A stretch of DNA of 64,000 nt from Flavobacterium sediminilitoris (lineage in GTDB: Bacteria > Bacteroidota > Bacteroidia > Flavobacteriales > Flavobacteriaceae): positions 248,001 to 312,000 of the forward strand of contig NZ_CP090145.1 in the NCBI RefSeq assembly GCF_023008245.1. The letters run 5' to 3'. Positions within the stretch are counted from its first letter, which is position 1. Each line of letters starts with the position of its first letter. Under the pieces are notes generated by a model. That model had not been told where the DNA came from, made no database searches, and saw nothing but the letters and a program-made list of their open reading frames with translations. Shown one piece after another: positions 1-64,000 of the stretch. The translations under genes and the position numbers were made by a program.

Positions 1-231
1 ACTTCTTCTATACCACAAAGCTTCAATATCATGTATAGATTCTCTATGTCCTTCATAATCTAAAAAAACTTTCCATTGTTTATCCTCATAACAAGAACTT
101 AATGAATATTTAGTAGGATACTCGTCTACATTAAAGCGAATAGGATATCCTCCCATCTCTTTAATCTTATTAGAAATAACGGTTATGCATTCATTATCCC
201 TAGTATGGGTAATAATCAATACTTTTTTCAT
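1..231 (-). CDS. MdnC/MvdD-like ATP-grasp graspetide ligase, N-terminal part (runs off window edge)
   Basis: The first 77 residues of a protein start at an ATG complementary to 229-231 and continue past position 1. The N-terminus (KVLIITHTRDNE, then FNVDEYPT, then ALWYRR) resembles the start of microviridin ester ligases of the MdnC/MvdD type, which begin with a similar VTxSRDN stretch and an FDTDxFPT motif. Enzymes of this family use ATP to join Thr/Ser hydroxyls to Asp/Glu side chains of a precursor peptide. It follows the other ligase on the same strand after 78 bases, and the precursor gene lies upstream of both. The ester-ligase assignment is inferred from the N-terminus only, because the catalytic part lies outside the window. 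Confidence 0.8.
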   Translation of the reverse strand, partial: MKKVLIITHTRDNECITVISNKIKEMGGYPIRFNVDEYPTKYSLSSCYEDKQWKVFLDYEGHRESIHDIEALWYRRS

Positions 232-309
232 ATATCTTAAATTAAAAAATTATCAAATTTTATTAGAAAACAGAATTCCCATAAATAAAAAAAATCACAC
301 TTTCTTATT

Positions 310-1299
310 TTATGTATTTCTATTATTTTTTCTATTCACTAGTTTTTCGGCAATTGTTTCACCTATAGGATAACCTAAGTCTCTTTGAAGCATTCCCCAT
401 TCTCCTTGTGGATTTACTTCTAAAAAAACATATTGTCCATCTTTTTGTCTAATCATATCTATTGCTCCAAAAAACAATCCCATGCTTTTCATCATCTCAG
501 TAATTGAAGAGCAAACATTTTTTGGTAGCTCATAAACATCCCAACCTACATTTTTTTCTTTTGTTGCTCGCCAATCTATCTTACCTGTTTCCGACAATGT
601 TGCATTTATTTTACCCACAAAAAAATCACCATCAATATAAATTATTCTTAATTCATATTGTTTTTCAATCTTTTTTTGGAAAATCATTGGACAATATTCT
701 AAACTATTTTTTAATTGTTGCAAATGATCTTCAACAAGAAGTGTTGTTGGAAAAAAAGAAGTATTTCCTTTCATACTTCTAGACAATGAACCATGTAATT
801 TAGCAATAACTTGCTTATCACATACATCATAAAAAAAATGCTTAACTACCTCCTCATTGTTAGTAAAAACACTTTCTGGAATAGTAAGTCCTGCTTTTTG
901 AGCTAATCTTAATTGCTCAAATTTATTTTCACCTATACTATGGTCTATATCTATTGGATTAATCCAAACTTTATCTTTTAAAGATTCAAAAAACAATCTT
1001 CTCATAGTATTATATTCCTGTAGATATATTGATTGATATGTTTTATCTAAATCTTCAGGAATAGTAATTCCCCACAATTTTCTATACCAAACCGCTTCAA
1101 TAGAATCTGAAGTAAAACGATTTGTCCCATCAATTATTTCTAATACTGGCTTACCTGATGTGTTTCTATAAGACATCGACAATTTACTAGAAAAATCATC
1201 TGAGTTTAATCTGTAAACACTTTCACCTAATTCTTTTAATCGTTTTATTACAATATCAATTGTATAGTAATCTTTACTATGACTTATACATAAAATCAT
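310..1299 (-). CDS. MdnB/MvdC-like ATP-grasp graspetide ligase
   Basis: A 329-residue ATP-grasp protein of the usual length for microviridin-type ligases. The N-terminus (ISHSKDYYTID, then RLNSDDF) resembles the MdnB/MvdC branch, which in microviridin forms the Lys-Glu amide. The segment AVWYRKLWG around residue 70 is typical of the family. The C-terminal half carries the ATP-grasp core: an IDGDFFVGKI stretch near residue 225 and FLEVNPQGEW near 295-305, with the Glu and Asn that bind Mg-ATP. The gene lies downstream of the precursor, with a hairpin between them. The predicted reaction is omega-amide formation. The family call is firm; the amide/ester split between the two ligases is inferred from N-terminal resemblance. 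Confidence 0.88.
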   Translation of the reverse strand: MILCISHSKDYYTIDIVIKRLKELGESVYRLNSDDFSSKLSMSYRNTSGKPVLEIIDGTNRFTSDSIEAVWYRKLWGITIPEDLDKTYQSIYLQEYNTMRRLFFESLKDKVWINPIDIDHSIGENKFEQLRLAQKAGLTIPESVFTNNEEVVKHFFYDVCDKQVIAKLHGSLSRSMKGNTSFFPTTLLVEDHLQQLKNSLEYCPMIFQKKIEKQYELRIIYIDGDFFVGKINATLSETGKIDWRATKEKNVGWDVYELPKNVCSSITEMMKSMGLFFGAIDMIRQKDGQYVFLEVNPQGEWGMLQRDLGYPIGETIAEKLVNRKNNRNT

Positions 1300-1368
1300 A
1301 ATAATTTATTTAGAATCAGAAAAATTTGCATATTATTTATTGTTTGTTTTTAATAAATTAAAAAAACA

Positions 1369-1395
1369 AAGAGTAACGGTTTAACCGTTACTCTT
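1369..1395 (-). terminator. hairpin between graspetide precursor and ligase genes
   Basis: A perfect 13-bp stem with a one-base loop (arms AAGAGTAACGGTT and its complement) lies 8 bases past the precursor stop codon. On the minus strand it is followed by a T-rich run, as in an intrinsic terminator. It probably keeps precursor transcript abundant and limits read-through into the ligase genes. Confidence 0.8.
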
Positions 1396-1402
1396 ATAAT
1401 TT

Positions 1403-1645
1403 TTAAAGTAAATCAACTGGTCCACCATCATCAGAATCTGAAGGGTGCTTCATTGTATGAACTTGGTCTGATAATGGAGTAGTAGTATCATCATCAGAAT
1501 CTGAAGGATATTTTAAAGTATGAGCTACATCTTCTAAAATAGAAGTAACTTTTGCTCCACCTTGTACTTCATTTGACTCTTCTTTAGTCAATTGGCTTTC
1601 TAAAAAATTTGCGAAAAATGGCTTTTTCAAATTTTGATTCTTCAT
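1403..1645 (-). CDS. two-core microviridin/marinostatin-type graspetide precursor
   Basis: An 80-residue peptide with the microviridin leader recognition motif PFFANFLE at residues 9-16, a Gly-Gly at 29-30, and two repeated cores: TLKYPSDSDDD (43-53) and TMKHPSDSDDG (64-74). The TxK(Y/H)PSD pattern is the microviridin core signature, and the PSDSD stretch matches marinostatin. By analogy with marinostatin and microviridin, likely rings are T43-D49, S48-D51 and K45-D52 in core 1, and T64-D70, S69-D72 and K66-D73 in core 2. All acceptors are Asp; Glu is absent from both cores. The residue after Thr (Leu44, Met65) would be the P1 position of a protease inhibitor. The mature product is a prediction; the family assignment is strong. 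Confidence 0.92.
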   Translation of the reverse strand: MKNQNLKKPFFANFLESQLTKEESNEVQGGAKVTSILEDVAHTLKYPSDSDDDTTTPLSDQVHTMKHPSDSDDGGPVDLL

Positions 1646-1680
1646 GTTTTTGTTTTTTAAAGTTAATTTTAATTTTTAGT

Positions 1681-1694
1681 TTATTTGCAAATAA
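1681..1694. promoter_or_regulatory. 14-bp perfect palindrome upstream of the graspetide precursor
   Basis: TTATTTGCAAATAA is a perfect palindrome centred about 42 bases upstream of the precursor start codon, at the distance expected for a promoter or operator. It holds a partial match to the Bacteroidota -7 element. Its role is inferred from position only. Confidence 0.35.
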
Positions 1695-1853
1695 CTGATG
1701 TCGAATTTAGTATTTTTTTACGGAAAAAACTCACAATAAAATCATAATAAAACGTTAAAATAAAAAATAAAATTTATATAACTCTATAAAAAAAAGAGTT
1801 TTACATATTTTTTGCGTTATTTTTCTAGAACAAATGCAGTATAAAAACAAAAA

Positions 1854-1874
1854 AAACCGCCTAAAAGGCGGTTT
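1854..1874 (-). terminator. terminator of the PPIase gene
   Basis: AAACCGCC and GGCGGTTT form an 8-bp GC-rich stem with a 5-base loop. A long T-run follows on the minus strand, 22 bases past the PPIase stop codon. Confidence 0.85.
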
Positions 1875-1895
1875 AACGAATTTAGTATAATAAAT

Positions 1896-2828
1896 TTATT
1901 TTACATCCATTAATTCAACATCAAACACTAAAGTTGCATCTGGTGGAATAACTCCTCCTGCTCCACGTGAACCATATCCTAAATATGATGGAATAACAAA
2001 ACGTGCTTTATCTCCTACTTTTAACAAAGCAATACCTTCGTCCCAACCTTCAATAACTTGTCCAACTCCTAATTGAAAATCAATAGGTTGTTTTCTTTTA
2101 TATGAAGAATCAAAAACTTGTCCATTTTCTAATGCACCTTGATAGTGAACAGATACTTTTTTTCCTTTCTCTGCTTGAGTACCATTTCCTTTTTGAATAA
2201 TTTGATAACGTAATCCACTTTCAGTTTTTTGAAAACCTGCTGCTAATTTCTCTAATGCTTCTTCAGCCAACCTTTTTTGATCAGCCAACCTTTTTTCTCT
2301 AGATCCTTCAAAAGTTCTAAATGCTTCAATTGCATTCCAGTTTTTAGCTTCATCACCAACTCTAACAATCTCTATAGATTCAATCACATCATTTTGAGCA
2401 ACAGCATCAACTACATCTTGTCCTTCAACAACATGTCCAAAAACAGTATGTTTACCATCTAACCATCCTGTTTCAACGTGTGTAATAAAAAATTGAGATC
2501 CATTTGTACCAGGACCTGCATTTGCCATTGACAACACACCTGGTCTATCGTGCTTTAATTCTGGATGAAACTCATCATCAAATTTATACCCTGCATCTCC
2601 TGTTCCTGTTCCTAATGGACAACCTCCTTGAATCATAAAATCAGGAATTACACGGTGAAATTTCAATCCGTTGTAATATGGTGTTCCCATTGATTTTGCT
2701 TTATTCTCTAACTGTCCTTCTGCTAGTCCTACAAAATTACCTACAGTTCCTGGGGTTTTATCATGTGTTAGCTTTACTAAAATACTCCCTTTTGGAGTAT
2801 TAAACTTTGCGTAAATTCCGTCTTGCAT
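1896..2828 (-). CDS. dual-domain peptidylprolyl isomerase (cyclophilin-FKBP fusion)
   Basis: A 310-residue protein with two unrelated prolyl-isomerase folds. The cyclophilin part covers about residues 5-160 and shows [13 protein letters not shown] and NGSQFFIT, including the catalytic Arg and the FxxxxGG pattern. A charged helical linker (about 165-200) contains a repeated [15 protein letters not shown] stretch. The FKBP part (about 205-310) shows [24 protein letters not shown] and IPSYLGYG. No signal peptide is visible, so it is probably a cytoplasmic folding helper. This domain order is known from Flavobacteria as a dual-family immunophilin. It is a single-gene unit with its own promoter and terminator. 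Confidence 0.95.
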
Positions 2829-2853
2829 TTTATTGAATTTAAATTATATGTCA

Positions 2854-2861
2854 CAAAATTA
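2854..2861 (-). promoter_or_regulatory. -7 element of the PPIase promoter
   Basis: TAATTTTG on the minus strand matches the Bacteroidota TAnnTTTG consensus and lies 25 bases upstream of the PPIase start. A clear TTTG at the -33 spacing was not found. Confidence 0.5.
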
Positions 2862-3067
2862 GTGATTTTATTAGAGAAAAAAAATTACCCTAAAACTTAT
2901 AAATTGAATACATTTTTAAAAGTATTTTATTCTTTATTTTAAAACCAGATAAACTTCAATTTTTAAATCGCATATCCTTTTCAATCATAAAATTATTTTA
3001 AAATTAAACTACAATCCGATCTATTAACTGCTAAATACTTAATTTTACCCCAAATAAAATTACTAAA

Positions 3068-3787
3068 ATGGGAAAATTAAAAGGAAAAAAAGCAATTATA
3101 ACTGGAGGAAGTAGAGGCTTAGGAAAAGCAACTGCTATTGCTTTTGCAAAAGAAGGGATAGATGTTGCCATCACAGGACGACATGAACAAACATTATTAG
3201 AAACTGTTTCAGAATTAAAAGCTCTAGGTGTAAATGCAACCTATGCAATATTTGATGTAAGTAATTATGAAGAGGTTAAAAATGGAATTAAAAAAATTAT
3301 TAGCGTTCTTGGTTCTGTAGATATTCTAGTTAATAATGCAGGAATTGCCGCTTTTGGATCATTTAATGACATGGAAGTAAGTAAATGGAACGAAATCATA
3401 CAGACTAATGTTATGGGAATGTATTATGTAACCAAAGAAGTACTTCCTTTTTTAATTGAAAAAAACCAAGGAGACATTATTAATATTTCTTCAACTGCTG
3501 GTTTAAGTGGAAACCCTAACACATCTGCTTATTCTGCTTCAAAATTTGCAGTTATAGGCATGTCTGAATCATTAATGAAAGAAGTACGCAAAAATAACAT
3601 TAGAGTTTGCACATTAACACCAAGTACTATTGCTTCAGATATGTCAATTGAACTAGGAATTGCGAGTAAAGATTCTACAGAGACTGTTTTACAACCTGAC
3701 GATTTTGCTGAACTAATTGTAACAAGTTTACAATTACCTAGAAGAGCCATGTTAAAAAGCGCATCATTATGGTCAACTAATCCATAG
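3068..3787 (+). CDS. SDR family oxidoreductase (3-ketoacyl-ACP reductase-like)
   Basis: A 239-residue classical short-chain dehydrogenase. The nucleotide-binding motif TGGSRGLG is at residues 12-19 and NNAG at 89-92. The catalytic Ser142, Tyr155 and Lys159 sit in the usual S-x12-Y-x3-K spacing. The length and the GRHEQTL region, which suggests NADP(H) preference, fit FabG-like reductases, but the substrate cannot be read from the sequence. It is probably soluble and transcribed alone: 239 non-coding bases precede it and a hairpin follows it. Confidence 0.9.
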   Translation: MGKLKGKKAIITGGSRGLGKATAIAFAKEGIDVAITGRHEQTLLETVSELKALGVNATYAIFDVSNYEEVKNGIKKIISVLGSVDILVNNAGIAAFGSFNDMEVSKWNEIIQTNVMGMYYVTKEVLPFLIEKNQGDIINISSTAGLSGNPNTSAYSASKFAVIGMSESLMKEVRKNNIRVCTLTPSTIASDMSIELGIASKDSTETVLQPDDFAELIVTSLQLPRRAMLKSASLWSTNP

Positions 3788-3807
3788 TTTTAAGACAAAA
3801 TTTTCAA

Positions 3808-3850
3808 TAAAAACAGATGACTAAAAACATATCTTTGGTTATCTGTTTTT
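3808..3850 (+). terminator. terminator after the SDR gene
   Basis: AAAAACAGAT and ATCTGTTTTT pair across a 23-base loop, and the T-run continues downstream. It lies 20 bases after the SDR stop codon. Confidence 0.6.
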
Positions 3851-3894
3851 TTTTGTAAATTGAAAAATCATTTAAGACCTTAATATAAACACAG

Positions 3895-4692
3895 ATGAAA
3901 GTTGAAAATTACATTGAAATCAATAAAAAAACATGGAATAATAAAGTTCCTTTTCATATTGATTCTCAATTTTACGATATGGAAAATTTTCTAAAAGGTA
4001 AAAACTCTCTTCCAGAAATAGACATAACACTACTTGAAAATATCAAAGGAAAAAATATTTTGCATTTACAATGCCATTTTGGTCAAGATTCTCTTTCTTT
4101 AACTAGACTAGGAGCCAAAGTTACAGGAATAGATTTATCAGACAAAGCTATTGAAAAAGCAAGAGAATTAAATAACCAATTAAGATTAGATGCTTCTTTT
4201 ATTTGTTGTGATGTTTATGAAACTTTAAAACATTTAAAAGAGAAATTTGATATCGTTTATACCAGTTATGGAACAATTGGTTGGCTACCTGATTTAGATA
4301 AATGGGCAGAAGTTATTTCTGGAGCTTTGAAACCCAATGGAAAATTTGTTTTTGTAGAATTTCATCCCGTTTTGTGGATGTTTGATGACAATTTTACCAA
4401 AATTCAGTACCATTATCACAATGAGCAACCTATAATTGAAGAATACACTGGAACATATGCCAACAAAAAAGCTGAAATTACCACCAATTATATAGGTTGG
4501 AATCATTCTCTTTCAGAAGTATTTCAAGCCTTATTAAAAAATGGTTTACAAATAGAACATTTTAATGAATATGATTATTCCAATTACGATTGTTTCAACG
4601 AAACAGTTGAGTTTGAACCTAGAAAATTCAGAATAAAACATTTAGAAAATAGAATCCCAATGATGTATAGTTTAAAATGCTCTAAAAAATAA
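3895..4692 (+). CDS. class I SAM-dependent methyltransferase
   Basis: A 265-residue protein with a Rossmann-type methyltransferase core. Motif I (ILHLQCHFGQDSLSL) is near residue 55-70. The acidic motif II (TGIDLSDKAIEKAREL) and FDIVYTSYGTIGWLPDL, which corresponds to motif IV, follow. The C-terminal 90 residues are rich in aromatic residues and may form the substrate pocket. The family contains small-molecule methyltransferases of unknown substrate, so the target is not known. It sits alone, without an evident operon. Confidence 0.88.
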   Translation: MKVENYIEINKKTWNNKVPFHIDSQFYDMENFLKGKNSLPEIDITLLENIKGKNILHLQCHFGQDSLSLTRLGAKVTGIDLSDKAIEKARELNNQLRLDASFICCDVYETLKHLKEKFDIVYTSYGTIGWLPDLDKWAEVISGALKPNGKFVFVEFHPVLWMFDDNFTKIQYHYHNEQPIIEEYTGTYANKKAEITTNYIGWNHSLSEVFQALLKNGLQIEHFNEYDYSNYDCFNETVEFEPRKFRIKHLENRIPMMYSLKCSKK

Positions 4693-4766
4693 TTTCATAA
4701 AAAAAGCGATTAATTATCGTAAAACAATAATTATTTATATATTTACAGTAATAATTTATTCGTTTT

Positions 4767-5282
4767 ATGAAAACTACTAGAATCATTTCTGCATTTTTAT
4801 TCTACTTAGTAAGAATAATTTCACTTTTTTATTTTGCAACTACTCTTTACATTATTATTGTAACTAGCTTAAAAACAACTGCTTTAAGGATATTAGAAAA
4901 CAATCGTTTTGCTGTATGCTATCCATTTACTAATAAGAATTTTATTTTAGGTAGCGAATATAATCTTGCTTACATCATTGAAATGGTTGTCACACTAGCT
5001 TTTTACAGTCTGTTTTTCTTTGGTTTAAGTAATGTTTTTAAAGCATTCAAACAGACAAAACTTTTTACGTGTAAAGGAGTTTTTCATTTGAAAGCATTTT
5101 ACATAACTAATCTTCTAATAGCTCCTATTGTTTTTGGAATTATAAGTATACAACCCAAAGAAGATTTTCCTTATTTAGCTATGATAGTTGCTCATGCCAT
5201 CATTGGAATTTTTGCTTTTTTTATTGCAGCTATTTTCCAACAAGGTGTAAATTTACAAACTGATCAAGACTTAATTATTTAG
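4767..5282 (+). CDS. DUF2975-type four-helix membrane protein
   Basis: A 171-residue integral membrane protein with about four hydrophobic helices (near residues 7-35, 70-95, 110-130 and 140-165). The pattern and the partner gene match the DUF2975 family. It is followed after 2 bases by a small Cro/CI-type regulator, the standard arrangement for this family. The biochemical role is unknown. The pair may form a membrane-linked regulatory unit, but this is inference from gene order. Confidence 0.82.
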   Translation: MKTTRIISAFLFYLVRIISLFYFATTLYIIIVTSLKTTALRILENNRFAVCYPFTNKNFILGSEYNLAYIIEMVVTLAFYSLFFFGLSNVFKAFKQTKLFTCKGVFHLKAFYITNLLIAPIVFGIISIQPKEDFPYLAMIVAHAIIGIFAFFIAAIFQQGVNLQTDQDLII

Positions 5283-5284
5283 AT

Positions 5285-5491
5285 ATGCCAATTATTGTAA
5301 ACATTGATGTTATGCTAGCTAAACGTAAAATGCAAAGTAAAGAGTTGGCAGAAAAACTTGGAATAACTCAAGCCAATTTATCCATTCTAAAAACAGGAAA
5401 AGCGAAAGGTATTCGCTTTGAAACTTTAGAAGCTATTTGCAAAGTTCTAGAATGTCAACCAGGTGATATTTTGGAATTCGTTACAGAATAA
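5285..5491 (+). CDS. small helix-turn-helix regulator (YozG-like, Cro/CI type)
   Basis: A 68-residue protein that is almost entirely one HTH domain: KELAEKLGITQANLSILK is the helix-turn-helix and the C-terminus (LEAICKVLECQPGDILEF) is typical of the YozG group. It is translationally linked to the DUF2975 gene upstream (2-base gap). Such pairs often control their own operon. Its targets, possibly including the ABC genes 100 bases downstream, are not shown by the sequence. Confidence 0.9.
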   Translation: MPIIVNIDVMLAKRKMQSKELAEKLGITQANLSILKTGKAKGIRFETLEAICKVLECQPGDILEFVTE

Positions 5492-5590
5492 TTACTACTT
5501 AAAATAATTCTATTTTTTTCGACAAAAAACCGTCGACAGGAATTCTTTTGTTTAAAATTTAAAAATAAAAATCATCAAAATCAATCAAAA

Positions 5591-6466
5591 ATGAACCGTT
5601 TAAAAATTAAAAATCTCCAAAAAACATATAAAAATGGAGTCACAGCTACTAACAACATATCGCTTGATATAACAAATGGAATGTTTGGATTATTAGGACC
5701 AAATGGAGCTGGAAAATCTTCCTTAATGAAAACTATTGCAGGTTTACAAAGTCCAGATAGTGGTTCTATTTTATTTAACAATGTAGATATTATCAAAGAC
5801 CCTTCTTTTATTAAAAGGCAATTGGGTTTTTTGCCTCAAGATTTTGGCGTTTACCCAAAAATTAATGCTACAGATTTATTAAATCACATTGCTATCTTAA
5901 AAGGATTAACTAATAAAAATGAGCGAAAAGAACAAGTAAACATTTTATTAGAAAAAGTAAATCTTACTTCACATAGAAATAAAGAAGTACATACTTTTTC
6001 TGGAGGAATGCGTCAGCGATTTGGTATTGCACAGGCTTTATTAGGAAACCCACAACTTATTATTGTTGATGAACCAACAGCAGGACTTGACCCTGAAGAA
6101 CGAAATCGTTTCAATAATTTACTAAATGAAATAGGTGAAGATATTATTATTATTCTCTCAACTCATTTAGTAGAAGATGTGAAAAATCTTTGTACACAAA
6201 TGGCAATTATTGAAAAAGGAACTGTTTTAGCTCAAGGCAAACCAAATGATTTTATTGAAGTTCTAAACGGACAATTATGGCAAAAAACAATTGACAAGAA
6301 AGAAATTCTCGAATATGAACAAAAACATAATGTTATTTTAACTCAGTTAAACATGGGCAAATCTACTATTCATGTAAGAGCTAAAAACAAACCAGATGAC
6401 AGTTTTGAATTAATTCGACCTAATCTTGAAGACGTCTATTTTTCCATTCTAAATCAAAATAAATAA
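5591..6466 (+). CDS. ABC transporter ATP-binding protein
   Basis: A 291-residue ATPase with Walker A GPNGAGKSS (about residues 36-44), signature FSGGMRQR (about 137-144), Walker B LIIVDEP and the STHLVEDV switch His region. The C-terminal 70 residues form an extra domain of the kind seen in single-subunit exporters of the DrrA/NatA group. The permease-peptidase gene begins 4 bases downstream, so the two form an operon. The cargo is unknown. Confidence 0.93.
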   Translation: MNRLKIKNLQKTYKNGVTATNNISLDITNGMFGLLGPNGAGKSSLMKTIAGLQSPDSGSILFNNVDIIKDPSFIKRQLGFLPQDFGVYPKINATDLLNHIAILKGLTNKNERKEQVNILLEKVNLTSHRNKEVHTFSGGMRQRFGIAQALLGNPQLIIVDEPTAGLDPEERNRFNNLLNEIGEDIIIILSTHLVEDVKNLCTQMAIIEKGTVLAQGKPNDFIEVLNGQLWQKTIDKKEILEYEQKHNVILTQLNMGKSTIHVRAKNKPDDSFELIRPNLEDVYFSILNQNK

Positions 6467-6470
6467 TCAC

Positions 6471-9400
6471 ATGAATACCTTATTATATTTTGAATTACAA
6501 TCTTATTTTAAGAAAATAGGATTCTATATAGTAATCGTTTTTTTAATTGGAATAGGAATACTTACTGGTTCTACTTTTTCAATTTCACTTAGCCCTGATA
6601 TCTATAAAAACTCATCATATACAATTGCTTATATGATAGGTTTTCTAAGTCTCTTATCCATACTTTTTACAACTCTTTTAGCTTCACAAATTTTATTTAA
6701 AGAGAAAGAAGCCAACTTTAGTTTGATATTATATGCAACACCTATAACAAAAACAAGTTACTTATGGAATCGTTTTTTTCTAATTTTTGGATTAAGCGTC
6801 TTCTTTCTTATTCTTGTTATATTAGGTTTTGGAATAGGTCAATCGTTAAAATTAAACGAATCTAATTATTCTAATTTCGTTCTATTATTTTATCTTTTAC
6901 CTTTTTTATTGTTTGGCTTTATTAATACTCTATTTTGCAGTGCTGTAATTTGCAGCGTTAGTTGGATAACCCAAAATAAATTAACAACTTACATTTCTGG
7001 TTTGTTCATTTACATCTTATACATGGTAATGTTACTCTTTTCTGGCTCACCTTTAATGGCTAAATCAATGCCACAATCAAAAGAAGCCATGAGAATTTCT
7101 GCTATTTTAGATCCTTTTGGACTTTCTGGCTTCTTTTCGCAAACAAATCATTACTCAATTCTTCAAAAAAATACTGATTTATTATTTCCAACTGATTTAT
7201 TTTTAATAAACAGATTAGGCGTTATTGGAATTTCACTACTCTTTTTACTTATTGCTTTTAAACTATTTTCATTTAGCAACTCTGAAAAGAGAACCAGAAA
7301 AGACACGTTAAAATTAAATGACACTAATACAAATAAAACTATTCCATTAAAACCTATATCCCCAATCTTTAATAAAAGAAACACACTAAAAAAACTGCTG
7401 TCTTTCGTACATTTAGACTTAACATATATCACTAAAGGAATTCCTTTCATTTTAATATGTTTTGGATTGTTATTTAGTGTTTCTATGGAAATCTATGATG
7501 CTATTGAAAAAGGAATTCGTTTACCTCAAAAATATGCATCATCTGGATTAATGGCTAATGCAATTATTGACACATTCCCCCTTCTGGGTTTAATAGTTAT
7601 TCTTTTTTATGCTCATGAAATTATTTGGAGAAGCAGAAATAGTAATTTTCATCTTATTGAAAATACAACTCCTCTAAATGAAACCACAATTTTTCTGTCT
7701 AAATGGCTCTCATTATCAATAATCATAGTGTTTTTAAGCACATTAATGCTTTTATTAGGTGTAACTTTCCAATTCTTGTACACTTATCCATACTTTGATT
7801 GGCAAGCTTATTTAGGTATATATATATTTGTTAGTTTCCCTTTAATTTTAAGTGCTGGACTTATTTGTATCATTCAAAAATGGATTAACAACAAATATAT
7901 TGGACTTACTATTTCATCAGTTTTTATTCTTCTTACTGCAACTCCTGTTGGAAAATCAATTTTAATTCATCCATTACTTCGTTTTCAATTGCCTTTCAAA
8001 GGAATTTATAGTGACATGAATGAATATGGAACTTACTTTTCTGCATTTTGTTGGCGCAATCTATTTGGTTTAGCCATTATACTAATCTTTTTTATACTTA
8101 ACCTAAAAACAAAAAGAATAAAATTAAAGTTTACTTCATTAATTTTATTTCTACTCTTACTTCCAGTAGCTTATATTTCTGGTATAATTTTTACAAATGG
8201 CTATGTATTTGAAAATCCAAAAACGAAACTAGAAGAACAAGCTAACTATGAAAGAAAATATCGCAAATTTGAAAACATTCCTCAACCATCTATTACAGAT
8301 GTCGTTACTAATATAGCTTTATTTCCACTTCAAAATAACTATGAAATAAATGGAACTTATACTCTTCAAAACAAAACTGAACAACCTATTTTTCAAATTT
8401 TGATAAATTTTGAAGAAGGTTTCACTATTAAAAAAGCAACTTTAAATCATAATAACGAAGTATATAATACTACAAAACAATATGAAATATTAAACTTAAA
8501 ACAACCCTTATTACCAAATGAAAAGGCCCATTTTTATTTTATTTTAAATTACCAATGGGTTCCTGTTAATGGACACAAATCCTTTAATTCAATCGTAGAA
8601 AATGGTTCTTTTATGCGAATCAGCAGATATTATCCGCAATTTGGATATTTATCTAAAAACGAAATAGAAAAAGAAGAAGATAGAAAAAAATTCCAGCTTC
8701 AAAATGCTACTACAATTCGTAAACTTGATGAAGCAAAGACTCTAGTTGATGATTTTATTAACTTAAAAATGACTATTTCTACCGAAGGAAATCAAACAGC
8801 TATTGGTGTAGGAGAACTAATCAAACAATGGAAAGATAAGGGACGAAATTATTTTATTTACGAAACAACTTCTCCTATTCCTTTTCGTTTTGCAGTTTCT
8901 TCAGCTAAATATGCCACAAAAACAACAACTCATAATGGTAAAAAAATTGAAATTTATTATCATCCATCACATTATGAAAATGTAGAACATTTACTTAAAA
9001 ATATTGAGTTAACATTAGATTATTGTGAAACCAATTTTAAAGAATATCCTTTTAAAACAATTCGTTTTGCTGAAGTTTCCGCTTTTACTAAAGGTTTTGC
9101 CGCTACAGCTTATCCAGGAAGCACCTTTATGACAGAAGACATAGTATTTCATACTAATATAAAAGCAGACAAACAACAAGATGTTATTAACGAATTAGCC
9201 GGCCACGAATTATCCCATATTTGGTGGGGAAATAATCAAATTAATCCTGACGATAGAGAAGGTTATACGATGCTAACAGAAACATTAGCCATGTATACCG
9301 AATTGATGTTGGTAAAAAAAATGTATGGTAAAAAAAGAGTTTTAGAAAATGTCGACTTACACTTAGGAATCTATCTTGATGAAAGAAGTTTCACTATAGA

Positions 9401-9953
9401 ACAGCCATTATACAAAGTAAATCATTATGATACGCATATTAATTATTCAAAAGGGTTGGTTATTATGTATCAACTTAGCGAAATAATAGGAGAACAAAAA
9501 ATAAATTTAGCGTTACAAAACTTCCTAGAAAAAAACACCTATCCAAACTTAAATCCTATTTCTACAGATTTTATTAATGAATTATATGCAATTACTGACA
9601 AAAATTTGCACCCAAAAATCGATGATTTGTTCAAGAAAATTACTATTTACGATTTTCAAACCAAAGACATAATTGTAAAAGAGAAAAAGGGTCTTTACGA
9701 AGTATCTTTTGAAATTATTGCAAATAAATTTTATGAAGACGGTAAGGGCAATATATCTAAAACATTTTTTAATGACAATGTTGAAATATTCTTTCATTTT
9801 ATAGATGGAAGCGAAAAAACAATACAAACAGCATTATTTAAAAACAATCTTGACTTTAAAATAATTTTAGATAAAAAACCGCTGTATTTATATTTTGATC
9901 CTAATCAAAAGTTTATAAAAAGAACTAATGAAGCTATTCCCATAAAACAATGA
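6471..9953 (+). CDS. ABC permease fused to an M1-family aminopeptidase
   Basis: A 1160-residue protein. The first 570 or so residues hold about twelve membrane helices in two ABC-2-like blocks, separated by a Lys/Pro-rich stretch near residues 270-310. The rest resembles M1 (gluzincin) aminopeptidases, with the zinc site HELSHIWWGN and the third ligand Glu 18 residues after the second His (LTETLAMY). Upstream of it is a region corresponding to the substrate-binding GAMEN-type area (about AYPGSTFMT). By topology the peptidase probably faces the periplasm. It is known in Bacteroidota as an ABC transporter/M1 aminopeptidase fusion. Substrate and direction of transport are unknown; a role in peptide turnover at the inner membrane is inference. 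Confidence 0.9.
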   Translation: MNTLLYFELQSYFKKIGFYIVIVFLIGIGILTGSTFSISLSPDIYKNSSYTIAYMIGFLSLLSILFTTLLASQILFKEKEANFSLILYATPITKTSYLWNRFFLIFGLSVFFLILVILGFGIGQSLKLNESNYSNFVLLFYLLPFLLFGFINTLFCSAVICSVSWITQNKLTTYISGLFIYILYMVMLLFSGSPLMAKSMPQSKEAMRISAILDPFGLSGFFSQTNHYSILQKNTDLLFPTDLFLINRLGVIGISLLFLLIAFKLFSFSNSEKRTRKDTLKLNDTNTNKTIPLKPISPIFNKRNTLKKLLSFVHLDLTYITKGIPFILICFGLLFSVSMEIYDAIEKGIRLPQKYASSGLMANAIIDTFPLLGLIVILFYAHEIIWRSRNSNFHLIENTTPLNETTIFLSKWLSLSIIIVFLSTLMLLLGVTFQFLYTYPYFDWQAYLGIYIFVSFPLILSAGLICIIQKWINNKYIGLTISSVFILLTATPVGKSILIHPLLRFQLPFKGIYSDMNEYGTYFSAFCWRNLFGLAIILIFFILNLKTKRIKLKFTSLILFLLLLPVAYISGIIFTNGYVFENPKTKLEEQANYERKYRKFENIPQPSITDVVTNIALFPLQNNYEINGTYTLQNKTEQPIFQILINFEEGFTIKKATLNHNNEVYNTTKQYEILNLKQPLLPNEKAHFYFILNYQWVPVNGHKSFNSIVENGSFMRISRYYPQFGYLSKNEIEKEEDRKKFQLQNATTIRKLDEAKTLVDDFINLKMTISTEGNQTAIGVGELIKQWKDKGRNYFIYETTSPIPFRFAVSSAKYATKTTTHNGKKIEIYYHPSHYENVEHLLKNIELTLDYCETNFKEYPFKTIRFAEVSAFTKGFAATAYPGSTFMTEDIVFHTNIKADKQQDVINELAGHELSHIWWGNNQINPDDREGYTMLTETLAMYTELMLVKKMYGKKRVLENVDLHLGIYLDERSFTIEQPLYKVNHYDTHINYSKGLVIMYQLSEIIGEQKINLALQNFLEKNTYPNLNPISTDFINELYAITDKNLHPKIDDLFKKITIYDFQTKDIIVKEKKGLYEVSFEIIANKFYEDGKGNISKTFFNDNVEIFFHFIDGSEKTIQTALFKNNLDFKIILDKKPLYLYFDPNQKFIKRTNEAIPIKQ

Positions 9954-10005
9954 TTCAAAATGAAAGTATTTTTGATGAAAACGACAATACAGTTTAGAGT
10001 TTAAT

Positions 10006-10036
10006 TTTGTTTCAGATTTAAAGTTAACTAAATTTG
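10006..10036 (+). promoter_or_regulatory. trmD promoter
   Basis: TTTG at 10006-10009 and TAAATTTG at 10029-10036 are separated by exactly 19 bases, matching the Bacteroidota sigma-A consensus. The site lies 48 bases upstream of the trmD start codon. Confidence 0.75.
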
Positions 10037-10083
10037 CACCTTATACTCATACTTGAAAAACTAAACTTCTAATAAAAGTAAAA

Positions 10084-10761
10084 ATGCGCATTGACATCAT
10101 AACTGTTTTACCTGAATTAATTAAAAGTCCATTTGAAGCTTCTATTCTGAAAAGAGCTATTGAAAAAGGACTAGTAGAAGTGCATTTTCACAACTTAAGG
10201 GATTACACTACTAACAAACAAAAAAGTGTCGATGATTATCAATTTGGAGGTGGAGCTGGAATGGTTATGAATATACAACCAATAGACGATTGTATTACTA
10301 AATTAAAGAATGAGCGCGAATATGATGAAATTATTTACATGACACCTGATGGAGAAACGCTTAATCAAAGTATTGCAAATGGAATGTCATTGTTAAAAAA
10401 TATTATTATTCTATGCGGACATTACAAAGGTGTAGATCAACGAGTACGTGATCATTTCATTACAAGAGAAATTTCAATTGGTGATTATGTTTTAAGTGGT
10501 GGCGAATTAGGAGCAGCAATACTTTGCGATAGCGTTATCCGTTTAATTCCTGGAGTATTAAACAATGAAACATCGGCATTAACAGATAGTTTTCAAGATA
10601 ATTTATTATCTCCACCTATCTACACTAGACCAGCAGATTACAAAGGTTGGAAAGTTCCTGAGATTCTTTTAAGTGGTAATTTTCCTAAAATTGAAGAATG
10701 GCGTGAACAAAAGGCATACGAACACACAAAAAACAGAAGGCCCGATTTATTAAATGAATAA
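10084..10761 (+). CDS. trmD: tRNA (guanine-N1)-methyltransferase
   Basis: A 225-residue SPOUT methyltransferase that methylates G37 of tRNAs reading CNN codons, using S-adenosylmethionine. It shows the family hallmarks: [11 protein letters not shown] at the start, FGGGAGMVM near residue 57, [10 protein letters not shown] near 117 and [12 protein letters not shown] near 138. These last two form the knotted SAM site. Full length. It is followed by rplS, as in many bacteria, but the two are separated by 181 bases containing a 20-bp tandem repeat and a second promoter, so rplS may also be transcribed independently. Confidence 0.97.
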
Positions 10762-10762
10762 C

Positions 10763-10802
10763 AATTACGTCTTTACAATCATAATTACGTCTTTACAATC
10801 AT
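10763..10802. repeat. perfect 20-bp tandem duplication between trmD and rplS
   Basis: The unit AATTACGTCTTTACAATCAT occurs twice back to back (10763-10782 and 10783-10802), starting 2 bases after the trmD stop codon. A third copy begins and diverges after five bases. It looks like a replication-slippage duplication. Confidence 0.95.
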
Positions 10803-10862
10803 AATTATATCTTATTAAAGTAAATAATCTTTTTTTATGGTTTATAATTCATAATTATTTTA

Positions 10863-10870
10863 TAATTTTG
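10863..10870 (+). promoter_or_regulatory. -7 element of the rplS promoter
   Basis: TAATTTTG matches TAnnTTTG exactly and lies 72 bases upstream of the rplS start. No clear TTTG occurs at the -33 spacing. It implies an untranslated leader of roughly 65 bases. Confidence 0.55.
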
Positions 10871-10942
10871 CAGCCATATTTGGACCAACCTCTAGCGATA
10901 GACGTGTATGTTGCTCTAAATCAAACAATTATTTTATTCAAA

Positions 10943-11296
10943 ATGGCTAATTTAGTAGATTTCGTACAAAACGAATTTGTAACAAAAAAAGATTTCCCAG
11001 AATTTAATGCTGGAGACACAATTACTGTGTATTATGAAATCAAAGAGGGTGAAAAAACTAGAACTCAGTTCTTCAAAGGTGTAGTAATCCAAAAAAGAGG
11101 TGCAGGATTAACTGAAACTTTTACAATTCGTAAAATGTCTGGAGCTGTTGGTGTAGAGCGTATCTTCCCAGTGAACATGCCAGCTTTACAAAAAGTTGAA
11201 GTTAACCAAAGAGGTAAAGTTCGTAGAGCTCGTATATTCTACTTCAGAGAACTTACTGGTAAAAAAGCAAAAATCAAAGAAAAAAGAAGAAGATAA
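10943..11296 (+). CDS. rplS: 50S ribosomal protein L19
   Basis: A 117-residue ribosomal protein at the 30S-50S interface. The start was placed at ATG 10943 (MANLVDFVQNEF), which gives the normal L19 length and N-terminus. A longer reading from 10868 would run through the promoter element. Typical L19 segments are FNAGDTITVYYEIKEG, FKGVVIQKRG and VERIFPVNMP, with a basic C-terminus. A strong terminator follows. Confidence 0.97.
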   Translation: MANLVDFVQNEFVTKKDFPEFNAGDTITVYYEIKEGEKTRTQFFKGVVIQKRGAGLTETFTIRKMSGAVGVERIFPVNMPALQKVEVNQRGKVRRARIFYFRELTGKKAKIKEKRRR

Positions 11297-11315
11297 TCTT
11301 CTATTTCTGTCTCAT

Positions 11316-11346
11316 AAAAAAGTCGCAATATTATTGCGACTTTTTT
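11316..11346 (+). terminator. rplS terminator
   Basis: GTCGCAATA and TATTGCGAC form a stem around a single base, flanked by A- and T-runs that extend the pairing. It is located 20 bases after the rplS stop. Confidence 0.9.
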
Positions 11347-11383
11347 TTATATCTTCACCCTAACTTAAAATATCATTACATAA

Positions 11384-11414
11384 AAAAACCGAGAATATCA
11401 TTTTCTCGGTTTTT
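11384..11414 (-). terminator. lpdA terminator
   Basis: AAAACCGAGAA pairs with TTCTCGGTTTT across a short AT loop. It lies 32 bases past the lpdA stop codon on the minus strand and is followed there by T residues. Confidence 0.85.
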
Positions 11415-11445
11415 CTATTTTTACTACATACCAAAAAGCTTAAAA

Positions 11446-12849
11446 CTAAACATGTAGTGGTCTATTATCTGTTGCAGCTAATGCTGCTTCTTTAATCGCT
11501 TCTGCAAATGTAGGATGTGCATGACTCATTCTTGAAATATCTTCCGCACTTGCTCTAAACTCCATTGCAGTTACTGCTTCTGCAATTAGGTCTGCACAAC
11601 GAGCGCCTATCATATGAACTCCTAAAACTTCATCTGTCTTAGCATCTGCCAAAATCTTCACAAAACCATCAACATCTCCACCTGCTCTAGCTCTTCCTAA
11701 TGCTTTAAATGGAAAACTTCCGCTTTTATAAGCAACTCCTTCTGTTTTCAATTGCTCTTCTGTTTTACCAACAGCAGCAACCTCTGGCCATGTATAAACC
11801 ACACCTGGAATTAAATTATAATCAATATGAGGTTTTTGACCTGCTAAAATCTCAGCTACCATAACACCTTCTTCTTCTGCCTTATGAGCTAACATTGCTC
11901 CTCTAACTACATCACCTATTGCATAAATATTTGACACATTTGTTTGCAAATGATCATTTACTTCAACAACTCCTCTATCAGAAATTTTAACACCAGCTTT
12001 ATCAGCATTTAATCCATCAGTATAAGGACGACGACCAACAGAAACTAATGAATAATCTCCTTCTAAAGTGATTACTTCTCCTTTTGTATTTTCCGCTTTT
12101 ACTGTTACAACATCTCCATTCCTATCAACAGATTGAACTTTATGAGAAGTATAAAATTTCATTCCTTGTTTTTTCAGCACTTTTGTCAATTCTTTCGATA
12201 AAGCAGCATCCATTCCTGGTATAATTCTATCCATATACTCTACCACAGAAACTTGAGCTCCCAATCTTAAATACACTTGGCCCAACTCAATACCAATAAC
12301 TCCTCCTCCAATAATCACTAAGTGTTTTGGCACTTCTGGCAACTTTAAAGCTTCAGTAGATGTGATTACTCGTTCTTTATCTAATGTAATAAATGGCAAA
12401 GAAGATGGTTTTGAACCTGTTGCTATAATTATATTTTTAGATTCAATTATTTCAGACGCTCCATCATTTTTAGACACTTTCACATGTGTAGCATCTTCAA
12501 ATGAACCAATCCCTTCAAAAACAGTAATATTATTCTTATCCATTAAATATTTGACCCCACCAGAGGTTTGATCAACTACCGCTTGTTTACGAGCAATCAT
12601 TTTTTCCAGATTTACTTTAACCTCACCAGAAACTTCTATTCCGTGATCAGCAAAATGTTGTAATTCTTGATAATGATGTGATGAAGCCAATAATGCTTTA
12701 GAAGGAATACATCCTACATTTAAACATGTACCTCCAAGTGTAGAATATTTTTCAATGATAGCTGTTTTCAACCCTAGTTGAGCGCAACGAATTGCTGAAA
12801 CATATCCTCCTGGACCTGAACCTATAATAACTACGTCAAATGAACTCAT
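11446..12849 (-). CDS. lpdA: dihydrolipoyl dehydrogenase
   Basis: A 467-residue FAD/NAD disulfide oxidoreductase, the E3 subunit that re-oxidises dihydrolipoamide in the 2-oxoacid dehydrogenase complexes and in glycine cleavage. FAD-binding GSGPGG is at residues 11-15, and the redox-active pair Cys42/Cys47 sits in GGTCLNVGCIPSK. The NAD site is GGGVIGIELG (near residue 180). The second FAD motif is YAIGDVVRG. The C-terminal HAHPTFAEAI supplies the catalytic His-Glu pair. Length and motifs are complete. It is monocistronic, with its own promoter and terminator. GcvP, a functional partner system, is encoded at 59-62 kb. Confidence 0.97.
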   Translation of the reverse strand: MSSFDVVIIGSGPGGYVSAIRCAQLGLKTAIIEKYSTLGGTCLNVGCIPSKALLASSHHYQELQHFADHGIEVSGEVKVNLEKMIARKQAVVDQTSGGVKYLMDKNNITVFEGIGSFEDATHVKVSKNDGASEIIESKNIIIATGSKPSSLPFITLDKERVITSTEALKLPEVPKHLVIIGGGVIGIELGQVYLRLGAQVSVVEYMDRIIPGMDAALSKELTKVLKKQGMKFYTSHKVQSVDRNGDVVTVKAENTKGEVITLEGDYSLVSVGRRPYTDGLNADKAGVKISDRGVVEVNDHLQTNVSNIYAIGDVVRGAMLAHKAEEEGVMVAEILAGQKPHIDYNLIPGVVYTWPEVAAVGKTEEQLKTEGVAYKSGSFPFKALGRARAGGDVDGFVKILADAKTDEVLGVHMIGARCADLIAEAVTAMEFRASAEDISRMSHAHPTFAEAIKEAALAATDNRPLHV

Positions 12850-12892
12850 AGTATTTATCTTTATTAATGTTGTGTTTAAATAAATTGTGGTA

Positions 12893-12900
12893 CAAAATTA
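12893..12900 (-). promoter_or_regulatory. -7 element of the lpdA promoter
   Basis: TAATTTTG on the minus strand, 43 bases upstream of the lpdA start, fits the TAnnTTTG consensus. Confidence 0.5.
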
Positions 12901-12986
12901 AGGAATTAAGTTTACACGACTTTAGTTTATTTTGAAAATATAACACTTTTTCTTATTCAAATAATTCCTTACAAAGAACAAAAAAA

Positions 12987-13009
12987 TAGCCTTGAAATAA
13001 TCAAGGCTA
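12987..13009 (-). terminator. terminator of cysteine-rich peptide copy 1
   Basis: TAGCCTTGA and TCAAGGCTA form a 9-bp stem with a 5-base loop. A T-run follows on the minus strand, 23 bases past the peptide stop codon. Confidence 0.85.
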
Positions 13010-13032
13010 CTTTTAAAATTTATTTCTAGAAA

Positions 13033-13224
13033 TTACATTTCTTCTTGACAAGTATACACTTGAGCACATGCAAAATAAATTCTACAATAATCTGGACCTG
13101 TTACAGAACCTCTGCAATCACATCCACATTTTGAAAAATCCAATTTAGCTTGTCCTTTAATTTGCTTCATGTTTTCTCTTGATAATACTTCTATTCCTGA
13201 AATGTTCAAAAATTTAGCTTTCAT
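13033..13224 (-). CDS. six-cysteine leader peptide, copy 1
   Basis: A 63-residue peptide. Residues 1-24 form a leader (LNISGIEVLSRENMKQIKG) of the Bacteroidota natural-product type. The core has the pattern CGCxCxGSVTGPxYCx5CxQVYTC with six cysteines. Two neighbouring genes encode the same core pattern, and a fourth is broken. In this copy the usual Gly-Gly before the core has become Gly-Gln (KGQA), so cleavage by a double-glycine protease is doubtful. It has its own promoter and terminator. No modifying enzyme or exporter is adjacent. It could be a bacteriocin, a signal or a disulfide-stabilised secreted peptide; the function is unknown. Confidence 0.85.
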   Translation of the reverse strand: MKAKFLNISGIEVLSRENMKQIKGQAKLDFSKCGCDCRGSVTGPDYCRIYFACAQVYTCQEEM

Positions 13225-13255
13225 AATTTAGTTTGTTTTTGTGTTAAAATTCTAT

Positions 13256-13286
13256 CAAATATAGAAAAAAATAATAACCAAACAAA
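13256..13286 (-). promoter_or_regulatory. promoter of cysteine-rich peptide copy 1
   Basis: On the minus strand TTTG (13283-13286) precedes TATATTTG (13256-13263) by 19 bases, a full Bacteroidota promoter, 31 bases upstream of the start codon. Copy 3 carries the same TATATTTG, while copy 2 and the broken copy have the weaker TATATTAG at the equivalent place. Confidence 0.7.
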
Positions 13287-13335
13287 TTAAATATTCATAT
13301 TTTCCCTTTTAATATGTAAAAAATACTTTACAAAA

Positions 13336-13363
13336 AAACCATCTAATTTAAATTAGATGGTTT
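13336..13363 (-). terminator. terminator of cysteine-rich peptide copy 2
   Basis: AAACCATCTAATTT and its exact complement form a 14-bp palindrome that is followed by T residues on the minus strand, 23 bases past the stop of copy 2. Confidence 0.85.
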
Positions 13364-13386
13364 CATACAAAACATTCGTTTGTTAA

Positions 13387-13590
13387 TTACATTTCTTGTT
13401 CGTCTTTACATGTATAAACTTGAGGACAACCAATATATTGACTACAATAAAATGGTCCAGTTACAGAACCTGCGCAATCACATCCACATTTTGATAAATC
13501 TACAGGACCAGAAATCCCTCCTAAAATTTGTTTTTGATTTTTTCTAGTCAATTTAGTAATTCCTGAAATACTTAATAATCTGCTTTTCAT
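13387..13590 (-). CDS. six-cysteine leader peptide, copy 2
   Basis: A 67-residue paralogue of the neighbouring peptides. The leader ends in an intact LGG (residues 23-25), followed by ISGPVDLSK and the core CGCDCAGSVTGPFYC, then CPQVYTC. All six cysteines are kept and the C-terminus is acidic (KDEQEM). An intact double glycine suggests processing by a C39-type peptidase-transporter, but none is encoded nearby. Upstream bases (ATTTTAACACAAAAACAAAC) are nearly the same as in copy 1. Function unknown; probably a secreted or exported peptide. Confidence 0.85.
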   Translation of the reverse strand: MKSRLLSISGITKLTRKNQKQILGGISGPVDLSKCGCDCAGSVTGPFYCSQYIGCPQVYTCKDEQEM

Positions 13591-13698
13591 AATTTTGTTT
13601 GTTTTTGTGTTAAAATAACGTCTAATATAAAAATTTTAATACACATAATTATTATTTATTTAAAAAATAAAACAATTTCAAAATTAATCTAAGGACAT

Positions 13699-13890
13699 TT
13701 ACTCGTTACATGTATAAACTTGCGGACAATATATATGTCTACGACAGTAAAAAGGTCCTGTTACTGATCCACTACAAGAACATCCACATTTTGACAAGTC
13801 TACAGGTTCCAAAATGCCTCCAAAAATTTGTTTTTGATTTTCCCTAGTTAGAACTTTAATTTCTGAGATACTTAATAATTTTGATTTCAT
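13699..13890 (-). CDS. six-cysteine leader peptide, copy 3
   Basis: A 63-residue paralogue. The start at 13890 (MKSKLLSISE) was chosen because it aligns with copies 1 and 2; a longer reading from 13959 would run through the promoter. The leader ends FGG (residues 23-25). The core has six cysteines (CGCSCSGSVTGPFYC, CPQVYTC) and ends two residues after the last Cys. A TATATTTG promoter element lies 30 bases upstream. Role unknown, as for its siblings. Confidence 0.85.
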   Translation of the reverse strand: MKSKLLSISEIKVLTRENQKQIFGGILEPVDLSKCGCSCSGSVTGPFYCRRHIYCPQVYTCNE

Positions 13891-13919
13891 AATTTTATCT
13901 ATTTGTGTTAAAATATTAT

Positions 13920-13927
13920 CAAATATA
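13920..13927 (-). promoter_or_regulatory. -7 element of peptide copy 3
   Basis: TATATTTG on the minus strand, 30 bases upstream of the start codon, in the same context as in copy 1 (a TAATAACC complement follows upstream in both). Confidence 0.55.
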
Positions 13928-14078
13928 AAAAATAATAACCAAATTAAACTAAAAAACACTTGTAAAACATTTTCACAAGTGTTTAATTAATTATTTTTAT
14001 ATAATAATCTGTATTGAATATTTAGGACAGATCAATTACCTAAATATATTATATAATAAACAATACAATAAATTTATC

Positions 14079-14263
14079 TTAACAAGTATATACTTGAGGA
14101 CATGCAAAGTATTTACTACAATAAAAAGGCCTGTTACTAATCCACTACAAGAACATCCACATTTTGACAAATTTATAGAATCAGAAATTCTAGCAAAAAT
14201 TTGTTTTTAGTTTTCTCTAGTTAAAACTTTAATTTCTGAAATGTTTAGTAATTTACTTTTCAT
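14079..14263 (-). pseudogene. broken fourth copy of the six-cysteine leader peptide
   Basis: From ATG 14263 the reading gives MKSKLLNISEIKVLTREN and then a TAA where the siblings have a CAA Gln codon. The reading resumes with KQIFARISD, so the Gly-Gly site has become Ala-Arg. After VTG one base is missing compared with the siblings, so the last three cysteines (YC, AC, TC) are only restored in another frame that ends at TAA 14079-14081. Three separate lesions (nonsense, loss of the cleavage site, frameshift) show that this copy is dead. Confidence 0.88.
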
Positions 14264-14305
14264 GATACGTTTGTTATTTATGTTAATAATAACTAATATA
14301 CAGAA

Positions 14306-14770
14306 TTATTTATTTAGTCTAAATGATGTTGTATTTTTAACTTCACTAATCATAAACGTACTATGAGTACTTCCAATGTGCTGAATAGTTGTTAACTTGG
14401 TAACCATAAATTCCCGATATGCTTCCATATCTTTTACAAAGATTTTCAAAATATAGTCATAATCTCCACTTACATGAAAACATTCTAATACCTCATCTAA
14501 TTTAACAACCTCTTTTTCAAATTGCGAAATAAGATCTATATTATGCTGTGTTAATCTCACATGACAAAAAACAACAAAGTTTTTTTCTATCTTTGCTTTA
14601 TCTAAAACAGCAACATATTTACTTATAACCTTCTCACGTTCTAATTTTTTAATTCTTTCATAGACCGCTGTTACAGACAGATTCAATTTTAAAGACAATT
14701 CTTTTGTTGTCTTTTTTGTATCTTCTTGTAATAATTCTAATAATTTCTCATCAATTTTATCTAACTTCAT
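14306..14770 (-). CDS. Lrp/AsnC family transcriptional regulator
   Basis: A 154-residue regulator with an N-terminal winged HTH (DKIDEKLLELLQEDTKKTTKELSLKLNLS, about residues 3-50) and a C-terminal ligand-sensing RAM domain (about 65-145, with VSGDYDYILKI). It is divergent from a methionine gamma-lyase-like gene, 149 bases apart, so it probably controls that gene in response to an amino acid. That link is inference from position. Its own -7 element lies 17 bases before the start codon, so its leader is very short. Confidence 0.93.
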   Translation of the reverse strand: MKLDKIDEKLLELLQEDTKKTTKELSLKLNLSVTAVYERIKKLEREKVISKYVAVLDKAKIEKNFVVFCHVRLTQHNIDLISQFEKEVVKLDEVLECFHVSGDYDYILKIFVKDMEAYREFMVTKLTTIQHIGSTHSTFMISEVKNTTSFRLNK

Positions 14771-14786
14771 TTTTGTTTGTTTTTGA

Positions 14787-14794
14787 CAAAATTA
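14787..14794 (-). promoter_or_regulatory. -7 element of the Lrp-type gene
   Basis: TAATTTTG on the minus strand is 17 bases upstream of the start codon and lies in the intergenic region shared with the divergent lyase gene. This implies a leader of about ten bases. Confidence 0.5.
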
Positions 14795-14919
14795 CAATAA
14801 TTAAGAATAAAAATCTAATAAAAACAAAATATAAAGAATTAAAAACTGTTTTTTAGTAATTATGTTGAAAATATGAAGCCGAATAATGATATTTGATTTA
14901 TAAACCTAAAATCAAAATC

Positions 14920-16122
14920 ATGAATTCATTTAATCCCGCTGACAAAATACAAGATTTACAATATTTTGGAGAATTTGGAGGAGTAAATCCTTCTATATCT
15001 GATTCTTCAACTTATACATTCCTTTCTGCAAAAACAATGTTTGATACTTTTGAAGGTAACGCAGAAGGCTGTTATTTATATTCCAGACACTCATCTCCTA
15101 GTAATTTATATTTAGACAAAGCTCTTGCAGCAATGGAAGGAACAGAATCTGCAAACGTTTCTGCATCTGGAATGGGAGCTATTACCCCTACTCTATTACA
15201 ATTATGTGAAAATGGAGATCATATCGTTTCTAGTAGAACTATTTATGGAGGAACATACGCTTTTCTTAAGAATTTTGCTCCAAGAATGGGAATCAAAACC
15301 ACTTTTGTAGATATTACAAAACTTGAAACAGTAGAAGCTTCAATAACACCAAACACAAAGGTTCTATATTGTGAAACTGTAAGTAACCCATTATTAGAAG
15401 TGGCAGATTTAACTGGTTTATCTAAAATTGCAAAAAAGCACAATTTAAAATTAGTAGTCGATAATACCTTTTCACCATTATCTGTTTCTCCAATTAAACT
15501 AGGTGCTGACATTGTAATTCACAGCTTAACAAAATATATAAATGGCAGTAGTGATACTGTAGGCGGAGTAATTTGTGCTTCACAAGACTTTATAAATGAC
15601 TTAAAAAATGTAAATTCTGGAGCAAGTATGCTATTAGGTCCAACAATGGACAGTATGCGTAGCGCTAGTATAATGAAAAACCTAAGAACATTACACTTAC
15701 GCATCAAACAACATAGTACTAATGCAGCTTATTTAGCCGAAAAATTTGAAAAAGACGGAATTAAAACAGTCTATCCTGGATTAAAAAGTCATCCTAGTCA
15801 TGAAATATATAAAAACATGATAAATCCAGAATATGGTTTTGGAGGAATGATGACTATTGATGTGGGTTCTTTAAATAAGGCTAATGAATTAATGGAATTA
15901 ATGCAGGAACGTAACTTAGGATATTTAGCAGTTAGCTTAGGGTTTTACAAAACATTATTTAGCGCACCTGGAACATCTACTTCTTCTGAAATTCCACTAG
16001 AAGAACAAGTAGAAATGGGATTAACCGATGGTTTAATACGCTTTTCAGTTGGTTTAGACAATAACATTGAAAGAACGTATAGTATGATGAAAGATTGCAT
16101 GAAAGAATTACACATTTTATAA
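14920..16122 (+). CDS. Cys/Met metabolism PLP enzyme, methionine gamma-lyase-like
   Basis: A 400-residue PLP enzyme of the cystathionine gamma-synthase/methionine gamma-lyase family. The start was placed at ATG 14920 (MNSFNPADKIQDL); an upstream in-frame ATG at 14893 is also possible. The phosphate-binding Tyr54 and Arg56 are in YSRHSSPS, and the Schiff-base Lys205 is in HSLTKYINGSSD. The family eliminates the side chain of methionine or related thioether amino acids. The exact substrate is not certain. A divergent Lrp-type regulator fits an amino-acid catabolic role. A terminator follows. Confidence 0.9.
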   Translation: MNSFNPADKIQDLQYFGEFGGVNPSISDSSTYTFLSAKTMFDTFEGNAEGCYLYSRHSSPSNLYLDKALAAMEGTESANVSASGMGAITPTLLQLCENGDHIVSSRTIYGGTYAFLKNFAPRMGIKTTFVDITKLETVEASITPNTKVLYCETVSNPLLEVADLTGLSKIAKKHNLKLVVDNTFSPLSVSPIKLGADIVIHSLTKYINGSSDTVGGVICASQDFINDLKNVNSGASMLLGPTMDSMRSASIMKNLRTLHLRIKQHSTNAAYLAEKFEKDGIKTVYPGLKSHPSHEIYKNMINPEYGFGGMMTIDVGSLNKANELMELMQERNLGYLAVSLGFYKTLFSAPGTSTSSEIPLEEQVEMGLTDGLIRFSVGLDNNIERTYSMMKDCMKELHIL

Positions 16123-16144
16123 TAAATAAAAGCAAATTTGTGAT

Positions 16145-16179
16145 AAAATCCAATTACAGAATATGTAGTTGGATTTTTT
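16145..16179 (+). terminator. terminator after the methionine gamma-lyase-like gene
   Basis: AAAATCCAA pairs with TTGGATTTT, and the stem runs into an eight-base T-run. Confidence 0.75.
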
Positions 16180-16203
16180 TTACCTTTGAAAGAAAGACTA
16201 AAA

Positions 16204-17559
16204 ATGAAAAAATCCCTTTTAATTTTAACTTTATTCTATTTTCTTTTAGGATTTACACAAACCGACTCTAGAATTTACGACATCATCAACCAAATATCAT
16301 CTGAAAGAATACAAAAAGACATTACAACATTAACAAATTTTGGCACAAGAAACACATTTAGCGATACTATCTCTAAAACAAGAGGAATTGGAGCAGCTAG
16401 AAGATGGATTAAATCTGAATTTGAAACAATCTCAAAAGAATGCAAAAATTGCTTAGACGTATTTTATCAAAAAGATTTTGTAACAACTAATGATGGAGAA
16501 CGCGTTCCAAAAGATACTTGGATTGTAAATGTAGTTGCGATACAAAAAGGAACAAAATACCCAAATCGATATATTATAATGAGTGGTGACATTGATAGTC
16601 GAAATTCAGACACAATGGACTTTACTACTGACGCTCCTGGTGCAAATGACAATGCCTCTGGAATGGCTGGAACAATTGAAGCTGCACGAGTTTTATCTAA
16701 ACATAAATTTGAAAACAGTATTATTTACGTAGGTCTTTCTGGAGAAGAACAAGGACTATTTGGAGGAAAAGGGCTAGCTAATTATGCGAAAAATAAAAAC
16801 TGGGAAATTATAGGCGTTTTAAATAATGATATGATTGGTAATATTGAAGGAATTGATGGAGTAATTGACAATAGAACTTTTAGAATATTTTCAGAACCAA
16901 CATCCACAACTGAAACCGAAAAAGAACGTAATATGAGACGCTTTTATGGAGGTGAAGTTGACGGTATTTCTAGACAATTAGCTCGATATATTGAAAGAAC
17001 AACTAAAACTTATATGCCCGAAATGAACCCAATGATGATATATCGATTAGATCGATTTGGAAGAGGTGGTCATCACAGACCTTTTAATGATTTAGGTTTT
17101 GCAGGTATTCGGATAATCGAAGCACATGAAAATTATAATCGTCAACATCAAAATATCAGAGAAGAAAACGGAATAAAATATGGAGATGTTTTAGAAGGTG
17201 TTAATTTTGAATATGTAAAAAAACTAACTGCTGTGAATGCTATTAATTTAGCAGCTCTTGCTTGGTCTCCTCCTGCTCCAAAAAATGTTTTAATTGGTGG
17301 AATTGTAAAACCAAATGTAAAACTACGTTGGGAAAAAAATTCAGACACTAGTATATTAGGCTACAAAATATATTGGAGATTAACAACTTCTCCACAATGG
17401 GAATTTAGCCGATTTGTTGGCAATATTGATAATTTCGAATTAGAAGGTATTGTTATTGATAATTATTTTTTTGGAGTATCAACAGTAGGAAAAAATGGTC
17501 ACGAAAGCCCCATAGTCTTCCCTAATGATATTATCAAAGAGACATTTAGAAAGAGATAA
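16204..17559 (+). CDS. secreted M28 family metallopeptidase
   Basis: A 451-residue protein. The start was placed at ATG 16204, which gives a clean signal peptide (MKKSLLILTLFYFLLGFTQ). The M28 core shows GANDNASG with bridging Asp149, the catalytic Glu pair at 181-182 (GEEQG) and NNDMIG with Asp209. At the first zinc position, where most M28 enzymes have His (AHYDS), this one has Asp129 (GDIDSR). The last 90 residues look like a fibronectin-III-type domain (VKLRWEKNSDTSILGYKIYW). It probably acts in the periplasm or outside the cell. No sorting domain is obvious. Substrate unknown. Confidence 0.88.
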   Translation: MKKSLLILTLFYFLLGFTQTDSRIYDIINQISSERIQKDITTLTNFGTRNTFSDTISKTRGIGAARRWIKSEFETISKECKNCLDVFYQKDFVTTNDGERVPKDTWIVNVVAIQKGTKYPNRYIIMSGDIDSRNSDTMDFTTDAPGANDNASGMAGTIEAARVLSKHKFENSIIYVGLSGEEQGLFGGKGLANYAKNKNWEIIGVLNNDMIGNIEGIDGVIDNRTFRIFSEPTSTTETEKERNMRRFYGGEVDGISRQLARYIERTTKTYMPEMNPMMIYRLDRFGRGGHHRPFNDLGFAGIRIIEAHENYNRQHQNIREENGIKYGDVLEGVNFEYVKKLTAVNAINLAALAWSPPAPKNVLIGGIVKPNVKLRWEKNSDTSILGYKIYWRLTTSPQWEFSRFVGNIDNFELEGIVIDNYFFGVSTVGKNGHESPIVFPNDIIKETFRKR

Positions 17560-17751
17560 TTATTTTCACTTTTAAGTAAAAACAAAATTTGCTTTTTTAA
17601 CAACAATACAGAGGAAAATAAAATTATACTTAGAATCATTAAAACAAATGACACTAAATAACAAGTTCTTATAAAATAAATCATTTTTGATGTCACGCAA
17701 CTTTGTCATTACTAACTCTTTTTTCTATATTGCATCCTCAAAAAAAAATAA

Positions 17752-19209
17752 ATGGACACTAAAATAAATTCAAATAAAGAGTTAAGTATATGGGAAGCAT
17801 TGATTCCTGTTGCAGCTCTAATTACAATGTTAGGTTATAATGTTTATATTTTTGAAGACAACGCATTAGGAGGCAGTAATCAATTCATATTATTACTAGG
17901 CGCAACAGTAGCTGCAATAGTTGGTTACTTCAACAAAGTAAGTTTTTCAAAAATGCTTGATGAAGTAGCTGAAAACATTAAATCTACAACTGGTGCCATT
18001 TTAATCTTATTAATGGTTGGTGCACTTGCTGGAACATGGCTAGTTAGCGGTATTATTCCATCTATGATATATTATGGTTTACAAATTCTAAGTCCAGCAA
18101 TATTTTTACCTGCTACTTTAATCATTTGCTCTGTAATTTCAATTTCTACAGGAAGTTCATGGACTACTTCAGCTACTGTCGGTATTGCTTTAATAGGTAT
18201 TGGTGGAGCATTAGGTTTCGATAAAGGAATGATTGCAGGAGCTGTTATTTCTGGTGCCTATTTTGGAGACAAACTATCTCCAATGTCCGACACAACTAAT
18301 TTAGCACCAGCAATGGCAGGAACAGACTTGTTTACACATATAAAGTACATGTCATTAACAACAGTTCCAAGTTATATAGTAACATTAATTTTATTTATCA
18401 TTTTAGGATTAACCATTGAAACAAGTGGAATTGCTGATTCTTCAACTCTTTTAAACGATATTCAAAAATCTTTTCATATAACTCCATGGTTATTCTTAGT
18501 ACCTGTTATTGTAATAGGACTAATTGTAAAGAAAACAGAACCATTAGTTGCGTTATTAATTGGAACACTTTTAGCTGGAATTTTCGCAATTATTTTCCAA
18601 CCAGAAATTGTTTTAATGCTTTCAGGTGGGAAAAGTTTAAATTTCGCAAATGCATATAAAGGAATATTAAATGCTATAACTACAGACTCTGTAATCCCTA
18701 CAGAAAATGAAACATTGACAGACTTGTTCAAATCTGGAGGAATGCAAAAAATGCTAGGCACAATATGGTTAATTTTATGTGCTATGGTCTTTGGCGGAAT
18801 TATGGATGCAATTGGAGCATTATCAAGAATTAGCCAAGCTCTTCTTAAAATGGCAAAATCTACATTCGGATTATTTGCTTCAACTGTTGGAAGTTGCTTA
18901 GCTCTAAACATTACCGCATCAGATCAATATCTAGCAATTGTTGTACCTGGCAAGATGTTTTCAAAAGCATACAAAGATAAAGGACTAGCCCCTGAAAATC
19001 TAAGTAGAACCTTAGAAGATTCTGGAACGGTTACCTCTGTTTTAATACCTTGGAACACTTGTGGAGCTTATCAATCTGGAACATTGGGCGTTGATACATT
19101 TGATTACTTACCTTATGCTTTCTTTAATATTATAAGTCCATTCATGACTTTAATTTTTGCCGCATTCAACATTAAAATTAAACAATTAGCTTCTAGTGTA
19201 AAAAACTAA
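17752..19209 (+). CDS. NhaC-type Na+/H+ antiporter
   Basis: A 485-residue membrane protein with about twelve helices and conserved NhaC-type features: GALAGTWLVSGIIP (near residue 90), STGSSWTTSATVG (near 140) and GDKLSPMSDTTNLAPA (near 180). The ITASDQYLAIVVPG and WNTCGAYQSGTLG stretches in the C-terminal half are also typical. It probably exchanges sodium (or malate/lactate in related members) for protons. It is a single gene, and its 3' end converges on katG with a shared terminator. Confidence 0.93.
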   Translation: MDTKINSNKELSIWEALIPVAALITMLGYNVYIFEDNALGGSNQFILLLGATVAAIVGYFNKVSFSKMLDEVAENIKSTTGAILILLMVGALAGTWLVSGIIPSMIYYGLQILSPAIFLPATLIICSVISISTGSSWTTSATVGIALIGIGGALGFDKGMIAGAVISGAYFGDKLSPMSDTTNLAPAMAGTDLFTHIKYMSLTTVPSYIVTLILFIILGLTIETSGIADSSTLLNDIQKSFHITPWLFLVPVIVIGLIVKKTEPLVALLIGTLLAGIFAIIFQPEIVLMLSGGKSLNFANAYKGILNAITTDSVIPTENETLTDLFKSGGMQKMLGTIWLILCAMVFGGIMDAIGALSRISQALLKMAKSTFGLFASTVGSCLALNITASDQYLAIVVPGKMFSKAYKDKGLAPENLSRTLEDSGTVTSVLIPWNTCGAYQSGTLGVDTFDYLPYAFFNIISPFMTLIFAAFNIKIKQLASSVKN

Positions 19210-19233
19210 CATTTACGTGATAAGTCTAATAAC

Positions 19234-19269
19234 AAAATAGAGGTCTAATATTTTTAGACCTCTATTTTG
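19234..19269. terminator. bidirectional terminator between nhaC-type gene and katG
   Basis: AAAATAGAGGTCTAA and TTAGACCTCTATTTT form a 15-bp stem with a 5-base loop. Run-out on each side suits termination in both directions between two converging genes. Confidence 0.9.
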
Positions 19270-19286
19270 TTTATATAATCATATTA

Positions 19287-21798
<2,512 letters not shown>

Positions 21799-22434
21799 AT
21801 GTCATTAGTAGGAAAAAAATTTCCAAACATTACAGTTGATGCAATCTCTGAAATGGGAGATAACTTAAGAATCAACGTTTTAGAAGAAGCTACAAAAAAC
21901 AACAAGAAAGTTTTATTGTTTTGGTATCCAAAAGATTTCACTTTTGTTTGCCCTACTGAATTACATGCTTTCCAAGCTGCTTTAGGTGAATTTGAAAAAA
22001 GAAACACAATTGTAATTGGTGCTTCTTGTGATACAAATGAAGTGCACTTTGCTTGGTTAAACACTCCGAAAAACAATGGTGGAATTGAAGGTGTTACATA
22101 TCCTTTAATTGCTGACACTACAAGAAATTTATCTGCTGCTTTAGAGATTCTTGATGCTGAATGGGTTTATGATGAAAATTTAGGAGAAGAAATCCTTGAA
22201 GGTTCAAACGTAACTTTTAGAGCAACATATTTAATTGACGAAGATGGAAAAATTTTCCATGAAAGTGTAAATGATATGCCATTAGGTAGAAATGTAAACG
22301 AATATTTACGCTTAATTGATGCTTATACTCATGTTCAAACAAAAGGTGAGGTTTGTCCTGCAAATTGGGAAGAAGGGAAAGAGGCTATGAATGCTGATAG
22401 ATTAAGTACTGCTGCATACTTAAGTCAAAACTAA
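21799..22434 (+). CDS. 2-Cys peroxiredoxin (AhpC/TSA family)
   Basis: A 211-residue peroxiredoxin. The peroxidatic Cys51 is in FTFVCPTELHAF and the resolving Cys186 in GEVCPANW. The enzyme reduces hydrogen peroxide, organic peroxides or peroxynitrite at the expense of a thiol donor. No AhpF gene is adjacent; the thioredoxin gene 74 bases downstream could supply electrons, which is inference. A hairpin terminator lies between the two, so they may be partly uncoupled. Confidence 0.96.
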   Translation: MSLVGKKFPNITVDAISEMGDNLRINVLEEATKNNKKVLLFWYPKDFTFVCPTELHAFQAALGEFEKRNTIVIGASCDTNEVHFAWLNTPKNNGGIEGVTYPLIADTTRNLSAALEILDAEWVYDENLGEEILEGSNVTFRATYLIDEDGKIFHESVNDMPLGRNVNEYLRLIDAYTHVQTKGEVCPANWEEGKEAMNADRLSTAAYLSQN

Positions 22435-22453
22435 TTTTATTAAATAATTACTT

Positions 22454-22493
22454 AAGGCAATCGTAATGAATTAATTTATATTACGGTTGCCTT
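22454..22493 (+). terminator. terminator after the peroxiredoxin gene
   Basis: AAGGCAATCGTAAT pairs with ATTACGGTTGCCTT (one G-T pair), and six T residues follow. Confidence 0.8.
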
Positions 22494-22508
22494 TTTTAAA
22501 CAAAAAAA

Positions 22509-22817
22509 ATGATACAAGAATTAAACCAAGATAATTTACAAGAGATTGTAAACTCAAATGATACCATAATTGTACAATACTCAGCTTCATGGTGTGGAAA
22601 TTGTAGGATAATGAAACCTAAATTTAAAAAACTAGCTTCAGAAAACGAATCGATTGCATTTTATATTGTAGATGCTGAACAATTTCCTGAATCGAGAAAA
22701 TTAGCAAAAGTTGATAATTTACCTACTTTTGCAACTTTTAAAAATGGAAAATTAGTTAATCAAACGCAAACTAATAAATTAGAAGTCTTAACTGAATTAA
22801 TAAACGAAGTAATCTAA
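22509..22817 (+). CDS. thioredoxin family protein
   Basis: A 102-residue single-domain thioredoxin fold without a signal peptide. The active site is SWCGNCRIMKP with Cys29 and Cys32, so CGNC replaces the usual CGPC; the missing Pro would shift its redox potential. The cis-Pro is in VDNLPTFATF. It is encoded between a peroxiredoxin and a small helical protein, with an 8-base gap to the latter. This suggests that it reduces the peroxiredoxin, but this is inference. Confidence 0.93.
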   Translation: MIQELNQDNLQEIVNSNDTIIVQYSASWCGNCRIMKPKFKKLASENESIAFYIVDAEQFPESRKLAKVDNLPTFATFKNGKLVNQTQTNKLEVLTELINEVI

Positions 22818-22824
22818 TATTTTT

Positions 22825-23085
22825 ATGAAATTACCAGTAATAAAACAATTAACTCAATTTATTGAAGACAATGACGCTGATTATCTTATTGAAACTATTG
22901 AGGTTTTAGAAAACCTTACAGAGGTTTCATCATTAAAAGATGAAGAGCTGGATGTTATAGGCGAATTAATTTCAAATATGTATGGAGCTCTCGAAGTTCA
23001 AAAATTGATTAAAGAAGGTGCTGATAAAAAAACAGCACTAAATAATTTTATGAAACGTGTTCTCGGATCTATTGATAAAGAATAA
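22825..23085 (+). CDS. small helical protein of unknown function (DUF6952-like)
   Basis: An 86-residue acidic, all-helical protein with no cysteine and no membrane segment. It resembles the family annotated DUF6952, which in Flavobacteria follows a thioredoxin gene in just this way. Central stretch: LKDEELDVIGELISNMYGALEV. It overlaps functionally with the redox operon by position only. Function unknown. Confidence 0.75.
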   Translation: MKLPVIKQLTQFIEDNDADYLIETIEVLENLTEVSSLKDEELDVIGELISNMYGALEVQKLIKEGADKKTALNNFMKRVLGSIDKE

Positions 23086-23088
23086 TTG

Positions 23089-23111
23089 AAGCTCTCAAAA
23101 CATGAGAGCTT
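23089..23111 (+). terminator. terminator of the thioredoxin operon
   Basis: AAGCTCTCA and TGAGAGCTT pair across five bases and run into seven T residues, directly after the stop codon at 23085. Confidence 0.9.
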
Positions 23112-23192
23112 TTTTTATAACAAAAAAACATATATTTTATATTTTTTTAACATTTTATTTATATATTGTACAACATTAACCCGTTTTCATAT

Positions 23193-24932
23193 ATGAATAA
23201 AACTACTCTACTACTTAGCTCAATATTTTTCTTTTCATTTATAAACTTATTTTCACAAAATGAAGAGTATCAAATAAAACCAAGACTTATCGAATTTGAA
23301 TCAATAGGAAAATTAGGAGATAGCGTTCTTTCTATAAAAATGCCAATAGCTACTAATTCATTAAGAGTAACAACCTCTAACAAACTACCATATCCTATAA
23401 TTTTTATTCATGGTCTTAATTCTAGTTCTGAAACATGGAACACAACTTCTAATTATTTAGATTCTCAGTATTCTTTTACATTTGGAGGCAGATTTGATTT
23501 CTGCTTAAATGCTGACAATGACAATACTATAGCAAACACTAATTTCTATCCTGTTTCTGGAGCTGATATTGCTGCATTTGAAACCACAATAATGCAAAAT
23601 GGCGATTATTATTATGTGAATTTTAATGTGAATCCGGATGGAACAATAGGAACAGATGCATTAAGCAATCAGTGCGCTATAACAAAACAAGGAGTTGCAC
23701 TAAAAAAAGCCATTGAGCGTGTATTAGAATTAACAGGTAAAAACAAAGTAATACTTGTTGGTCATAGTATGGGTGGATTAGCTTCTAGAGAATATATCCA
23801 AAATTCTTCTAACTGGCAAGCAGATAATGCTCATCATGTAGCCAAATTATTAACAGTCGGCACACCAAACGGAGGTAGTAATTCCAGCGATTCTGGTATT
23901 GGCATTTTTGTAGGTATTGATACACATTCAGAAGCTATTAGAGATTTAAAAACAACTTATTATTATAGCAGTGATCCAGGTCGCTATTTATTTGGTGGTA
24001 TTGAAATCAATAATTCTTCAAATATGAACGAACACTTATTTGGAAGTGATTTTTTTAATATTGATGTTAATTGCAATGGGACTATTGGCGATAACATAAT
24101 TGGTTTAAATCAAAAATCTATTGATAATTTAATTGATTTTTCTAGTATCATTGGACGATTAAATGGAAATCCAACCGATGGAGTTGTTACCGAAGAATCT
24201 GCAACTATGGATAATTTTATAACTGGGTTAACATATCCTACTAAATATTTTTATTACACCTCTTCTGGTCTTGAAGTACACACTGCTTTACCTAGCCAGT
24301 ACTCACTTTTAATTCAAGGATTAGATGAACCTAATTTTAAAGAATTAGCTTATGAAATTGACACAAATGTAAATTATACAGGATTTACTACCGTTCAAGA
24401 AGATACTAATTCCCTTATTGACAATGACTATTTCAGGTTTAATGTTACTGAAAATATTTTATCTACTGTTGAAGTTAGTAATATTAGTACAAGTCAAATG
24501 GAAGCTTCAATTTTAGATGAATCTGGAATTTTAATTGGAACTATAGAAAACAACAATGGCTCTTCTTTGATTGTAAATAATGTTTTAAGCTCTGGAACTT
24601 ATTATTTAAAGCTTTCTAGTCTTTCACCTACTAATTCTGATTATCAAACTCCATATAATTTCTCAATTACAACAACACTTTCTACAAATTCTTTTGAAGA
24701 CACAGGTATTGTTTTCTATCCTAACCCTGTTAAAGATATTTTAAATATTGAAAATATTCATTTCACAAAAATGAGTTTATATACAACACTAGGTCAATTA
24801 CTTGAAATTAGAGTCAACACAAATGCTTCTACAAAAAATAAAATTGATTTATCTAATTATGCAAAGGGAATTTATTTTATTTCATTAGAGAATGATAATG
24901 AAACTAAAACTATTAAAATTATAAAAGAATAA
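23193..24932 (+). CDS. type IX-secreted lipase-like alpha/beta hydrolase
   Basis: A 579-residue secreted protein. The start at ATG 23193 gives a signal peptide (MNKTTLLLSSIFFFSFINLFSQ). The hydrolase part carries the oxyanion segment FIHGLNSSSETW (about 71-82) and the nucleophile elbow GHSMGG with Ser192; this fits triacylglycerol lipases and acyl hydrolases with a PGAP1-like core. A beta-sandwich region (about 400-490) follows. The last 80 residues are a type IX C-terminal sorting domain (VFYPNPVKDILNI, then YAKGIYFISL and the end KTIKIIKE). It is therefore probably released or anchored outside the outer membrane. The gene stands alone. Confidence 0.9.
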   Translation: MNKTTLLLSSIFFFSFINLFSQNEEYQIKPRLIEFESIGKLGDSVLSIKMPIATNSLRVTTSNKLPYPIIFIHGLNSSSETWNTTSNYLDSQYSFTFGGRFDFCLNADNDNTIANTNFYPVSGADIAAFETTIMQNGDYYYVNFNVNPDGTIGTDALSNQCAITKQGVALKKAIERVLELTGKNKVILVGHSMGGLASREYIQNSSNWQADNAHHVAKLLTVGTPNGGSNSSDSGIGIFVGIDTHSEAIRDLKTTYYYSSDPGRYLFGGIEINNSSNMNEHLFGSDFFNIDVNCNGTIGDNIIGLNQKSIDNLIDFSSIIGRLNGNPTDGVVTEESATMDNFITGLTYPTKYFYYTSSGLEVHTALPSQYSLLIQGLDEPNFKELAYEIDTNVNYTGFTTVQEDTNSLIDNDYFRFNVTENILSTVEVSNISTSQMEASILDESGILIGTIENNNGSSLIVNNVLSSGTYYLKLSSLSPTNSDYQTPYNFSITTTLSTNSFEDTGIVFYPNPVKDILNIENIHFTKMSLYTTLGQLLEIRVNTNASTKNKIDLSNYAKGIYFISLENDNETKTIKIIKE

Positions 24933-24942
24933 TAAAGACTCT

Positions 24943-25596
24943 TCATTTTAATACACTCAACTTAAATTTAAAAATATACATTGCCAAAGCCATTCCAAGT
25001 ATTGGTGCTGCAAAATACAACCATAAAACACTACTATTTCCAGAAACAATAGCAGGTCCAAATGTTCTGGCTGGATTCATTGAAGCACCACAAACTGGTC
25101 CTGCCAACCATGCTTCTAGAAAAACAGTAAAACCAATTAAAAATGAAACTCTTTTTATTAAAAAAGAACGATTTGTTGAAATTAGAATGACTAACATTAA
25201 AATAAAACTAAGAAAGAGTTCATAAAGAAAAGCTTCTTGCCACAGATTTCTAGGCAATGTATTTCCTAATTTATGATTGTCAGGAAATAACACGTATAAA
25301 AAACAGCTTGCTGATAAAGCACCTATTAATTGAAATAAAATATACCAAGATGCTTTTTTAATTGTTATTTTTTTATCCAACATCATACCGATTGTAACTG
25401 CTGGATTTATATGACAATCTGATATTTTACCAAGGAAATGAACAAGCATCCAAACGGTTAACCCAAAAACAATTCCTATTCCAAATTCTTGAATGATTCC
25501 GTTGTATTCCTCACTAATGATTATTGAGCCTGTTCCGAATAAGACTAACAAAAATGTACCAATAAATTCACTAAAGTAATGCTTTCTATCCTTCAT
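24943..25596 (-). CDS. MIP family channel (aquaporin), arsenic operon type
   Basis: A 217-residue six-helix channel with both half-helix motifs: HINPAVTIG (about residue 61) and SMNPARTFGP (about 173). It is the last gene of an operon headed by an ArsR regulator and overlaps the arsenate-reductase-like gene by 11 bases. In such operons the channel (as in AqpS systems) lets arsenite leave by diffusion, replacing an ArsB or Acr3 pump. That role is inferred from context; the protein itself could pass water or small solutes. Confidence 0.88.
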   Translation of the reverse strand: MKDRKHYFSEFIGTFLLVLFGTGSIIISEEYNGIIQEFGIGIVFGLTVWMLVHFLGKISDCHINPAVTIGMMLDKKITIKKASWYILFQLIGALSASCFLYVLFPDNHKLGNTLPRNLWQEAFLYELFLSFILMLVILISTNRSFLIKRVSFLIGFTVFLEAWLAGPVCGASMNPARTFGPAIVSGNSSVLWLYFAAPILGMALAMYIFKFKLSVLK

Positions 25597-26203
25597 TTTT
25601 TAGATTTGAAAAAACATACGTCATTTCCAAGGCTATTTGTAAACTTCTTTCTTCATACTTTTCATTCATTAGAATTGTTTCATCAAATTCTTTTGGATCA
25701 TCATAACGAATAGGGAATCGTTTTTCTGCACCCATAATAAACGGACAGCCTTCATCTGCTTGTGAACATGTCATTATTGCTGCAAAATTTGACTTTGGAT
25801 TAAAATTGTCATCAAAAACTTTTGAAAACCCTATAATTGGCAATTCATTTTCTGAAAACTTAATAGCATAAATAGGATTTTTTTCATGACTTAATTTTTG
25901 AATTTCAAAACCATGATTCTGTAAAGTTTCAATAACTTTTGGATATATAGCTGTTACATCTGTTCCTCCAGAATAGCACTTTACTCTTTGAACACCATAA
26001 TAAAAGGCTATTGTTTGTGCCCAAATTTGAGACAAATGACTTCTTCTTGAATTATGTGTACAAATGAAATTTAAATTTATTGTTTCTTTCTTATCTAGCT
26101 TTAACTGAATATAATCAATTAATGGTTGAAGTATTTCTTTTCTCTCTTTAGAAATTAATGAAAGTTGAAATTTTTCAATAGTTTCAGATATTTTTGTTAT
26201 CAT
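25586..26203 (-). CDS. thioredoxin-coupled arsenate reductase-like LMW phosphatase
   Basis: A 205-residue protein. A 45-residue helical extension precedes a low-molecular-weight phosphatase core. The P-loop is Cys48-x5-Arg54 (CTHNSRR), and YSGGTDVTA follows. A second pair, Cys146 and Cys153 (CSQADEGC), has the spacing of the resolving cysteines in thioredoxin-type ArsC, followed by RYDDPKEFD. All three catalytic cysteines of that mechanism are therefore present. It would reduce arsenate to arsenite in the cytoplasm. It lies in an ArsR-led operon and overlaps the channel gene downstream. Confidence 0.87.
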   Translation of the reverse strand: MITKISETIEKFQLSLISKERKEILQPLIDYIQLKLDKKETINLNFICTHNSRRSHLSQIWAQTIAFYYGVQRVKCYSGGTDVTAIYPKVIETLQNHGFEIQKLSHEKNPIYAIKFSENELPIIGFSKVFDDNFNPKSNFAAIMTCSQADEGCPFIMGAEKRFPIRYDDPKEFDETILMNEKYEERSLQIALEMTYVFSNLKNEG

Positions 26204-26241
26204 GTTTTTAGTTTTAGCTCAGGTAGAGGTAAAATGATTCT

Positions 26242-26715
26242 CTAACAACACCCAGAATTTGGCTCACATGAGCTTGCTTTTGATTTCCATTCTCCTATTT
26301 TAACTTTTGGTTTTTCAGATGGAATTCCACATTTATCTTGAGCCAAACAATTTGTTAATTTTGAAATTAGCAAGAAATTAATTCCATCAAAATCCAAACT
26401 AAACTTACCTATAGTATCTTTCATTTGATATTCTACTTCTATTTCTAAATCTGGAATTTGTAATACTTTTTGAGACAGTTCTATAATATGAATTAATTTT
26501 TCTGGATGTAAACGATGATCATAATCATTTGCTTCCCATAACTGAAAATTTGCCACTTCTTCTAAACGAGTTGTTCCTCCACAATCAATAAAATGCTTTG
26601 TTATTTTTCCCACTTCAGTAACATGAAAATGCGACGGAACTAAATTTCCATTTGGAAGCTGAAAAGCAATTGTTTCTACTTTTTTCAACACTTCATTTAT
26701 TTCTGATAATTTCAT
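26242..26715 (-). CDS. DUF6428 family protein
   Basis: A 157-residue soluble protein with no known catalytic motif. It shows HFHVTEVGKITKHFIDCGG in the first third and ends with a cysteine cluster (SSCEPNSGCC). It resembles DUF6428, which commonly sits between arsR and an arsenate reductase-like gene in Bacteroidota, as here. The terminal cysteines could bind a metalloid, but this is inference. Function unknown. Confidence 0.82.
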   Translation of the reverse strand: MKLSEINEVLKKVETIAFQLPNGNLVPSHFHVTEVGKITKHFIDCGGTTRLEEVANFQLWEANDYDHRLHPEKLIHIIELSQKVLQIPDLEIEVEYQMKDTIGKFSLDFDGINFLLISKLTNCLAQDKCGIPSEKPKVKIGEWKSKASSCEPNSGCC

Positions 26716-26748
26716 TTTATTTAAAATTAGTTATTAATAATTATATCG

Positions 26749-27072
26749 TTAGCAACATTTTTGACTCAAATGATTTGAAATATTTCCAAAATAAGATTCA
26801 ATTTTCTTAATTATTTCTGGATTAAGACAATAACAAATTGCTGTTCCTTCTATAGTTCCTTTTATAATATTTGCATTCTTTAATTCCTTTAAATGCTGAG
26901 AAACTGTTGGCTGAGCCAATGGCAATTCGTTTACAATATCTCCACAGATACAAGAATCTACACTTAGTAAATATTGAACAATTGCAATTCTCGCTGGATG
27001 AGACATCGCTTTAAACAAATTAGCTATTTCATTTTGTTCTTCTGTAAAGAATTCTGTTTTTGAAACTCCCAT
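26749..27072 (-). CDS. arsR: ArsR family metalloid-responsive repressor
   Basis: A 107-residue winged-helix regulator. The start was set at ATG 27072 (MGVSKTEFFTEEQ) because a longer reading from 27093 would cover the operator palindrome. The DNA-binding helix is LAQPTVSQHLKELKNANI. The CICGD motif just before it matches the metal-binding CxC of classical ArsR proteins, and three more cysteines near the C-terminus (CYC, CC) could add ligands. It heads the operon with DUF6428, arsenate reductase and channel genes and probably represses it until arsenite or antimonite binds. Confidence 0.92.
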   Translation of the reverse strand: MGVSKTEFFTEEQNEIANLFKAMSHPARIAIVQYLLSVDSCICGDIVNELPLAQPTVSQHLKELKNANIIKGTIEGTAICYCLNPEIIKKIESYFGNISNHLSQKCC

Positions 27073-27080
27073 AAATTTAT

Positions 27081-27108
27081 TATTATATTGCAATATTACG
27101 ATATAATA
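27081..27108. promoter_or_regulatory. probable ArsR operator
   Basis: TATTATAT and ATATAATA form an inverted repeat separated by 12 bases, and the overlapping ATATTGCAATAT (27085-27096) is a perfect 12-bp palindrome. They lie 9 bases upstream of the arsR start codon, the usual place for autorepression. Confidence 0.65.
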
Positions 27109-27135
27109 ATGAAACTACAAAATAATAGTATAAAA

Positions 27136-27163
27136 AAAGTCCTGATTTTCATCAGGACTTTTT
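27136..27163 (-). terminator. rpsA terminator
   Basis: AAGTCCTGAT and ATCAGGACTT pair across a short loop, with flanking A- and T-runs extending the stem. It lies just downstream of rpsA on the minus strand. Confidence 0.9.
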
Positions 27164-27185
27164 AGTATTTAAAAGAATTTAGAGA

Positions 27186-28949
27186 TTATTTTTCTCCTTT
27201 TTCCATTTTTGCTTTTAATTCAGCTAATGCATCAATATCACCTAAAGTTGATTTTTCTACATTATTATTAGAAGAAGCTGTTTCTACAGATTTAACTGCT
27301 TTTTCTTCTTCTTCACGGAAGATAGCTGTATGAGAAGCCACTACTCTTTTGAATTCTTTATTAAACTCAATAACTTTAAAGTCAGCAGATTCACCTTTTT
27401 TCAATTTTTTACCATCTTCTTTTTCTAAATGACGAGTAGGAATAAATGCTACAACATCATCACCGAAATCTACAGTTGCACCTTTGTCAACGATTTCACC
27501 GATAACACCATTATGAATAGTACCAACAGCGAAAGCATCTTCATGCTTATCCCATGGATTTTCTGTAGTTTGCTTATGACCTAAAGATAGTTTACGACCA
27601 TCTACATCTAATTCTAAAACTACTACTTCCATGTTATCTCCAACATTCACAAATTCTGATGGATGCTTGATTTTCTTAGTCCAAGATAAGTCAGAAATAT
27701 AAACTAAACCATCAATACCTTCTTCTAATTCCACGAAGATACCAAAGTTTGTAAAGTTTCTAACGATACCTGTATGCTTAGAACCTACTGGATATTTAGC
27801 AGTGATATCTGTCCAAGGATCTTGCGTTAATTGCTTAATACCTAAAGACATTTTTCTTTCATCTCTATCTAAAGTTAAAACTACCGCTTCAACCTCATCT
27901 CCAATTTTCATAAAATCTTGTGCACTTCTTAAATGAGTTGACCAAGACATTTCAGAAACGTGAATTAATCCTTCAACACCTTCAGCAACTTCAATGAAAG
28001 CACCATAATCAGCTAAAACAACTACTTTACCTTTTACTTTATCACCAATAGTTAAATCAGCACTTAAAGCATCCCATGGATGAGCATTTAATTGTTTTAA
28101 ACCTAATTGAATTCTTGTTTTCTCATCATCGAAATCAAGGATTACAACATTTAATTTTTGATCTAATTCAAGAACTTCACTTGGGTGATTAATTCTAGAC
28201 CAAGAAAGATCTGTAATATGGATTAATCCATCTACACCACCTAAGTCAATAAACACACCGTAAGAAGTAATGTTTTTAACCACACCTTCTAAAACTTGTC
28301 CTTTTTCTAATTGACCAATGATTTCTTTCTTTTGTTCTTCAATATCAGCCTCGATAAGCGCTTTATGAGAAACTACTACGTTTTTAAATTCGTGGTTGAT
28401 TTTCACAACTTTGAATTCCATAGTTTTGTTTACATATTGATCGTAATCACGGATTGGTTTCACGTCAATTTGAGAACCTGGTAAGAAAGCTTCAATACCA
28501 AATACATCAACGATCATTCCTCCTTTAGTTCTGCATTTTACAAAACCATTAACGATTTCACCAGACTCATGAGCAGCAATAACTCTATCCCATGCTTTGA
28601 TAGTTCTCGCTTTTCTGTGTGATAATACTAATTGACCTGTTTTATCTTCACGAATATCGATAAGTACTTCTACTTTATCACCAACTTTTAAATTTGGATT
28701 GTAACGAAATTCGTTTAAAGAAATAACACCTTCAGATTTAGCATTGATATCAACGATAGCGTCTCTATCTGTAATTCTAACTACAATTCCTTCTACAACT
28801 TCCTCGTCTTTTGTAGAGATGAAAGTTTTAGATACTAATTCTTCAAATTCTTGTAAGTTTTTTTCATCTACTACATCAATACCTTCTTGGTAATTGTGCC
28901 AGTTAAAATTTGCTAAAAACTCTTCTTGTGTTTTGTTAATTTCAGACAT
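27186..28949 (-). CDS. rpsA: 30S ribosomal protein S1
   Basis: A 587-residue protein made of about six S1 RNA-binding repeats from about residue 45 to 540. They are easily seen as repeated KVVVLADYGAFIEV-, NITSYGVFIDL- and NFTNFGIFVEL-type strands with GLIHISDLSW. Bacteroidota S1 proteins have this length. It delivers mRNA to the 30S subunit. The C-terminal tail is low complexity (VETASSNNNVEKS). The upstream region holds a consensus promoter and a leader of about 115 bases. Confidence 0.97.
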   Translation of the reverse strand: MSEINKTQEEFLANFNWHNYQEGIDVVDEKNLQEFEELVSKTFISTKDEEVVEGIVVRITDRDAIVDINAKSEGVISLNEFRYNPNLKVGDKVEVLIDIREDKTGQLVLSHRKARTIKAWDRVIAAHESGEIVNGFVKCRTKGGMIVDVFGIEAFLPGSQIDVKPIRDYDQYVNKTMEFKVVKINHEFKNVVVSHKALIEADIEEQKKEIIGQLEKGQVLEGVVKNITSYGVFIDLGGVDGLIHITDLSWSRINHPSEVLELDQKLNVVILDFDDEKTRIQLGLKQLNAHPWDALSADLTIGDKVKGKVVVLADYGAFIEVAEGVEGLIHVSEMSWSTHLRSAQDFMKIGDEVEAVVLTLDRDERKMSLGIKQLTQDPWTDITAKYPVGSKHTGIVRNFTNFGIFVELEEGIDGLVYISDLSWTKKIKHPSEFVNVGDNMEVVVLELDVDGRKLSLGHKQTTENPWDKHEDAFAVGTIHNGVIGEIVDKGATVDFGDDVVAFIPTRHLEKEDGKKLKKGESADFKVIEFNKEFKRVVASHTAIFREEEEKAVKSVETASSNNNVEKSTLGDIDALAELKAKMEKGEK

Positions 28950-29062
28950 GCTGATTTAAAAATTTGTATGCTCTGTTCTTATAGGGTTTCTTATACAGAT
29001 TAAAAACAGCAACAGTGTTTACATAAATGATTGATACCTAATGGAAACCCAATTCCGTCAAA
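28950..29062 (-). promoter_or_regulatory. rpsA 5' leader
   Basis: About 113 bases lie between the predicted transcription start (just downstream of the -7 element at 29070-29077) and the rpsA ATG. No strong hairpin was recognised, but leaders of this length before rpsA often serve autoregulation by S1. Confidence 0.35.
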
Positions 29063-29069
29063 AGGTGTG

Positions 29070-29100
29070 CAAAATTACGAATAATTTATTAACTACCAAA
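29070..29100 (-). promoter_or_regulatory. rpsA promoter
   Basis: On the minus strand TTTG (29097-29100) and TAATTTTG (29070-29077) are separated by exactly 19 bases, a full match to the Bacteroidota consensus. Confidence 0.8.
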
Positions 29101-29188
29101 CATTTGTAAAAAAAAGACTCTTATTAAAGAAGATAAAAAAGATTCTAAAATAAATTCAGAATAACATTTTTTAAATTAGATCTATTAA

Positions 29189-29872
29189 TTAAATTTTCTC
29201 TTCTATTAACTTCATAACTAATTCAAATTGTTCTTTTTTATTCATCGCAGAGTTATCAACCTCAATAGCATCATCTGCTTTTACCAAAGGAGAATCTTCT
29301 CTATGTGTGTCAATATAGTCGCGTTGCTGTACATTCTCTAGTACTTCTTGATAAGTCACGTTTTGTCCTTTTTCTACTAATTCATCAAAACGTCTTTGCG
29401 CTCTTGTTTCCGCAGAAGCATTCATAAACAATTTTAATTCGGCGTCTGGAAAAACTACGGTTCCAATATCTCTACCATCCATCACAATAGCTTTATTTTT
29501 ACCCATAGCTTGTTGTTGTTCTACTAATTTAGCTCTCACTTCAGAAATTTCAGCTATTTGGCTTACGTTTCGAGAAACTTCAATAGTACGAATAGGTTGT
29601 TCTACATTTTCACCATTTAAATACATCTCAGCAAAACCTAAATCAGGGTTAAAACGAAATTCTAATTTAATTGCTAGTAATTCATTAATTAAACCCTCTT
29701 TATTTAAATGATTTTCACCAACAAAACCGTTTTGCATTGCAAAATAAGTCACGGCTCTATACATAGCACCTGTATCTACATATACATAACCTAATTCTTT
29801 TGCTAATTGCTTAGCCAACGTACTTTTTCCTGTTGACGAAAATCCGTCTATTGCTATTGTAATTTTTTTCAT
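29189..29872 (-). CDS. cmk: cytidylate kinase
   Basis: A 227-residue NMP kinase that phosphorylates CMP and dCMP with ATP. The P-loop is GFSSTGKSTLAKQL at residues 9-22. YVDTGAMYRAVTYF, VMDGRDIGTVVFP and RRFDELVEKG are standard Cmk signatures. Full length. It follows porQ on the same strand with a 51-base gap. The lon-porQ-cmk neighbourhood is typical of Flavobacteria. Confidence 0.96.
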   Translation of the reverse strand: MKKITIAIDGFSSTGKSTLAKQLAKELGYVYVDTGAMYRAVTYFAMQNGFVGENHLNKEGLINELLAIKLEFRFNPDLGFAEMYLNGENVEQPIRTIEVSRNVSQIAEISEVRAKLVEQQQAMGKNKAIVMDGRDIGTVVFPDAELKLFMNASAETRAQRRFDELVEKGQNVTYQEVLENVQQRDYIDTHREDSPLVKADDAIEVDNSAMNKKEQFELVMKLIEEKI

Positions 29873-29923
29873 TTTAATTTTCTTAGAAAATCTATTCGTT
29901 TTTCTCTATTTTTTTCTAAAAAT

Positions 29924-30943
29924 TTATTCTAAATCTATCATTAATCCAAATAAACTTGTGTTTGCAGCAACGGTATATCTTGAATAGGAATAATCAAATT
30001 TAATTTTTCCAAATCGCAATCCAAATCCTGCTGAGATTCCTGAAAAGCTTCTCTGATCCACAATGCTTAATTCTTGCCCTCTTCTAAAATTGTATCCTAA
30101 ACGAACATTAAATCCTTTTTCTGGAAATAATTCTGCTCCAATAATAACGTGTCGCAATGCATTATTAAAAAAGGATACCTTCTCTTCATTGGTTTCCCCA
30201 TCTAAAGTATTTTCTGCTCTATTTGGGTTTGAAAAAGCGATATTCCATTGTTGTAAATTTTCTAAAGTAAGATGCCATCGAATAGGAACATTTTCAACCA
30301 ATTGAGAAATTCCAGCATCTATTGAAAGTGGTAATTTCTCTCTCACATCTTGATAAGGTGTTATTTGAAACCCTATATTACGAATAGTGAATCCGTAATT
30401 AATATCATTTTTATCATCAACATACAAAAAACCTAAATCTGTAGCAACTCCCCATGAATTATACGATTCTAATGTGGAAGAAATTAATTTCACATTAGTT
30501 CCAATATACATATCTGTCCATGGAATATTATAAGCATAACCCATAGATAAAGCAGCTTCACTTCCTGTAAAATTAGAAGTTAAATTCCCTAATTCATCTC
30601 TTCCTTCAAAATCTCCGTAATTAATATAACTTATTCCTGCATGAAAAGTTTGCACATGTCTATCCCAAGTATAAGCATAGGCAGCAGTTCCATAAGAAAC
30701 TTCTCCATAATAACTTCCGTAATTTGTAGATAATCTTTTATGCATTTCAGGATTTATTGTTGCTGGATTATAAAATGCTTGATTTACATCATAGTCAACC
30801 ACAGTAACTGTTTTTCCTCCTAATGCTGCTTGACGCGGTGATTGCGCTAAGTTTAAAAACTGATATACATATTTACCTCCTATTTGCCCATAATGAACAG
30901 TAGAAAATAACAACAAAGAGAACAGTACACTTTTTTTAAACAT
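29924..30943 (-). CDS. porQ: type IX secretion system protein PorQ
   Basis: A 339-residue outer-membrane beta-barrel-like protein with a signal peptide (KKSVLFSLLLFSTVHYGQ). It has the PorQ N-terminus (GGKYVYQFLNLAQSPRQAALGGK) and a C-terminus rich in alternating aromatic strands (FGLRFGKIKFDYSYSRY). PorQ works with PorU, PorV and PorZ in the cell-surface attachment complex of the type IX system. Substrates in the same window would include the lipase at 23-25 kb. It is encoded directly upstream of cmk. Confidence 0.92.
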   Translation of the reverse strand: MFKKSVLFSLLLFSTVHYGQIGGKYVYQFLNLAQSPRQAALGGKTVTVVDYDVNQAFYNPATINPEMHKRLSTNYGSYYGEVSYGTAAYAYTWDRHVQTFHAGISYINYGDFEGRDELGNLTSNFTGSEAALSMGYAYNIPWTDMYIGTNVKLISSTLESYNSWGVATDLGFLYVDDKNDINYGFTIRNIGFQITPYQDVREKLPLSIDAGISQLVENVPIRWHLTLENLQQWNIAFSNPNRAENTLDGETNEEKVSFFNNALRHVIIGAELFPEKGFNVRLGYNFRRGQELSIVDQRSFSGISAGFGLRFGKIKFDYSYSRYTVAANTSLFGLMIDLE

Positions 30944-31009
30944 TATTTTTTATATATAAGCTATAAACGCTTTTGCGAAGATAAAATTATATACGAATAT
31001 ATTAAAAAC

Positions 31010-31039
31010 AAATTCCGACTTATTTCTAAATCGGAATTT
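31010..31039 (-). terminator. hairpin after the displaced lon 3' end
   Basis: AAATTCCGA and TCGGAATTT form a 9-bp stem. It lies about 30 bases past the TAG that ends the duplicated lon tail, so it was probably the original lon terminator. It could also act for porQ-side read-in. Confidence 0.7.
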
Positions 31040-31066
31040 TATTATTTTGAAAATGATTAACACTAT

Positions 31067-31139
31067 AATTTCTTAGCACTCTTCACTTTTTGATTTATTA
31101 TTGCGATATCAAGCACTTCACTCATTTTATCAACATAAT
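31067..31139 (-). pseudogene. duplicated 3' end of lon
   Basis: Bases 31073-31139 match the lon 3' end (31484-31550) at 64 of 67 positions. In the lon frame this copy reads YVDKMSEVLDIAIINQKVKSAKKL and then TAG, so it encodes a natural-looking Lon C-terminus three residues shorter than that of the intact gene. It lies downstream of lon in the same orientation with a leader-peptide gene between. It looks like the former end of lon, displaced by an insertion that brought a new 3' end. Confidence 0.88.
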
Positions 31140-31169
31140 TACATTTATTGCAAACTCCAATACTCCTTA

Positions 31170-31343
31170 TTAACAAGGGAAATTAGTATCTGTAATTGGT
31201 TCACATGGATCATATGTTCGAAGGTTTTGACAATAAATCACATAGTCAGCACACAAAGTAGGATGCCCTCCTCCTTTTACACTTTTTTTATCCATCCTAG
31301 ACAATTCTTTAGTTCCTTTTTGATTTAAGATTTTTTTTAACAT
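31170..31343 (-). CDS. double-glycine leader peptide between the two lon ends
   Basis: A 57-residue peptide starting at ATG 31343. The leader MLKKILNQKGTKELSRMDKK is followed by VKGGG (residues 22-26), and the 31-residue core HPTLCADYVIYC continues with four cysteines (31, 38, 47 and 57) and ends in Cys. It belongs to the Bacteroidota GG-leader natural-product precursors and is not an obvious homologue of the 13-kb peptides. No maturation or export gene adjoins it. It sits in a segment flanked by duplicated lon sequence, which suggests recent arrival. Function unknown. Confidence 0.78.
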   Translation of the reverse strand: MLKKILNQKGTKELSRMDKKSVKGGGHPTLCADYVIYCQNLRTYDPCEPITDTNFPC

Positions 31344-31467
31344 AATAAAAATAGATTATAGATTAATATTACTGAAAAAACAATAAGTAAATTCAGACTA
31401 CTTACCAAAGCTAACCATATATTTCTAGTTAAATGTTAAAAAACAAAGATTATCAACTCAAAAAAAC

Positions 31468-33924
31468 TTAATTATCTAATTTTTTAGCACTCTTTACTTT
31501 TTGATTTATTATTGCAATATTAAGCACTTCACTCATTTTATCAACATAATGAAATGTTAATCCCTTTAAATATTCAGGTTTTATTTCATCAATATCACGC
31601 TTGTTTTCATGACATAGAATAATTTCTTTAATATTAGCTCTTTTTGCTGCTAATATTTTTTCTTTAATTCCACCAACAGGTAATACTTTTCCCCTTAATG
31701 TGATTTCTCCAGTCATGGCTAAATTTTTCTTCACTTTTTTTTGCGTAAAAGTAGAAACCATAGAAGTCAACATTGCAATTCCTGCACTTGGTCCATCTTT
31801 TGGAGTAGCTCCTTCTGGAACGTGAATATGAATATTATTCCCTGTTAATATTTCATTTGATATTCCTAATAATTCATTGTTAGATTTTATATATTCTAAC
31901 GCAATAGTAACTGATTCTTTCATTACAGTTCCCAAATTCCCTGTCATAGTCATAGCTCCTTTCCCTTTTGAAATAGTAGATTCTATAAATAAAATATCAC
32001 CTCCTACTGAAGTCCAAGCCAAACCTGTAACAACACCTGCTGTATCATTATTCTCGTATTTATCTCTTTCTAATCTTGGTGATTTTAACACTTCAATTAT
32101 ATCTTCATCCGTTAATACTTTATTATAAGGTTCTTCCATTGCAATTGATTTTGCAGCATTACGAACCATTTGCGCTATTTTTTTATCTAAACCACGAACA
32201 CCTGATTCACGCGTATAACCTACAACAATTTTCTCTAATTGTTTTTTCCCTATTTGCAAATCATCGGTTGTTAATCCATGCTCTTTTAATTGCTTAGGCA
32301 GTAAATGTTTTTTAGCAATTTCCACTTTTTCTTCAATTGTATAACCCGACATGTTTATAATTTCCATTCTATCCTTAAGTGCAGGCTGAATGGTTGACAA
32401 ACTATTTGAAGTAGCGATAAACATTATTTTAGATAAATCATAACCTATTTCAAGGAAATTATCATGAAATTCCGAGTTTTGTTCTGGATCTAAAACTTCT
32501 AACAATGCAGAAGATGGATCTCCATTAAAACTACTTGACAATTTATCGATTTCATCTAAAACAAATACAGGATTTGATGTTTTTGCTTTCTTAATACTTT
32601 GAATAATACGTCCTGGCATTGCACCAATATATGTTTTCCTATGTCCGCGAATTTCTGCTTCATCTCTCATTCCTCCTAAAGAAATACGAACATATTCTCT
32701 ACCCAATGCCTCTGCTACTGATTTTCCAATAGATGTTTTACCAACTCCTGGAGGACCATATAAACATAAAATAGGGGATTTCATATCATTTCGAAGTTTT
32801 AAAACAGCTAAGTGTTCAATAATTCGCTCTTTAACATCTTCTAAACCAAAATGATCCCTATCTAATATTTTTTGCGCTCTTTTTAAATCGAAATTATCCT
32901 TTGAATATTCATTCCATGGTAAATCTAAAAACAACTCTAGATAATTTCTTTGTATTCCAAAATCTGGTGAATTAGGATTAGAACGTTGCAACTTTGACAC
33001 TTCTTTTTCAAAATGTTTTGCTACATCTTCATTCCATTTTTTTGATTTTGCTTTTTCACGCATTTCTTCAATTTCTGCCTCGTAAGAAACTCCTCCTAAT
33101 TCTTCTTGGATAGTTTTCATTTGTTGATGCAGAAAATATTCTCTTTGCTGTTGATCTAAATCAAAACGAACTTTAGATTGTATATCATTTTTTAATTCGA
33201 GCTTTTGCAACTCTAAATTCATAAAACGTAGCGTTTCCAATGCTCTTTCTTTCAAATTATTAATAGAAAGTAAATCTTGTTTTTCAGTAACAGACAAATT
33301 CATGTTTGAAGAAACAAAATTGATTAAAAACGGATTACTTTCTATATTTTTAATTGCAAAAGTAGCTTCTGTAGGAATATTTGGACTTTCTCTAATAATT
33401 TGAATAGCCAAGTCTTTTATTGATTCAACTATTGTATTAAATTCAGCATCATTACTTTCTGGACGAACCTCGCTTACTTCTTTTATTGTTGCTTTTAAAT
33501 AAGGTTCTTCTTGAGTAAATGCATCAATTTCAAATCTTTTTTTACCTTGAAGAATTACTGTTGTATTTCCATCAGGCATTTTTAAGACTCTAATTATACG
33601 AGCTACTGTTCCTATATGATGTACATCATTTGGAGTAGGTTCTTCTACATTCTCATCTTTTTGTGCTACTACACCAATTACTTTTCCTCCAGCATTAGCA
33701 TCATTAATCAATTTAATTGATTTATCTCTTCCTGCTGTAATAGGAATTACAACTCCAGGAAACAAAACTGTATTTCTCAAGGAAAGTATTGGTAGATCAT
33801 TTGGCAACACTTCATTATTCATTTCCTCTTCATCTTCAGGCGTCAATAAAGGAATTAATTCAGCATCACTATTTATTTCTTGAAGTGACAAGTTGTCAAG
33901 TGTTATTATTTTTTGATTTGGCAT
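31468..33924 (-). CDS. lon: ATP-dependent protease Lon
   Basis: An 818-residue serine protease of the LonA type. The N-terminal substrate-binding domain (LPILSLRNTVLFPGVVIPI) covers about residues 40-240. The AAA+ module has Walker A YGPPGVGKTS and Walker B VFVLDEID. The C-terminal protease domain has the Ser in PKDGPSAGIAM and the Lys in GGIKEKILAAKRAN. It degrades misfolded and regulatory proteins in the cytoplasm. The last 25 residues are duplicated downstream (31073-31139). No hairpin follows this copy of the end, in contrast to the displaced one. Confidence 0.97.
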   Translation of the reverse strand: MPNQKIITLDNLSLQEINSDAELIPLLTPEDEEEMNNEVLPNDLPILSLRNTVLFPGVVIPITAGRDKSIKLINDANAGGKVIGVVAQKDENVEEPTPNDVHHIGTVARIIRVLKMPDGNTTVILQGKKRFEIDAFTQEEPYLKATIKEVSEVRPESNDAEFNTIVESIKDLAIQIIRESPNIPTEATFAIKNIESNPFLINFVSSNMNLSVTEKQDLLSINNLKERALETLRFMNLELQKLELKNDIQSKVRFDLDQQQREYFLHQQMKTIQEELGGVSYEAEIEEMREKAKSKKWNEDVAKHFEKEVSKLQRSNPNSPDFGIQRNYLELFLDLPWNEYSKDNFDLKRAQKILDRDHFGLEDVKERIIEHLAVLKLRNDMKSPILCLYGPPGVGKTSIGKSVAEALGREYVRISLGGMRDEAEIRGHRKTYIGAMPGRIIQSIKKAKTSNPVFVLDEIDKLSSSFNGDPSSALLEVLDPEQNSEFHDNFLEIGYDLSKIMFIATSNSLSTIQPALKDRMEIINMSGYTIEEKVEIAKKHLLPKQLKEHGLTTDDLQIGKKQLEKIVVGYTRESGVRGLDKKIAQMVRNAAKSIAMEEPYNKVLTDEDIIEVLKSPRLERDKYENNDTAGVVTGLAWTSVGGDILFIESTISKGKGAMTMTGNLGTVMKESVTIALEYIKSNNELLGISNEILTGNNIHIHVPEGATPKDGPSAGIAMLTSMVSTFTQKKVKKNLAMTGEITLRGKVLPVGGIKEKILAAKRANIKEIILCHENKRDIDEIKPEYLKGLTFHYVDKMSEVLNIAIINQKVKSAKKLDN

Positions 33925-34071
33925 AACTATAAAAGGGTCATTTTGTCATTAATTATATTAAAACTAGGCTTATATATTCTTTCAAAACCACTATTAAATG
34001 ACTGAAAATCAATACTAATAAAAGAATTCATTATTTATAAGCTATATATGAAATCAAGATTTATGCCATAA

Positions 34072-34101
34072 AAAAATCCCGAAGTATAAATTCGGGATTT
34101 T
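34072..34101 (-). terminator. terminator of the lipoprotein gene
   Basis: AAAATCCCGAA pairs with TTCGGGATTTT across a short loop, 23 bases past the stop codon at 34124 on the minus strand, followed there by T residues. Confidence 0.85.
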
Positions 34102-34123
34102 ATATCATTGTTATAAGTTCTTT

Positions 34124-35335
34124 CTAATCAAAATAACTATTATCTAAACCATAATTAAATGTACCATTAGTAATTTCATAAACAGTTGACTGACCTGTCT
34201 TTTCATAAGTAATATTAAATGTCCCTTTTATTCTCTTTGTTACTAAATTAAATTCAGTTATTGTAATTGAACCACCTGTAACTCTTGCGTAATCAGGCGC
34301 TCCTCCTACATTAGGTAAAATTAAACTAGCTTGACAATAAGAAGGACCACTTAAGTCAAATGTTTCATATAATTGATAAGTTCCTAAAACCCATTTATCA
34401 TTTGGTATATGTAGATTAATCTCTGTTAGAAAGCCTAGATTATCACTTGTATCTCCTTGAATTTTCAAATATCTTGTATCTCCGACTGGGGCACCATCAT
34501 TTAATACAACAACGTCATTTCCTGTAATAGAATATAAAAACGGTTTCATATTATCATATTGAATCCCATTAATATTTGCCGTCATTAATGCAGGTGAATT
34601 ATCAACTTGACTTACAGCCGCTGTAAAAGAAACTTCATTACCGTAGGCAGTTCCATTAGCATTTGTAGCATAAGCTCTAAGATAAATTACTGAACCCGGA
34701 ACAATTTGTAATTGCTGGATTGTTGAAACATAACTACCCATTCCTGAACCATCAATTGTTTTTCTAGTACTTGGCAAAACAGGATTAGATGAAGTACTCC
34801 AAACTACTCCTCTCGCAGTAACAGGGGAACCTCCATCAGCAGAAATATTTCCTCCACTTACAGCACTAGGATAAATATTATTAGTAACAGGTGTAGTTAT
34901 CAATACAGGAAGATTAGATGCTACTACCGTAGTGAACATAACCTGATTCCCGTAAGAAACACCACTCGAATTAATTGCATAAGCACGAACATAATAAGTA
35001 TTCCCTGCTACTAAACCTGAAATAGATGAAGTATAACTTCCAACTCCAGAACCATCAACAGTATTATTATCAGACAATGTAGGATTTTGATTTACACTCC
35101 AAACTACTCCTCTTGAAGAAATTGACAAACCCCCATCAGATGTGATATTTCCTCCTGTAGTTACTGAAGAAGCTGTAATATCACTTACTGATCTTGTAAC
35201 TATCACAGCTAATTGTGGATTTCCATTATCAATTTGACTTGACAAAGCTGGATCTAATGGTTCTATATTACAAGAATTTAATGTAAAAAGAGTTGCTAAT
35301 ACAGTAAAAGCAAAAAGTAAATTTATTTTTTTCAT
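34124..35335 (-). CDS. surface lipoprotein with two Ig/FnIII-like repeats and a C-terminal beta domain
   Basis: A 403-residue protein. The start was set at ATG 35335, which gives a lipoprotein signal ending in the lipobox LNSC. Two 80-residue repeats follow (about 55-215), each with the pattern GGNI(T/S)(S/A)DGG, ARGVVWS, VDGSG-GSY and YYVRAYAxNxxGxxYGN, typical of Bacteroidota surface proteins. The C-terminal 160 residues (LMTANINGIQYDN to FNYGLDN) resemble the DUF6252-type beta domain. A role in binding or surface structure is plausible but unproven. It begins 42 bases after the UMF1 transporter stop. Confidence 0.82.
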   Translation of the reverse strand: MKKINLLFAFTVLATLFTLNSCNIEPLDPALSSQIDNGNPQLAVIVTRSVSDITASSVTTGGNITSDGGLSISSRGVVWSVNQNPTLSDNNTVDGSGVGSYTSSISGLVAGNTYYVRAYAINSSGVSYGNQVMFTTVVASNLPVLITTPVTNNIYPSAVSGGNISADGGSPVTARGVVWSTSSNPVLPSTRKTIDGSGMGSYVSTIQQLQIVPGSVIYLRAYATNANGTAYGNEVSFTAAVSQVDNSPALMTANINGIQYDNMKPFLYSITGNDVVVLNDGAPVGDTRYLKIQGDTSDNLGFLTEINLHIPNDKWVLGTYQLYETFDLSGPSYCQASLILPNVGGAPDYARVTGGSITITEFNLVTKRIKGTFNITYEKTGQSTVYEITNGTFNYGLDNSYFD

Positions 35336-35377
35336 CAAGGTTAATTTTAATAATTTTTTCAAAAATAACATAATATT

Positions 35378-36667
35378 TTATTTTTTAGGCACTCTTAAAA
35401 GCAAAAAGACCCCTATAATAAAAAATAATGTTAAAAACACAATAGCATTTCTCATTGACCCAGATATTTGATCTATTGTTGCGAATATCCCCATTCCAAT
35501 AACAATTCCTATTTTTTCAGCTACATCATAAAAACTAAAATAAGAAGCTGTATCTTCTGTTTCTGGTAAAAATTTTGAATAAGTTGATCGTGATAATGAC
35601 TGAATTCCCCCCATTACTATTCCTACAAAAGCAGCAGTAATATAAAAATGTATAGGTTCAGTTACAAAAAACGCAAAAACACATATTATTGCCCAAATAA
35701 TATTAATAAACAAAAGTGTTTTTATATTTCCAAACTTAGCAGCTAATTTAGATGTCATATATGCTCCTGCAACTGCTACCAATTGAATAACTAAAATACT
35801 TATTATCAATCCTGTTGTTTTCTCACTATCTGTTGCCCAGTTTATCTCTTGTTCTCCAAAATATGTAGCTACAAGCATTACTGTTTGTACTGCCATGCTA
35901 TAAACAAAAAAAGCGACTAAATATCTTTCTAATCGGATATTGTGAAACAATTGTTTTTGAACTTTTTTTAATTCTTTAAATCCATTAAATAAAATTTCTC
36001 TAGTAACTTTTTGTTTTGAATGATTTCCTTTTGGCAAGTAATAAAAAGTGTATTGACTAAACAATAACCACCAAATCCCTGTAAGAACGAAAGACAATCG
36101 CATTGCATCTAATGCCTCTCCTCCTTCTTTCCCTAACACTAAATACAAACAAATTAACAACAACAAAACACTTCCTATATATCCTAATGAATATCCTTTA
36201 GCACTTAAACTATCTTGTTGTTCTTTATAAGCAATATCAGGCAGGTATGAATTATAGTACACTAAACTTCCCCAAAAACCTATTAATCCAAAATAAAAAC
36301 AGACAACTCCAAAGTAAATATTCTCTTCAGAAAACCAATATAATCCAATACATGAAAACGCTCCTAAATAACAAAAAAATTGCATAAAACGCTTTTTATT
36401 ACCTACATAATCCGCAATACCTGAAAGTAATGGAGACAATATAGCAACTGTTAAAAAAGCAAAAGCCGTTACATAACTTATTAAAGAAGTAGGCTTAAAC
36501 AGCATTCCTAAGAATTCTAAATCTGGACCATCTTTAGGAAATATAAATCCGAAATACAATGGAAAAATTGATGATGAAATCACTAATGAATATACCGAAT
36601 TAGCCCAATCATAAAATGCCCAAGAATTTAGTAATTTCTTACTTCCTTTTTGTAATGTTTTAGTCAT
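35378..36667 (-). CDS. MFS transporter of the UMF1/Atg22 type
   Basis: A 429-residue protein with about twelve membrane helices. The start was set at ATG 36667 (MTKTLQKGSKKLLNSWAFYDWANSVYS), since a longer reading to 36715 would pass through the hairpin that ends the upstream gene. SWAFYDWANS and the conserved FSxYDVAEKIGIVIG stretch are marks of the UMF1 family. Members are putative exporters, and the substrate is unknown. It shares a strand with the M48 protease upstream and the lipoprotein downstream. Confidence 0.9.
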   Translation of the reverse strand: MTKTLQKGSKKLLNSWAFYDWANSVYSLVISSSIFPLYFGFIFPKDGPDLEFLGMLFKPTSLISYVTAFAFLTVAILSPLLSGIADYVGNKKRFMQFFCYLGAFSCIGLYWFSEENIYFGVVCFYFGLIGFWGSLVYYNSYLPDIAYKEQQDSLSAKGYSLGYIGSVLLLLICLYLVLGKEGGEALDAMRLSFVLTGIWWLLFSQYTFYYLPKGNHSKQKVTREILFNGFKELKKVQKQLFHNIRLERYLVAFFVYSMAVQTVMLVATYFGEQEINWATDSEKTTGLIISILVIQLVAVAGAYMTSKLAAKFGNIKTLLFINIIWAIICVFAFFVTEPIHFYITAAFVGIVMGGIQSLSRSTYSKFLPETEDTASYFSFYDVAEKIGIVIGMGIFATIDQISGSMRNAIVFLTLFFIIGVFLLLRVPKK

Positions 36668-36683
36668 AAATAATAAATTAAAA

Positions 36684-36704
36684 AAGTCCTGCTTTGCAGG
36701 ACTT
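36684..36704 (-). terminator. terminator of the M48 protease gene
   Basis: AAGTCCTGC pairs with GCAGGACTT around three T bases, with a T-run downstream on the minus strand. It lies between the M48 stop and the UMF1 start and supports the shorter start of the latter. Confidence 0.8.
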
Positions 36705-36727
36705 CGAATATACATATTATATTTAAA

Positions 36728-37549
36728 TTATTTAAAAGTAACCCCAAACTTTGCCGCTTCTGCTTTTGCTTGCGGAATTAAAGATGTTATTTCTCTAATT
36801 CTTGTTTCATTACTTGGATGTGTACTTAATATTTCTGGTGGAGCAGAACCTGAAGACAATGCAGACATTCTTTCCCATACTTTTACAGCGTTAACAGGAT
36901 CATATCCTGCAATTGCCATTAAAGTTAAGCCAATCATATCTGCTTCACTTTCATGTTTTCTACTAAATGGTAACATACCTCCTACTTGAGAACCAACTCC
37001 ATAAGCTTGCATAACTAACGCTTGAGTCTGAGGATCTTTGTTCCCTACTGCAACTTGTGCTCCAGCAGCTCCTAATTGTTGTAATAAGCCTGCACTCATT
37101 CTTTGTTGTCCGTGATTTGCTAATGCATGAGCAACTTCATGTCCCATTACGGACGCAATTCCTGCATCATCTTTACAGACTGGTAATATTCCTGTATAAA
37201 AAACAATTTTTCCTCCAGGCATACACCATGCATTTAATTCTTTACTTTCTACCAAATTATACTCCCAAGCATACCCTTCTAAATAATCTGATTTTCCATT
37301 TGCATTTAGCCATCTTTCTGCAGCTGTCTTTATCTTCATTCCTATATTTTCAATCCTCTTTGCATCAGTTGTTCCTTTGACAACCTTATTTTCAGACAGA
37401 AATTGTCCATATTGTTGAAAAGCAGATGGAAAAATTTGGCTATTTGGCACAAATGCCATAGTTCGTTCTCCTGTAAATGGATTTTTTGCGCACGATAATA
37501 CTAGCCCAAAAAACAATACTAAAACAATTTTTATTTTATTATTCATCAC
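36728..37549 (-). CDS. M48 family metalloprotease lipoprotein
   Basis: A 273-residue zinc protease. The signal peptide ends in the lipobox VLSC (about residues 17-20), so it is a lipoprotein in the periplasm or outer membrane. The zinc site is MGHEVAHALANHG and the third ligand lies in RKHESEADMIGL. It resembles the LoiP/BepA/Oma1-like group, which monitors outer-membrane proteins or envelope stress. No TPR domain is attached. A terminator follows. Confidence 0.92.
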   Translation of the reverse strand: MMNNKIKIVLVLFFGLVLSCAKNPFTGERTMAFVPNSQIFPSAFQQYGQFLSENKVVKGTTDAKRIENIGMKIKTAAERWLNANGKSDYLEGYAWEYNLVESKELNAWCMPGGKIVFYTGILPVCKDDAGIASVMGHEVAHALANHGQQRMSAGLLQQLGAAGAQVAVGNKDPQTQALVMQAYGVGSQVGGMLPFSRKHESEADMIGLTLMAIAGYDPVNAVKVWERMSALSSGSAPPEILSTHPSNETRIREITSLIPQAKAEAAKFGVTFK

Positions 37550-37671
37550 ATTCTATTTTATACAAAGTTAATACATTTAAAAAATCATATCAAATATTAG
37601 CCCAAAAAATATTTTTAAGATAATATTAATAATTAATCTTTTTTATAAATAGTAATTTCGCAATTAAAAAG

Positions 37672-38544
37672 ATGTCAAAAAGACGAAAAAATATTTCAAG
37701 TAATTCAATTCCATCATCAATTTTATTTTTAGCAGGTTCATTACAGAGAATCTCACACACTTTTACTGTTAAATTTGCTAAAAAACTCTTTACAAAACCT
37801 ATAAAATATAAAATTCCAAAAAGAGAATTTGAAATGGATAATAATTCTAAACAAGAATTATTTTATATCCCATCAATAGATAAAAAAATTATGGTATACC
37901 ATTATGGTAATAGTCCTAAAAAAGTCCTTCTTGTTCATGGATGGTCTGGAAGAGGAACTCAACTTGTAAAAATTGCAGATCGATTATTAGAATTAGGATT
38001 TTCAACAATAAGTTTTGATGCACCAGCTCATGGGAAATCATCAGGGAAATCATCATTAATGATAGAGTTTATTGAAAGCATCTTAGAATTAGAAAAGAAA
38101 TTTGGCCCATTTGAATTTGCAATAGGTCATTCTCTTGGAAGTATGTCTATTTTAAATGCAATAAAGAAAGGTTTACAAGTAAAAAAAGCTGTAATAATAG
38201 GAAGTGGAGATAGTGTTAATGACATATTATTTGATTTTGTATCTAAGTTAAATTTAAAACCAATAATTGCAGTAAAAATGAGAGAATCTTTTGAGAAAGA
38301 CCTACAAATACCAATGGAAAGCTTCTCTGCTTATATAGCTGCAAAAGATGTTCACATTCCAACTCTTATTATTCACGATAAAGATGATGAAGATGTGCCA
38401 TATACTGCTTCAGAAAACATAGAAAAGCACATAAAAAATAGTAAATTAATACTGACTACCAACTTAGGACATCGAAAAATATTAGGAGATAAGAATGTGA
38501 TAAATGAAATTGAAAACTTCTTAATTGAAGAGAACAATAAATAA
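37672..38544 (+). CDS. alpha/beta hydrolase
   Basis: A 290-residue hydrolase. HGWSGRGTQL (about residue 87) gives the oxyanion region, GHSLGS (about 158-163) holds the nucleophile Ser, and the late Asp and His are in HDKDDEDVPY and NLGHRKI. A basic N-terminal 50 residues without a signal peptide precede the fold. The substrate is unknown; it is closest to the general Hydrolase_4/serine aminopeptidase group. It stands alone and is terminated by a large shared hairpin. Confidence 0.88.
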   Translation: MSKRRKNISSNSIPSSILFLAGSLQRISHTFTVKFAKKLFTKPIKYKIPKREFEMDNNSKQELFYIPSIDKKIMVYHYGNSPKKVLLVHGWSGRGTQLVKIADRLLELGFSTISFDAPAHGKSSGKSSLMIEFIESILELEKKFGPFEFAIGHSLGSMSILNAIKKGLQVKKAVIIGSGDSVNDILFDFVSKLNLKPIIAVKMRESFEKDLQIPMESFSAYIAAKDVHIPTLIIHDKDDEDVPYTASENIEKHIKNSKLILTTNLGHRKILGDKNVINEIENFLIEENNK

Positions 38545-38582
38545 AAGTAAAAAGCACTTCTATAGAAGTGCTTTTTACTTTT
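38543..38582. terminator. large bidirectional terminator
   Basis: A perfect 18-bp stem (AAAAGTAAAAAGCACTTC and its complement) with a TATA loop lies between the converging hydrolase and CHI-like genes. Confidence 0.92.
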
Positions 38583-38595
38583 ATTTATTGGAAGT

Positions 38596-39162
38596 TTATT
38601 TCCCTAACATACTCGATTTTAATTTTTTATCTGCTGGCTTATCTGACAACCAGATTCCAAACAGCGCTTTTTTAAAATCTTGCCCTTCAATAGTCCCTTT
38701 TTTTGTACCATTTTTATAAACTACAATCCCAACTTCTGGTAGATTTGCAATTGTAAATGAATCTCCTTTATTAAATTTATCTTTAAAAAAAGATTTAAAT
38801 TTATCAATTTTTGATTTAAGTGGTGCTGTATTTCCTCCTGTAGAGTTTTCAAAACCTTCATTAACGGCATTAATCATTTTTTCTGAAGTAATCATTCCAG
38901 AAACAATATCCAATTTTATCACAGCTGCATCTGTACTATTCATAATTTCATTTGCATTTGTACTTTTTTTAGGAAGATATAAAGATCCTACGTAAAGATC
39001 TATCCAAAACTTCTCTCTAACTCCTGCTCCATTCAATGTTAAGTTACGACCTTCAACAGTCAATGAGTTATCTAATTTAACTCCTGAAACTGTTTTTTGT
39101 GCATTAATCGAAAATGATGTTAAAATAGCCACCATTAAAAATGTAAAAAATTGTTTTTTCAT
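38596..39162 (-). CDS. chalcone isomerase-like secreted protein, paralogue 1
   Basis: A 188-residue protein. The start was set at ATG 39162, giving a signal peptide (MKKQFFTFLMVAILTSFSINAQ). The rest matches the bacterial chalcone-isomerase-like fold (PF16036 type): LNGAGVREKFWIDLYVGSLYLPKK, VIKLDIVSGMITSEKM and FKKALFGIWLSDKPAD. In bacteria such proteins are probably ligand binders rather than flavonoid enzymes. It is the second of a tandem pair with high similarity. Function unknown; likely periplasmic. Confidence 0.9.
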   Translation of the reverse strand: MKKQFFTFLMVAILTSFSINAQKTVSGVKLDNSLTVEGRNLTLNGAGVREKFWIDLYVGSLYLPKKSTNANEIMNSTDAAVIKLDIVSGMITSEKMINAVNEGFENSTGGNTAPLKSKIDKFKSFFKDKFNKGDSFTIANLPEVGIVVYKNGTKKGTIEGQDFKKALFGIWLSDKPADKKLKSSMLGK

Positions 39163-39204
39163 AGTTTTTTCTTTATTCAATCTTATAAAAGTAATAAATT
39201 AATA

Positions 39205-39768
39205 TTAACTATCCAACATTGCTCTTTTTAATTTTTCATCAGCCGGTTTAATACATAACCACACTCCAAATAATGCTTTTTTAAAATCCTTACCATCAAT
39301 AGTTCCTTTTTTTATCCCATTTTTAAAAACCGTAACTCCTGATTTTGGATTATACACAATCATGAACTCATCTCGTTCTTTAATTTCATCTTTAAAAAAA
39401 GATTTAAATTTATCGACTTTTGGCTTTATAGCTGACAAATTTCCATTTGTAGCATTCAAAAAACCTTCATCTAACAATTCAATCATTTTTTCAGAAGAAA
39501 CCATACTTGAAACTACATTCATTTTAATAATAGATGCATCATCACTGTTTATAATTTCATCTGCATTTGTACTTTTTTTAGGCAAATACAATGATACTAC
39601 ATACAAATCAATCCACATTTTTTCCTTAACTCCAGCTCCATTTAAAACAAGTTTGTTACCTCCAAACGAAAGGGTTTCATAAATACTTACTCCTGAGACT
39701 TTCTCTTGAGCAAAACAAAAAGTTATAGGTAATATCAAAAACATTAATAGTAAGTAAAGTTTTCTCAT
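39205..39768 (-). CDS. chalcone isomerase-like secreted protein, paralogue 2
   Basis: A 187-residue paralogue of the downstream gene, with a signal peptide (RKLYLLLMFLILPITFCFAQ) and the same core stretches (LNGAGVKEKMWIDLYVVSLYLPKK, FKKALFGVWLCIKPAD). The shared segments are strongly conserved, so this is a tandem duplication. It differs mainly in the 80-120 region and has an extra Cys near the end (WLCIKP). Function unknown; probably periplasmic. Confidence 0.9.
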   Translation of the reverse strand: MRKLYLLLMFLILPITFCFAQEKVSGVSIYETLSFGGNKLVLNGAGVKEKMWIDLYVVSLYLPKKSTNADEIINSDDASIIKMNVVSSMVSSEKMIELLDEGFLNATNGNLSAIKPKVDKFKSFFKDEIKERDEFMIVYNPKSGVTVFKNGIKKGTIDGKDFKKALFGVWLCIKPADEKLKRAMLDS

Positions 39769-39793
39769 AATTTATAATTGTATTAATTTTTTG

Positions 39794-40720
39794 TTAAATA
39801 TATAAATTTTTTCTTTTTAATTTATTAATTGTAGCGTTTAATTCAAAACCAAGTAAAAGAATCATACAATTAATCCAAATATAAAACATCAATACAAGTA
39901 GTGTACCTATAGAACCATACAATTCATTATACCTTGCAAACTTTTCTACATATATACCAAAAATGTAAGATGTTAAAATAATTAATAACGTTGTAAAAAC
40001 CGCTCCATAACTTATAAATGATATATTTTGAGTTTCTTTTGCTCCAAATTTATATAGAATAGAAACTGTAATTAAAATCATTAAAATAACAAACAGATAC
40101 CTACCCCATTCAATTAAGTAGACATCACTACTTATAAGTCCTTGAAAGTTAATTTTTTGAATTATTACTTCAAAAACAACTATTGATGCCACCGTAACAA
40201 TTAAGATTAAAGATAAAGCTATTGATATTGCTAAAGCTATAAAATATTGCTTAAAAAAACCTCTTGTTATGGTTATATGTGTTGACATTTCAAAACCTCC
40301 TAATATAGCATTAACTCCATTTGTCATCAAAAAAATAGATAAAATAAACCCCGAAGACAATAAGCTTTTATAACTAGTACTCATTATATCTTTCAGGATA
40401 AGTTCTATTGCTTCGTATGTGTTTGGAGGTACTCCCTTTTCTACAAAAAACAAAAAATCATCTTGAAAATTATCAATAGGTATATACGGAATTAAATTCA
40501 GTATAAATAAAGCAAAAGGGAATAATGCCATAAAGAAACTAAATGCAACTGCACTTGCTCTATTTGAAAATGCACCTCTTAAAATTCCTAAAAAATAGAG
40601 TTCAATAATATCATACAGGGTCAACCCTTGCAAAGATGATAAACTTATACTTTTAGCAAAACCAACTAATTGTTTCACTAAAGGAATTTTATTAAGCTTA
40701 TTTTCAATCAATTCAGACAT
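39794..40720 (-). CDS. YihY/BrkB family inner membrane protein
   Basis: A 308-residue membrane protein with six predicted helices and the family pattern FSNRASAVAFSFFMALFPFALFIL near residue 55, and a C-terminal YIWINCMILLLGFELNA. The name virulence factor BrkB is historical; the function is unresolved and it is not an RNase. It overlaps nadC by one base (TAATG), so the two are translationally coupled. Confidence 0.92.
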   Translation of the reverse strand: MSELIENKLNKIPLVKQLVGFAKSISLSSLQGLTLYDIIELYFLGILRGAFSNRASAVAFSFFMALFPFALFILNLIPYIPIDNFQDDFLFFVEKGVPPNTYEAIELILKDIMSTSYKSLLSSGFILSIFLMTNGVNAILGGFEMSTHITITRGFFKQYFIALAISIALSLILIVTVASIVVFEVIIQKINFQGLISSDVYLIEWGRYLFVILMILITVSILYKFGAKETQNISFISYGAVFTTLLIILTSYIFGIYVEKFARYNELYGSIGTLLVLMFYIWINCMILLLGFELNATINKLKRKNLYI

Positions 40721-41577
40721 TAGATTGCTTTTAAGCTTAAATCCATATTATAAACAGAGTGTGTTAAAGCTCCTGAAGAAATATAATTAACTCCACATTC
40801 TGCATATTGTCGAATAGTCTTTTCATTAATATTTCCAGAAGATTCTGTTAAACATTTATCTCCTATCATACGAACTGCTTCTTTAGTCATATCATAAGTA
40901 AAATTATCTAATAAAATTCTATAAACACCTTCACAAGTTAATATTTCTTTTACTTCATCTATATCTCTTGCTTCAACAATTATTTTCAAATCTCTATTAC
41001 TTTCTTGAAGATATTTCTTTGTTTTATTGATTGCGTTTGTTATTCCTCCTGCAAAATCAATGTGATTATCTTTAAGCATTATCATATCATACAAAGCAAA
41101 ACGATGATTTTCTCCTCCTCCTATTTTTACTGCCCATTTTTCAAGAGCTCTAATACCTGGAGTTGTTTTTCTAGTATCTAAAATTTTTGTTGGAGTTCCT
41201 TCTAATAAATCTACAAAATATTTTGTTTTAGTTGCTATTGCACTCATTCTTTGCATAGCATTTAAAACCAATCTTTCTGCTTTTAAGATAGCTTGAGAAC
41301 TTCCGAAAACATTAAATACTATATCTCCATATTTTACACTTTCTCCATCATTAATGAATGTTTCAACAATCATATCTTTTTCTACATGTGAGAAAACCAT
41401 TTTTGCAAATTCAACACCTGCAATTACTCCTTCATCTTTTACTAATAACTTTGCTTTTCCACGTGCTTCTTTAGGAATACATGCTAAAGAACTATGGTCA
41501 CCATCTCCTATGTCTTCACGTAGTGCATTCTCTATTATCAACTCTAATTCGTTTTGAAATTGTGCTTCTGAAATCAT
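40720..41577 (-). CDS. nadC: nicotinate-nucleotide diphosphorylase (carboxylating)
   Basis: A 285-residue quinolinate phosphoribosyltransferase that makes nicotinate mononucleotide from quinolinate and PRPP in de novo NAD synthesis. It has the hallmark stretches LNAMQRMSAIAT, ILDTRKTTPGIRALEK and GGGENHRFALYDMIMLKDNH, and the C-terminal LLDNFTYDM and YISSGALTHSV. Full length. NadA and NadB are not in the window. The yihY-type gene overlaps its stop codon. Confidence 0.96.
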   Translation of the reverse strand: MISEAQFQNELELIIENALREDIGDGDHSSLACIPKEARGKAKLLVKDEGVIAGVEFAKMVFSHVEKDMIVETFINDGESVKYGDIVFNVFGSSQAILKAERLVLNAMQRMSAIATKTKYFVDLLEGTPTKILDTRKTTPGIRALEKWAVKIGGGENHRFALYDMIMLKDNHIDFAGGITNAINKTKKYLQESNRDLKIIVEARDIDEVKEILTCEGVYRILLDNFTYDMTKEAVRMIGDKCLTESSGNINEKTIRQYAECGVNYISSGALTHSVYNMDLSLKAI

Positions 41578-41653
41578 CTTATTTTTGTAATTTAATTGCT
41601 AAGTTATGAATTCAAACTAACAAACTCAATTGTTTTAAAAAAAAGCATAAAAA

Positions 41654-41673
41654 AATCCCGCTTATGCGGGATT
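41654..41673 (-). terminator. terminator of the DUF2853 gene
   Basis: AATCCCGC and GCGGGATT form an 8-bp stem with a TTAT loop and a T-run on the minus strand, 18 bases past the DUF2853 stop codon. Confidence 0.85.
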
Positions 41674-41690
41674 CTAGTATAAAATAATTC

Positions 41691-42032
41691 CTATTTATAA
41701 ACAGATTCTTTTTTAAAATGCTTTGTCAATAAATAATAAAAAACAGCTCTATATTTATTTTTATTCGATTTACCATATTGATCAATTACAGCCGCAATTG
41801 CAGTATCTAGTTCTGGACCATCTTTTAGTCCTAACTTTTTAATTAAAAAATTATTTTTTACTGTTGCTAATTCTTTTTCATCAGTACCTGATACTGTTGA
41901 AGAGTCAGCATTGTAAATTGATGGACCGCAGCCAATAGTTACTTTAGTTAATAAATCCATATCGGCAGTTACACCGCATTTGTCTTTTAAATCTGCTGCG
42001 TACTTTGTAATCAGTTCGTCTCTTTTACTCAT
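41691..42032 (-). CDS. DUF2853 family protein
   Basis: A 113-residue soluble protein with the start set at ATG 42032 (MSKRDELITKYAADL), the usual family N-terminus. The KDKCGVTADMDLLTKVTIGCGPSIYN stretch and the C-terminal FYYLLTKHFKK match DUF2853. No catalytic motif is evident. It is a small single-gene unit between menD and nadC. Function unknown. Confidence 0.88.
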   Translation of the reverse strand: MSKRDELITKYAADLKDKCGVTADMDLLTKVTIGCGPSIYNADSSTVSGTDEKELATVKNNFLIKKLGLKDGPELDTAIAAVIDQYGKSNKNKYRAVFYYLLTKHFKKESVYK

Positions 42033-42110
42033 AATCATGTTGTTTTTAAATGTTAAGACCAATCGCTTTATTTTATATAAAACGTATTATATCCTTATAA
42101 AATTATAATT

Positions 42111-43778
42111 TTATTTTAACTTTTTAAAATATTCCAATAAAATTTTGTCATTTAATTTCTCAGGAGTACTTATTTCTAACAAAGATGGTCTATTATCTAA
42201 TTTTAAAAACGTTTCTAACTTTATTTCTAAATCTATTGAATTATCAGCAATTTCATAATTAAAATTAAACATCTTAGCTAAATGATTTGCTTTTAGATTA
42301 TGAGAGGTTTCAAAAAAAGTATTAAATGTGTTTTCTTCTTGATGGCCTGGTAAAATTCTAAAAATTCCTCCTCCACTATTGTTAATCAAAATTATTTTAA
42401 AATTATTTGGAATATATTGATTCCAAAGTGCATTACTATCATAAAAAAAACTAACATCGCCCGTTATTAAAATAGTTTGTTTTTCACTAGCTAATGCCGC
42501 GCCAATTGCTGTTGAAGTGCTCCCATCAATTCCACTTGTTCCTCTATTACAATAAACTGTTACTGATCTATCTACATTCAAAAGTTGCAAATAACGAATT
42601 GCAGAACTATTACTTACTTGTAATTGAATATCCTTTGGTAGTTTTTTAGTTATAATTTCAAAAGCTTTAAAATCAGAAAAAGGAATATCTTTTAAATAAA
42701 TTTCTGATTTTGCCATTCTATCTTTTACAATTTGAGACATTTTAGCTTGATAAAACCCTTCTAAACTATTTCTTTTTACGGTTATTTGCTTCAAAAAGCC
42801 TTCAATATCAGTTTTAAAATGCTTAGTAAGACATCCATAAGTATCATAAGCTCTTAGTTCATCTACATGCCAATGTTCATTAGGTTTATACTTTCTAAGA
42901 AATGCTTTTATTCGTTTTGAAACAACCATTCCTCCAAAAGTTAATAAAATATCTGGTTTAAAATACTCAAACTCTTCTTCACTAAAAGGTGTAATTATAG
43001 TATCAATGTTAGAAATGAAACGCTCATGATGTAAATTTGACGTTTTTTCTGTCATTACAATTACAGAACTATCATTAGCTAAACTTTCTAAAACAGACTG
43101 TTCTATTGCGTTTGGTTTACTTTCACCAATAAGAATCAGTTTCTTCTCACTAGTATTCCACTTTTGAATATATTCTTGGCCTAAAACAAAATTCTCATCT
43201 TCCTCATCAAAATCAACCCATTCTGGATTCACACTAACTTCTGAAATTATCCCATACAGAGGTTCTTCAAATGGTATATTTATATGTACAGGACCTTTTT
43301 TATTTTTTGCTAAATGTAACGCGTATTGAATAGCAACATCATTATCTCTTGAAGCTAATTCAGTTAAATTAGCACTATTTAGTATATGATTAGCAAAAAC
43401 ATTTTCTTGACGAATTGTTTGACCATCTCCTATATCAATTTTCTCTTGAGGTCTGTCTGCACTAATTATTACTAATGGTATTTGACTGTAGAATGCTTCC
43501 GCTACTGCTGGATAATAATTTAGAACTGCTGATCCAGAAGTACATACCACAGCTACTGGCTCTTTTAATTGTTGTGCCATACCTAACGCAAAAAAAGCTG
43601 CACATCTTTCATCTACAATACTGTAACATTTAAAAAAAGAATTATTTACAAAACCAATAGTTAAAGGTGCATTTCTAGAACCAGGAGAAATAACAATATG
43701 TTTTAATCCTTTGGCTTTACAAATTTCTATTAAGCTTTGAGCTAAAGGTATTTTTGGGTATTTATTTTGTTCTATCAA
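42111..43778 (-). CDS. menD: SEPHCHC synthase (menaquinone synthesis)
   Basis: A 555-residue thiamine-diphosphate enzyme that joins isochorismate and 2-oxoglutarate in menaquinone synthesis. The N-terminal part has ISPGSRNAPLTIGF and VDERCAAFFALGMAQ with the cofactor-activating Glu. The C-terminal part has NRGTSGIDGSTSTAIG and ITGDVSFFYDSNALWN with Mg-ThDP binding residues, followed by INNSGGGIFRILPG. Full length. No other men gene lies next to it here, so the pathway is split across the genome. The upstream region holds a TAACTTTG -7 element. Confidence 0.96.
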   Translation of the reverse strand: MIEQNKYPKIPLAQSLIEICKAKGLKHIVISPGSRNAPLTIGFVNNSFFKCYSIVDERCAAFFALGMAQQLKEPVAVVCTSGSAVLNYYPAVAEAFYSQIPLVIISADRPQEKIDIGDGQTIRQENVFANHILNSANLTELASRDNDVAIQYALHLAKNKKGPVHINIPFEEPLYGIISEVSVNPEWVDFDEEDENFVLGQEYIQKWNTSEKKLILIGESKPNAIEQSVLESLANDSSVIVMTEKTSNLHHERFISNIDTIITPFSEEEFEYFKPDILLTFGGMVVSKRIKAFLRKYKPNEHWHVDELRAYDTYGCLTKHFKTDIEGFLKQITVKRNSLEGFYQAKMSQIVKDRMAKSEIYLKDIPFSDFKAFEIITKKLPKDIQLQVSNSSAIRYLQLLNVDRSVTVYCNRGTSGIDGSTSTAIGAALASEKQTILITGDVSFFYDSNALWNQYIPNNFKIILINNSGGGIFRILPGHQEENTFNTFFETSHNLKANHLAKMFNFNYEIADNSIDLEIKLETFLKLDNRPSLLEISTPEKLNDKILLEYFKKLK

Positions 43779-43824
43779 AGTTATATTTTAAGAGTTCAAA
43801 AAAGTGAACAAAGAATTTCAAATA

Positions 43825-43832
43825 CAAAGTTA
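43825..43832 (-). promoter_or_regulatory. -7 element of the menD promoter
   Basis: TAACTTTG on the minus strand fits TAnnTTTG and lies 46 bases upstream of the menD start codon. Confidence 0.45.
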
Positions 43833-43882
43833 TAAAGTTGAAAAGGTTTTTAATACTTTTACTTAAAATAAATTATTACATA

Positions 43883-44380
43883 ATGAGAGTCAATTTACGT
43901 GCTTACTCTATTTCCGACTGTCAATCAATTTTAGACATTATAAACTATAATATTTTACATTCTACTTCCTTATATGATTATGATGTTAGAACACTAGAGC
44001 AGCAAATTGCGATTTTTGAAGACAAATTAGAAAAAAAATTTCCCATTATAGTCGCCGAAATTGATAATGAAGTTATTGGTTTTGGTTATTATAGTGAATT
44101 TCGTTTTAGAGAAGCATATAAATTTACCGTTGAACATTCTATCTACGTTTCAAACACATATCATGGAAAAGGAATTGGTAATCTTTTGTTATCTGAACTT
44201 ATTCGTTTAGCCAAAAATCAAAAACTCCATACTATGATTGGAGTTATTGATTCCGAAAACCAAAACAGTATAAATTTTCACGAAAAATTTGGTTTCAAAA
44301 TAGTTGGTAATATTAAAGAATCTGGGTATAAATTTAACAAATGGCTTAATTCAATAATAATGCAATTATTTTTAGACTAG
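43883..44380 (+). CDS. GNAT acetyltransferase, phosphinothricin acetyltransferase-like
   Basis: A 165-residue N-acetyltransferase starting at ATG 43883 (MRVNLRAYSISD). The central segment HSIYVSNTYHGKGIGNLLLSEL has the acetyl-CoA loop GKGIG, and INFHEKFGFKIVGNIKESGYKFNKW is characteristic of the Pat/Bar-like subgroup. The natural substrate is probably an amine or amino-acid analogue. It is divergent from menD and convergent with the glutathione peroxidase gene, with 3 bases between the two stops. Confidence 0.9.
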   Translation: MRVNLRAYSISDCQSILDIINYNILHSTSLYDYDVRTLEQQIAIFEDKLEKKFPIIVAEIDNEVIGFGYYSEFRFREAYKFTVEHSIYVSNTYHGKGIGNLLLSELIRLAKNQKLHTMIGVIDSENQNSINFHEKFGFKIVGNIKESGYKFNKWLNSIIMQLFLD

Positions 44381-44383
44381 CTG

Positions 44384-44971
44384 CTATTTCTTGTTTTCTA
44401 TCCAATTAATAATTGAATCATCGGTTGGCAATACTCGTGGTGAGATCACATTATCAAGTTCCCCTTTTTCATTAATTAAATATTTTTGAAAATTCCACTC
44501 TACCTCACTATCTACAAGTCCATTTTTAGCTTTCTGAGTTAAAAATTTATAAATTGGATGCATATCATCTCCTTTAACAGAAATTTTACCCATTATTGGA
44601 AAGCTCACACCATAATTTCGTTCACAAAAAGTTGCAATTTCATTATTTGTTCCTGGCTCTTGTGATCCAAAATTATTAGCTGGAAAACCAATAATTACAA
44701 AATTATCTTTACTATATTTTTCATACAATAATTGTAGATCTTTATACTGAGGTGTTAATCCACATTTAGACGCTGTATTTACAATCATAATTTTTTTTCC
44801 TCTTAAAGCAGAAAAATCAAAATCATTTCCTTCAATATCTTCAACTTTAAATTGATATATATTTTCTTTCATTTTATCATCTTTTTTTAAAGTGAGTGTT
44901 TTATTTGTTTGAGATTTTACATTTAAAACTGAAAACACACAAAACATTCCAAAAATTAAATATTTTTTCAT
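44384..44971 (-). CDS. glutathione peroxidase family protein (secreted form)
   Basis: A 195-residue thiol peroxidase with an N-terminal signal-like stretch (MKKYLIFGMFCVFSVLNVKS) and probable export. The peroxidatic Cys70 is in VNTASKCGLTPQY, the Gln/Asn region is GFPANNFGSQEPGTN, and the Trp of the catalytic tetrad is in VEWNFQKYLI. In bacteria such enzymes usually take electrons from thioredoxin and act on lipid or other peroxides. It adds a periplasmic arm to the peroxide defence at 19-23 kb. Confidence 0.93.
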   Translation of the reverse strand: MKKYLIFGMFCVFSVLNVKSQTNKTLTLKKDDKMKENIYQFKVEDIEGNDFDFSALRGKKIMIVNTASKCGLTPQYKDLQLLYEKYSKDNFVIIGFPANNFGSQEPGTNNEIATFCERNYGVSFPIMGKISVKGDDMHPIYKFLTQKAKNGLVDSEVEWNFQKYLINEKGELDNVISPRVLPTDDSIINWIENKK

Positions 44972-44985
44972 CGCTATTTTTACTT

Positions 44986-44993
44986 CAAATTTA
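44986..44993 (-). promoter_or_regulatory. -7 element of the glutathione peroxidase gene
   Basis: TAAATTTG on the minus strand matches TAnnTTTG and lies 14 bases upstream of the start codon. Confidence 0.45.
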
Positions 44994-45075
44994 CCTTTTT
45001 AGAAGCTATATTTCCTTAAACAAATCATAAATCTAAATAAAATTTGTAATTTAGAACATTAAATAACTAAACTTT

Positions 45076-45456
45076 ATGTTTTTCTTTAGAACACTAATTT
45101 CTTTTTTACAAGATGATGAATATAGAGATTTACTCATTACCACAGCCATCATATTATTAGTTGGAACATTAGCTTATCATTATTTAGAAGGATGGAGCGT
45201 AATAGATTCTTTCTATTTTTCAGTTGTAACATTAACAACTATTGGATATGGAGATTTTGCTCCTCAAACAGATGCTGGAAAACTTTTTACGGTTTTATAT
45301 ATTGTAATAGGAATTGGAATGATTCTTAGCTTTATTAATACAATTCAGCACCATTACACTTATATGAGATATAGAGAAAAAAAAGATATCTTAAAAGGTA
45401 AAAATTTTAAAAAAGAAGTCAAAAAAATTAATCCAAGAAAAGATTCAGTACTTTAA
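45076..45456 (+). CDS. two-helix potassium channel
   Basis: A 126-residue protein with two membrane helices (about residues 18-36 and 72-95) flanking a pore loop with the selectivity filter TIGYGD (about residues 55-60, in TLTTIGYGDFAPQ). It therefore forms a KcsA-like tetrameric K+ channel without a cytoplasmic regulatory domain. The C-terminus is short and very basic. It is a single gene followed by a broken YHS gene. Confidence 0.93.
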   Translation: MFFFRTLISFLQDDEYRDLLITTAIILLVGTLAYHYLEGWSVIDSFYFSVVTLTTIGYGDFAPQTDAGKLFTVLYIVIGIGMILSFINTIQHHYTYMRYREKKDILKGKNFKKEVKKINPRKDSVL

Positions 45457-45506
45457 TTGTCTCTTTTATGTTTTACATCTAACAATAATTTTATTATAAG
45501 CTTTCT

Positions 45507-45531
45507 AGCTTTGTTTTAGAAAAACAAAGCT
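45507..45531. terminator. hairpin after the potassium channel gene
   Basis: AGCTTTGTTTT pairs with AAAACAAAGCT around three bases, 50 bases after the channel stop codon. It lacks a long T-run, so a stop role is only likely. Confidence 0.5.
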
Positions 45532-45532
45532 T

Positions 45533-45665
45533 ATGAAACAATATCTTATACTCCTTATATTTCTTTTTTACATTTTTAAATAACTATTCTCAATCTAATT
45601 TAGAAAACAATGTTGCTATTCAAGGTTACAATTCTGTTTTTTATTTTAAAATTGGAAAAGCTTAA
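45533..45665 (+). pseudogene. frameshifted and shortened YHS-domain protein
   Basis: From ATG 45533 the frame gives MKQYLILLIFLF, a signal-like start, and then stops soon after. In the next frame it continues FTFLNNYSQSNLENNVAIQGYNSVFYFKIGKA and ends at TAA 45663-45665. The stretch VAIQGYNSVFYFKIGKA matches the opening of YHS domains (normally AIxGYDPVAYF). Both a frameshift near 45569 and an early end remove the rest of the domain. The DoxX-type gene next to it is the usual partner of intact YHS genes. Confidence 0.82.
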
Positions 45666-45678
45666 TTAAACAATCAAA

Positions 45679-46065
45679 ATGAAAAAAAACTATATTCCAT
45701 TAATTACAAAACTAATTATAGTCATACTTCTTTTACAAACTTTATTTTTTAAATTCACTGGAGCTCCAGAAAGTGTTTATATTTTCTCAGAATTAGGTTT
45801 AGAACCATACGGTAGAATTGGTATCGGCATAATTGAACTACTTATTTCCATTTTAATCATAATTCCTAAAACTACATTAATAGGTGCTATTTTAGGATTA
45901 GGAACAATTTTAGGCGCTATTTTTTCTCATCTTTTTTTCTTAGGAGTCGAAATACAAAATGATGGCGGCTTACTCTTCATATTAGCACTAATTATCTTTT
46001 TTTGTTGTCTTTATTTAATTTATATAAACAGACATAATCTTCTAAATTTTAAATTTACAACATAA
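45679..46065 (+). CDS. DoxX-like membrane protein
   Basis: A 128-residue protein with four membrane helices, similar to the DoxX family (LQTLFFKFTGAPESVYIF near the start, then GIGIIELLISILIIIPKTT). It lacks clear catalytic residues. In Flavobacteria DoxX-type genes commonly pair with a YHS-domain gene, here broken just upstream, so this gene may be losing its role. Function unknown; possibly membrane redox. Confidence 0.82.
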   Translation: MKKNYIPLITKLIIVILLLQTLFFKFTGAPESVYIFSELGLEPYGRIGIGIIELLISILIIIPKTTLIGAILGLGTILGAIFSHLFFLGVEIQNDGGLLFILALIIFFCCLYLIYINRHNLLNFKFTT

Positions 46066-46136
46066 GCTCACTAAAGATATTTATCCTATTATTAAAACAT
46101 TTCAAGTTTTTTTCTATTTTTACGAAAACTACAATA

Positions 46137-47114
46137 ATGAGACTTTTCTTAGCTTTTACTGCAATCCTAGTATTATCATGTACTACTAAAAAAGAGATGA
46201 TTCAATCATCTGAAAATCAAATTGTTTCTGAAATAAAAGAAACTAATTTTTCTAAACCAGAAAATGTAGCAAAGACATTATCCTTTTTAGCTTCGGATGA
46301 ATTAGAAGGAAGAGATTCTGGAAGTGAAGGTATTGAAAAAGCAAGTATCTTTTTAGAAAGAATTTTAAAAGAGAATGGTGTAAAACCATATTTCAATTCC
46401 TATCGTGACACTCTTACAAACTTTGATAAACCATCTTACAATATTGTTGGATATATTGAAGGTAACGATCCAAAATTAAAGAATGAATTTGTTATTATAG
46501 GTGCGCATTACGATCATATAGGTAAAATTGCAGCAGTAAACGGAGACGATATAGGCAATGGTGCAAACGATAATGCATCTGGAACTACTGCCGTGACAGA
46601 AGTTGTGAAATACTTTGCTAAAAGTAAAAGCAATAAACGAAGCCTAATTTTTGCTTTCTTTTCTGCCGAAGAAAAAGGGCTATTAGGTTCAAAACATTTA
46701 GCTAAAAAATTAAAAAAACAAAACATGAATTTATATTTCATGTTTAATTTCGAAATGATTGGAATTCCAATGAAAGATCGTGATATGTTAATGTATATAA
46801 CTGGTTTTGGAAAAAGCAATATGGCACAAAAAATAAACGAATATGCAAATGAAAAACTAGTAGGATATCTACCAATAGAAACACAATATCAACTATTTAG
46901 AGCTTCAGACAATTATCCTTTTTTCAACGAATTTGAAGTACCAGCGCAAACTGTATCTACTTTTGATTTTGAAAACTTTCAATTTTATCATCAACCAGAT
47001 GATGAATTTGAGTTAATGAACCCTACTCATATGGCTAATGTTGTAAATAAAATGATTCCTGTTTTAGAAGAAATGATGAATGCTAAAACAAAGGAAATAG
47101 TCCTAAAGAAGTAG
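46137..47114 (+). CDS. M28 family metallopeptidase, lipoprotein
   Basis: A 325-residue peptidase with a lipobox (VLSC, residues 12-15). The zinc site is complete: GAHYDHIG (first His), GANDNASGT (bridging Asp), AEEKGLLG (catalytic Glu pair), FNFEMIG (Glu where many members have Asp) and a late His in YHQPDDE. It is probably an aminopeptidase on the outer membrane or in the periplasm. It differs from the paralogue at 16-17.5 kb, which has Asp at the first position. Confidence 0.93.
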   Translation: MRLFLAFTAILVLSCTTKKEMIQSSENQIVSEIKETNFSKPENVAKTLSFLASDELEGRDSGSEGIEKASIFLERILKENGVKPYFNSYRDTLTNFDKPSYNIVGYIEGNDPKLKNEFVIIGAHYDHIGKIAAVNGDDIGNGANDNASGTTAVTEVVKYFAKSKSNKRSLIFAFFSAEEKGLLGSKHLAKKLKKQNMNLYFMFNFEMIGIPMKDRDMLMYITGFGKSNMAQKINEYANEKLVGYLPIETQYQLFRASDNYPFFNEFEVPAQTVSTFDFENFQFYHQPDDEFELMNPTHMANVVNKMIPVLEEMMNAKTKEIVLKK

Positions 47115-47171
47115 TTTTTAAAATTATTAAAAACCAAACATTAACAAATATATTATTATCCATCAGGTATA

Positions 47172-47193
47172 AGTCCCGAAATTTCTTCGGGAT
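47172..47193 (+). terminator. terminator after the M28 lipoprotein gene
   Basis: AGTCCCGAA and TTCGGGATT form a stem with one mismatch and run into a T-rich stretch, 58 bases after the stop codon. Confidence 0.75.
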
Positions 47194-47230
47194 TTTTTTA
47201 TTTCTTACTTTTACAAAAAATCTAGATTAG

Positions 47231-47908
47231 ATGAAAAATATTGTTATCACAGGAACATCAAGAGGAATAGGATATGAATTAGCACTACAATTTGCTAATG
47301 AAGGTCACAATGTATTAGCTATTTCAAGAAAAACACCTCAGATGTTAATTGAACATAAAAACATCACATGTTTATCTATTGATATTTCAAATGAAAATGA
47401 ATTAAAAAAAGCGGAAGAATTTATTTCAAATTCATGGAAGAAAGTAGATATTCTTATTAATAATGCTGGAAGTTTATTACATAAACCGTTTGAACAAATT
47501 ACATCAAAAGAGTTTCAAAACATCTATAAAGTAAATGTTTTTGCTGTTGCAGAACTAACACGTATTTGCATTCCGTTTATGATAACAGGAAGCCACGTAA
47601 TAACTATCAGCTCAATGGGTGGTATTCAAGGAAGCATGAAATTTGCAGGATTAGCCGCTTATAGTTCTAGTAAAGGTGCAGTCATTACATTATCAGAACT
47701 ATTAGCTGAGGAATATAAAGAAAAAGGAATTGCTTTTAATGTTTTAGCTTTAGGTTCTGTAAATACTGAAATGCTTCAAGAAGCTTTTCCGGGGTATGAA
47801 GCTCCAGTTTCTGCTAAAGAAATGTCTGATTACATCTACAACTTCGCCTTAACAGGAAACAAATATTATAACGGAAAAGTATTACAAGTATCTTCTACTA
47901 CGCCTTAG
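47231..47908 (+). CDS. SDR family oxidoreductase
   Basis: A 225-residue short-chain dehydrogenase with TGTSRGIG at residues 7-14, NNAG near 78 and the active-site Tyr-x3-Lys in AAYSSSKGAV; ISSMGG supplies the Ser. It is shorter than FabG-type enzymes and the substrate is unknown. It starts a cluster SDR - SprT-like - mannose-1-phosphate guanylyltransferase - DUF389, all on the plus strand, and is followed by the SprT-like gene after 32 bases. Confidence 0.9.
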   Translation: MKNIVITGTSRGIGYELALQFANEGHNVLAISRKTPQMLIEHKNITCLSIDISNENELKKAEEFISNSWKKVDILINNAGSLLHKPFEQITSKEFQNIYKVNVFAVAELTRICIPFMITGSHVITISSMGGIQGSMKFAGLAAYSSSKGAVITLSELLAEEYKEKGIAFNVLALGSVNTEMLQEAFPGYEAPVSAKEMSDYIYNFALTGNKYYNGKVLQVSSTTP

Positions 47909-47940
47909 TTTTTAATTTCAAAATTATAGACTTGTAGCCC

Positions 47941-48543
47941 ATGAGTGACGTTTTACAAAAATACCTCCCTGAACATGCTGTTCTTCCTTGTTTTGAACTA
48001 ATCAAGACTAATCATGTACACTTAAAAATTGTAAACGAAAGACAAACTCGTCATGGTGATTATAGAAAAAATGCAAATGGCTACCATCAAATTACAGTAA
48101 ATGCTAGTTTAAATAAATATCGCTTTTTAATTACTCTAATTCATGAAATTGCGCATTTAGTTGCTTTTGAAAAATATGGTCAATTTATAAAACCTCATGG
48201 AAATGAATGGAAATTAACATTTCAACATCTAATGCTTCCTTTTATTCGTTCTGAAATTTTCCCTAATCAATTACTTCCGCTTTTAGCACGACATTTTAAA
48301 AACCCAAAGGCAAGTAGTGACACTGATGCTACTTTATCCTTAGCTTTAAAACAATTTGACGAAAAAGAATCTGATAAAAATTATATCTTTGAAATTCCTT
48401 ATGGAAGTCATTTTAGAATTCAGAATGGTAAAGTTTTTAAAAAAATAGCCCTTAGAGTAAAACGATATGAATGCATTGATCTACAAACAGGAAGAATGTA
48501 CTTATTTCAACCTAATGCTGAAGTGGAATTAATTCCAAATTAA
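47941..48543 (+). CDS. SprT-like zinc metalloprotease-domain protein
   Basis: A 200-residue protein with the SprT-type zinc motif LIHEIAHLVAFEKYG (about residues 60-74) and PHGNEWK about 10 residues later, which supplies the third ligand. The C-terminal half (FEIPYGSHFRIQNGKVFKKIALRVKRYECID) is basic and may bind DNA or RNA. Related SPRTN proteins cleave DNA-protein crosslinks; a similar role here is inference. No signal peptide. Confidence 0.87.
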   Translation: MSDVLQKYLPEHAVLPCFELIKTNHVHLKIVNERQTRHGDYRKNANGYHQITVNASLNKYRFLITLIHEIAHLVAFEKYGQFIKPHGNEWKLTFQHLMLPFIRSEIFPNQLLPLLARHFKNPKASSDTDATLSLALKQFDEKESDKNYIFEIPYGSHFRIQNGKVFKKIALRVKRYECIDLQTGRMYLFQPNAEVELIPN

Positions 48544-48700
48544 TTTATACTTAAAAAAACAAAAAAAATTGACATAATACACTCTATCTTTTTTATAATA
48601 TTGATGACTTTATCTCAAATTCTATTTATACTAAATATTTAAATTAGTACCTTTAAAATATCAAAACTAAAATTACGAGCTACAAGCTAAAATTAAAAAT

Positions 48701-49756
48701 ATGAATACAAATTATTATGCAATATTAATGGCAGGCGGAGTCGGATCAAGATTTTGGCCTGTAAGCACTGCTGATTTTCCAAAGCAATTTCACGATATGT
48801 TAGGAACAGGAGACACATTAATTCAAAAAACATTTAGTCGATTATCTCAATTAATTCCTAAAGAAAATATTTTAATTTTAACTAATGAACGCTACAATAA
48901 TTTAGTCTTGGAACAATTACCAATGGTAAAACAAGAACAAATTATACTAGAGCCTGCCATGAAAAATACAGCTCCATGTATTTTATATGCTTCACTAAAA
49001 ATAAAAAAACAAAACCCTGATGCAGTTGTTGTTGTTGCACCTAGTGATCATTGGATTGAAGATGAAGTACAGTTTGTAGCAAATATTCAACGCTCATTTG
49101 ACTTTTGTGAAATGCAAGAAACTCTTATGACATTAGGAATTGTTCCTACTTTTCCAAATACAGGATATGGTTATATTGAATTTGACAAACTCGACAGTAG
49201 ACCTATTAAGAAAGTAGCTCAATTCAGAGAAAAACCTGATTATCCAACAGCTAAAAAATTTATTCAAAGCCGAAACTTCTTATGGAATGCTGGTATTTTT
49301 ATTTGGAGTATAAAATCAATTACTCAAGCATTTGAAAAATTTCAACCAGAAATGTATCACCATTTTATGAAAGGTTATGATTTATACAATTCTGAAAATG
49401 AGAAGGCATTTATTCTTGAAAATTATCCTGAAGCAGAAAACATTTCCATTGATTATGCAATATTAGAAAAAGCGCAAAATGTTTTTGTCTTACCTGCTAC
49501 TTTTGACTGGAATGATCTTGGGACTTGGGGTTCATTATATGACAAATTACCAAAAGATAAACAAGAAAATGCAATCATAAATGCAACAGTTCTTTTAGAA
49601 GATTCATCAAACAACATCATTAGAACGGAAGGAAAAAAAACAGTAGTAATAGACGGTTTAAATGATTATATAATTGTTGATAAAGAAAATGTACTTTTGA
49701 TATATCCAAAAAGCAAAGAACAAGACATAAAAAAGATAGTCAATAAGTTAAAATAA
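48701..49756 (+). CDS. manC: mannose-1-phosphate guanylyltransferase
   Basis: A 351-residue nucleotidyltransferase that makes GDP-mannose from GTP and mannose-1-phosphate for surface glycans. The N-terminal LMAGGVGSRFWPVS is the pyrophosphorylase loop, VVVAPSDHWI holds the metal-binding Asp, FREKPDYPTAKKF and NAGIFIWS follow, and TFDWNDLGTWGSLY is the sugar site. There is no phosphomannose isomerase domain, as usual for this short class. The DUF389 gene starts 6 bases later. Confidence 0.94.
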   Translation: MNTNYYAILMAGGVGSRFWPVSTADFPKQFHDMLGTGDTLIQKTFSRLSQLIPKENILILTNERYNNLVLEQLPMVKQEQIILEPAMKNTAPCILYASLKIKKQNPDAVVVVAPSDHWIEDEVQFVANIQRSFDFCEMQETLMTLGIVPTFPNTGYGYIEFDKLDSRPIKKVAQFREKPDYPTAKKFIQSRNFLWNAGIFIWSIKSITQAFEKFQPEMYHHFMKGYDLYNSENEKAFILENYPEAENISIDYAILEKAQNVFVLPATFDWNDLGTWGSLYDKLPKDKQENAIINATVLLEDSSNNIIRTEGKKTVVIDGLNDYIIVDKENVLLIYPKSKEQDIKKIVNKLK

Positions 49757-49762
49757 AAAAAC

Positions 49763-51142
49763 ATGGATAAAAATCAAGATTCAGGTATAAATATTCTAGG
49801 TATTTTAAAAAAATACTTGCTAGAAATATTTGATATTGCTCATGATACAAATAAACAAGCTACTATAGACGAGATTAAATCAGGCGTTTATATGAAAGGA
49901 CAAACCGCTTGGGTATTGATTTTTTCTATTTTAATTGCTTCTACAGGATTAAATACTAGTTCCACTGCTGTTGTAATTGGTGCCATGTTAATTTCACCAT
50001 TAATGGGTCCGATTTTAGGAATGGGGTTGTCTTTAGGGATTAATGATATTGACTTCTTAAAAGTTGCATTAAAGAATTTCGGAATTATGGTTGTTTTAAG
50101 TTTAACCACTTCTTTCCTATTCTTCAGTATTCCAATGTTCCAAAATGAAACACCTGAATTAATAGCGCGAACTTTCCCTGATGTTAGAGATGTTATAATT
50201 GCTCTTTCAGGTGGATTAGCTTTAATTATAGCTTTAAGCAGGAGAACTAAATCTCTAAACACTATTGCTGGTGTGGCTATTGCAACTGCTTTAATGCCTC
50301 CTTTATGTACAGCAGGCTACGGATTAGCAACTGGAAAATGGGATTTCTTTGGCGGTGCTATTTTCTTATTTTCAATTAATACTATTTTTATTGCTTCTGC
50401 TACTTTTATTATCGTTCGCTTTTTAAAATTTCCTTACGAAGCTTATGCTAATTCTAAAAGAAGAAAACTTATATCTCAAATCATTTCCTTTTTTGCTTTA
50501 GTCATATTAATTCCCAGTATGTACATGTTCTATGAATTATATAAAAAGTCTGACTTTAATCAAAAAGTAACCATTTTAATTAATAAATTAAAAACAGAGC
50601 AAGGTATCTTAATTTTAGATGTTGACACAGATTATGCAACAAAAAAAATAGAATTTGCAGTAATAGGAAAAAGTCTTTCTAATAGTGACATTGCCCAATT
50701 TACAAAAGAAATGAATCAAATGGGTTATAAAGACTGTAATTTTAAAGTTCTACAAAACGCAGGAAATATTGAAACAATTAACAAGATTAAAGAAATTGAA
50801 AATTCTTTTTTATCAAATCAACAATTGCTTGTTAAAAAAGATGCAACCATATTAGAAAAAGAAAAAGAAATTTTTGAATTGAAAAGTCAGTTAATTTCTA
50901 AAAACGAAACAGTATTCCCTTTTACTGAGATAGCTAAAGAAATAAAAGCTCTGCATCCTGAAATTAATGAAGTTGCATATTCCAATGCTGTAATTACAAA
51001 TTTCTCAAAAACAGATACAATTCCATCTTTTGAAGTAAAATGGAACAAAACATTCAATTCTAAAAAGAAAACAGAAGCAATTGCAACATTACAAAACTGG
51101 CTGCGAACAAAATTAAAGAACGAAAAAGTAATTGTAAAATAA
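49763..51142 (+). CDS. DUF389 family membrane protein
   Basis: A 459-residue protein. An N-terminal soluble 50 residues precede six membrane helices (about 50-240) with the family stretches STAVVIGAMLISPLMGPILGMGL and VAIATALMPPLCTAGYG. The C-terminal half is a long coiled-coil region (about 330-390, KKDATILEKEKEIFELK) not found in short DUF389 proteins. It follows manC with a 6-base gap, so it is co-transcribed, but no functional link is known. Confidence 0.9.
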   Translation: MDKNQDSGINILGILKKYLLEIFDIAHDTNKQATIDEIKSGVYMKGQTAWVLIFSILIASTGLNTSSTAVVIGAMLISPLMGPILGMGLSLGINDIDFLKVALKNFGIMVVLSLTTSFLFFSIPMFQNETPELIARTFPDVRDVIIALSGGLALIIALSRRTKSLNTIAGVAIATALMPPLCTAGYGLATGKWDFFGGAIFLFSINTIFIASATFIIVRFLKFPYEAYANSKRRKLISQIISFFALVILIPSMYMFYELYKKSDFNQKVTILINKLKTEQGILILDVDTDYATKKIEFAVIGKSLSNSDIAQFTKEMNQMGYKDCNFKVLQNAGNIETINKIKEIENSFLSNQQLLVKKDATILEKEKEIFELKSQLISKNETVFPFTEIAKEIKALHPEINEVAYSNAVITNFSKTDTIPSFEVKWNKTFNSKKKTEAIATLQNWLRTKLKNEKVIVK

Positions 51143-51150
51143 GACTATTA

Positions 51151-51921
51151 TTAATGAGTATCTTCTTCCAAATACATTTTTCTCACTTTTTTAAACAATT
51201 CAGATGAATACACAAAATCGGTTACCGCTTCATTATCTGTCTTAAAAATCTCTTTATTAGAACCTTCCCATTCTAACAATCCATTTTTTAAGAATATGAT
51301 TTTCTGACCAATTTCCATTACGGAATTCATATCGTGTGTATTAATAACAGTAGTGATATTGTATTCTTCGGTAATCTCTTTAATTAAATTATCAATTACA
51401 ATAGCGGTTTTTGGATCTAACCCTGAGTTTGGTTCGTCACAAAACAAATATTTCGGATTGTTTACGATAGCTCTAGCAATAGCTACTCGTTTTTGCATTC
51501 CACCAGAAATTTCCGAAGGTTTTTTATCGTTTGCATTGATTAAATTTACTCTATCAATCACAAAATCAACACGTTCTTTTATTTCGGCAGGTGTTTTTTT
51601 TGTAAACATTTTTAAAGGGAAGCCTATATTTTCTTCAACAGTCATACTATCAAAAAGTGCACTTCCTTGAAAAACCATTCCTATTTCCGTACGAAGTTCT
51701 CTTTTTTCATCATCTGTTAAATCAGAATAAATTCTACCATCAAACTCAATAGTTCCTGTTTCTGGTGTGTGGATTCCAAGTAATGACTTTAAAAAAACCG
51801 TTTTACCAGAACCACTTTGACCAATAATAAGATTAGTCATTCCTGCTTCAAATTGAGTCGTTACACCTTTCAATACTTTTTGATCTCCAAAGGTTTTTTC
51901 TAAATTAGTAACTATTATCAT
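51151..51921 (-). CDS. MlaF-type ABC ATPase (phospholipid transport)
   Basis: A 256-residue ATPase starting at ATG 51921, which overlaps the permease stop in TAATG. Walker A is GQSGSGKTVF, the signature ISGGMQKRVAIARA, and Walker B YLFCDEPNSGLDP. This NSGLDP form is typical of MlaF/Mkl proteins, which move phospholipids between the membranes of the envelope. It is encoded with an MlaE-type permease; the MCE substrate-binding protein (MlaD) is not here and must be elsewhere. It converges with DUF389 with 8 bases between the stops. Confidence 0.93.
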   Translation of the reverse strand: MIIVTNLEKTFGDQKVLKGVTTQFEAGMTNLIIGQSGSGKTVFLKSLLGIHTPETGTIEFDGRIYSDLTDDEKRELRTEIGMVFQGSALFDSMTVEENIGFPLKMFTKKTPAEIKERVDFVIDRVNLINANDKKPSEISGGMQKRVAIARAIVNNPKYLFCDEPNSGLDPKTAIVIDNLIKEITEEYNITTVINTHDMNSVMEIGQKIIFLKNGLLEWEGSNKEIFKTDNEAVTDFVYSSELFKKVRKMYLEEDTH

Positions 51922-52667
51922 TAGCTTAAAAGGAGTTGAGTTAAAATATAATTCATTAAAATAATAACAACTGATGTCCAAACAAAAGAAACTGTACTTG
52001 CTTTTCCTACTTCTAATGCTCCACCTTTCATATAAAAACCATGAAAAGATGGTATTGTTGCTAATATTAAAGCAAATACAATAGTTTTAATAAAAGCATA
52101 GGTTATGTGAAAAGGAATAAATTCTGTTTGAATACCTTGAATAAATTCTGAACTTGTTGTAAAACCACCATAAACACCAGCAATATATCCTCCAAAAACA
52201 CCTAAAAACATACTTAATCCAATAACAAATGGATATAACAATAAGGCTATTATTTTTGGAAAAACTAGATAATTTAGCGAATTAACTCCCATTACTTCCA
52301 AAGCATCTATTTGTTCGGTTACACGCATTGTTCCAATACTTGATGTAATGAATGATCCCATTTTTCCTGCCATAATAACCGAAATAAATGTTGGTGCAAA
52401 TTCTAAAACAACAGATTGTCTTGTAGCAAATCCTATTAAGTATTTAGGAATCAAAGGATTTGTTAAATTTAATGCTGTTTGAATGGCAACAACACCACCT
52501 ACGAAAAACGAAATAAAGGATACAATTCCTAATGAATCTATAATTAAATCATCTATTTCTTTAAAAATGAGTTGTTTCATTACGCTCCATCTAGTAGGTT
52601 TATTGAAAACCTCTTTAAGCATAATAAAATATTTTCCAATTTGTGATAAATAACGTATGAGCATCAT
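51921..52667 (-). CDS. MlaE-type ABC permease
   Basis: A 248-residue membrane protein with about five helices. It has the MlaE signatures FFVGGVVAIQTALNL, ATRQSVVLEFAPTFISVIMAGKMGSFITSSIGTMRVTEQIDALEVMG and TIPSFHGFYMKGGALEVGKAST. Its stop codon overlaps the ATPase start, so both are translated together. The system probably maintains outer-membrane lipid asymmetry. No MlaB, MlaC or MlaD gene is adjacent. Confidence 0.94.
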   Translation of the reverse strand: MMLIRYLSQIGKYFIMLKEVFNKPTRWSVMKQLIFKEIDDLIIDSLGIVSFISFFVGGVVAIQTALNLTNPLIPKYLIGFATRQSVVLEFAPTFISVIMAGKMGSFITSSIGTMRVTEQIDALEVMGVNSLNYLVFPKIIALLLYPFVIGLSMFLGVFGGYIAGVYGGFTTSSEFIQGIQTEFIPFHITYAFIKTIVFALILATIPSFHGFYMKGGALEVGKASTVSFVWTSVVIILMNYILTQLLLS

Positions 52668-52828
52668 TTTTTTGATTGTTCAATTTACAGTTTATAATAG
52701 GTAGTAAAAATCCGTGAGGTAAAAATAGTATATTTTGATGGATTTTTTAAAATTTCATTCATTGAATAATACGCAACCGTTATTTAAAACAACTTTTCTT
52801 TCATTTTCTTCCAAAAAGAAAATATAAA

Positions 52829-52860
52829 AAAACGAGTTACTAAAACACAGTAACTCGTTT
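52829..52860 (-). terminator. terminator of the 52.9-kb leader peptide gene
   Basis: AAACGAGTTA pairs with TAACTCGTTT across a 12-base loop and continues into T residues on the minus strand, 25 bases past the peptide stop. Confidence 0.8.
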
Positions 52861-52884
52861 ACAAATTGTGTAGCAATTATTTAA

Positions 52885-53109
52885 TTATAATCCTAAACAA
52901 GCAACTCCTTCAGTATATACATAACGGTCTGGACAAACTCCATCGCCAGATGGAACAACCCCTAATTGAGGATTATTAAAATACCCAGGCTCTGGTAAAC
53001 AACAATAATCTGCTATAACTTGAACTTTACCTCTTCCTCCTCCAATGTTCTTTTTATTTTGAGCTGTTAACTCTTCTACATTGTTTAAACTTAAAATTGA
53101 TTTTTTCAT
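52885..53109 (-). CDS. double-glycine leader peptide with proline-rich core
   Basis: A 74-residue peptide. The leader MKKSILSLNNVEELTAQNKKNIGGG ends in three Gly (23-25). The core (about 26-74) holds four cysteines (CC at 36-37, then VCPDR and ACLGL) with Pro/Gly-rich spacers. It is of the Bacteroidota GG-leader natural-product type but differs from the other peptides in the window. A terminator follows; no maturase or transporter is adjacent. Function unknown; probably exported. Confidence 0.82.
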   Translation of the reverse strand: MKKSILSLNNVEELTAQNKKNIGGGRGKVQVIADYCCLPEPGYFNNPQLGVVPSGDGVCPDRYVYTEGVACLGL

Positions 53110-53377
53110 AATATAAAAATTAAATGGTTAAAATTATTTTTCTTAGAAACTTGCAAGAATTCTTTGGCAAATATTAAAGGAATTAAACCGTTTTACAATT
53201 GGTCTTTTATACTATTTATAAATCTATATAGTATTATTTATAAATAATACACTTTTAAAAACAAATCAATTAACTAAAAATCAACGACTTAACACGTTTA
53301 AAAACTAAACACTCTATATCAACCAGCAAAATTATCTTAAAACACTATTTTGCTTTAAATTTGAACTTAATCTTAAA

Positions 53378-53629
53378 ATGAAAAAAATGAAAAAGTCTAT
53401 TAATCAACTAAAGTTTGAAAAATTAAGTAAGAATGAATTAATGAATATAAATTCAATAGAGATTGAAGGTGCTAGTGGGAAAAATGGAGGAAACCCTGAT
53501 GGATTAGTTGGTCCATGTGGAACTGAACCAAGCCCAAATCAACCAAACTATGAAATGGTATATTTACTATGGAAAAACTGTGTTGAAATGTATGAAAACC
53601 CAGCCATGTCTGGAAATTGTATTTTCTAA
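53378..53629 (+). CDS. leader-type small peptide beside an AraC-type regulator
   Basis: An 83-residue peptide. The first 30 residues (KMKKSINQLKFEKLSKNELMNINS) form a leader-like helix ending in IEGAS, so a Gly-Ala replaces the double glycine. The rest is Pro/Gly/Asn-rich (SGKNGGNPDGLVGPCGTEPSPN) with three cysteines. Its stop lies only 1 base from the stop of the converging TPR-AraC gene, with no terminator between, so the two transcripts must overlap. A second in-frame ATG lies three codons downstream and the true start is uncertain. Function unknown; a peptide signal sensed by the neighbour is possible. Confidence 0.68.
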   Translation: MKKMKKSINQLKFEKLSKNELMNINSIEIEGASGKNGGNPDGLVGPCGTEPSPNQPNYEMVYLLWKNCVEMYENPAMSGNCIF

Positions 53630-53630
53630 A

Positions 53631-55328
53631 CTATTTTTCGTTTAATTTATTAATAAAGAGAATCGGGGTGACACCCGTTTTCTCTTTAAATATTCTAGAA
53701 AAAGAAGCTCCATTTTTATACCCTAACATTTCAGCAAGTGCTTGTGTAGTATAGTTTCTAATTTTTTTATCTTCAATTAAAATTTTAACAATATAATCCA
53801 CTCGTAAGGTATTTGTATAATCATTAAAACTCATTTTTTTATAATTATTTATAAAATTTGAAAGGTAAGTAGTGTTTGTATTTATTTTTTTAGCTGCATT
53901 ATGAAGATTGAAATTTTTATCTAGAAAATATTTCGTTTTTTCAATTTTATCTAATCCTTCAATTATTTTTAATTCAATATCATCATTTATAAGAACAGCG
54001 TTAGAAATGGTGTTATTTTCAAGTTCTTTTTTATTGTAATTCTCTATAATTTCAAGTAGTTTTTTATTTTGTTTCTTCTTTTTTAAAATGAATAAATAGA
54101 AAACAATCAAGATAATAAATATTGTTAAACCAAGTATTAATGTAATTATAGTTTTATCAGATTTAAGATTGATATTCTCTTTTTTAATTAAGCCTACTTC
54201 TTCTTTTAGATCGGTATTTTCAAGTGTTCTATATGCTTCTGCAAATTGTTTTTTTTCTTCGTCTGTTATTTTTTCATATAAGAATAAAAAATTATCATAG
54301 TAGTGATTAACCGAATCTGCGTTATTTTCTTTAATATAAATCTTAGATAAATATTTATGTGATAGTAAATAGTTAAAATCTACCAAAGTATCCGAATCTG
54401 AATGATTATTTACAAACTCTAAAAACCCTTTTTTTGCAATTTTATAATCTCCTTTTTGATAATTATTGTAGTAATAATTAAACTTTGCATTCAACAATAA
54501 TTGTTTGAAATTTAGTTCTTCATAAAGGGTAATTGCTGTAACAGAATATTCATTTGCTATATCAAACTCTTTTTTATGATTATATAGAAGTCCTAAATAA
54601 TAATTAGCTGGTGCTAAATATTGTTTTTCATTCGTCTTTGATATAATTTTATTAAACTCTGTAATTGCAGAATCACAATATTTTGTATTAGTCTTAGAAT
54701 CTTGATTTAACTTTCTAAAATAAATAGATCCTAATGTGTTTGTTATGTATTTATCAATAAAACTATAATTGTTAACATCATGAATTTTTTCTAATAATAC
54801 TCTTATTTCTTTAATTTCTTTTATTGCTTCATCTAACAAATTTATTGCACCTAGGTTCATTGCAATATTAATTTTAATTTTTGCTAATTGAAAAGTGTCG
54901 TCATTTAACAAGGCGTATTCTTTTGCTTTTACATACTTCTTTATGGACTCATCAAGTTTACCATTATTTTTATCAATATGACCTAAGAGTATATATATGC
55001 TAGCTAAATCTTTATAATTTTCCTTTTTAATTACAATCTTGCCTAAATATTCTTTTATTTTTTCATCAAATGAGGTTATATCAAACTCAGCTCCTGTTAC
55101 TGTTAAAATATATTTCTTTGTAGTATAAGCAAATGCTAAATCAATATCGTTTTTTGATTGAAATATTTTATTTACATACAATAATGCACTATCAGGTTTA
55201 TTTTGTAATTGAAAAAATTGTTCTTTGTAAAATTCAAAACCTTTTTCATTCGGTATTTGAGCATTAACTTTTAAAGTTAAAAACAATATTACAATAGTAA
55301 GTAATCTCAATTTTTTCATAAATTTCAA
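53631..55328 (-). CDS. TPR-TM-AraC one-component regulator
   Basis: A 565-residue regulator. A signal peptide (RLLTIVILFLTLKVNAQ) precedes about 350 residues of TPR-type helices, a single membrane helix (ILGLTIFIILIVFYLFILKKKK, about 395-416) and a C-terminal AraC-type DNA-binding domain with two HTH units (AAKKINTNTTYLSNF and ALAEMLGYKNGASFSRIFKEKTG). The TPR part therefore faces the periplasm and the DNA-binding part the cytoplasm. This design is common in Flavobacteria and suits sensing of an outside peptide. It converges on the small peptide gene at 53.4 kb. Confidence 0.9.
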   Translation of the reverse strand: MKFMKKLRLLTIVILFLTLKVNAQIPNEKGFEFYKEQFFQLQNKPDSALLYVNKIFQSKNDIDLAFAYTTKKYILTVTGAEFDITSFDEKIKEYLGKIVIKKENYKDLASIYILLGHIDKNNGKLDESIKKYVKAKEYALLNDDTFQLAKIKINIAMNLGAINLLDEAIKEIKEIRVLLEKIHDVNNYSFIDKYITNTLGSIYFRKLNQDSKTNTKYCDSAITEFNKIISKTNEKQYLAPANYYLGLLYNHKKEFDIANEYSVTAITLYEELNFKQLLLNAKFNYYYNNYQKGDYKIAKKGFLEFVNNHSDSDTLVDFNYLLSHKYLSKIYIKENNADSVNHYYDNFLFLYEKITDEEKKQFAEAYRTLENTDLKEEVGLIKKENINLKSDKTIITLILGLTIFIILIVFYLFILKKKKQNKKLLEIIENYNKKELENNTISNAVLINDDIELKIIEGLDKIEKTKYFLDKNFNLHNAAKKINTNTTYLSNFINNYKKMSFNDYTNTLRVDYIVKILIEDKKIRNYTTQALAEMLGYKNGASFSRIFKEKTGVTPILFINKLNEK

Positions 55329-55331
55329 TAA

Positions 55332-56180
55332 TTAAAACAACTTTTCTTTGATCTTTTTCCAACGATAATTCCTGATAAAGATAGCTTGTTCTTTAGTAAC
55401 GAATAGCTCTTTCTTAGAAAACTTGGCCTTTAAAAAACCTTGAATATAATCGATAAACAATAAAGGTTTCTTCTTTTTTATCGCTAATTTTAGTGATGCA
55501 ATTGCTGTAATAATAAAACCATAACCCAAACTATAAAAAGCTTCACCTTGTTTGTATCGAGCTGTTTTATTATAATTTGCTCCTGTTGGTTTTAAGTGCT
55601 TTACGTGTAATGATTCGTTTGTTATTACTTTCCAATTATAAAATTTACAAAGTAATTCATCCACTGTATCCCAACCCATAGCTGGTTTTAAACCACCAAT
55701 TTGCTTAAATGTTGCTTTTCTATAGGCTTTAAAAGCTCCGCGAATATGATCTTTATCGGTTAAGTTTTCTAAAATCCATTCTCCATTTTTCTCAATATAG
55801 GCAAAACCGCCAACCATTCCGATAGCATCATCAGATTTAAAATGTGTAATGATAGTTTCAAAATAATTTATTGGAAAAATCAAATCGGCATCTACTTTTA
55901 CGATAATATCGTAATTTTCATCAATATGTTTTTCGCCTTCATGAAAAGCTTGAATAACCTTACTTCCTGGCAAATGAATAGCATTTGATTTTCTTTCTAC
56001 TAATGAGATAAATGAATGTTTTTCTATAAATGTTTTTACTATTTCAGCCGTTGTATCTGTAGAATTATCATCAACAACAATAATTTTACTAGGCAAAACT
56101 GTTTGACTTATTAAAGAATCTAAAGTCAAACTTATAAATTGTGCTTCGTTGTGAGCTGGAATAATAATGTAGTAATTCAT
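55332..56180 (-). CDS. family 2 glycosyltransferase
   Basis: A 282-residue GT-A fold enzyme. The start (YYIIIPAHNEAQFISLTLDSLISQ) and VVDDNSTDTTAEIV bind the sugar nucleotide; VKVDADLIFP holds the metal-binding DxD. No membrane helix is evident. It is encoded 18 bases downstream of a methyltransferase, and KAS III lies beyond that, so these three form a probable cluster for a surface glycan or lipid. Donor and acceptor are unknown. Confidence 0.9.
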   Translation of the reverse strand: MNYYIIIPAHNEAQFISLTLDSLISQTVLPSKIIVVDDNSTDTTAEIVKTFIEKHSFISLVERKSNAIHLPGSKVIQAFHEGEKHIDENYDIIVKVDADLIFPINYFETIITHFKSDDAIGMVGGFAYIEKNGEWILENLTDKDHIRGAFKAYRKATFKQIGGLKPAMGWDTVDELLCKFYNWKVITNESLHVKHLKPTGANYNKTARYKQGEAFYSLGYGFIITAIASLKLAIKKKKPLLFIDYIQGFLKAKFSKKELFVTKEQAIFIRNYRWKKIKEKLF

Positions 56181-56197
56181 TGTTTAATCACTATTGA

Positions 56198-56728
56198 CTA
56201 ATTATTTTTCACTTTTTCTGCATAAACCAAATAGTATCTATTCGTAAAATAACGAAGTAATGGTCTGAAGCCTAATTTCTTTACAGGATGTGTAAACTTG
56301 ATACTATCTAAAATCTTAAATCCTGTTTTTTCTAATAGCCAATCTAATTGCCAATCTTCAAACTCATGATAATGTCTGTCCCATTTGTCTGTTTTGCTTC
56401 TATAGGCTGATGAAAACCATAAACGCATAGGAATTGATATTAAAATTTTATCACATTTTACATTTTCCAAAACGGTATATGGATTTAATAAATGTTCAAA
56501 AATTTCAAATGCAGTAAACACTTCATAATTTTCGTTTACAAGGCTACTTTGATCTTTATCTATATCTTCTCCTTTAGTATTAATAACGGTATAGCTGTTT
56601 TCTTCCATTATCTTTGAAAATGGATTTGAAACTCCTAAATCTAAAATTGTCTCTGAAGTTGAAACGTGCTTTTTAAGAAACTCTAAAGTTATTTTAAAGC
56701 GTTTATTTGGAAATGTTTTTTCGTACAT
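56198..56728 (-). CDS. class I SAM-dependent methyltransferase
   Basis: A 176-residue methyltransferase. Motif I is near SETILDLGVSNPF (residues 21-33), and YEVFTAFEIFEHLLNPYTVLENV covers the post-I and IV region. The C-terminus (YHEFEDWQLDWLLEKTGF) is typical of the Methyltransf_11/23 group. It is short for the family but complete. It belongs with the glycosyltransferase downstream and KAS III upstream; the substrate is unknown. Confidence 0.85.
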   Translation of the reverse strand: MYEKTFPNKRFKITLEFLKKHVSTSETILDLGVSNPFSKIMEENSYTVINTKGEDIDKDQSSLVNENYEVFTAFEIFEHLLNPYTVLENVKCDKILISIPMRLWFSSAYRSKTDKWDRHYHEFEDWQLDWLLEKTGFKILDSIKFTHPVKKLGFRPLLRYFTNRYYLVYAEKVKNN

Positions 56729-56802
56729 GAAAAAGTTTAAAATTTGAAACTTGCGTAAAATTAACCTTTAAACTTTAAACCTTAAACTTTTAAATAAAAA
56801 AA

Positions 56803-57861
56803 TTACATTCTATATACAATTGCATTGATATTCATTCCTGCACCAACAGATGCAAAAAGAATAACATCTCCTTTGTTTAATTGATGATTTTCTATTTCTC
56901 CTTTAGTTAATAAATCAAAAAGTGTTGGCACTGTTGCTACGCTACTATTTCCTAATCGATGAATGCTCATAGGCATAATTTCTTCTGGAACTGGTTTTTT
57001 ATATAGTTTATAGAAACGTTGAATAATAGCTTCATCCATTTTCTCATTAGCTTGATGAATGAGTATTTTTTTGACATCTTCAATATCAATTCCGCTTTTA
57101 TCTAAACATTCTTTCATTGCTTTTGGAACATTTAATAAAGCAAACTCATAAATTTTTCGTCCATGCATTTTTATATAACGAACGTTTGGATCGTGAGTTT
57201 CATTAAATGAATTTCCAAAAAACAAATAGAAAGCTTCGTCATAAGCGAATGTAGCTGTTTCATGAGCTAAAATTCCACCTTCATCATTTGTAGCTTCAAT
57301 TATAGTGGCTCCTGCTCCATCAGAATAAATCATAGAGTCTCTATCGTGAATATCTACTACTCGTGATAGCGTTTCTGCTCCTATAACCAAGCATTTTTTT
57401 GCCATTCCTGCTCTAATAAATGCTTGAGCCTGTATTACTCCTTCTATCCAACCTGGACACCCAAACAGCATATCATAAGCCACGCACTTAGGGTTCTTTA
57501 TTTTAAGATTAAACTTTACACGTGTTGCTAAACTCGGTAAAATATCTGTTTGAATTGCTCCCTTTTTTACATTTCCAAAATTATGAGCAAAAATGATATA
57601 ATCTAATGTTTCTGGGTCTATATTCGCTTTTTCAATTGCTTTTTTTGCTGCTATTGTAGCAATATCCGAAGTATTTAATTCGTCTGTAACATATCGTCTT
57701 TCTTTTATTCCTGTAATTTCAAGAAACTTTTCCGCAACAACATCATTTGGATGTGGAAAAGGTGTTCCATCATCATTCAAAAAAACGTGTTTTGCAAAAT
57801 CTATATTAGATACAATTTGTGTTGGAATATAACTTCCAGAACCTGTTATTTTTATATTCAT
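56803..57861 (-). CDS. 3-oxoacyl-ACP synthase III family protein
   Basis: A 352-residue thiolase-fold condensing enzyme. The catalytic triad is present: Cys135 (MLFGCPGW), His269 (LIHQAN) and Asn305 (RLGNSSVAT). It is longer than housekeeping FabH, and residues 26-48 form an insert. It belongs to the FabH-like group that starts specialised acyl chains. Encoded with a methyltransferase and a glycosyltransferase, it may prime a lipid used in a surface compound; that is inference. Gene starts in this cluster are separated by short gaps. Confidence 0.9.
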   Translation of the reverse strand: MNIKITGSGSYIPTQIVSNIDFAKHVFLNDDGTPFPHPNDVVAEKFLEITGIKERRYVTDELNTSDIATIAAKKAIEKANIDPETLDYIIFAHNFGNVKKGAIQTDILPSLATRVKFNLKIKNPKCVAYDMLFGCPGWIEGVIQAQAFIRAGMAKKCLVIGAETLSRVVDIHDRDSMIYSDGAGATIIEATNDEGGILAHETATFAYDEAFYLFFGNSFNETHDPNVRYIKMHGRKIYEFALLNVPKAMKECLDKSGIDIEDVKKILIHQANEKMDEAIIQRFYKLYKKPVPEEIMPMSIHRLGNSSVATVPTLFDLLTKGEIENHQLNKGDVILFASVGAGMNINAIVYRM

Positions 57862-57993
57862 AGCATTGGGTTTCTAAAACGAATTTATTACTATTTTTTT
57901 AACTACTCTATAAACATCTCTTAATATTTAAAGTTATTGCGAAATAATCAAATTATTTCTCTTAAAATGGTTTTTTCTTTATTATTTCTTTAT

Positions 57994-58368
57994 TTATTGA
58001 GAAAACTTTATTTGCAATACTGTTGCCATACTTAGAGCTTGTGTTTTCATTTGCTCAGCATATTTCCCTTCAAAATAAGCATCAATAGTAGAGTATAAAT
58101 ATTGTAACCAGATATCAAAATGTGTTTTAGTAAATGCTGCTTTTTCGTGTACATTTTTATGGATTTGAAACATATTATTTTTATATCCTCCTTTTAAAAA
58201 TAAAGCTTGCTCCCAAAAGGTAGCTAAAATTTCAAAATGTTCTTCTAAATGTTTATCTGTATCTGTTATTTTGGTAAAGAAAAAATTAATTGCATCATCT
58301 GCTAGTAATTTATCATAAAATTTACGCATAATGAGTATCAAATCTTCTCTTGTTTCTATATCTTTCAT
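57994..58368 (-). CDS. group III truncated haemoglobin
   Basis: A 124-residue haem protein of the trHb III class. The sequence HFEILATFWEQALFLKGGYKNNMFQIHKNVHEKAAFTKTHFDIW has the typical distal region, the Trp near the E helix, and the proximal His in the IHKNVH stretch. It may bind oxygen or nitric oxide or protect against peroxide. It is preceded by about 900 bases with an IS3 remnant and stands alone. Confidence 0.9.
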   Translation of the reverse strand: MKDIETREDLILIMRKFYDKLLADDAINFFFTKITDTDKHLEEHFEILATFWEQALFLKGGYKNNMFQIHKNVHEKAAFTKTHFDIWLQYLYSTIDAYFEGKYAEQMKTQALSMATVLQIKFSQ

Positions 58369-58543
58369 TTCATTTATTTCTTAAAAATTAATTCTATTTT
58401 CTACATATTTAATTATAATAATAACACTATTATTTTATGTAGAATTCCTAGAAAAAAGCGGACAATTTTTTATAGTCTTTAAGCTAGCCTTTTTTAATTG
58501 TTGTTCATTCTTTTTGATACTCTAAAATAGTTAAATTATTTAA

Positions 58544-59160
58544 TTATTTGTGCCTTCTTTTGGTATTGTAAGATGTTTCGATATATTGCTTCGCTAGTTC
58601 GCTATCGCTTGAATCAAAGATTGATAAATTAATCTTACTTTTAATGCTTTGAAAAAGCTTTCTACAACAGCATTACTAACCATTCCTTTTTCTTGACCTG
58701 TTTCTTATTATGGATTTGTATCTGTTTAATTCTGATACAAATTCTTCGCAAGCATGCTGTGTTCCTCTATCAGAGTAAAAGATTAATGATTTGTTTTTGA
58801 TTGGTCTATTAATGAAAGTCATTTACAATAGCTGCTTTTACTTACTTTAAAAAACGAAACACATTTTCTCGACTGAAAATTCAGTTTTATAGGATTGGAT
58901 AAATTTATATTTTACTTGTTGTTCTTGGAAATCGAAGATTCATGAATTCTAATCAATAAAATGAAAACTTATGAATAAAAGATGCCAACTGTTTTTTTAA
59001 ATATGTTAGGTTCTATTTTTACATCTGCTAACTCTTTTGCAATTGTATTAATTTTTCTTCCTCTTTGCTTCTCCTTGATATTGTCTTATTGATCAATTTT
59101 CCTTGATTAAACGTCTTAATTAATTGTCCACCAAAGATAGTAACTCCAATTTATCTATTA
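58544..59160 (-). mobile_element. decayed IS3-family element
   Basis: No intact frame exists, but fragments of an IS3 transposase are readable on the minus strand. Near 59000-59140 there is an OrfA-like tail (LQKELADVKIEPNIFKKTVGIF). Near 58860-58910 an OrfB start reads KYKFIQSYKTEFSVEKMCFVFKVSKSSY. Near 58700-58790 the catalytic region reads IFYSDRGTQHACEEF and then, in another frame, VSNAVVESFFKALKVRLIY; ETSYNTKRRHK follows in a third frame. The DRG Asp and the final Glu are visible. Multiple frameshifts and a missing middle part show it is dead. No clear terminal inverted repeats or target duplication were found. Confidence 0.82.
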
Positions 59161-59210
59161 TTTAATAAAGTATACTTACAAGCTTCCTTCCTATAAACAG
59201 GAATAAATAG

Positions 59211-59242
59211 AAAAAGGCTTCAATTATAATCGAAGCCTTTTT
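59211..59242 (-). terminator. gcvP terminator
   Basis: AAAAAGGCTTC and GAAGCCTTTTT form an 11-bp stem, located 35 bases past the gcvP stop codon on the minus strand. Confidence 0.9.
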
Positions 59243-59276
59243 ATTACTTACTAGTTTCTAAAAACTAATTACTTTA

Positions 59277-62120
59277 TTATATATATGCTTCAATGGGAGC
59301 ACAACTACAAACTAAGTTTCTATCTCCATACGTATCATCTACACGACGTACGCTTGGCCAAAATTTATTTTCAGCAACATATTCTAATGGGTAAGCCGCT
59401 TTTTCTCTTGAATATGGTAATTCCCATGTATTAGCTGTTAACATGGCTAATGTATGAGGTGCGTTTTTCAATTCATTATTTGGTTCTTCTGCTGTAGCAG
59501 CTTCAATTTCTTTACGAATAGAAATCATTGCATCACAAAAACGATCTAATTCTGCGATATCTTCACTCTCTGTTGGTTCAATCATTAATGTTCCTGCCAC
59601 TGGAAAAGAAACAGTAGGAGCATGAAATCCATAATCCATTAATCGTTTTGCAATATCTGTTACTTCAATTCCTTTTACTTTAAATCCGCGACAATCTAAA
59701 ATCATCTCATGAGCAGCACGTCCCATTTCTCCTGAATATAATACAGGGTAATGCTCTTCTAAGCGTGCTTTCATATAATTTGCATTTAAAATAGCATGTT
59801 TTGTAGCATTTGTTAATCCTTCAGAACCTAGCATACTAATGTATCCATAAGAAATTAAACAAACTAATGCCGAACCATAAGGAGCTGCAGAAATCGCTGT
59901 AATAGCTTGCTCTCCTCCTACTTTAATAATTGGATTTGATGGTAAAAACGGTACTAATTTATCGTTTACACAAATAGGTCCTACACCTGGTCCACCGCCA
60001 CCATGAGGAATAGCAAATGTTTTATGTAAGTTTAAGTGACAAACATCTGCACCAATTGTTGCTGGATTTGTTAGTCCTACTTGAGCATTCATATTTGCTC
60101 CATCCATATATACTAACCCACCATTATCGTGAATAATTTTTGTAACTTCTTTTATTGTACTTTCAAAAACACCGTGTGTTGATGGATAAGTAACCATTAG
60201 ACAAGAAAGATCAGCTGCATGTTCTATTGCTTTTGCTCTTAAATCTTCAACGTCAATGTTTCCTTTTTCAGTTGTTTTTGTAACAATAATCTTCATTCCT
60301 GCCATAGCAGCAGAAGCAGGGTTTGTTCCGTGTGCAGAAGCTGGAATTAAACAAACGTTTCTGTGTGCATTTCCATTTGAAATATGATATGCTCTAATAG
60401 CCATTAGCCCTGCATATTCTCCTTGTGCTCCAGAATTAGGTTGTAGTGTTGTTCCTTGAAAACCTGTTATTACGTTTAATTGTTGTTCTAATTTTTTAAG
60501 TACAATTTGGTATCCTTCTGCTTGCTCAATAGGTGCAAACGGGTGAATACTGTTCCAGTTTGCCATAGACAATGGTAACATTTCAGCAGCAGCATTTAGC
60601 TTCATTGTACAAGAACCTAAAGAAATCATAGAGTGGTTTAACGATAAATCTTTACGTTCTAATTTTTTAATATAACGCATTAACTGACTTTCAGAATGAT
60701 GGTTATTGAAAACCTCATGTTGCAAAAATTCTGACTTTCTTTCTAGCAAAGTCGGAAAATTATTTTCTGTTGTTAATGCTGTTACTTTAGTTATTTCTTT
60801 GCCAACAGCTTCTGCGAAAATGGCAATTACTTTATTAATATCTTGTAATGAAGTTGTCTCATTGAAAGATATTGATATTGTTTCATTATCAATATAATAG
60901 AAGTTTACTTCATTTTTCTCTGCAATTGTTCTTACTTTTTCAGCGTCTGCTTTTACAACAATTGTATCAAAGAAAGAAGTATTCGTTTGATATACTCCTA
61001 TTTTGTTTAAAGCTTCAGCAGCAGTAACGGCCGAAGCGTGCACTTTTGAAGCAATATATTTCAATCCTTTTGGTCCGTGATAGACAGCATACATACCTGC
61101 CATAACAGCTAGTAATACTTGAGCTGTACAAATATTTGACGTTGCTTTCTCACGCTTAATATGTTGTTCACGTGTTTGTAATGCCATACGCAAAGCACGA
61201 TTACCATTTGCATCTTGTGATACTCCGATAATTCTTCCTGGCATACTACGTTTGTATTCTTCTTTTGTAGCGAAGAAAGCAGCATGAGGGCCTCCATAAC
61301 CCATTGGTATACCAAAACGTTGTGTTGTTCCTACTACTACAGCAGCTCCCATTTCTCCAGGAGGTGTTAATTTTACTAATGATAAAATATCGGCAGCAAC
61401 TCCTACTTTAATATCGTTAGCATTTGCTTTTGCAATAAAATCAGTATAATCATTTACTTGTCCATATTTTCCTGGATATTGCAAAATAGCTCCAAAAAAG
61501 TCTGTTGAAAAGTCAAATGTTTCATGATTACCTATAACTAATTCAACCCCTATAGGAGTAGAACGTGTTTGTAATAATGATAGTGTTTGTGGTAATATTT
61601 CTTCTGAAACGAAGAATTTATTAACATTGTTTTTCTTTTGATCACGTGTACGCACATCAAACAATAAAGCCATTGCCTCTGCTGCTGCTGTACTTTCGTC
61701 CAACAGTGATGCGTTTGCAATTTCCATTCCTGTTAATTCAATAACTGTAGTTTGAAAATTTAAAATGGCTTCTAAACGTCCTTGTGCAATTTCTGCTTGA
61801 TATGGTGTATAAGCAGTGTACCATCCTGGGTTTTCAAAAATATTTCTTTGAATAACAGCAGGTACAATTGTAGGGTGATATCCTAGTCCAATGTAAGAGG
61901 TAAATACTTTATTTTTCTTTCCTAATTCTTGAATATGATTTAAATATTCATATTCTGTCATAGCAGTATCTAAATCTAAATTAGATTGTAATCGAATATC
62001 GTCTGGAATAGTTTCATAAATAAGTTGTTCCATATTTTCAACTCCTACAGTTGAAAACATTTTTTCTAGGTCATTTTCACGAGGACCTATATGTCTCAAA
62101 GCGAATGCATCTGTTCTCAT
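59277..62120 (-). CDS. gcvP: glycine dehydrogenase (aminomethyl-transferring), P protein
   Basis: A 947-residue PLP enzyme, the decarboxylating subunit of the glycine cleavage system. The start was set at ATG 62120 (MRTDAFALRHIGPREND), the conserved N-terminus; a longer reading to 62168 would overlap the promoter. Both homologous halves are in one chain, as usual for Bacteroidota. The PLP lysine is in NLHKTFAIPHGGGGPG, and YIGLGYHPTIVPAVIQRNIFENPGWYTAYTPYQAEIAQGRLE is the classic N-terminal motif. GcvH and GcvT are not in the window. LpdA at 11-13 kb would supply the L protein. Confidence 0.97.
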   Translation of the reverse strand: MRTDAFALRHIGPRENDLEKMFSTVGVENMEQLIYETIPDDIRLQSNLDLDTAMTEYEYLNHIQELGKKNKVFTSYIGLGYHPTIVPAVIQRNIFENPGWYTAYTPYQAEIAQGRLEAILNFQTTVIELTGMEIANASLLDESTAAAEAMALLFDVRTRDQKKNNVNKFFVSEEILPQTLSLLQTRSTPIGVELVIGNHETFDFSTDFFGAILQYPGKYGQVNDYTDFIAKANANDIKVGVAADILSLVKLTPPGEMGAAVVVGTTQRFGIPMGYGGPHAAFFATKEEYKRSMPGRIIGVSQDANGNRALRMALQTREQHIKREKATSNICTAQVLLAVMAGMYAVYHGPKGLKYIASKVHASAVTAAEALNKIGVYQTNTSFFDTIVVKADAEKVRTIAEKNEVNFYYIDNETISISFNETTSLQDINKVIAIFAEAVGKEITKVTALTTENNFPTLLERKSEFLQHEVFNNHHSESQLMRYIKKLERKDLSLNHSMISLGSCTMKLNAAAEMLPLSMANWNSIHPFAPIEQAEGYQIVLKKLEQQLNVITGFQGTTLQPNSGAQGEYAGLMAIRAYHISNGNAHRNVCLIPASAHGTNPASAAMAGMKIIVTKTTEKGNIDVEDLRAKAIEHAADLSCLMVTYPSTHGVFESTIKEVTKIIHDNGGLVYMDGANMNAQVGLTNPATIGADVCHLNLHKTFAIPHGGGGPGVGPICVNDKLVPFLPSNPIIKVGGEQAITAISAAPYGSALVCLISYGYISMLGSEGLTNATKHAILNANYMKARLEEHYPVLYSGEMGRAAHEMILDCRGFKVKGIEVTDIAKRLMDYGFHAPTVSFPVAGTLMIEPTESEDIAELDRFCDAMISIRKEIEAATAEEPNNELKNAPHTLAMLTANTWELPYSREKAAYPLEYVAENKFWPSVRRVDDTYGDRNLVCSCAPIEAYI

Positions 62121-62165
62121 ATCCTTAAAAAATAGGTATAATTTGTGTGTGTTGTTATTGGGCAA

Positions 62166-62173
62166 CAAAAGTA
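62166..62173 (-). promoter_or_regulatory. -7 element of the gcvP promoter
   Basis: TACTTTTG on the minus strand matches TAnnTTTG and lies 45 bases upstream of the gcvP start codon. It has no recognisable -33 partner. No glycine riboswitch-like structure was recognised in the short leader. Confidence 0.5.
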
Positions 62174-62258
62174 ATTATTAATCTTGTAATATTTTCTTTT
62201 TAAAAAGCTAATTTTTGTGATTTTATGAACTAATTGCCATTGTTATTAACACATTCCT

Positions 62259-62266
62259 TATTTTTG
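62259..62266 (+). promoter_or_regulatory. -7 element of the UbiA-like gene
   Basis: TATTTTTG matches TAnnTTTG and ends 4 bases before the start codon at 62271. A TTG 22 bases upstream (62234-62236) could be the -33 element. If used, the transcript would have almost no leader. Confidence 0.45.
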
Positions 62267-62270
62267 TTAT

Positions 62271-63080
62271 ATGCGTATTTTTAAAAACCTTGTTGATTTT
62301 TATATTGAAAGTAGCCTACATGTAGCTATAGCACTATATGCTTTGATAAGAATTACCTTTCTAAAATTAGACATTCCTTATGATGAAGCTGTTACTCATT
62401 TTGGTTTTTTTGGGACTATTGTGGGTTATAATTTTATAAAATATGATGAATTAGCGCGCATAAAGAAAATAAAACTTACTTTCCGTTTAAAAGCTATTAT
62501 AGTGCTGAGTATCCTTTCCTTTTTTGCTGCTTTTTATTACTTTTTAGAATTGCATTCTCAAACGAAATTTGTGGGATTTATTGCTCTCTTTATTACTATT
62601 TTATATACTTTACCTTTTATTCCAAACAGAGGTAATATGCGCAACTGGAGTGGTATAAAAATCTATTTAGTTGCCATTGCATGGGTAGGCGTCACTGTTA
62701 TTCTGCCTGTTATTAATGCAGACTATGATTGGAACATTATTGTAATTTTAAAATGTATTCAACGCTTTATTTTTATTATTTTATTAATGCTTATTTTTGA
62801 AATTATTGATTTAAAAGTAGATCATTGGCATTTAAAAACTATTCCACAACAACTAGGAATGCATAAAACCAAAATTTTAACTTATTTGCTATCATTCATC
62901 TTTGTGTCTTTGGATTTTGCAAAACCTGATATTACAATTCAAAATTTATTAACTACACTCTCAATTGCAATTATTATTTGCTTATTTTCTTTTTTTGCTT
63001 CTACTAAGAGGAATAAATACTACACTAGTTTCTGGGTTGAAAGTATTCCTCTTTTTTGGTGGCTCTTGTGCTTGTTTTAA
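62271..63080 (+). CDS. UbiA-like membrane protein
   Basis: A 269-residue membrane protein with about eight or nine hydrophobic helices. The stretch EIIDLKVDHWHLKTIPQQLG (about residues 183-202) resembles the second Asp-rich motif of UbiA prenyltransferases followed by the TxP turn. The first Asp-rich motif is only weakly present (NFIKYDE near residue 54). It may therefore be a distant or inactive member of that family. Transcription is divergent from gcvP, 151 bases apart. Function unknown. Confidence 0.65.
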   Translation: MRIFKNLVDFYIESSLHVAIALYALIRITFLKLDIPYDEAVTHFGFFGTIVGYNFIKYDELARIKKIKLTFRLKAIIVLSILSFFAAFYYFLELHSQTKFVGFIALFITILYTLPFIPNRGNMRNWSGIKIYLVAIAWVGVTVILPVINADYDWNIIVILKCIQRFIFIILLMLIFEIIDLKVDHWHLKTIPQQLGMHKTKILTYLLSFIFVSLDFAKPDITIQNLLTTLSIAIIICLFSFFASTKRNKYYTSFWVESIPLFWWLLCLF

Positions 63081-63263
63081 ACTCAACTCTTTTTCCTTTA
63101 TTAAATCAAAGAGTCGTTATGATTGATTATTAAAAAATGAGTTGATTTAAAAAGATATTTCATTACAGTTTTCTTCTTATTCCATTTCTTTCTACTCTTG
63201 TTTTTTTACTAAAAACCGCAAAAGAAAATAAGCCATGGGGTACCACAACTACGACTTTGATAA

Positions 63264-63298
63264 GGGGTATATACGGGGTTGATAGGGTGTATATAGGG
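63264..63298 (+). repeat. regularly spaced G-runs
   Basis: Four runs of three or four G start at 63264, 63275, 63285 and 63296, separated by 10 or 11 bases and by loops of 7, 6 and 8 bases, in an otherwise GC-poor region. The arrangement meets the simple G-quadruplex rule. Confidence 0.75.
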
Positions 63299-63319
63299 AG
63301 TATCACCGTCTTTGACTCG

Positions 63320-63348
63320 TTTTTGACTCGTCCTAAAATAACTATACA
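63320..63348 (+). repeat. direct repeat, copy 1 of 2
   Basis: A 29-base unit starting TTTTTGACTCGTCCTAAAA and ending AACTATACA recurs at 63511-63539 with one mismatch. Nearby, AACTATACAAATA also occurs a third time at 63563-63576. Confidence 0.9.
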
Positions 63349-63510
63349 AATACAATTCCTTAATCTGTTTATTTTACTCTATACAACGATTCTTCATTTG
63401 GTTAATACAATTTGTTGTCTTTTTAAATACTATTACTCTTCCATACTGTTTCTATACACTATCCTCCCTTTATCCTAACCTTTAAGTAACCTTTAATATG
63501 GAGTAGTAAG

Positions 63511-63539
63511 TTTTTGACTCGTCCTAAAACAACTATACA
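63511..63539 (+). repeat. direct repeat, copy 2 of 2
   Basis: The second copy of the 29-base unit, 191 bases downstream of the first, with 28 of 29 bases identical. Confidence 0.9.
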
Positions 63540-63599
63540 GGTTATTAAATTAATCCTGTTTTAACTATACAAATATAGTTTTTAACCCTCCATTTACTC

Positions 63600-63676
63600 T
63601 TGTGATTTTTTTTTCACTTTCAAAATAAAATTACAAAAGTTGTAAACTTTTTTTCAAAACGAAAAAAAAATCACAA
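63600..63676. repeat. 16-bp inverted repeat spaced by 45 bases
   Basis: TTGTGATTTTTTTTTC (63600-63615) and GAAAAAAAAATCACAA (63661-63676) are perfect complements. Between them lies a second small dyad, TTACAA-AAG-TTGTAA. Confidence 0.85.
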
Positions 63677-63687
63677 CATAAAAACAA

Positions 63688-63709
63688 CACGAAATTCTGG
63701 AATTTCGTG
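63688..63709. repeat. 10-bp perfect hairpin
   Basis: CACGAAATTC and GAATTTCGTG pair around a two-base loop. No T-run follows, so it may not be a terminator. Confidence 0.8.
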
Positions 63710-63869
63710 TACTACTTTAAAAAAATAATTCCTCATTGTGTTTTTCTAACTATTTTTAAGAAAAGAAAATACGCATCCCAACCTTTTTTACTTTTTGATA
63801 CTCTATAAGAATAAGGTTATTAAAAAAAAGATAAAAAAAAGATAAAAAAAAGGCATGGTCTTTGTAACT

Positions 63870-63895
63870 TTTTTATACGATTAATCGTATAAAAA
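63870..63895. promoter_or_regulatory. 26-bp perfect palindrome
   Basis: TTTTTATACGATT and its exact reverse complement form a 26-bp palindrome centred between 63882 and 63883. It is the first of three strong dyads in a row. Confidence 0.85.
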
Positions 63896-63913
63896 GTATA
63901 GAACAGTTAAAAA

Positions 63914-63931
63914 GTACGTATTTATACGTAC
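63914..63931. promoter_or_regulatory. palindromic repeat GTACGTAT-TT-ATACGTAC
   Basis: An 8-bp stem with a two-base loop, centred between 63922 and 63923. It shares the core TACGTATTTATACGTA with the next dyad, 33 bases downstream. Confidence 0.85.
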
Positions 63932-63945
63932 AAAAAACATTGAAA

Positions 63946-63965
63946 AATACGTATTTATACGTATT
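63946..63965. promoter_or_regulatory. palindromic repeat AATACGTAT-TT-ATACGTATT
   Basis: A 9-bp stem with a two-base loop, centred between 63955 and 63956. It is the second copy of the TACGTATTTATACGTA core, spaced 33 bases (about three helix turns) from the first. Confidence 0.85.
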
Positions 63966-64000
63966 GACCGGTGTCTTTTTAAAAACTAGCTTTGACTTTT

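Follow-up and report, generated by a model that had tools for sequence, protein, structure and literature searches.

The 64,000-nucleotide window of the Flavobacterium sediminilitoris chromosome contains, all on the minus strand, three short open genes (A, B and C) and a degenerate fourth copy (D), which lie as direct repeats spaced 300-374 nt apart between two housekeeping-type neighbours:

11446-12849, minus strand: lpdA (pyridine nucleotide-disulfide oxidoreductase), neighbour in Flavobacterium; context only
12982-13014, minus strand: terminator-like hairpin 3' of gene A, before lpdA, from the terminator scan; -17.8 kcal/mol, z -6.6
13033-13224, minus strand: gene A, 63-aa precursor with a leader ending in KGQ, not GG, and a six-cysteine core; profile E 8.1e-31
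13222-13286, minus strand: upstream region of gene A, with a promoter-like match and a 28-nt block common to gene B
13256-13286, minus strand: promoter-like match TTTG-N19-TATATTTG, one exact match to the flavobacterial motif before gene A
13335-13364, minus strand: hairpin followed by a T-run between B and A, absent from the terminator scan; -14.6 kcal/mol (56-nt stretch), z -4.3
13387-13590, minus strand: gene B, 67-aa precursor with a GG leader and a six-cysteine core; profile E 4.0e-36
13699-13890, minus strand: gene C, 63-aa precursor with a GG leader and a six-cysteine core; profile E 1.6e-33
13954-13984, minus strand: terminator-like hairpin between copy D and gene C, from the terminator scan; -13.8 kcal/mol, z -4.1
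about 14073-14263, minus strand: copy D, a pseudogene whose leader contains an in-frame stop and whose core is frameshifted; two separate matches
14306-14770, minus strand: gene for an Lrp/AsnC-type regulator, usual neighbour in Flavobacterium; context only

This confirms the arrangement described in an earlier note on the same DNA, three intact genes and one dead copy flanked by lpdA and an lrp-type gene, and the intact cores of A, B and C all match the core motif given there. The leader is 25 amino acids long in each of the three; a GTG farther upstream lengthens the mechanical open reading frame of gene C. The 28-nt block, which ends in the ATG, differs by one base between A and B (chance expectation 0), and the sequence at the same site in C and D differs from it. 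The flavobacterial promoter motif occurs 12 times in the window against 8.4 expected, which is no excess over chance. Because a hairpin with a T-run follows gene A and others separate B from A and D from C, each of the three intact genes is probably its own transcription unit.

A protein database search with gene B recovered 53 proteins at E≤0.001 (E 8.9e-39 to 2.5e-10), and scanning species genomes yielded 21 loci, which belong to Tenacibaculum, Kordia, Dokdonia, Chryseobacterium and Pedobacter; the names of matched database proteins add Flavobacterium and Aquimarina. The family is present in 15 of 398 Flavobacterium genomes (E≤1e-8) and in 21 of 116 genomes of the genus of G299 (E≤1e-6). When genomes were drawn across the taxonomic family, 16 of 299 matched the profile (E≤0.001), strongly in the F. 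sediminilitoris genome and G179 only, the other 14 matches being weak (best 3.6e-6) and mainly over the leader. Copy number per genome ranges from one to four; L096 (genome G809) and L036 each hold four open copies of the six-cysteine peptide within about 1 kb. An alignment of 53 peptides, taken from the window and the fetched loci, has 14 invariant columns downstream from and including the first core cysteine (six Cys, three Gly, Val, Thr, Pro, Tyr and Gln), and two further core columns vary once. The dN/dS ratio is 0.19 in the core and 0.44 in the leader (Nei-Gojobori, 20 disjoint pairs), both figures being approximate, as several of the pairs join distant sequences from different genera. 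Purifying selection acts on the core, and by this selection together with the database E-values the array and its relatives are a real family, beyond chance. The earlier note had made its reading depend on purifying selection across species, and on that count it survives; its picture of a conserved core behind a drifting leader is upheld over all 53 peptides.

That note had also failed to recognise the core, and neither NCBIfam nor Pfam gives a named family above cut-off: membership of A, B and C was rejected, all matches falling short, including the weak leader likeness of gene A to NF047798 leader_Chryseo (17.8 bits against a curated cut-off of 23.5) and to TIGR04149 GG_sam_targ_CFB (16.2 bits against 25), models that gene C does not match at all. 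The AlphaFold model of the precursor is of low confidence (pLDDT 63.8). The leader ends in GG in 38 of the 53 peptides, with the first glycine invariant in 53/53 and the second replaced in the remaining 15, gene A included (Q in 6, S in 5, K in 2, A in 1, E in 1). Its consensus, KKniLNIkGAtvLSKExQKqInGG, can be set beside that of nine other peptides of the F. sediminilitoris genome, KKSILnLkGtQeLSkKEQKtInGG; judged by these sequences, it is a leader of the Bacteroidota double-glycine type, common to ten other cysteine-rich peptides of the same genome, which supports the earlier call of a leader peptide. The 15 leaders that lack a final GG count against C39 cleavage, where this is unusual.

Having defined the family, we compared its genomic surroundings, taking up to 10 kb on each side of the peptide gene at the 21 loci. 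lpdA adjoins the peptide gene in 15/15 Flavobacterium carriers and an lrp-type gene lies within the short flanks in 12/15 (none in L093, L100 and L102); all nine Tenacibaculum loci share neighbours read as dnaJ and grpE, and seven of eight Kordia loci share a different set. A conserved local maturation gene was considered and rejected: open reading frames of at least 80 aa from the 21 loci and the window region were clustered, and among the 30 most recurrent clusters the neighbours, read by eye, are housekeeping genes. At the 21 loci tblastn found no relative of the genome's own PCATs, HlyD, VKOR fusion, LanB parts or one radical SAM; its own thioredoxin protein gave weak thioredoxin-like matches in L031 and L032 alone, about 7 kb from the peptide genes. 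Within a genus, then, the position of the peptide gene is stable, and at all sites examined the gene is an orphan. In nine Tenacibaculum loci (L017, L018, L020, L021, L025, L029, L030, L033 and L035) a block AAGTCCCTC/AAGTCCCTT stands directly before the start codon, and 7 of 17 Kordia copies (in L028, L031, L032 and L036) have another common block, GAAAAACCT...GAGTA.GGA; both are possible regulatory leaders.

Around the array itself, the earlier statement that no peptidase, transporter or modifying enzyme is near needs narrowing. No relative of the genome's own hub C39 exporter, HlyD, VKOR fusion, LanB or radical SAM lies near the array, and to that extent it stands; an M28-type peptidase gene (16186-17559) and a gene for a 1160-aa protein that has many hydrophobic segments and ends in an M1 peptidase domain (6471-9953) do lie within a few kilobases, neither of them a C39 leader peptidase. 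The 6471-9953 protein resembles a fusion of a transporter permease with a peptidase. Distant ABC-ATPase-like matches are present at 5.7 and 51 kb, and the pattern used for GG-leader peptides finds no others in the window.

The machinery lies elsewhere in the genome. There are four C39 matches, comprising two full-length PCATs, the C39 ABC exporters that a PCAT substrate calls for, and two C39-like domains. One PCAT lies 0.37 Mb from the array in a hub (L042; G000:C1:622001-642000) together with HlyD, a thioredoxin protein, a 511-aa C39-like/VKOR/thioredoxin fusion, split LanB genes, an AraC/TPR regulator and five different GG-leader cysteine-rich peptides; its frame has no ATG before the C39 domain, and a non-ATG start was assumed. 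Five more GG-leader cysteine peptides lie at 1.51, 1.56 and 3.30 Mb. The second PCAT, at 2.68 Mb, stands beside two radical SAM genes and a gene for an outer-membrane beta-barrel protein (L043:5466-13073), with no GG precursor among the genes listed there, and at L044:8102-11770 two GG-leader peptides immediately precede the genes for a LodA-type lysine oxidase and an FAD-dependent protein. The genome's second VKOR fusion lies in L048; in L086 (G000:C1:3891000-3903000) it is beside two thioredoxin-like genes, with no GG peptide by the pattern used. Processing in trans, as the earlier note proposed, is supported by the PCAT and HlyD encoded away from the array, and export by the same route is probable.

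Since the six-cysteine precursors are not beside the VKOR or PCAT genes, their pairing rests on leader type and co-occurrence. VKOR is present above cut-off in 15/15 Flavobacterium carriers against 113/383 non-carriers (Fisher 2e-8, relatedness ignored) and, in the genus of G299, in 20/21 carriers against 13/95 others (Fisher 7e-13, relatedness ignored). It was found in 19/20 carrier genomes reached through the loci (the exception being G300) and, in the family draw, in 14 of the 16 profile-matching genomes against 29 of the other 283; these sets overlap in part (G179 repeats genome G306) and the counts are uncorrected for kinship. A full-length PCAT-type C39 is present in 20/20 carriers reached through the loci and also in G127, a Flavobacterium non-carrier without VKOR, so PCAT alone does not discriminate.

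We then examined the fusion. Its cysteines C185, C193, C261, C264, C371 and C374 are invariant in 55 sequences and make up a loop pair, a membrane CxxC and a thioredoxin CxxC, the features of a VKOR/thioredoxin oxidase. In 20 of 55 members the N-terminal domain aligns with the later part of Pfam C39 at E≤0.001; the hub fusion, at 21.7 bits, falls just under the cut-off of 22, its match starting at position 46, and the second fusion of the genome scores 22.5 bits. A conserved motif is present in 39 of 41 fusion frames (read stop to stop), and 33 of these 39 have no cysteine in the 40 residues before it; set by eye beside PCAT domains, the fusions (43 rows, 9 of them without the N-terminal domain) have no conserved histidine at the C39 site. 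On this alignment evidence the domain is C39-like without conserved catalytic residues. The fusion profile has no match among solved structures at E≤0.01. A hydropathy profile, read by eye, gives six membrane segments and suggests that the C39-like domain, the VKOR cysteines and the thioredoxin are all on one side of the membrane; charge distribution did not decide which. Were the domains periplasmic, leader docking before PCAT cleavage would be hard to explain; were they cytosolic, the oxidase would be unusual.

At 30 VKOR loci of carrier genomes, which are 30 of 31 distinct carrier matches and were chosen regardless of neighbours, there are 82 GG-leader peptides, without exception encoded on the same strand as the fusion, a density of 1.98 per 10 kb against 0.06 per 10 kb in a control (3 in 475,576 bases) that combined the 21 family loci with the window and excluded the six-cysteine family itself. 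At least one such peptide occurs at 22 of the 30 loci, within 1.5 kb at 19, and none at 8; a PCAT is also present at 12. An even number of cysteines, found in 73 of the 82, speaks for paired cysteines. The fusion may be a leader-guided disulfide oxidase, whose dead C39 domain docks GG leaders and which oxidises many scattered cysteine-rich precursors before or during PCAT export, and as part of the same reading it may be a maturation hub common to orphan peptides in Bacteroidota; we advance both parts tentatively, as possibilities that we do not favour outright. C39-like domains of the HlyB type have the C39 fold without catalytic residues and dock substrate. The fusion's domain is like them in lacking those residues and plausibly docks the leader; it differs in being joined to VKOR and thioredoxin, whereas the HlyB-type domain is joined to an ABC transporter. 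Among the open-access literature matches listed, no title or abstract describes C39-like/VKOR fusions with such peptides, and a VKOR phylogeny (PMC4555120) contains neither 'Bacteroidetes' nor 'C39'.

We therefore prefer, with a probability of roughly 0.6, the reading that A, B and C are orphan precursors of an exported three-disulfide peptide that is cut, exported and oxidised in trans and acts outside the cell, most likely as an antagonist. The three genes would be transcribed separately, as orphan precursors of one exported peptide family. Their N-terminal ~25 residues would serve as a double-glycine leader, read by the hub PCAT with its HlyD partner; on its removal a core of about 38-42 residues would be exported, the six invariant cysteines being joined into three disulfides by the membrane VKOR/thioredoxin oxidase, whose N-terminal domain would plausibly dock the leader. 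We infer these steps from the leader type and the machinery, and likewise that the mature peptide would act on a conserved extracellular target, most likely antagonising related bacteria. The antagonist role is a conjecture based on precedent: arms-race toxins are not typically under such strong purifying selection, which counts against it, and the nearly frozen core would also fit a signal or a metal-binding peptide.

A cell-to-cell signal, in which a conserved receptor would sense the core as a pheromone, draws on the same selection and invariant columns and on the fixed genomic place of the gene in Tenacibaculum, Kordia and Flavobacterium; no receptor or two-component gene was recognised by eye among the 30 most recurrent neighbour clusters listed, although one could lie elsewhere, and we regard this alternative as unlikely. 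Slightly less likely again is an exported chelator or small metal protein, in which CGCxC and the other three cysteines would bind zinc, copper or iron. The CGCxC spacing is invariant, and the sole matches to solved structures, with a best E of 0.003, are to zinc fingers of myelin transcription factor 1 and a relative; these we set aside as weak and short, perhaps a chance similarity of cysteine-rich sequences, and the leader type and VKOR co-occurrence favour an oxidised exported peptide. Least probable is a lanthipeptide or radical-SAM thioether peptide, its core modified in trans before export: the F. sediminilitoris genome does hold three LanB and six SPASM matches (two beside the second PCAT), but among carriers, the only genomes counted here, LanB (Lant_dehydr_N), which a class I lanthipeptide would need alongside its precursor, is present in 27/35 and missing in 8, the SPASM radical SAM needed for a SPASM-modified peptide is present in 21/35 above cut-off and 25/35 at E≤0.001 (absent from 14 and 10), and the core conserves roughly three Ser/Thr beside its six invariant cysteines, not enough for six lanthionines. 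Of the partners whose co-occurrence the earlier note had proposed to follow, C39 is constant in the 20 carriers reached through the loci and LanB and radical SAM are patchy among the 35, and of its two linkages, disulfide or thioether, the disulfide fits better, with a VKOR/thioredoxin fusion in nearly every carrier.

For the preferred disulfide peptide, the closest precedent is the bacteroidetocins, class IIf bacteriocins that, in the portion of PMC6671954 drawn on here, are described as disulfide-bonded and as killing Bacteroidales, with a GG leader, C39 exporter and thiol oxidase route and a gene that adjoins a PCAT, a transmembrane protein and a thiol oxidoreductase; a GG motif with PCAT in Bacteroidales also appears in the part of PMC10352776 used here. 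We rejected identity with them on leader length, cysteine number and gene neighbours. The bacteroidetocin leader has 15-16 aa and ends in GG, against about 25 aa, with GG in only part of the family, here; bacteroidetocins A and B have four cysteines against six; their gene adjoins a PCAT, whereas the six-cysteine precursors have no relative of the F. sediminilitoris PCATs, HlyD or VKOR fusion beside them, at the 21 loci or in the window; and their oxidase is a thiol oxidoreductase, in place of a C39-like/VKOR/thioredoxin fusion associated by co-occurrence. The simplest reading, by analogy, is a bacteroidetocin-like maturation route of GG leader, C39 exporter and thiol oxidase, with dispersed precursors and a different oxidase. 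In the main text of a paper on Flavobacteriaceae natural products (PMC10734526), many RiPP clusters are reported and the words 'disulfide', 'bacteriocin' and 'cysteine' are absent.

Orphan precursors of this kind are easily missed by cluster-based genome mining, there being no cluster marker beside them. Many more exported disulfide peptides of Bacteroidota may be findable from the leader alone, provided that dispersed genes are indeed served by a leader-docking oxidase and an exporter. The almost frozen six-cysteine core points to a conserved extracellular target, one that is open to direct search.
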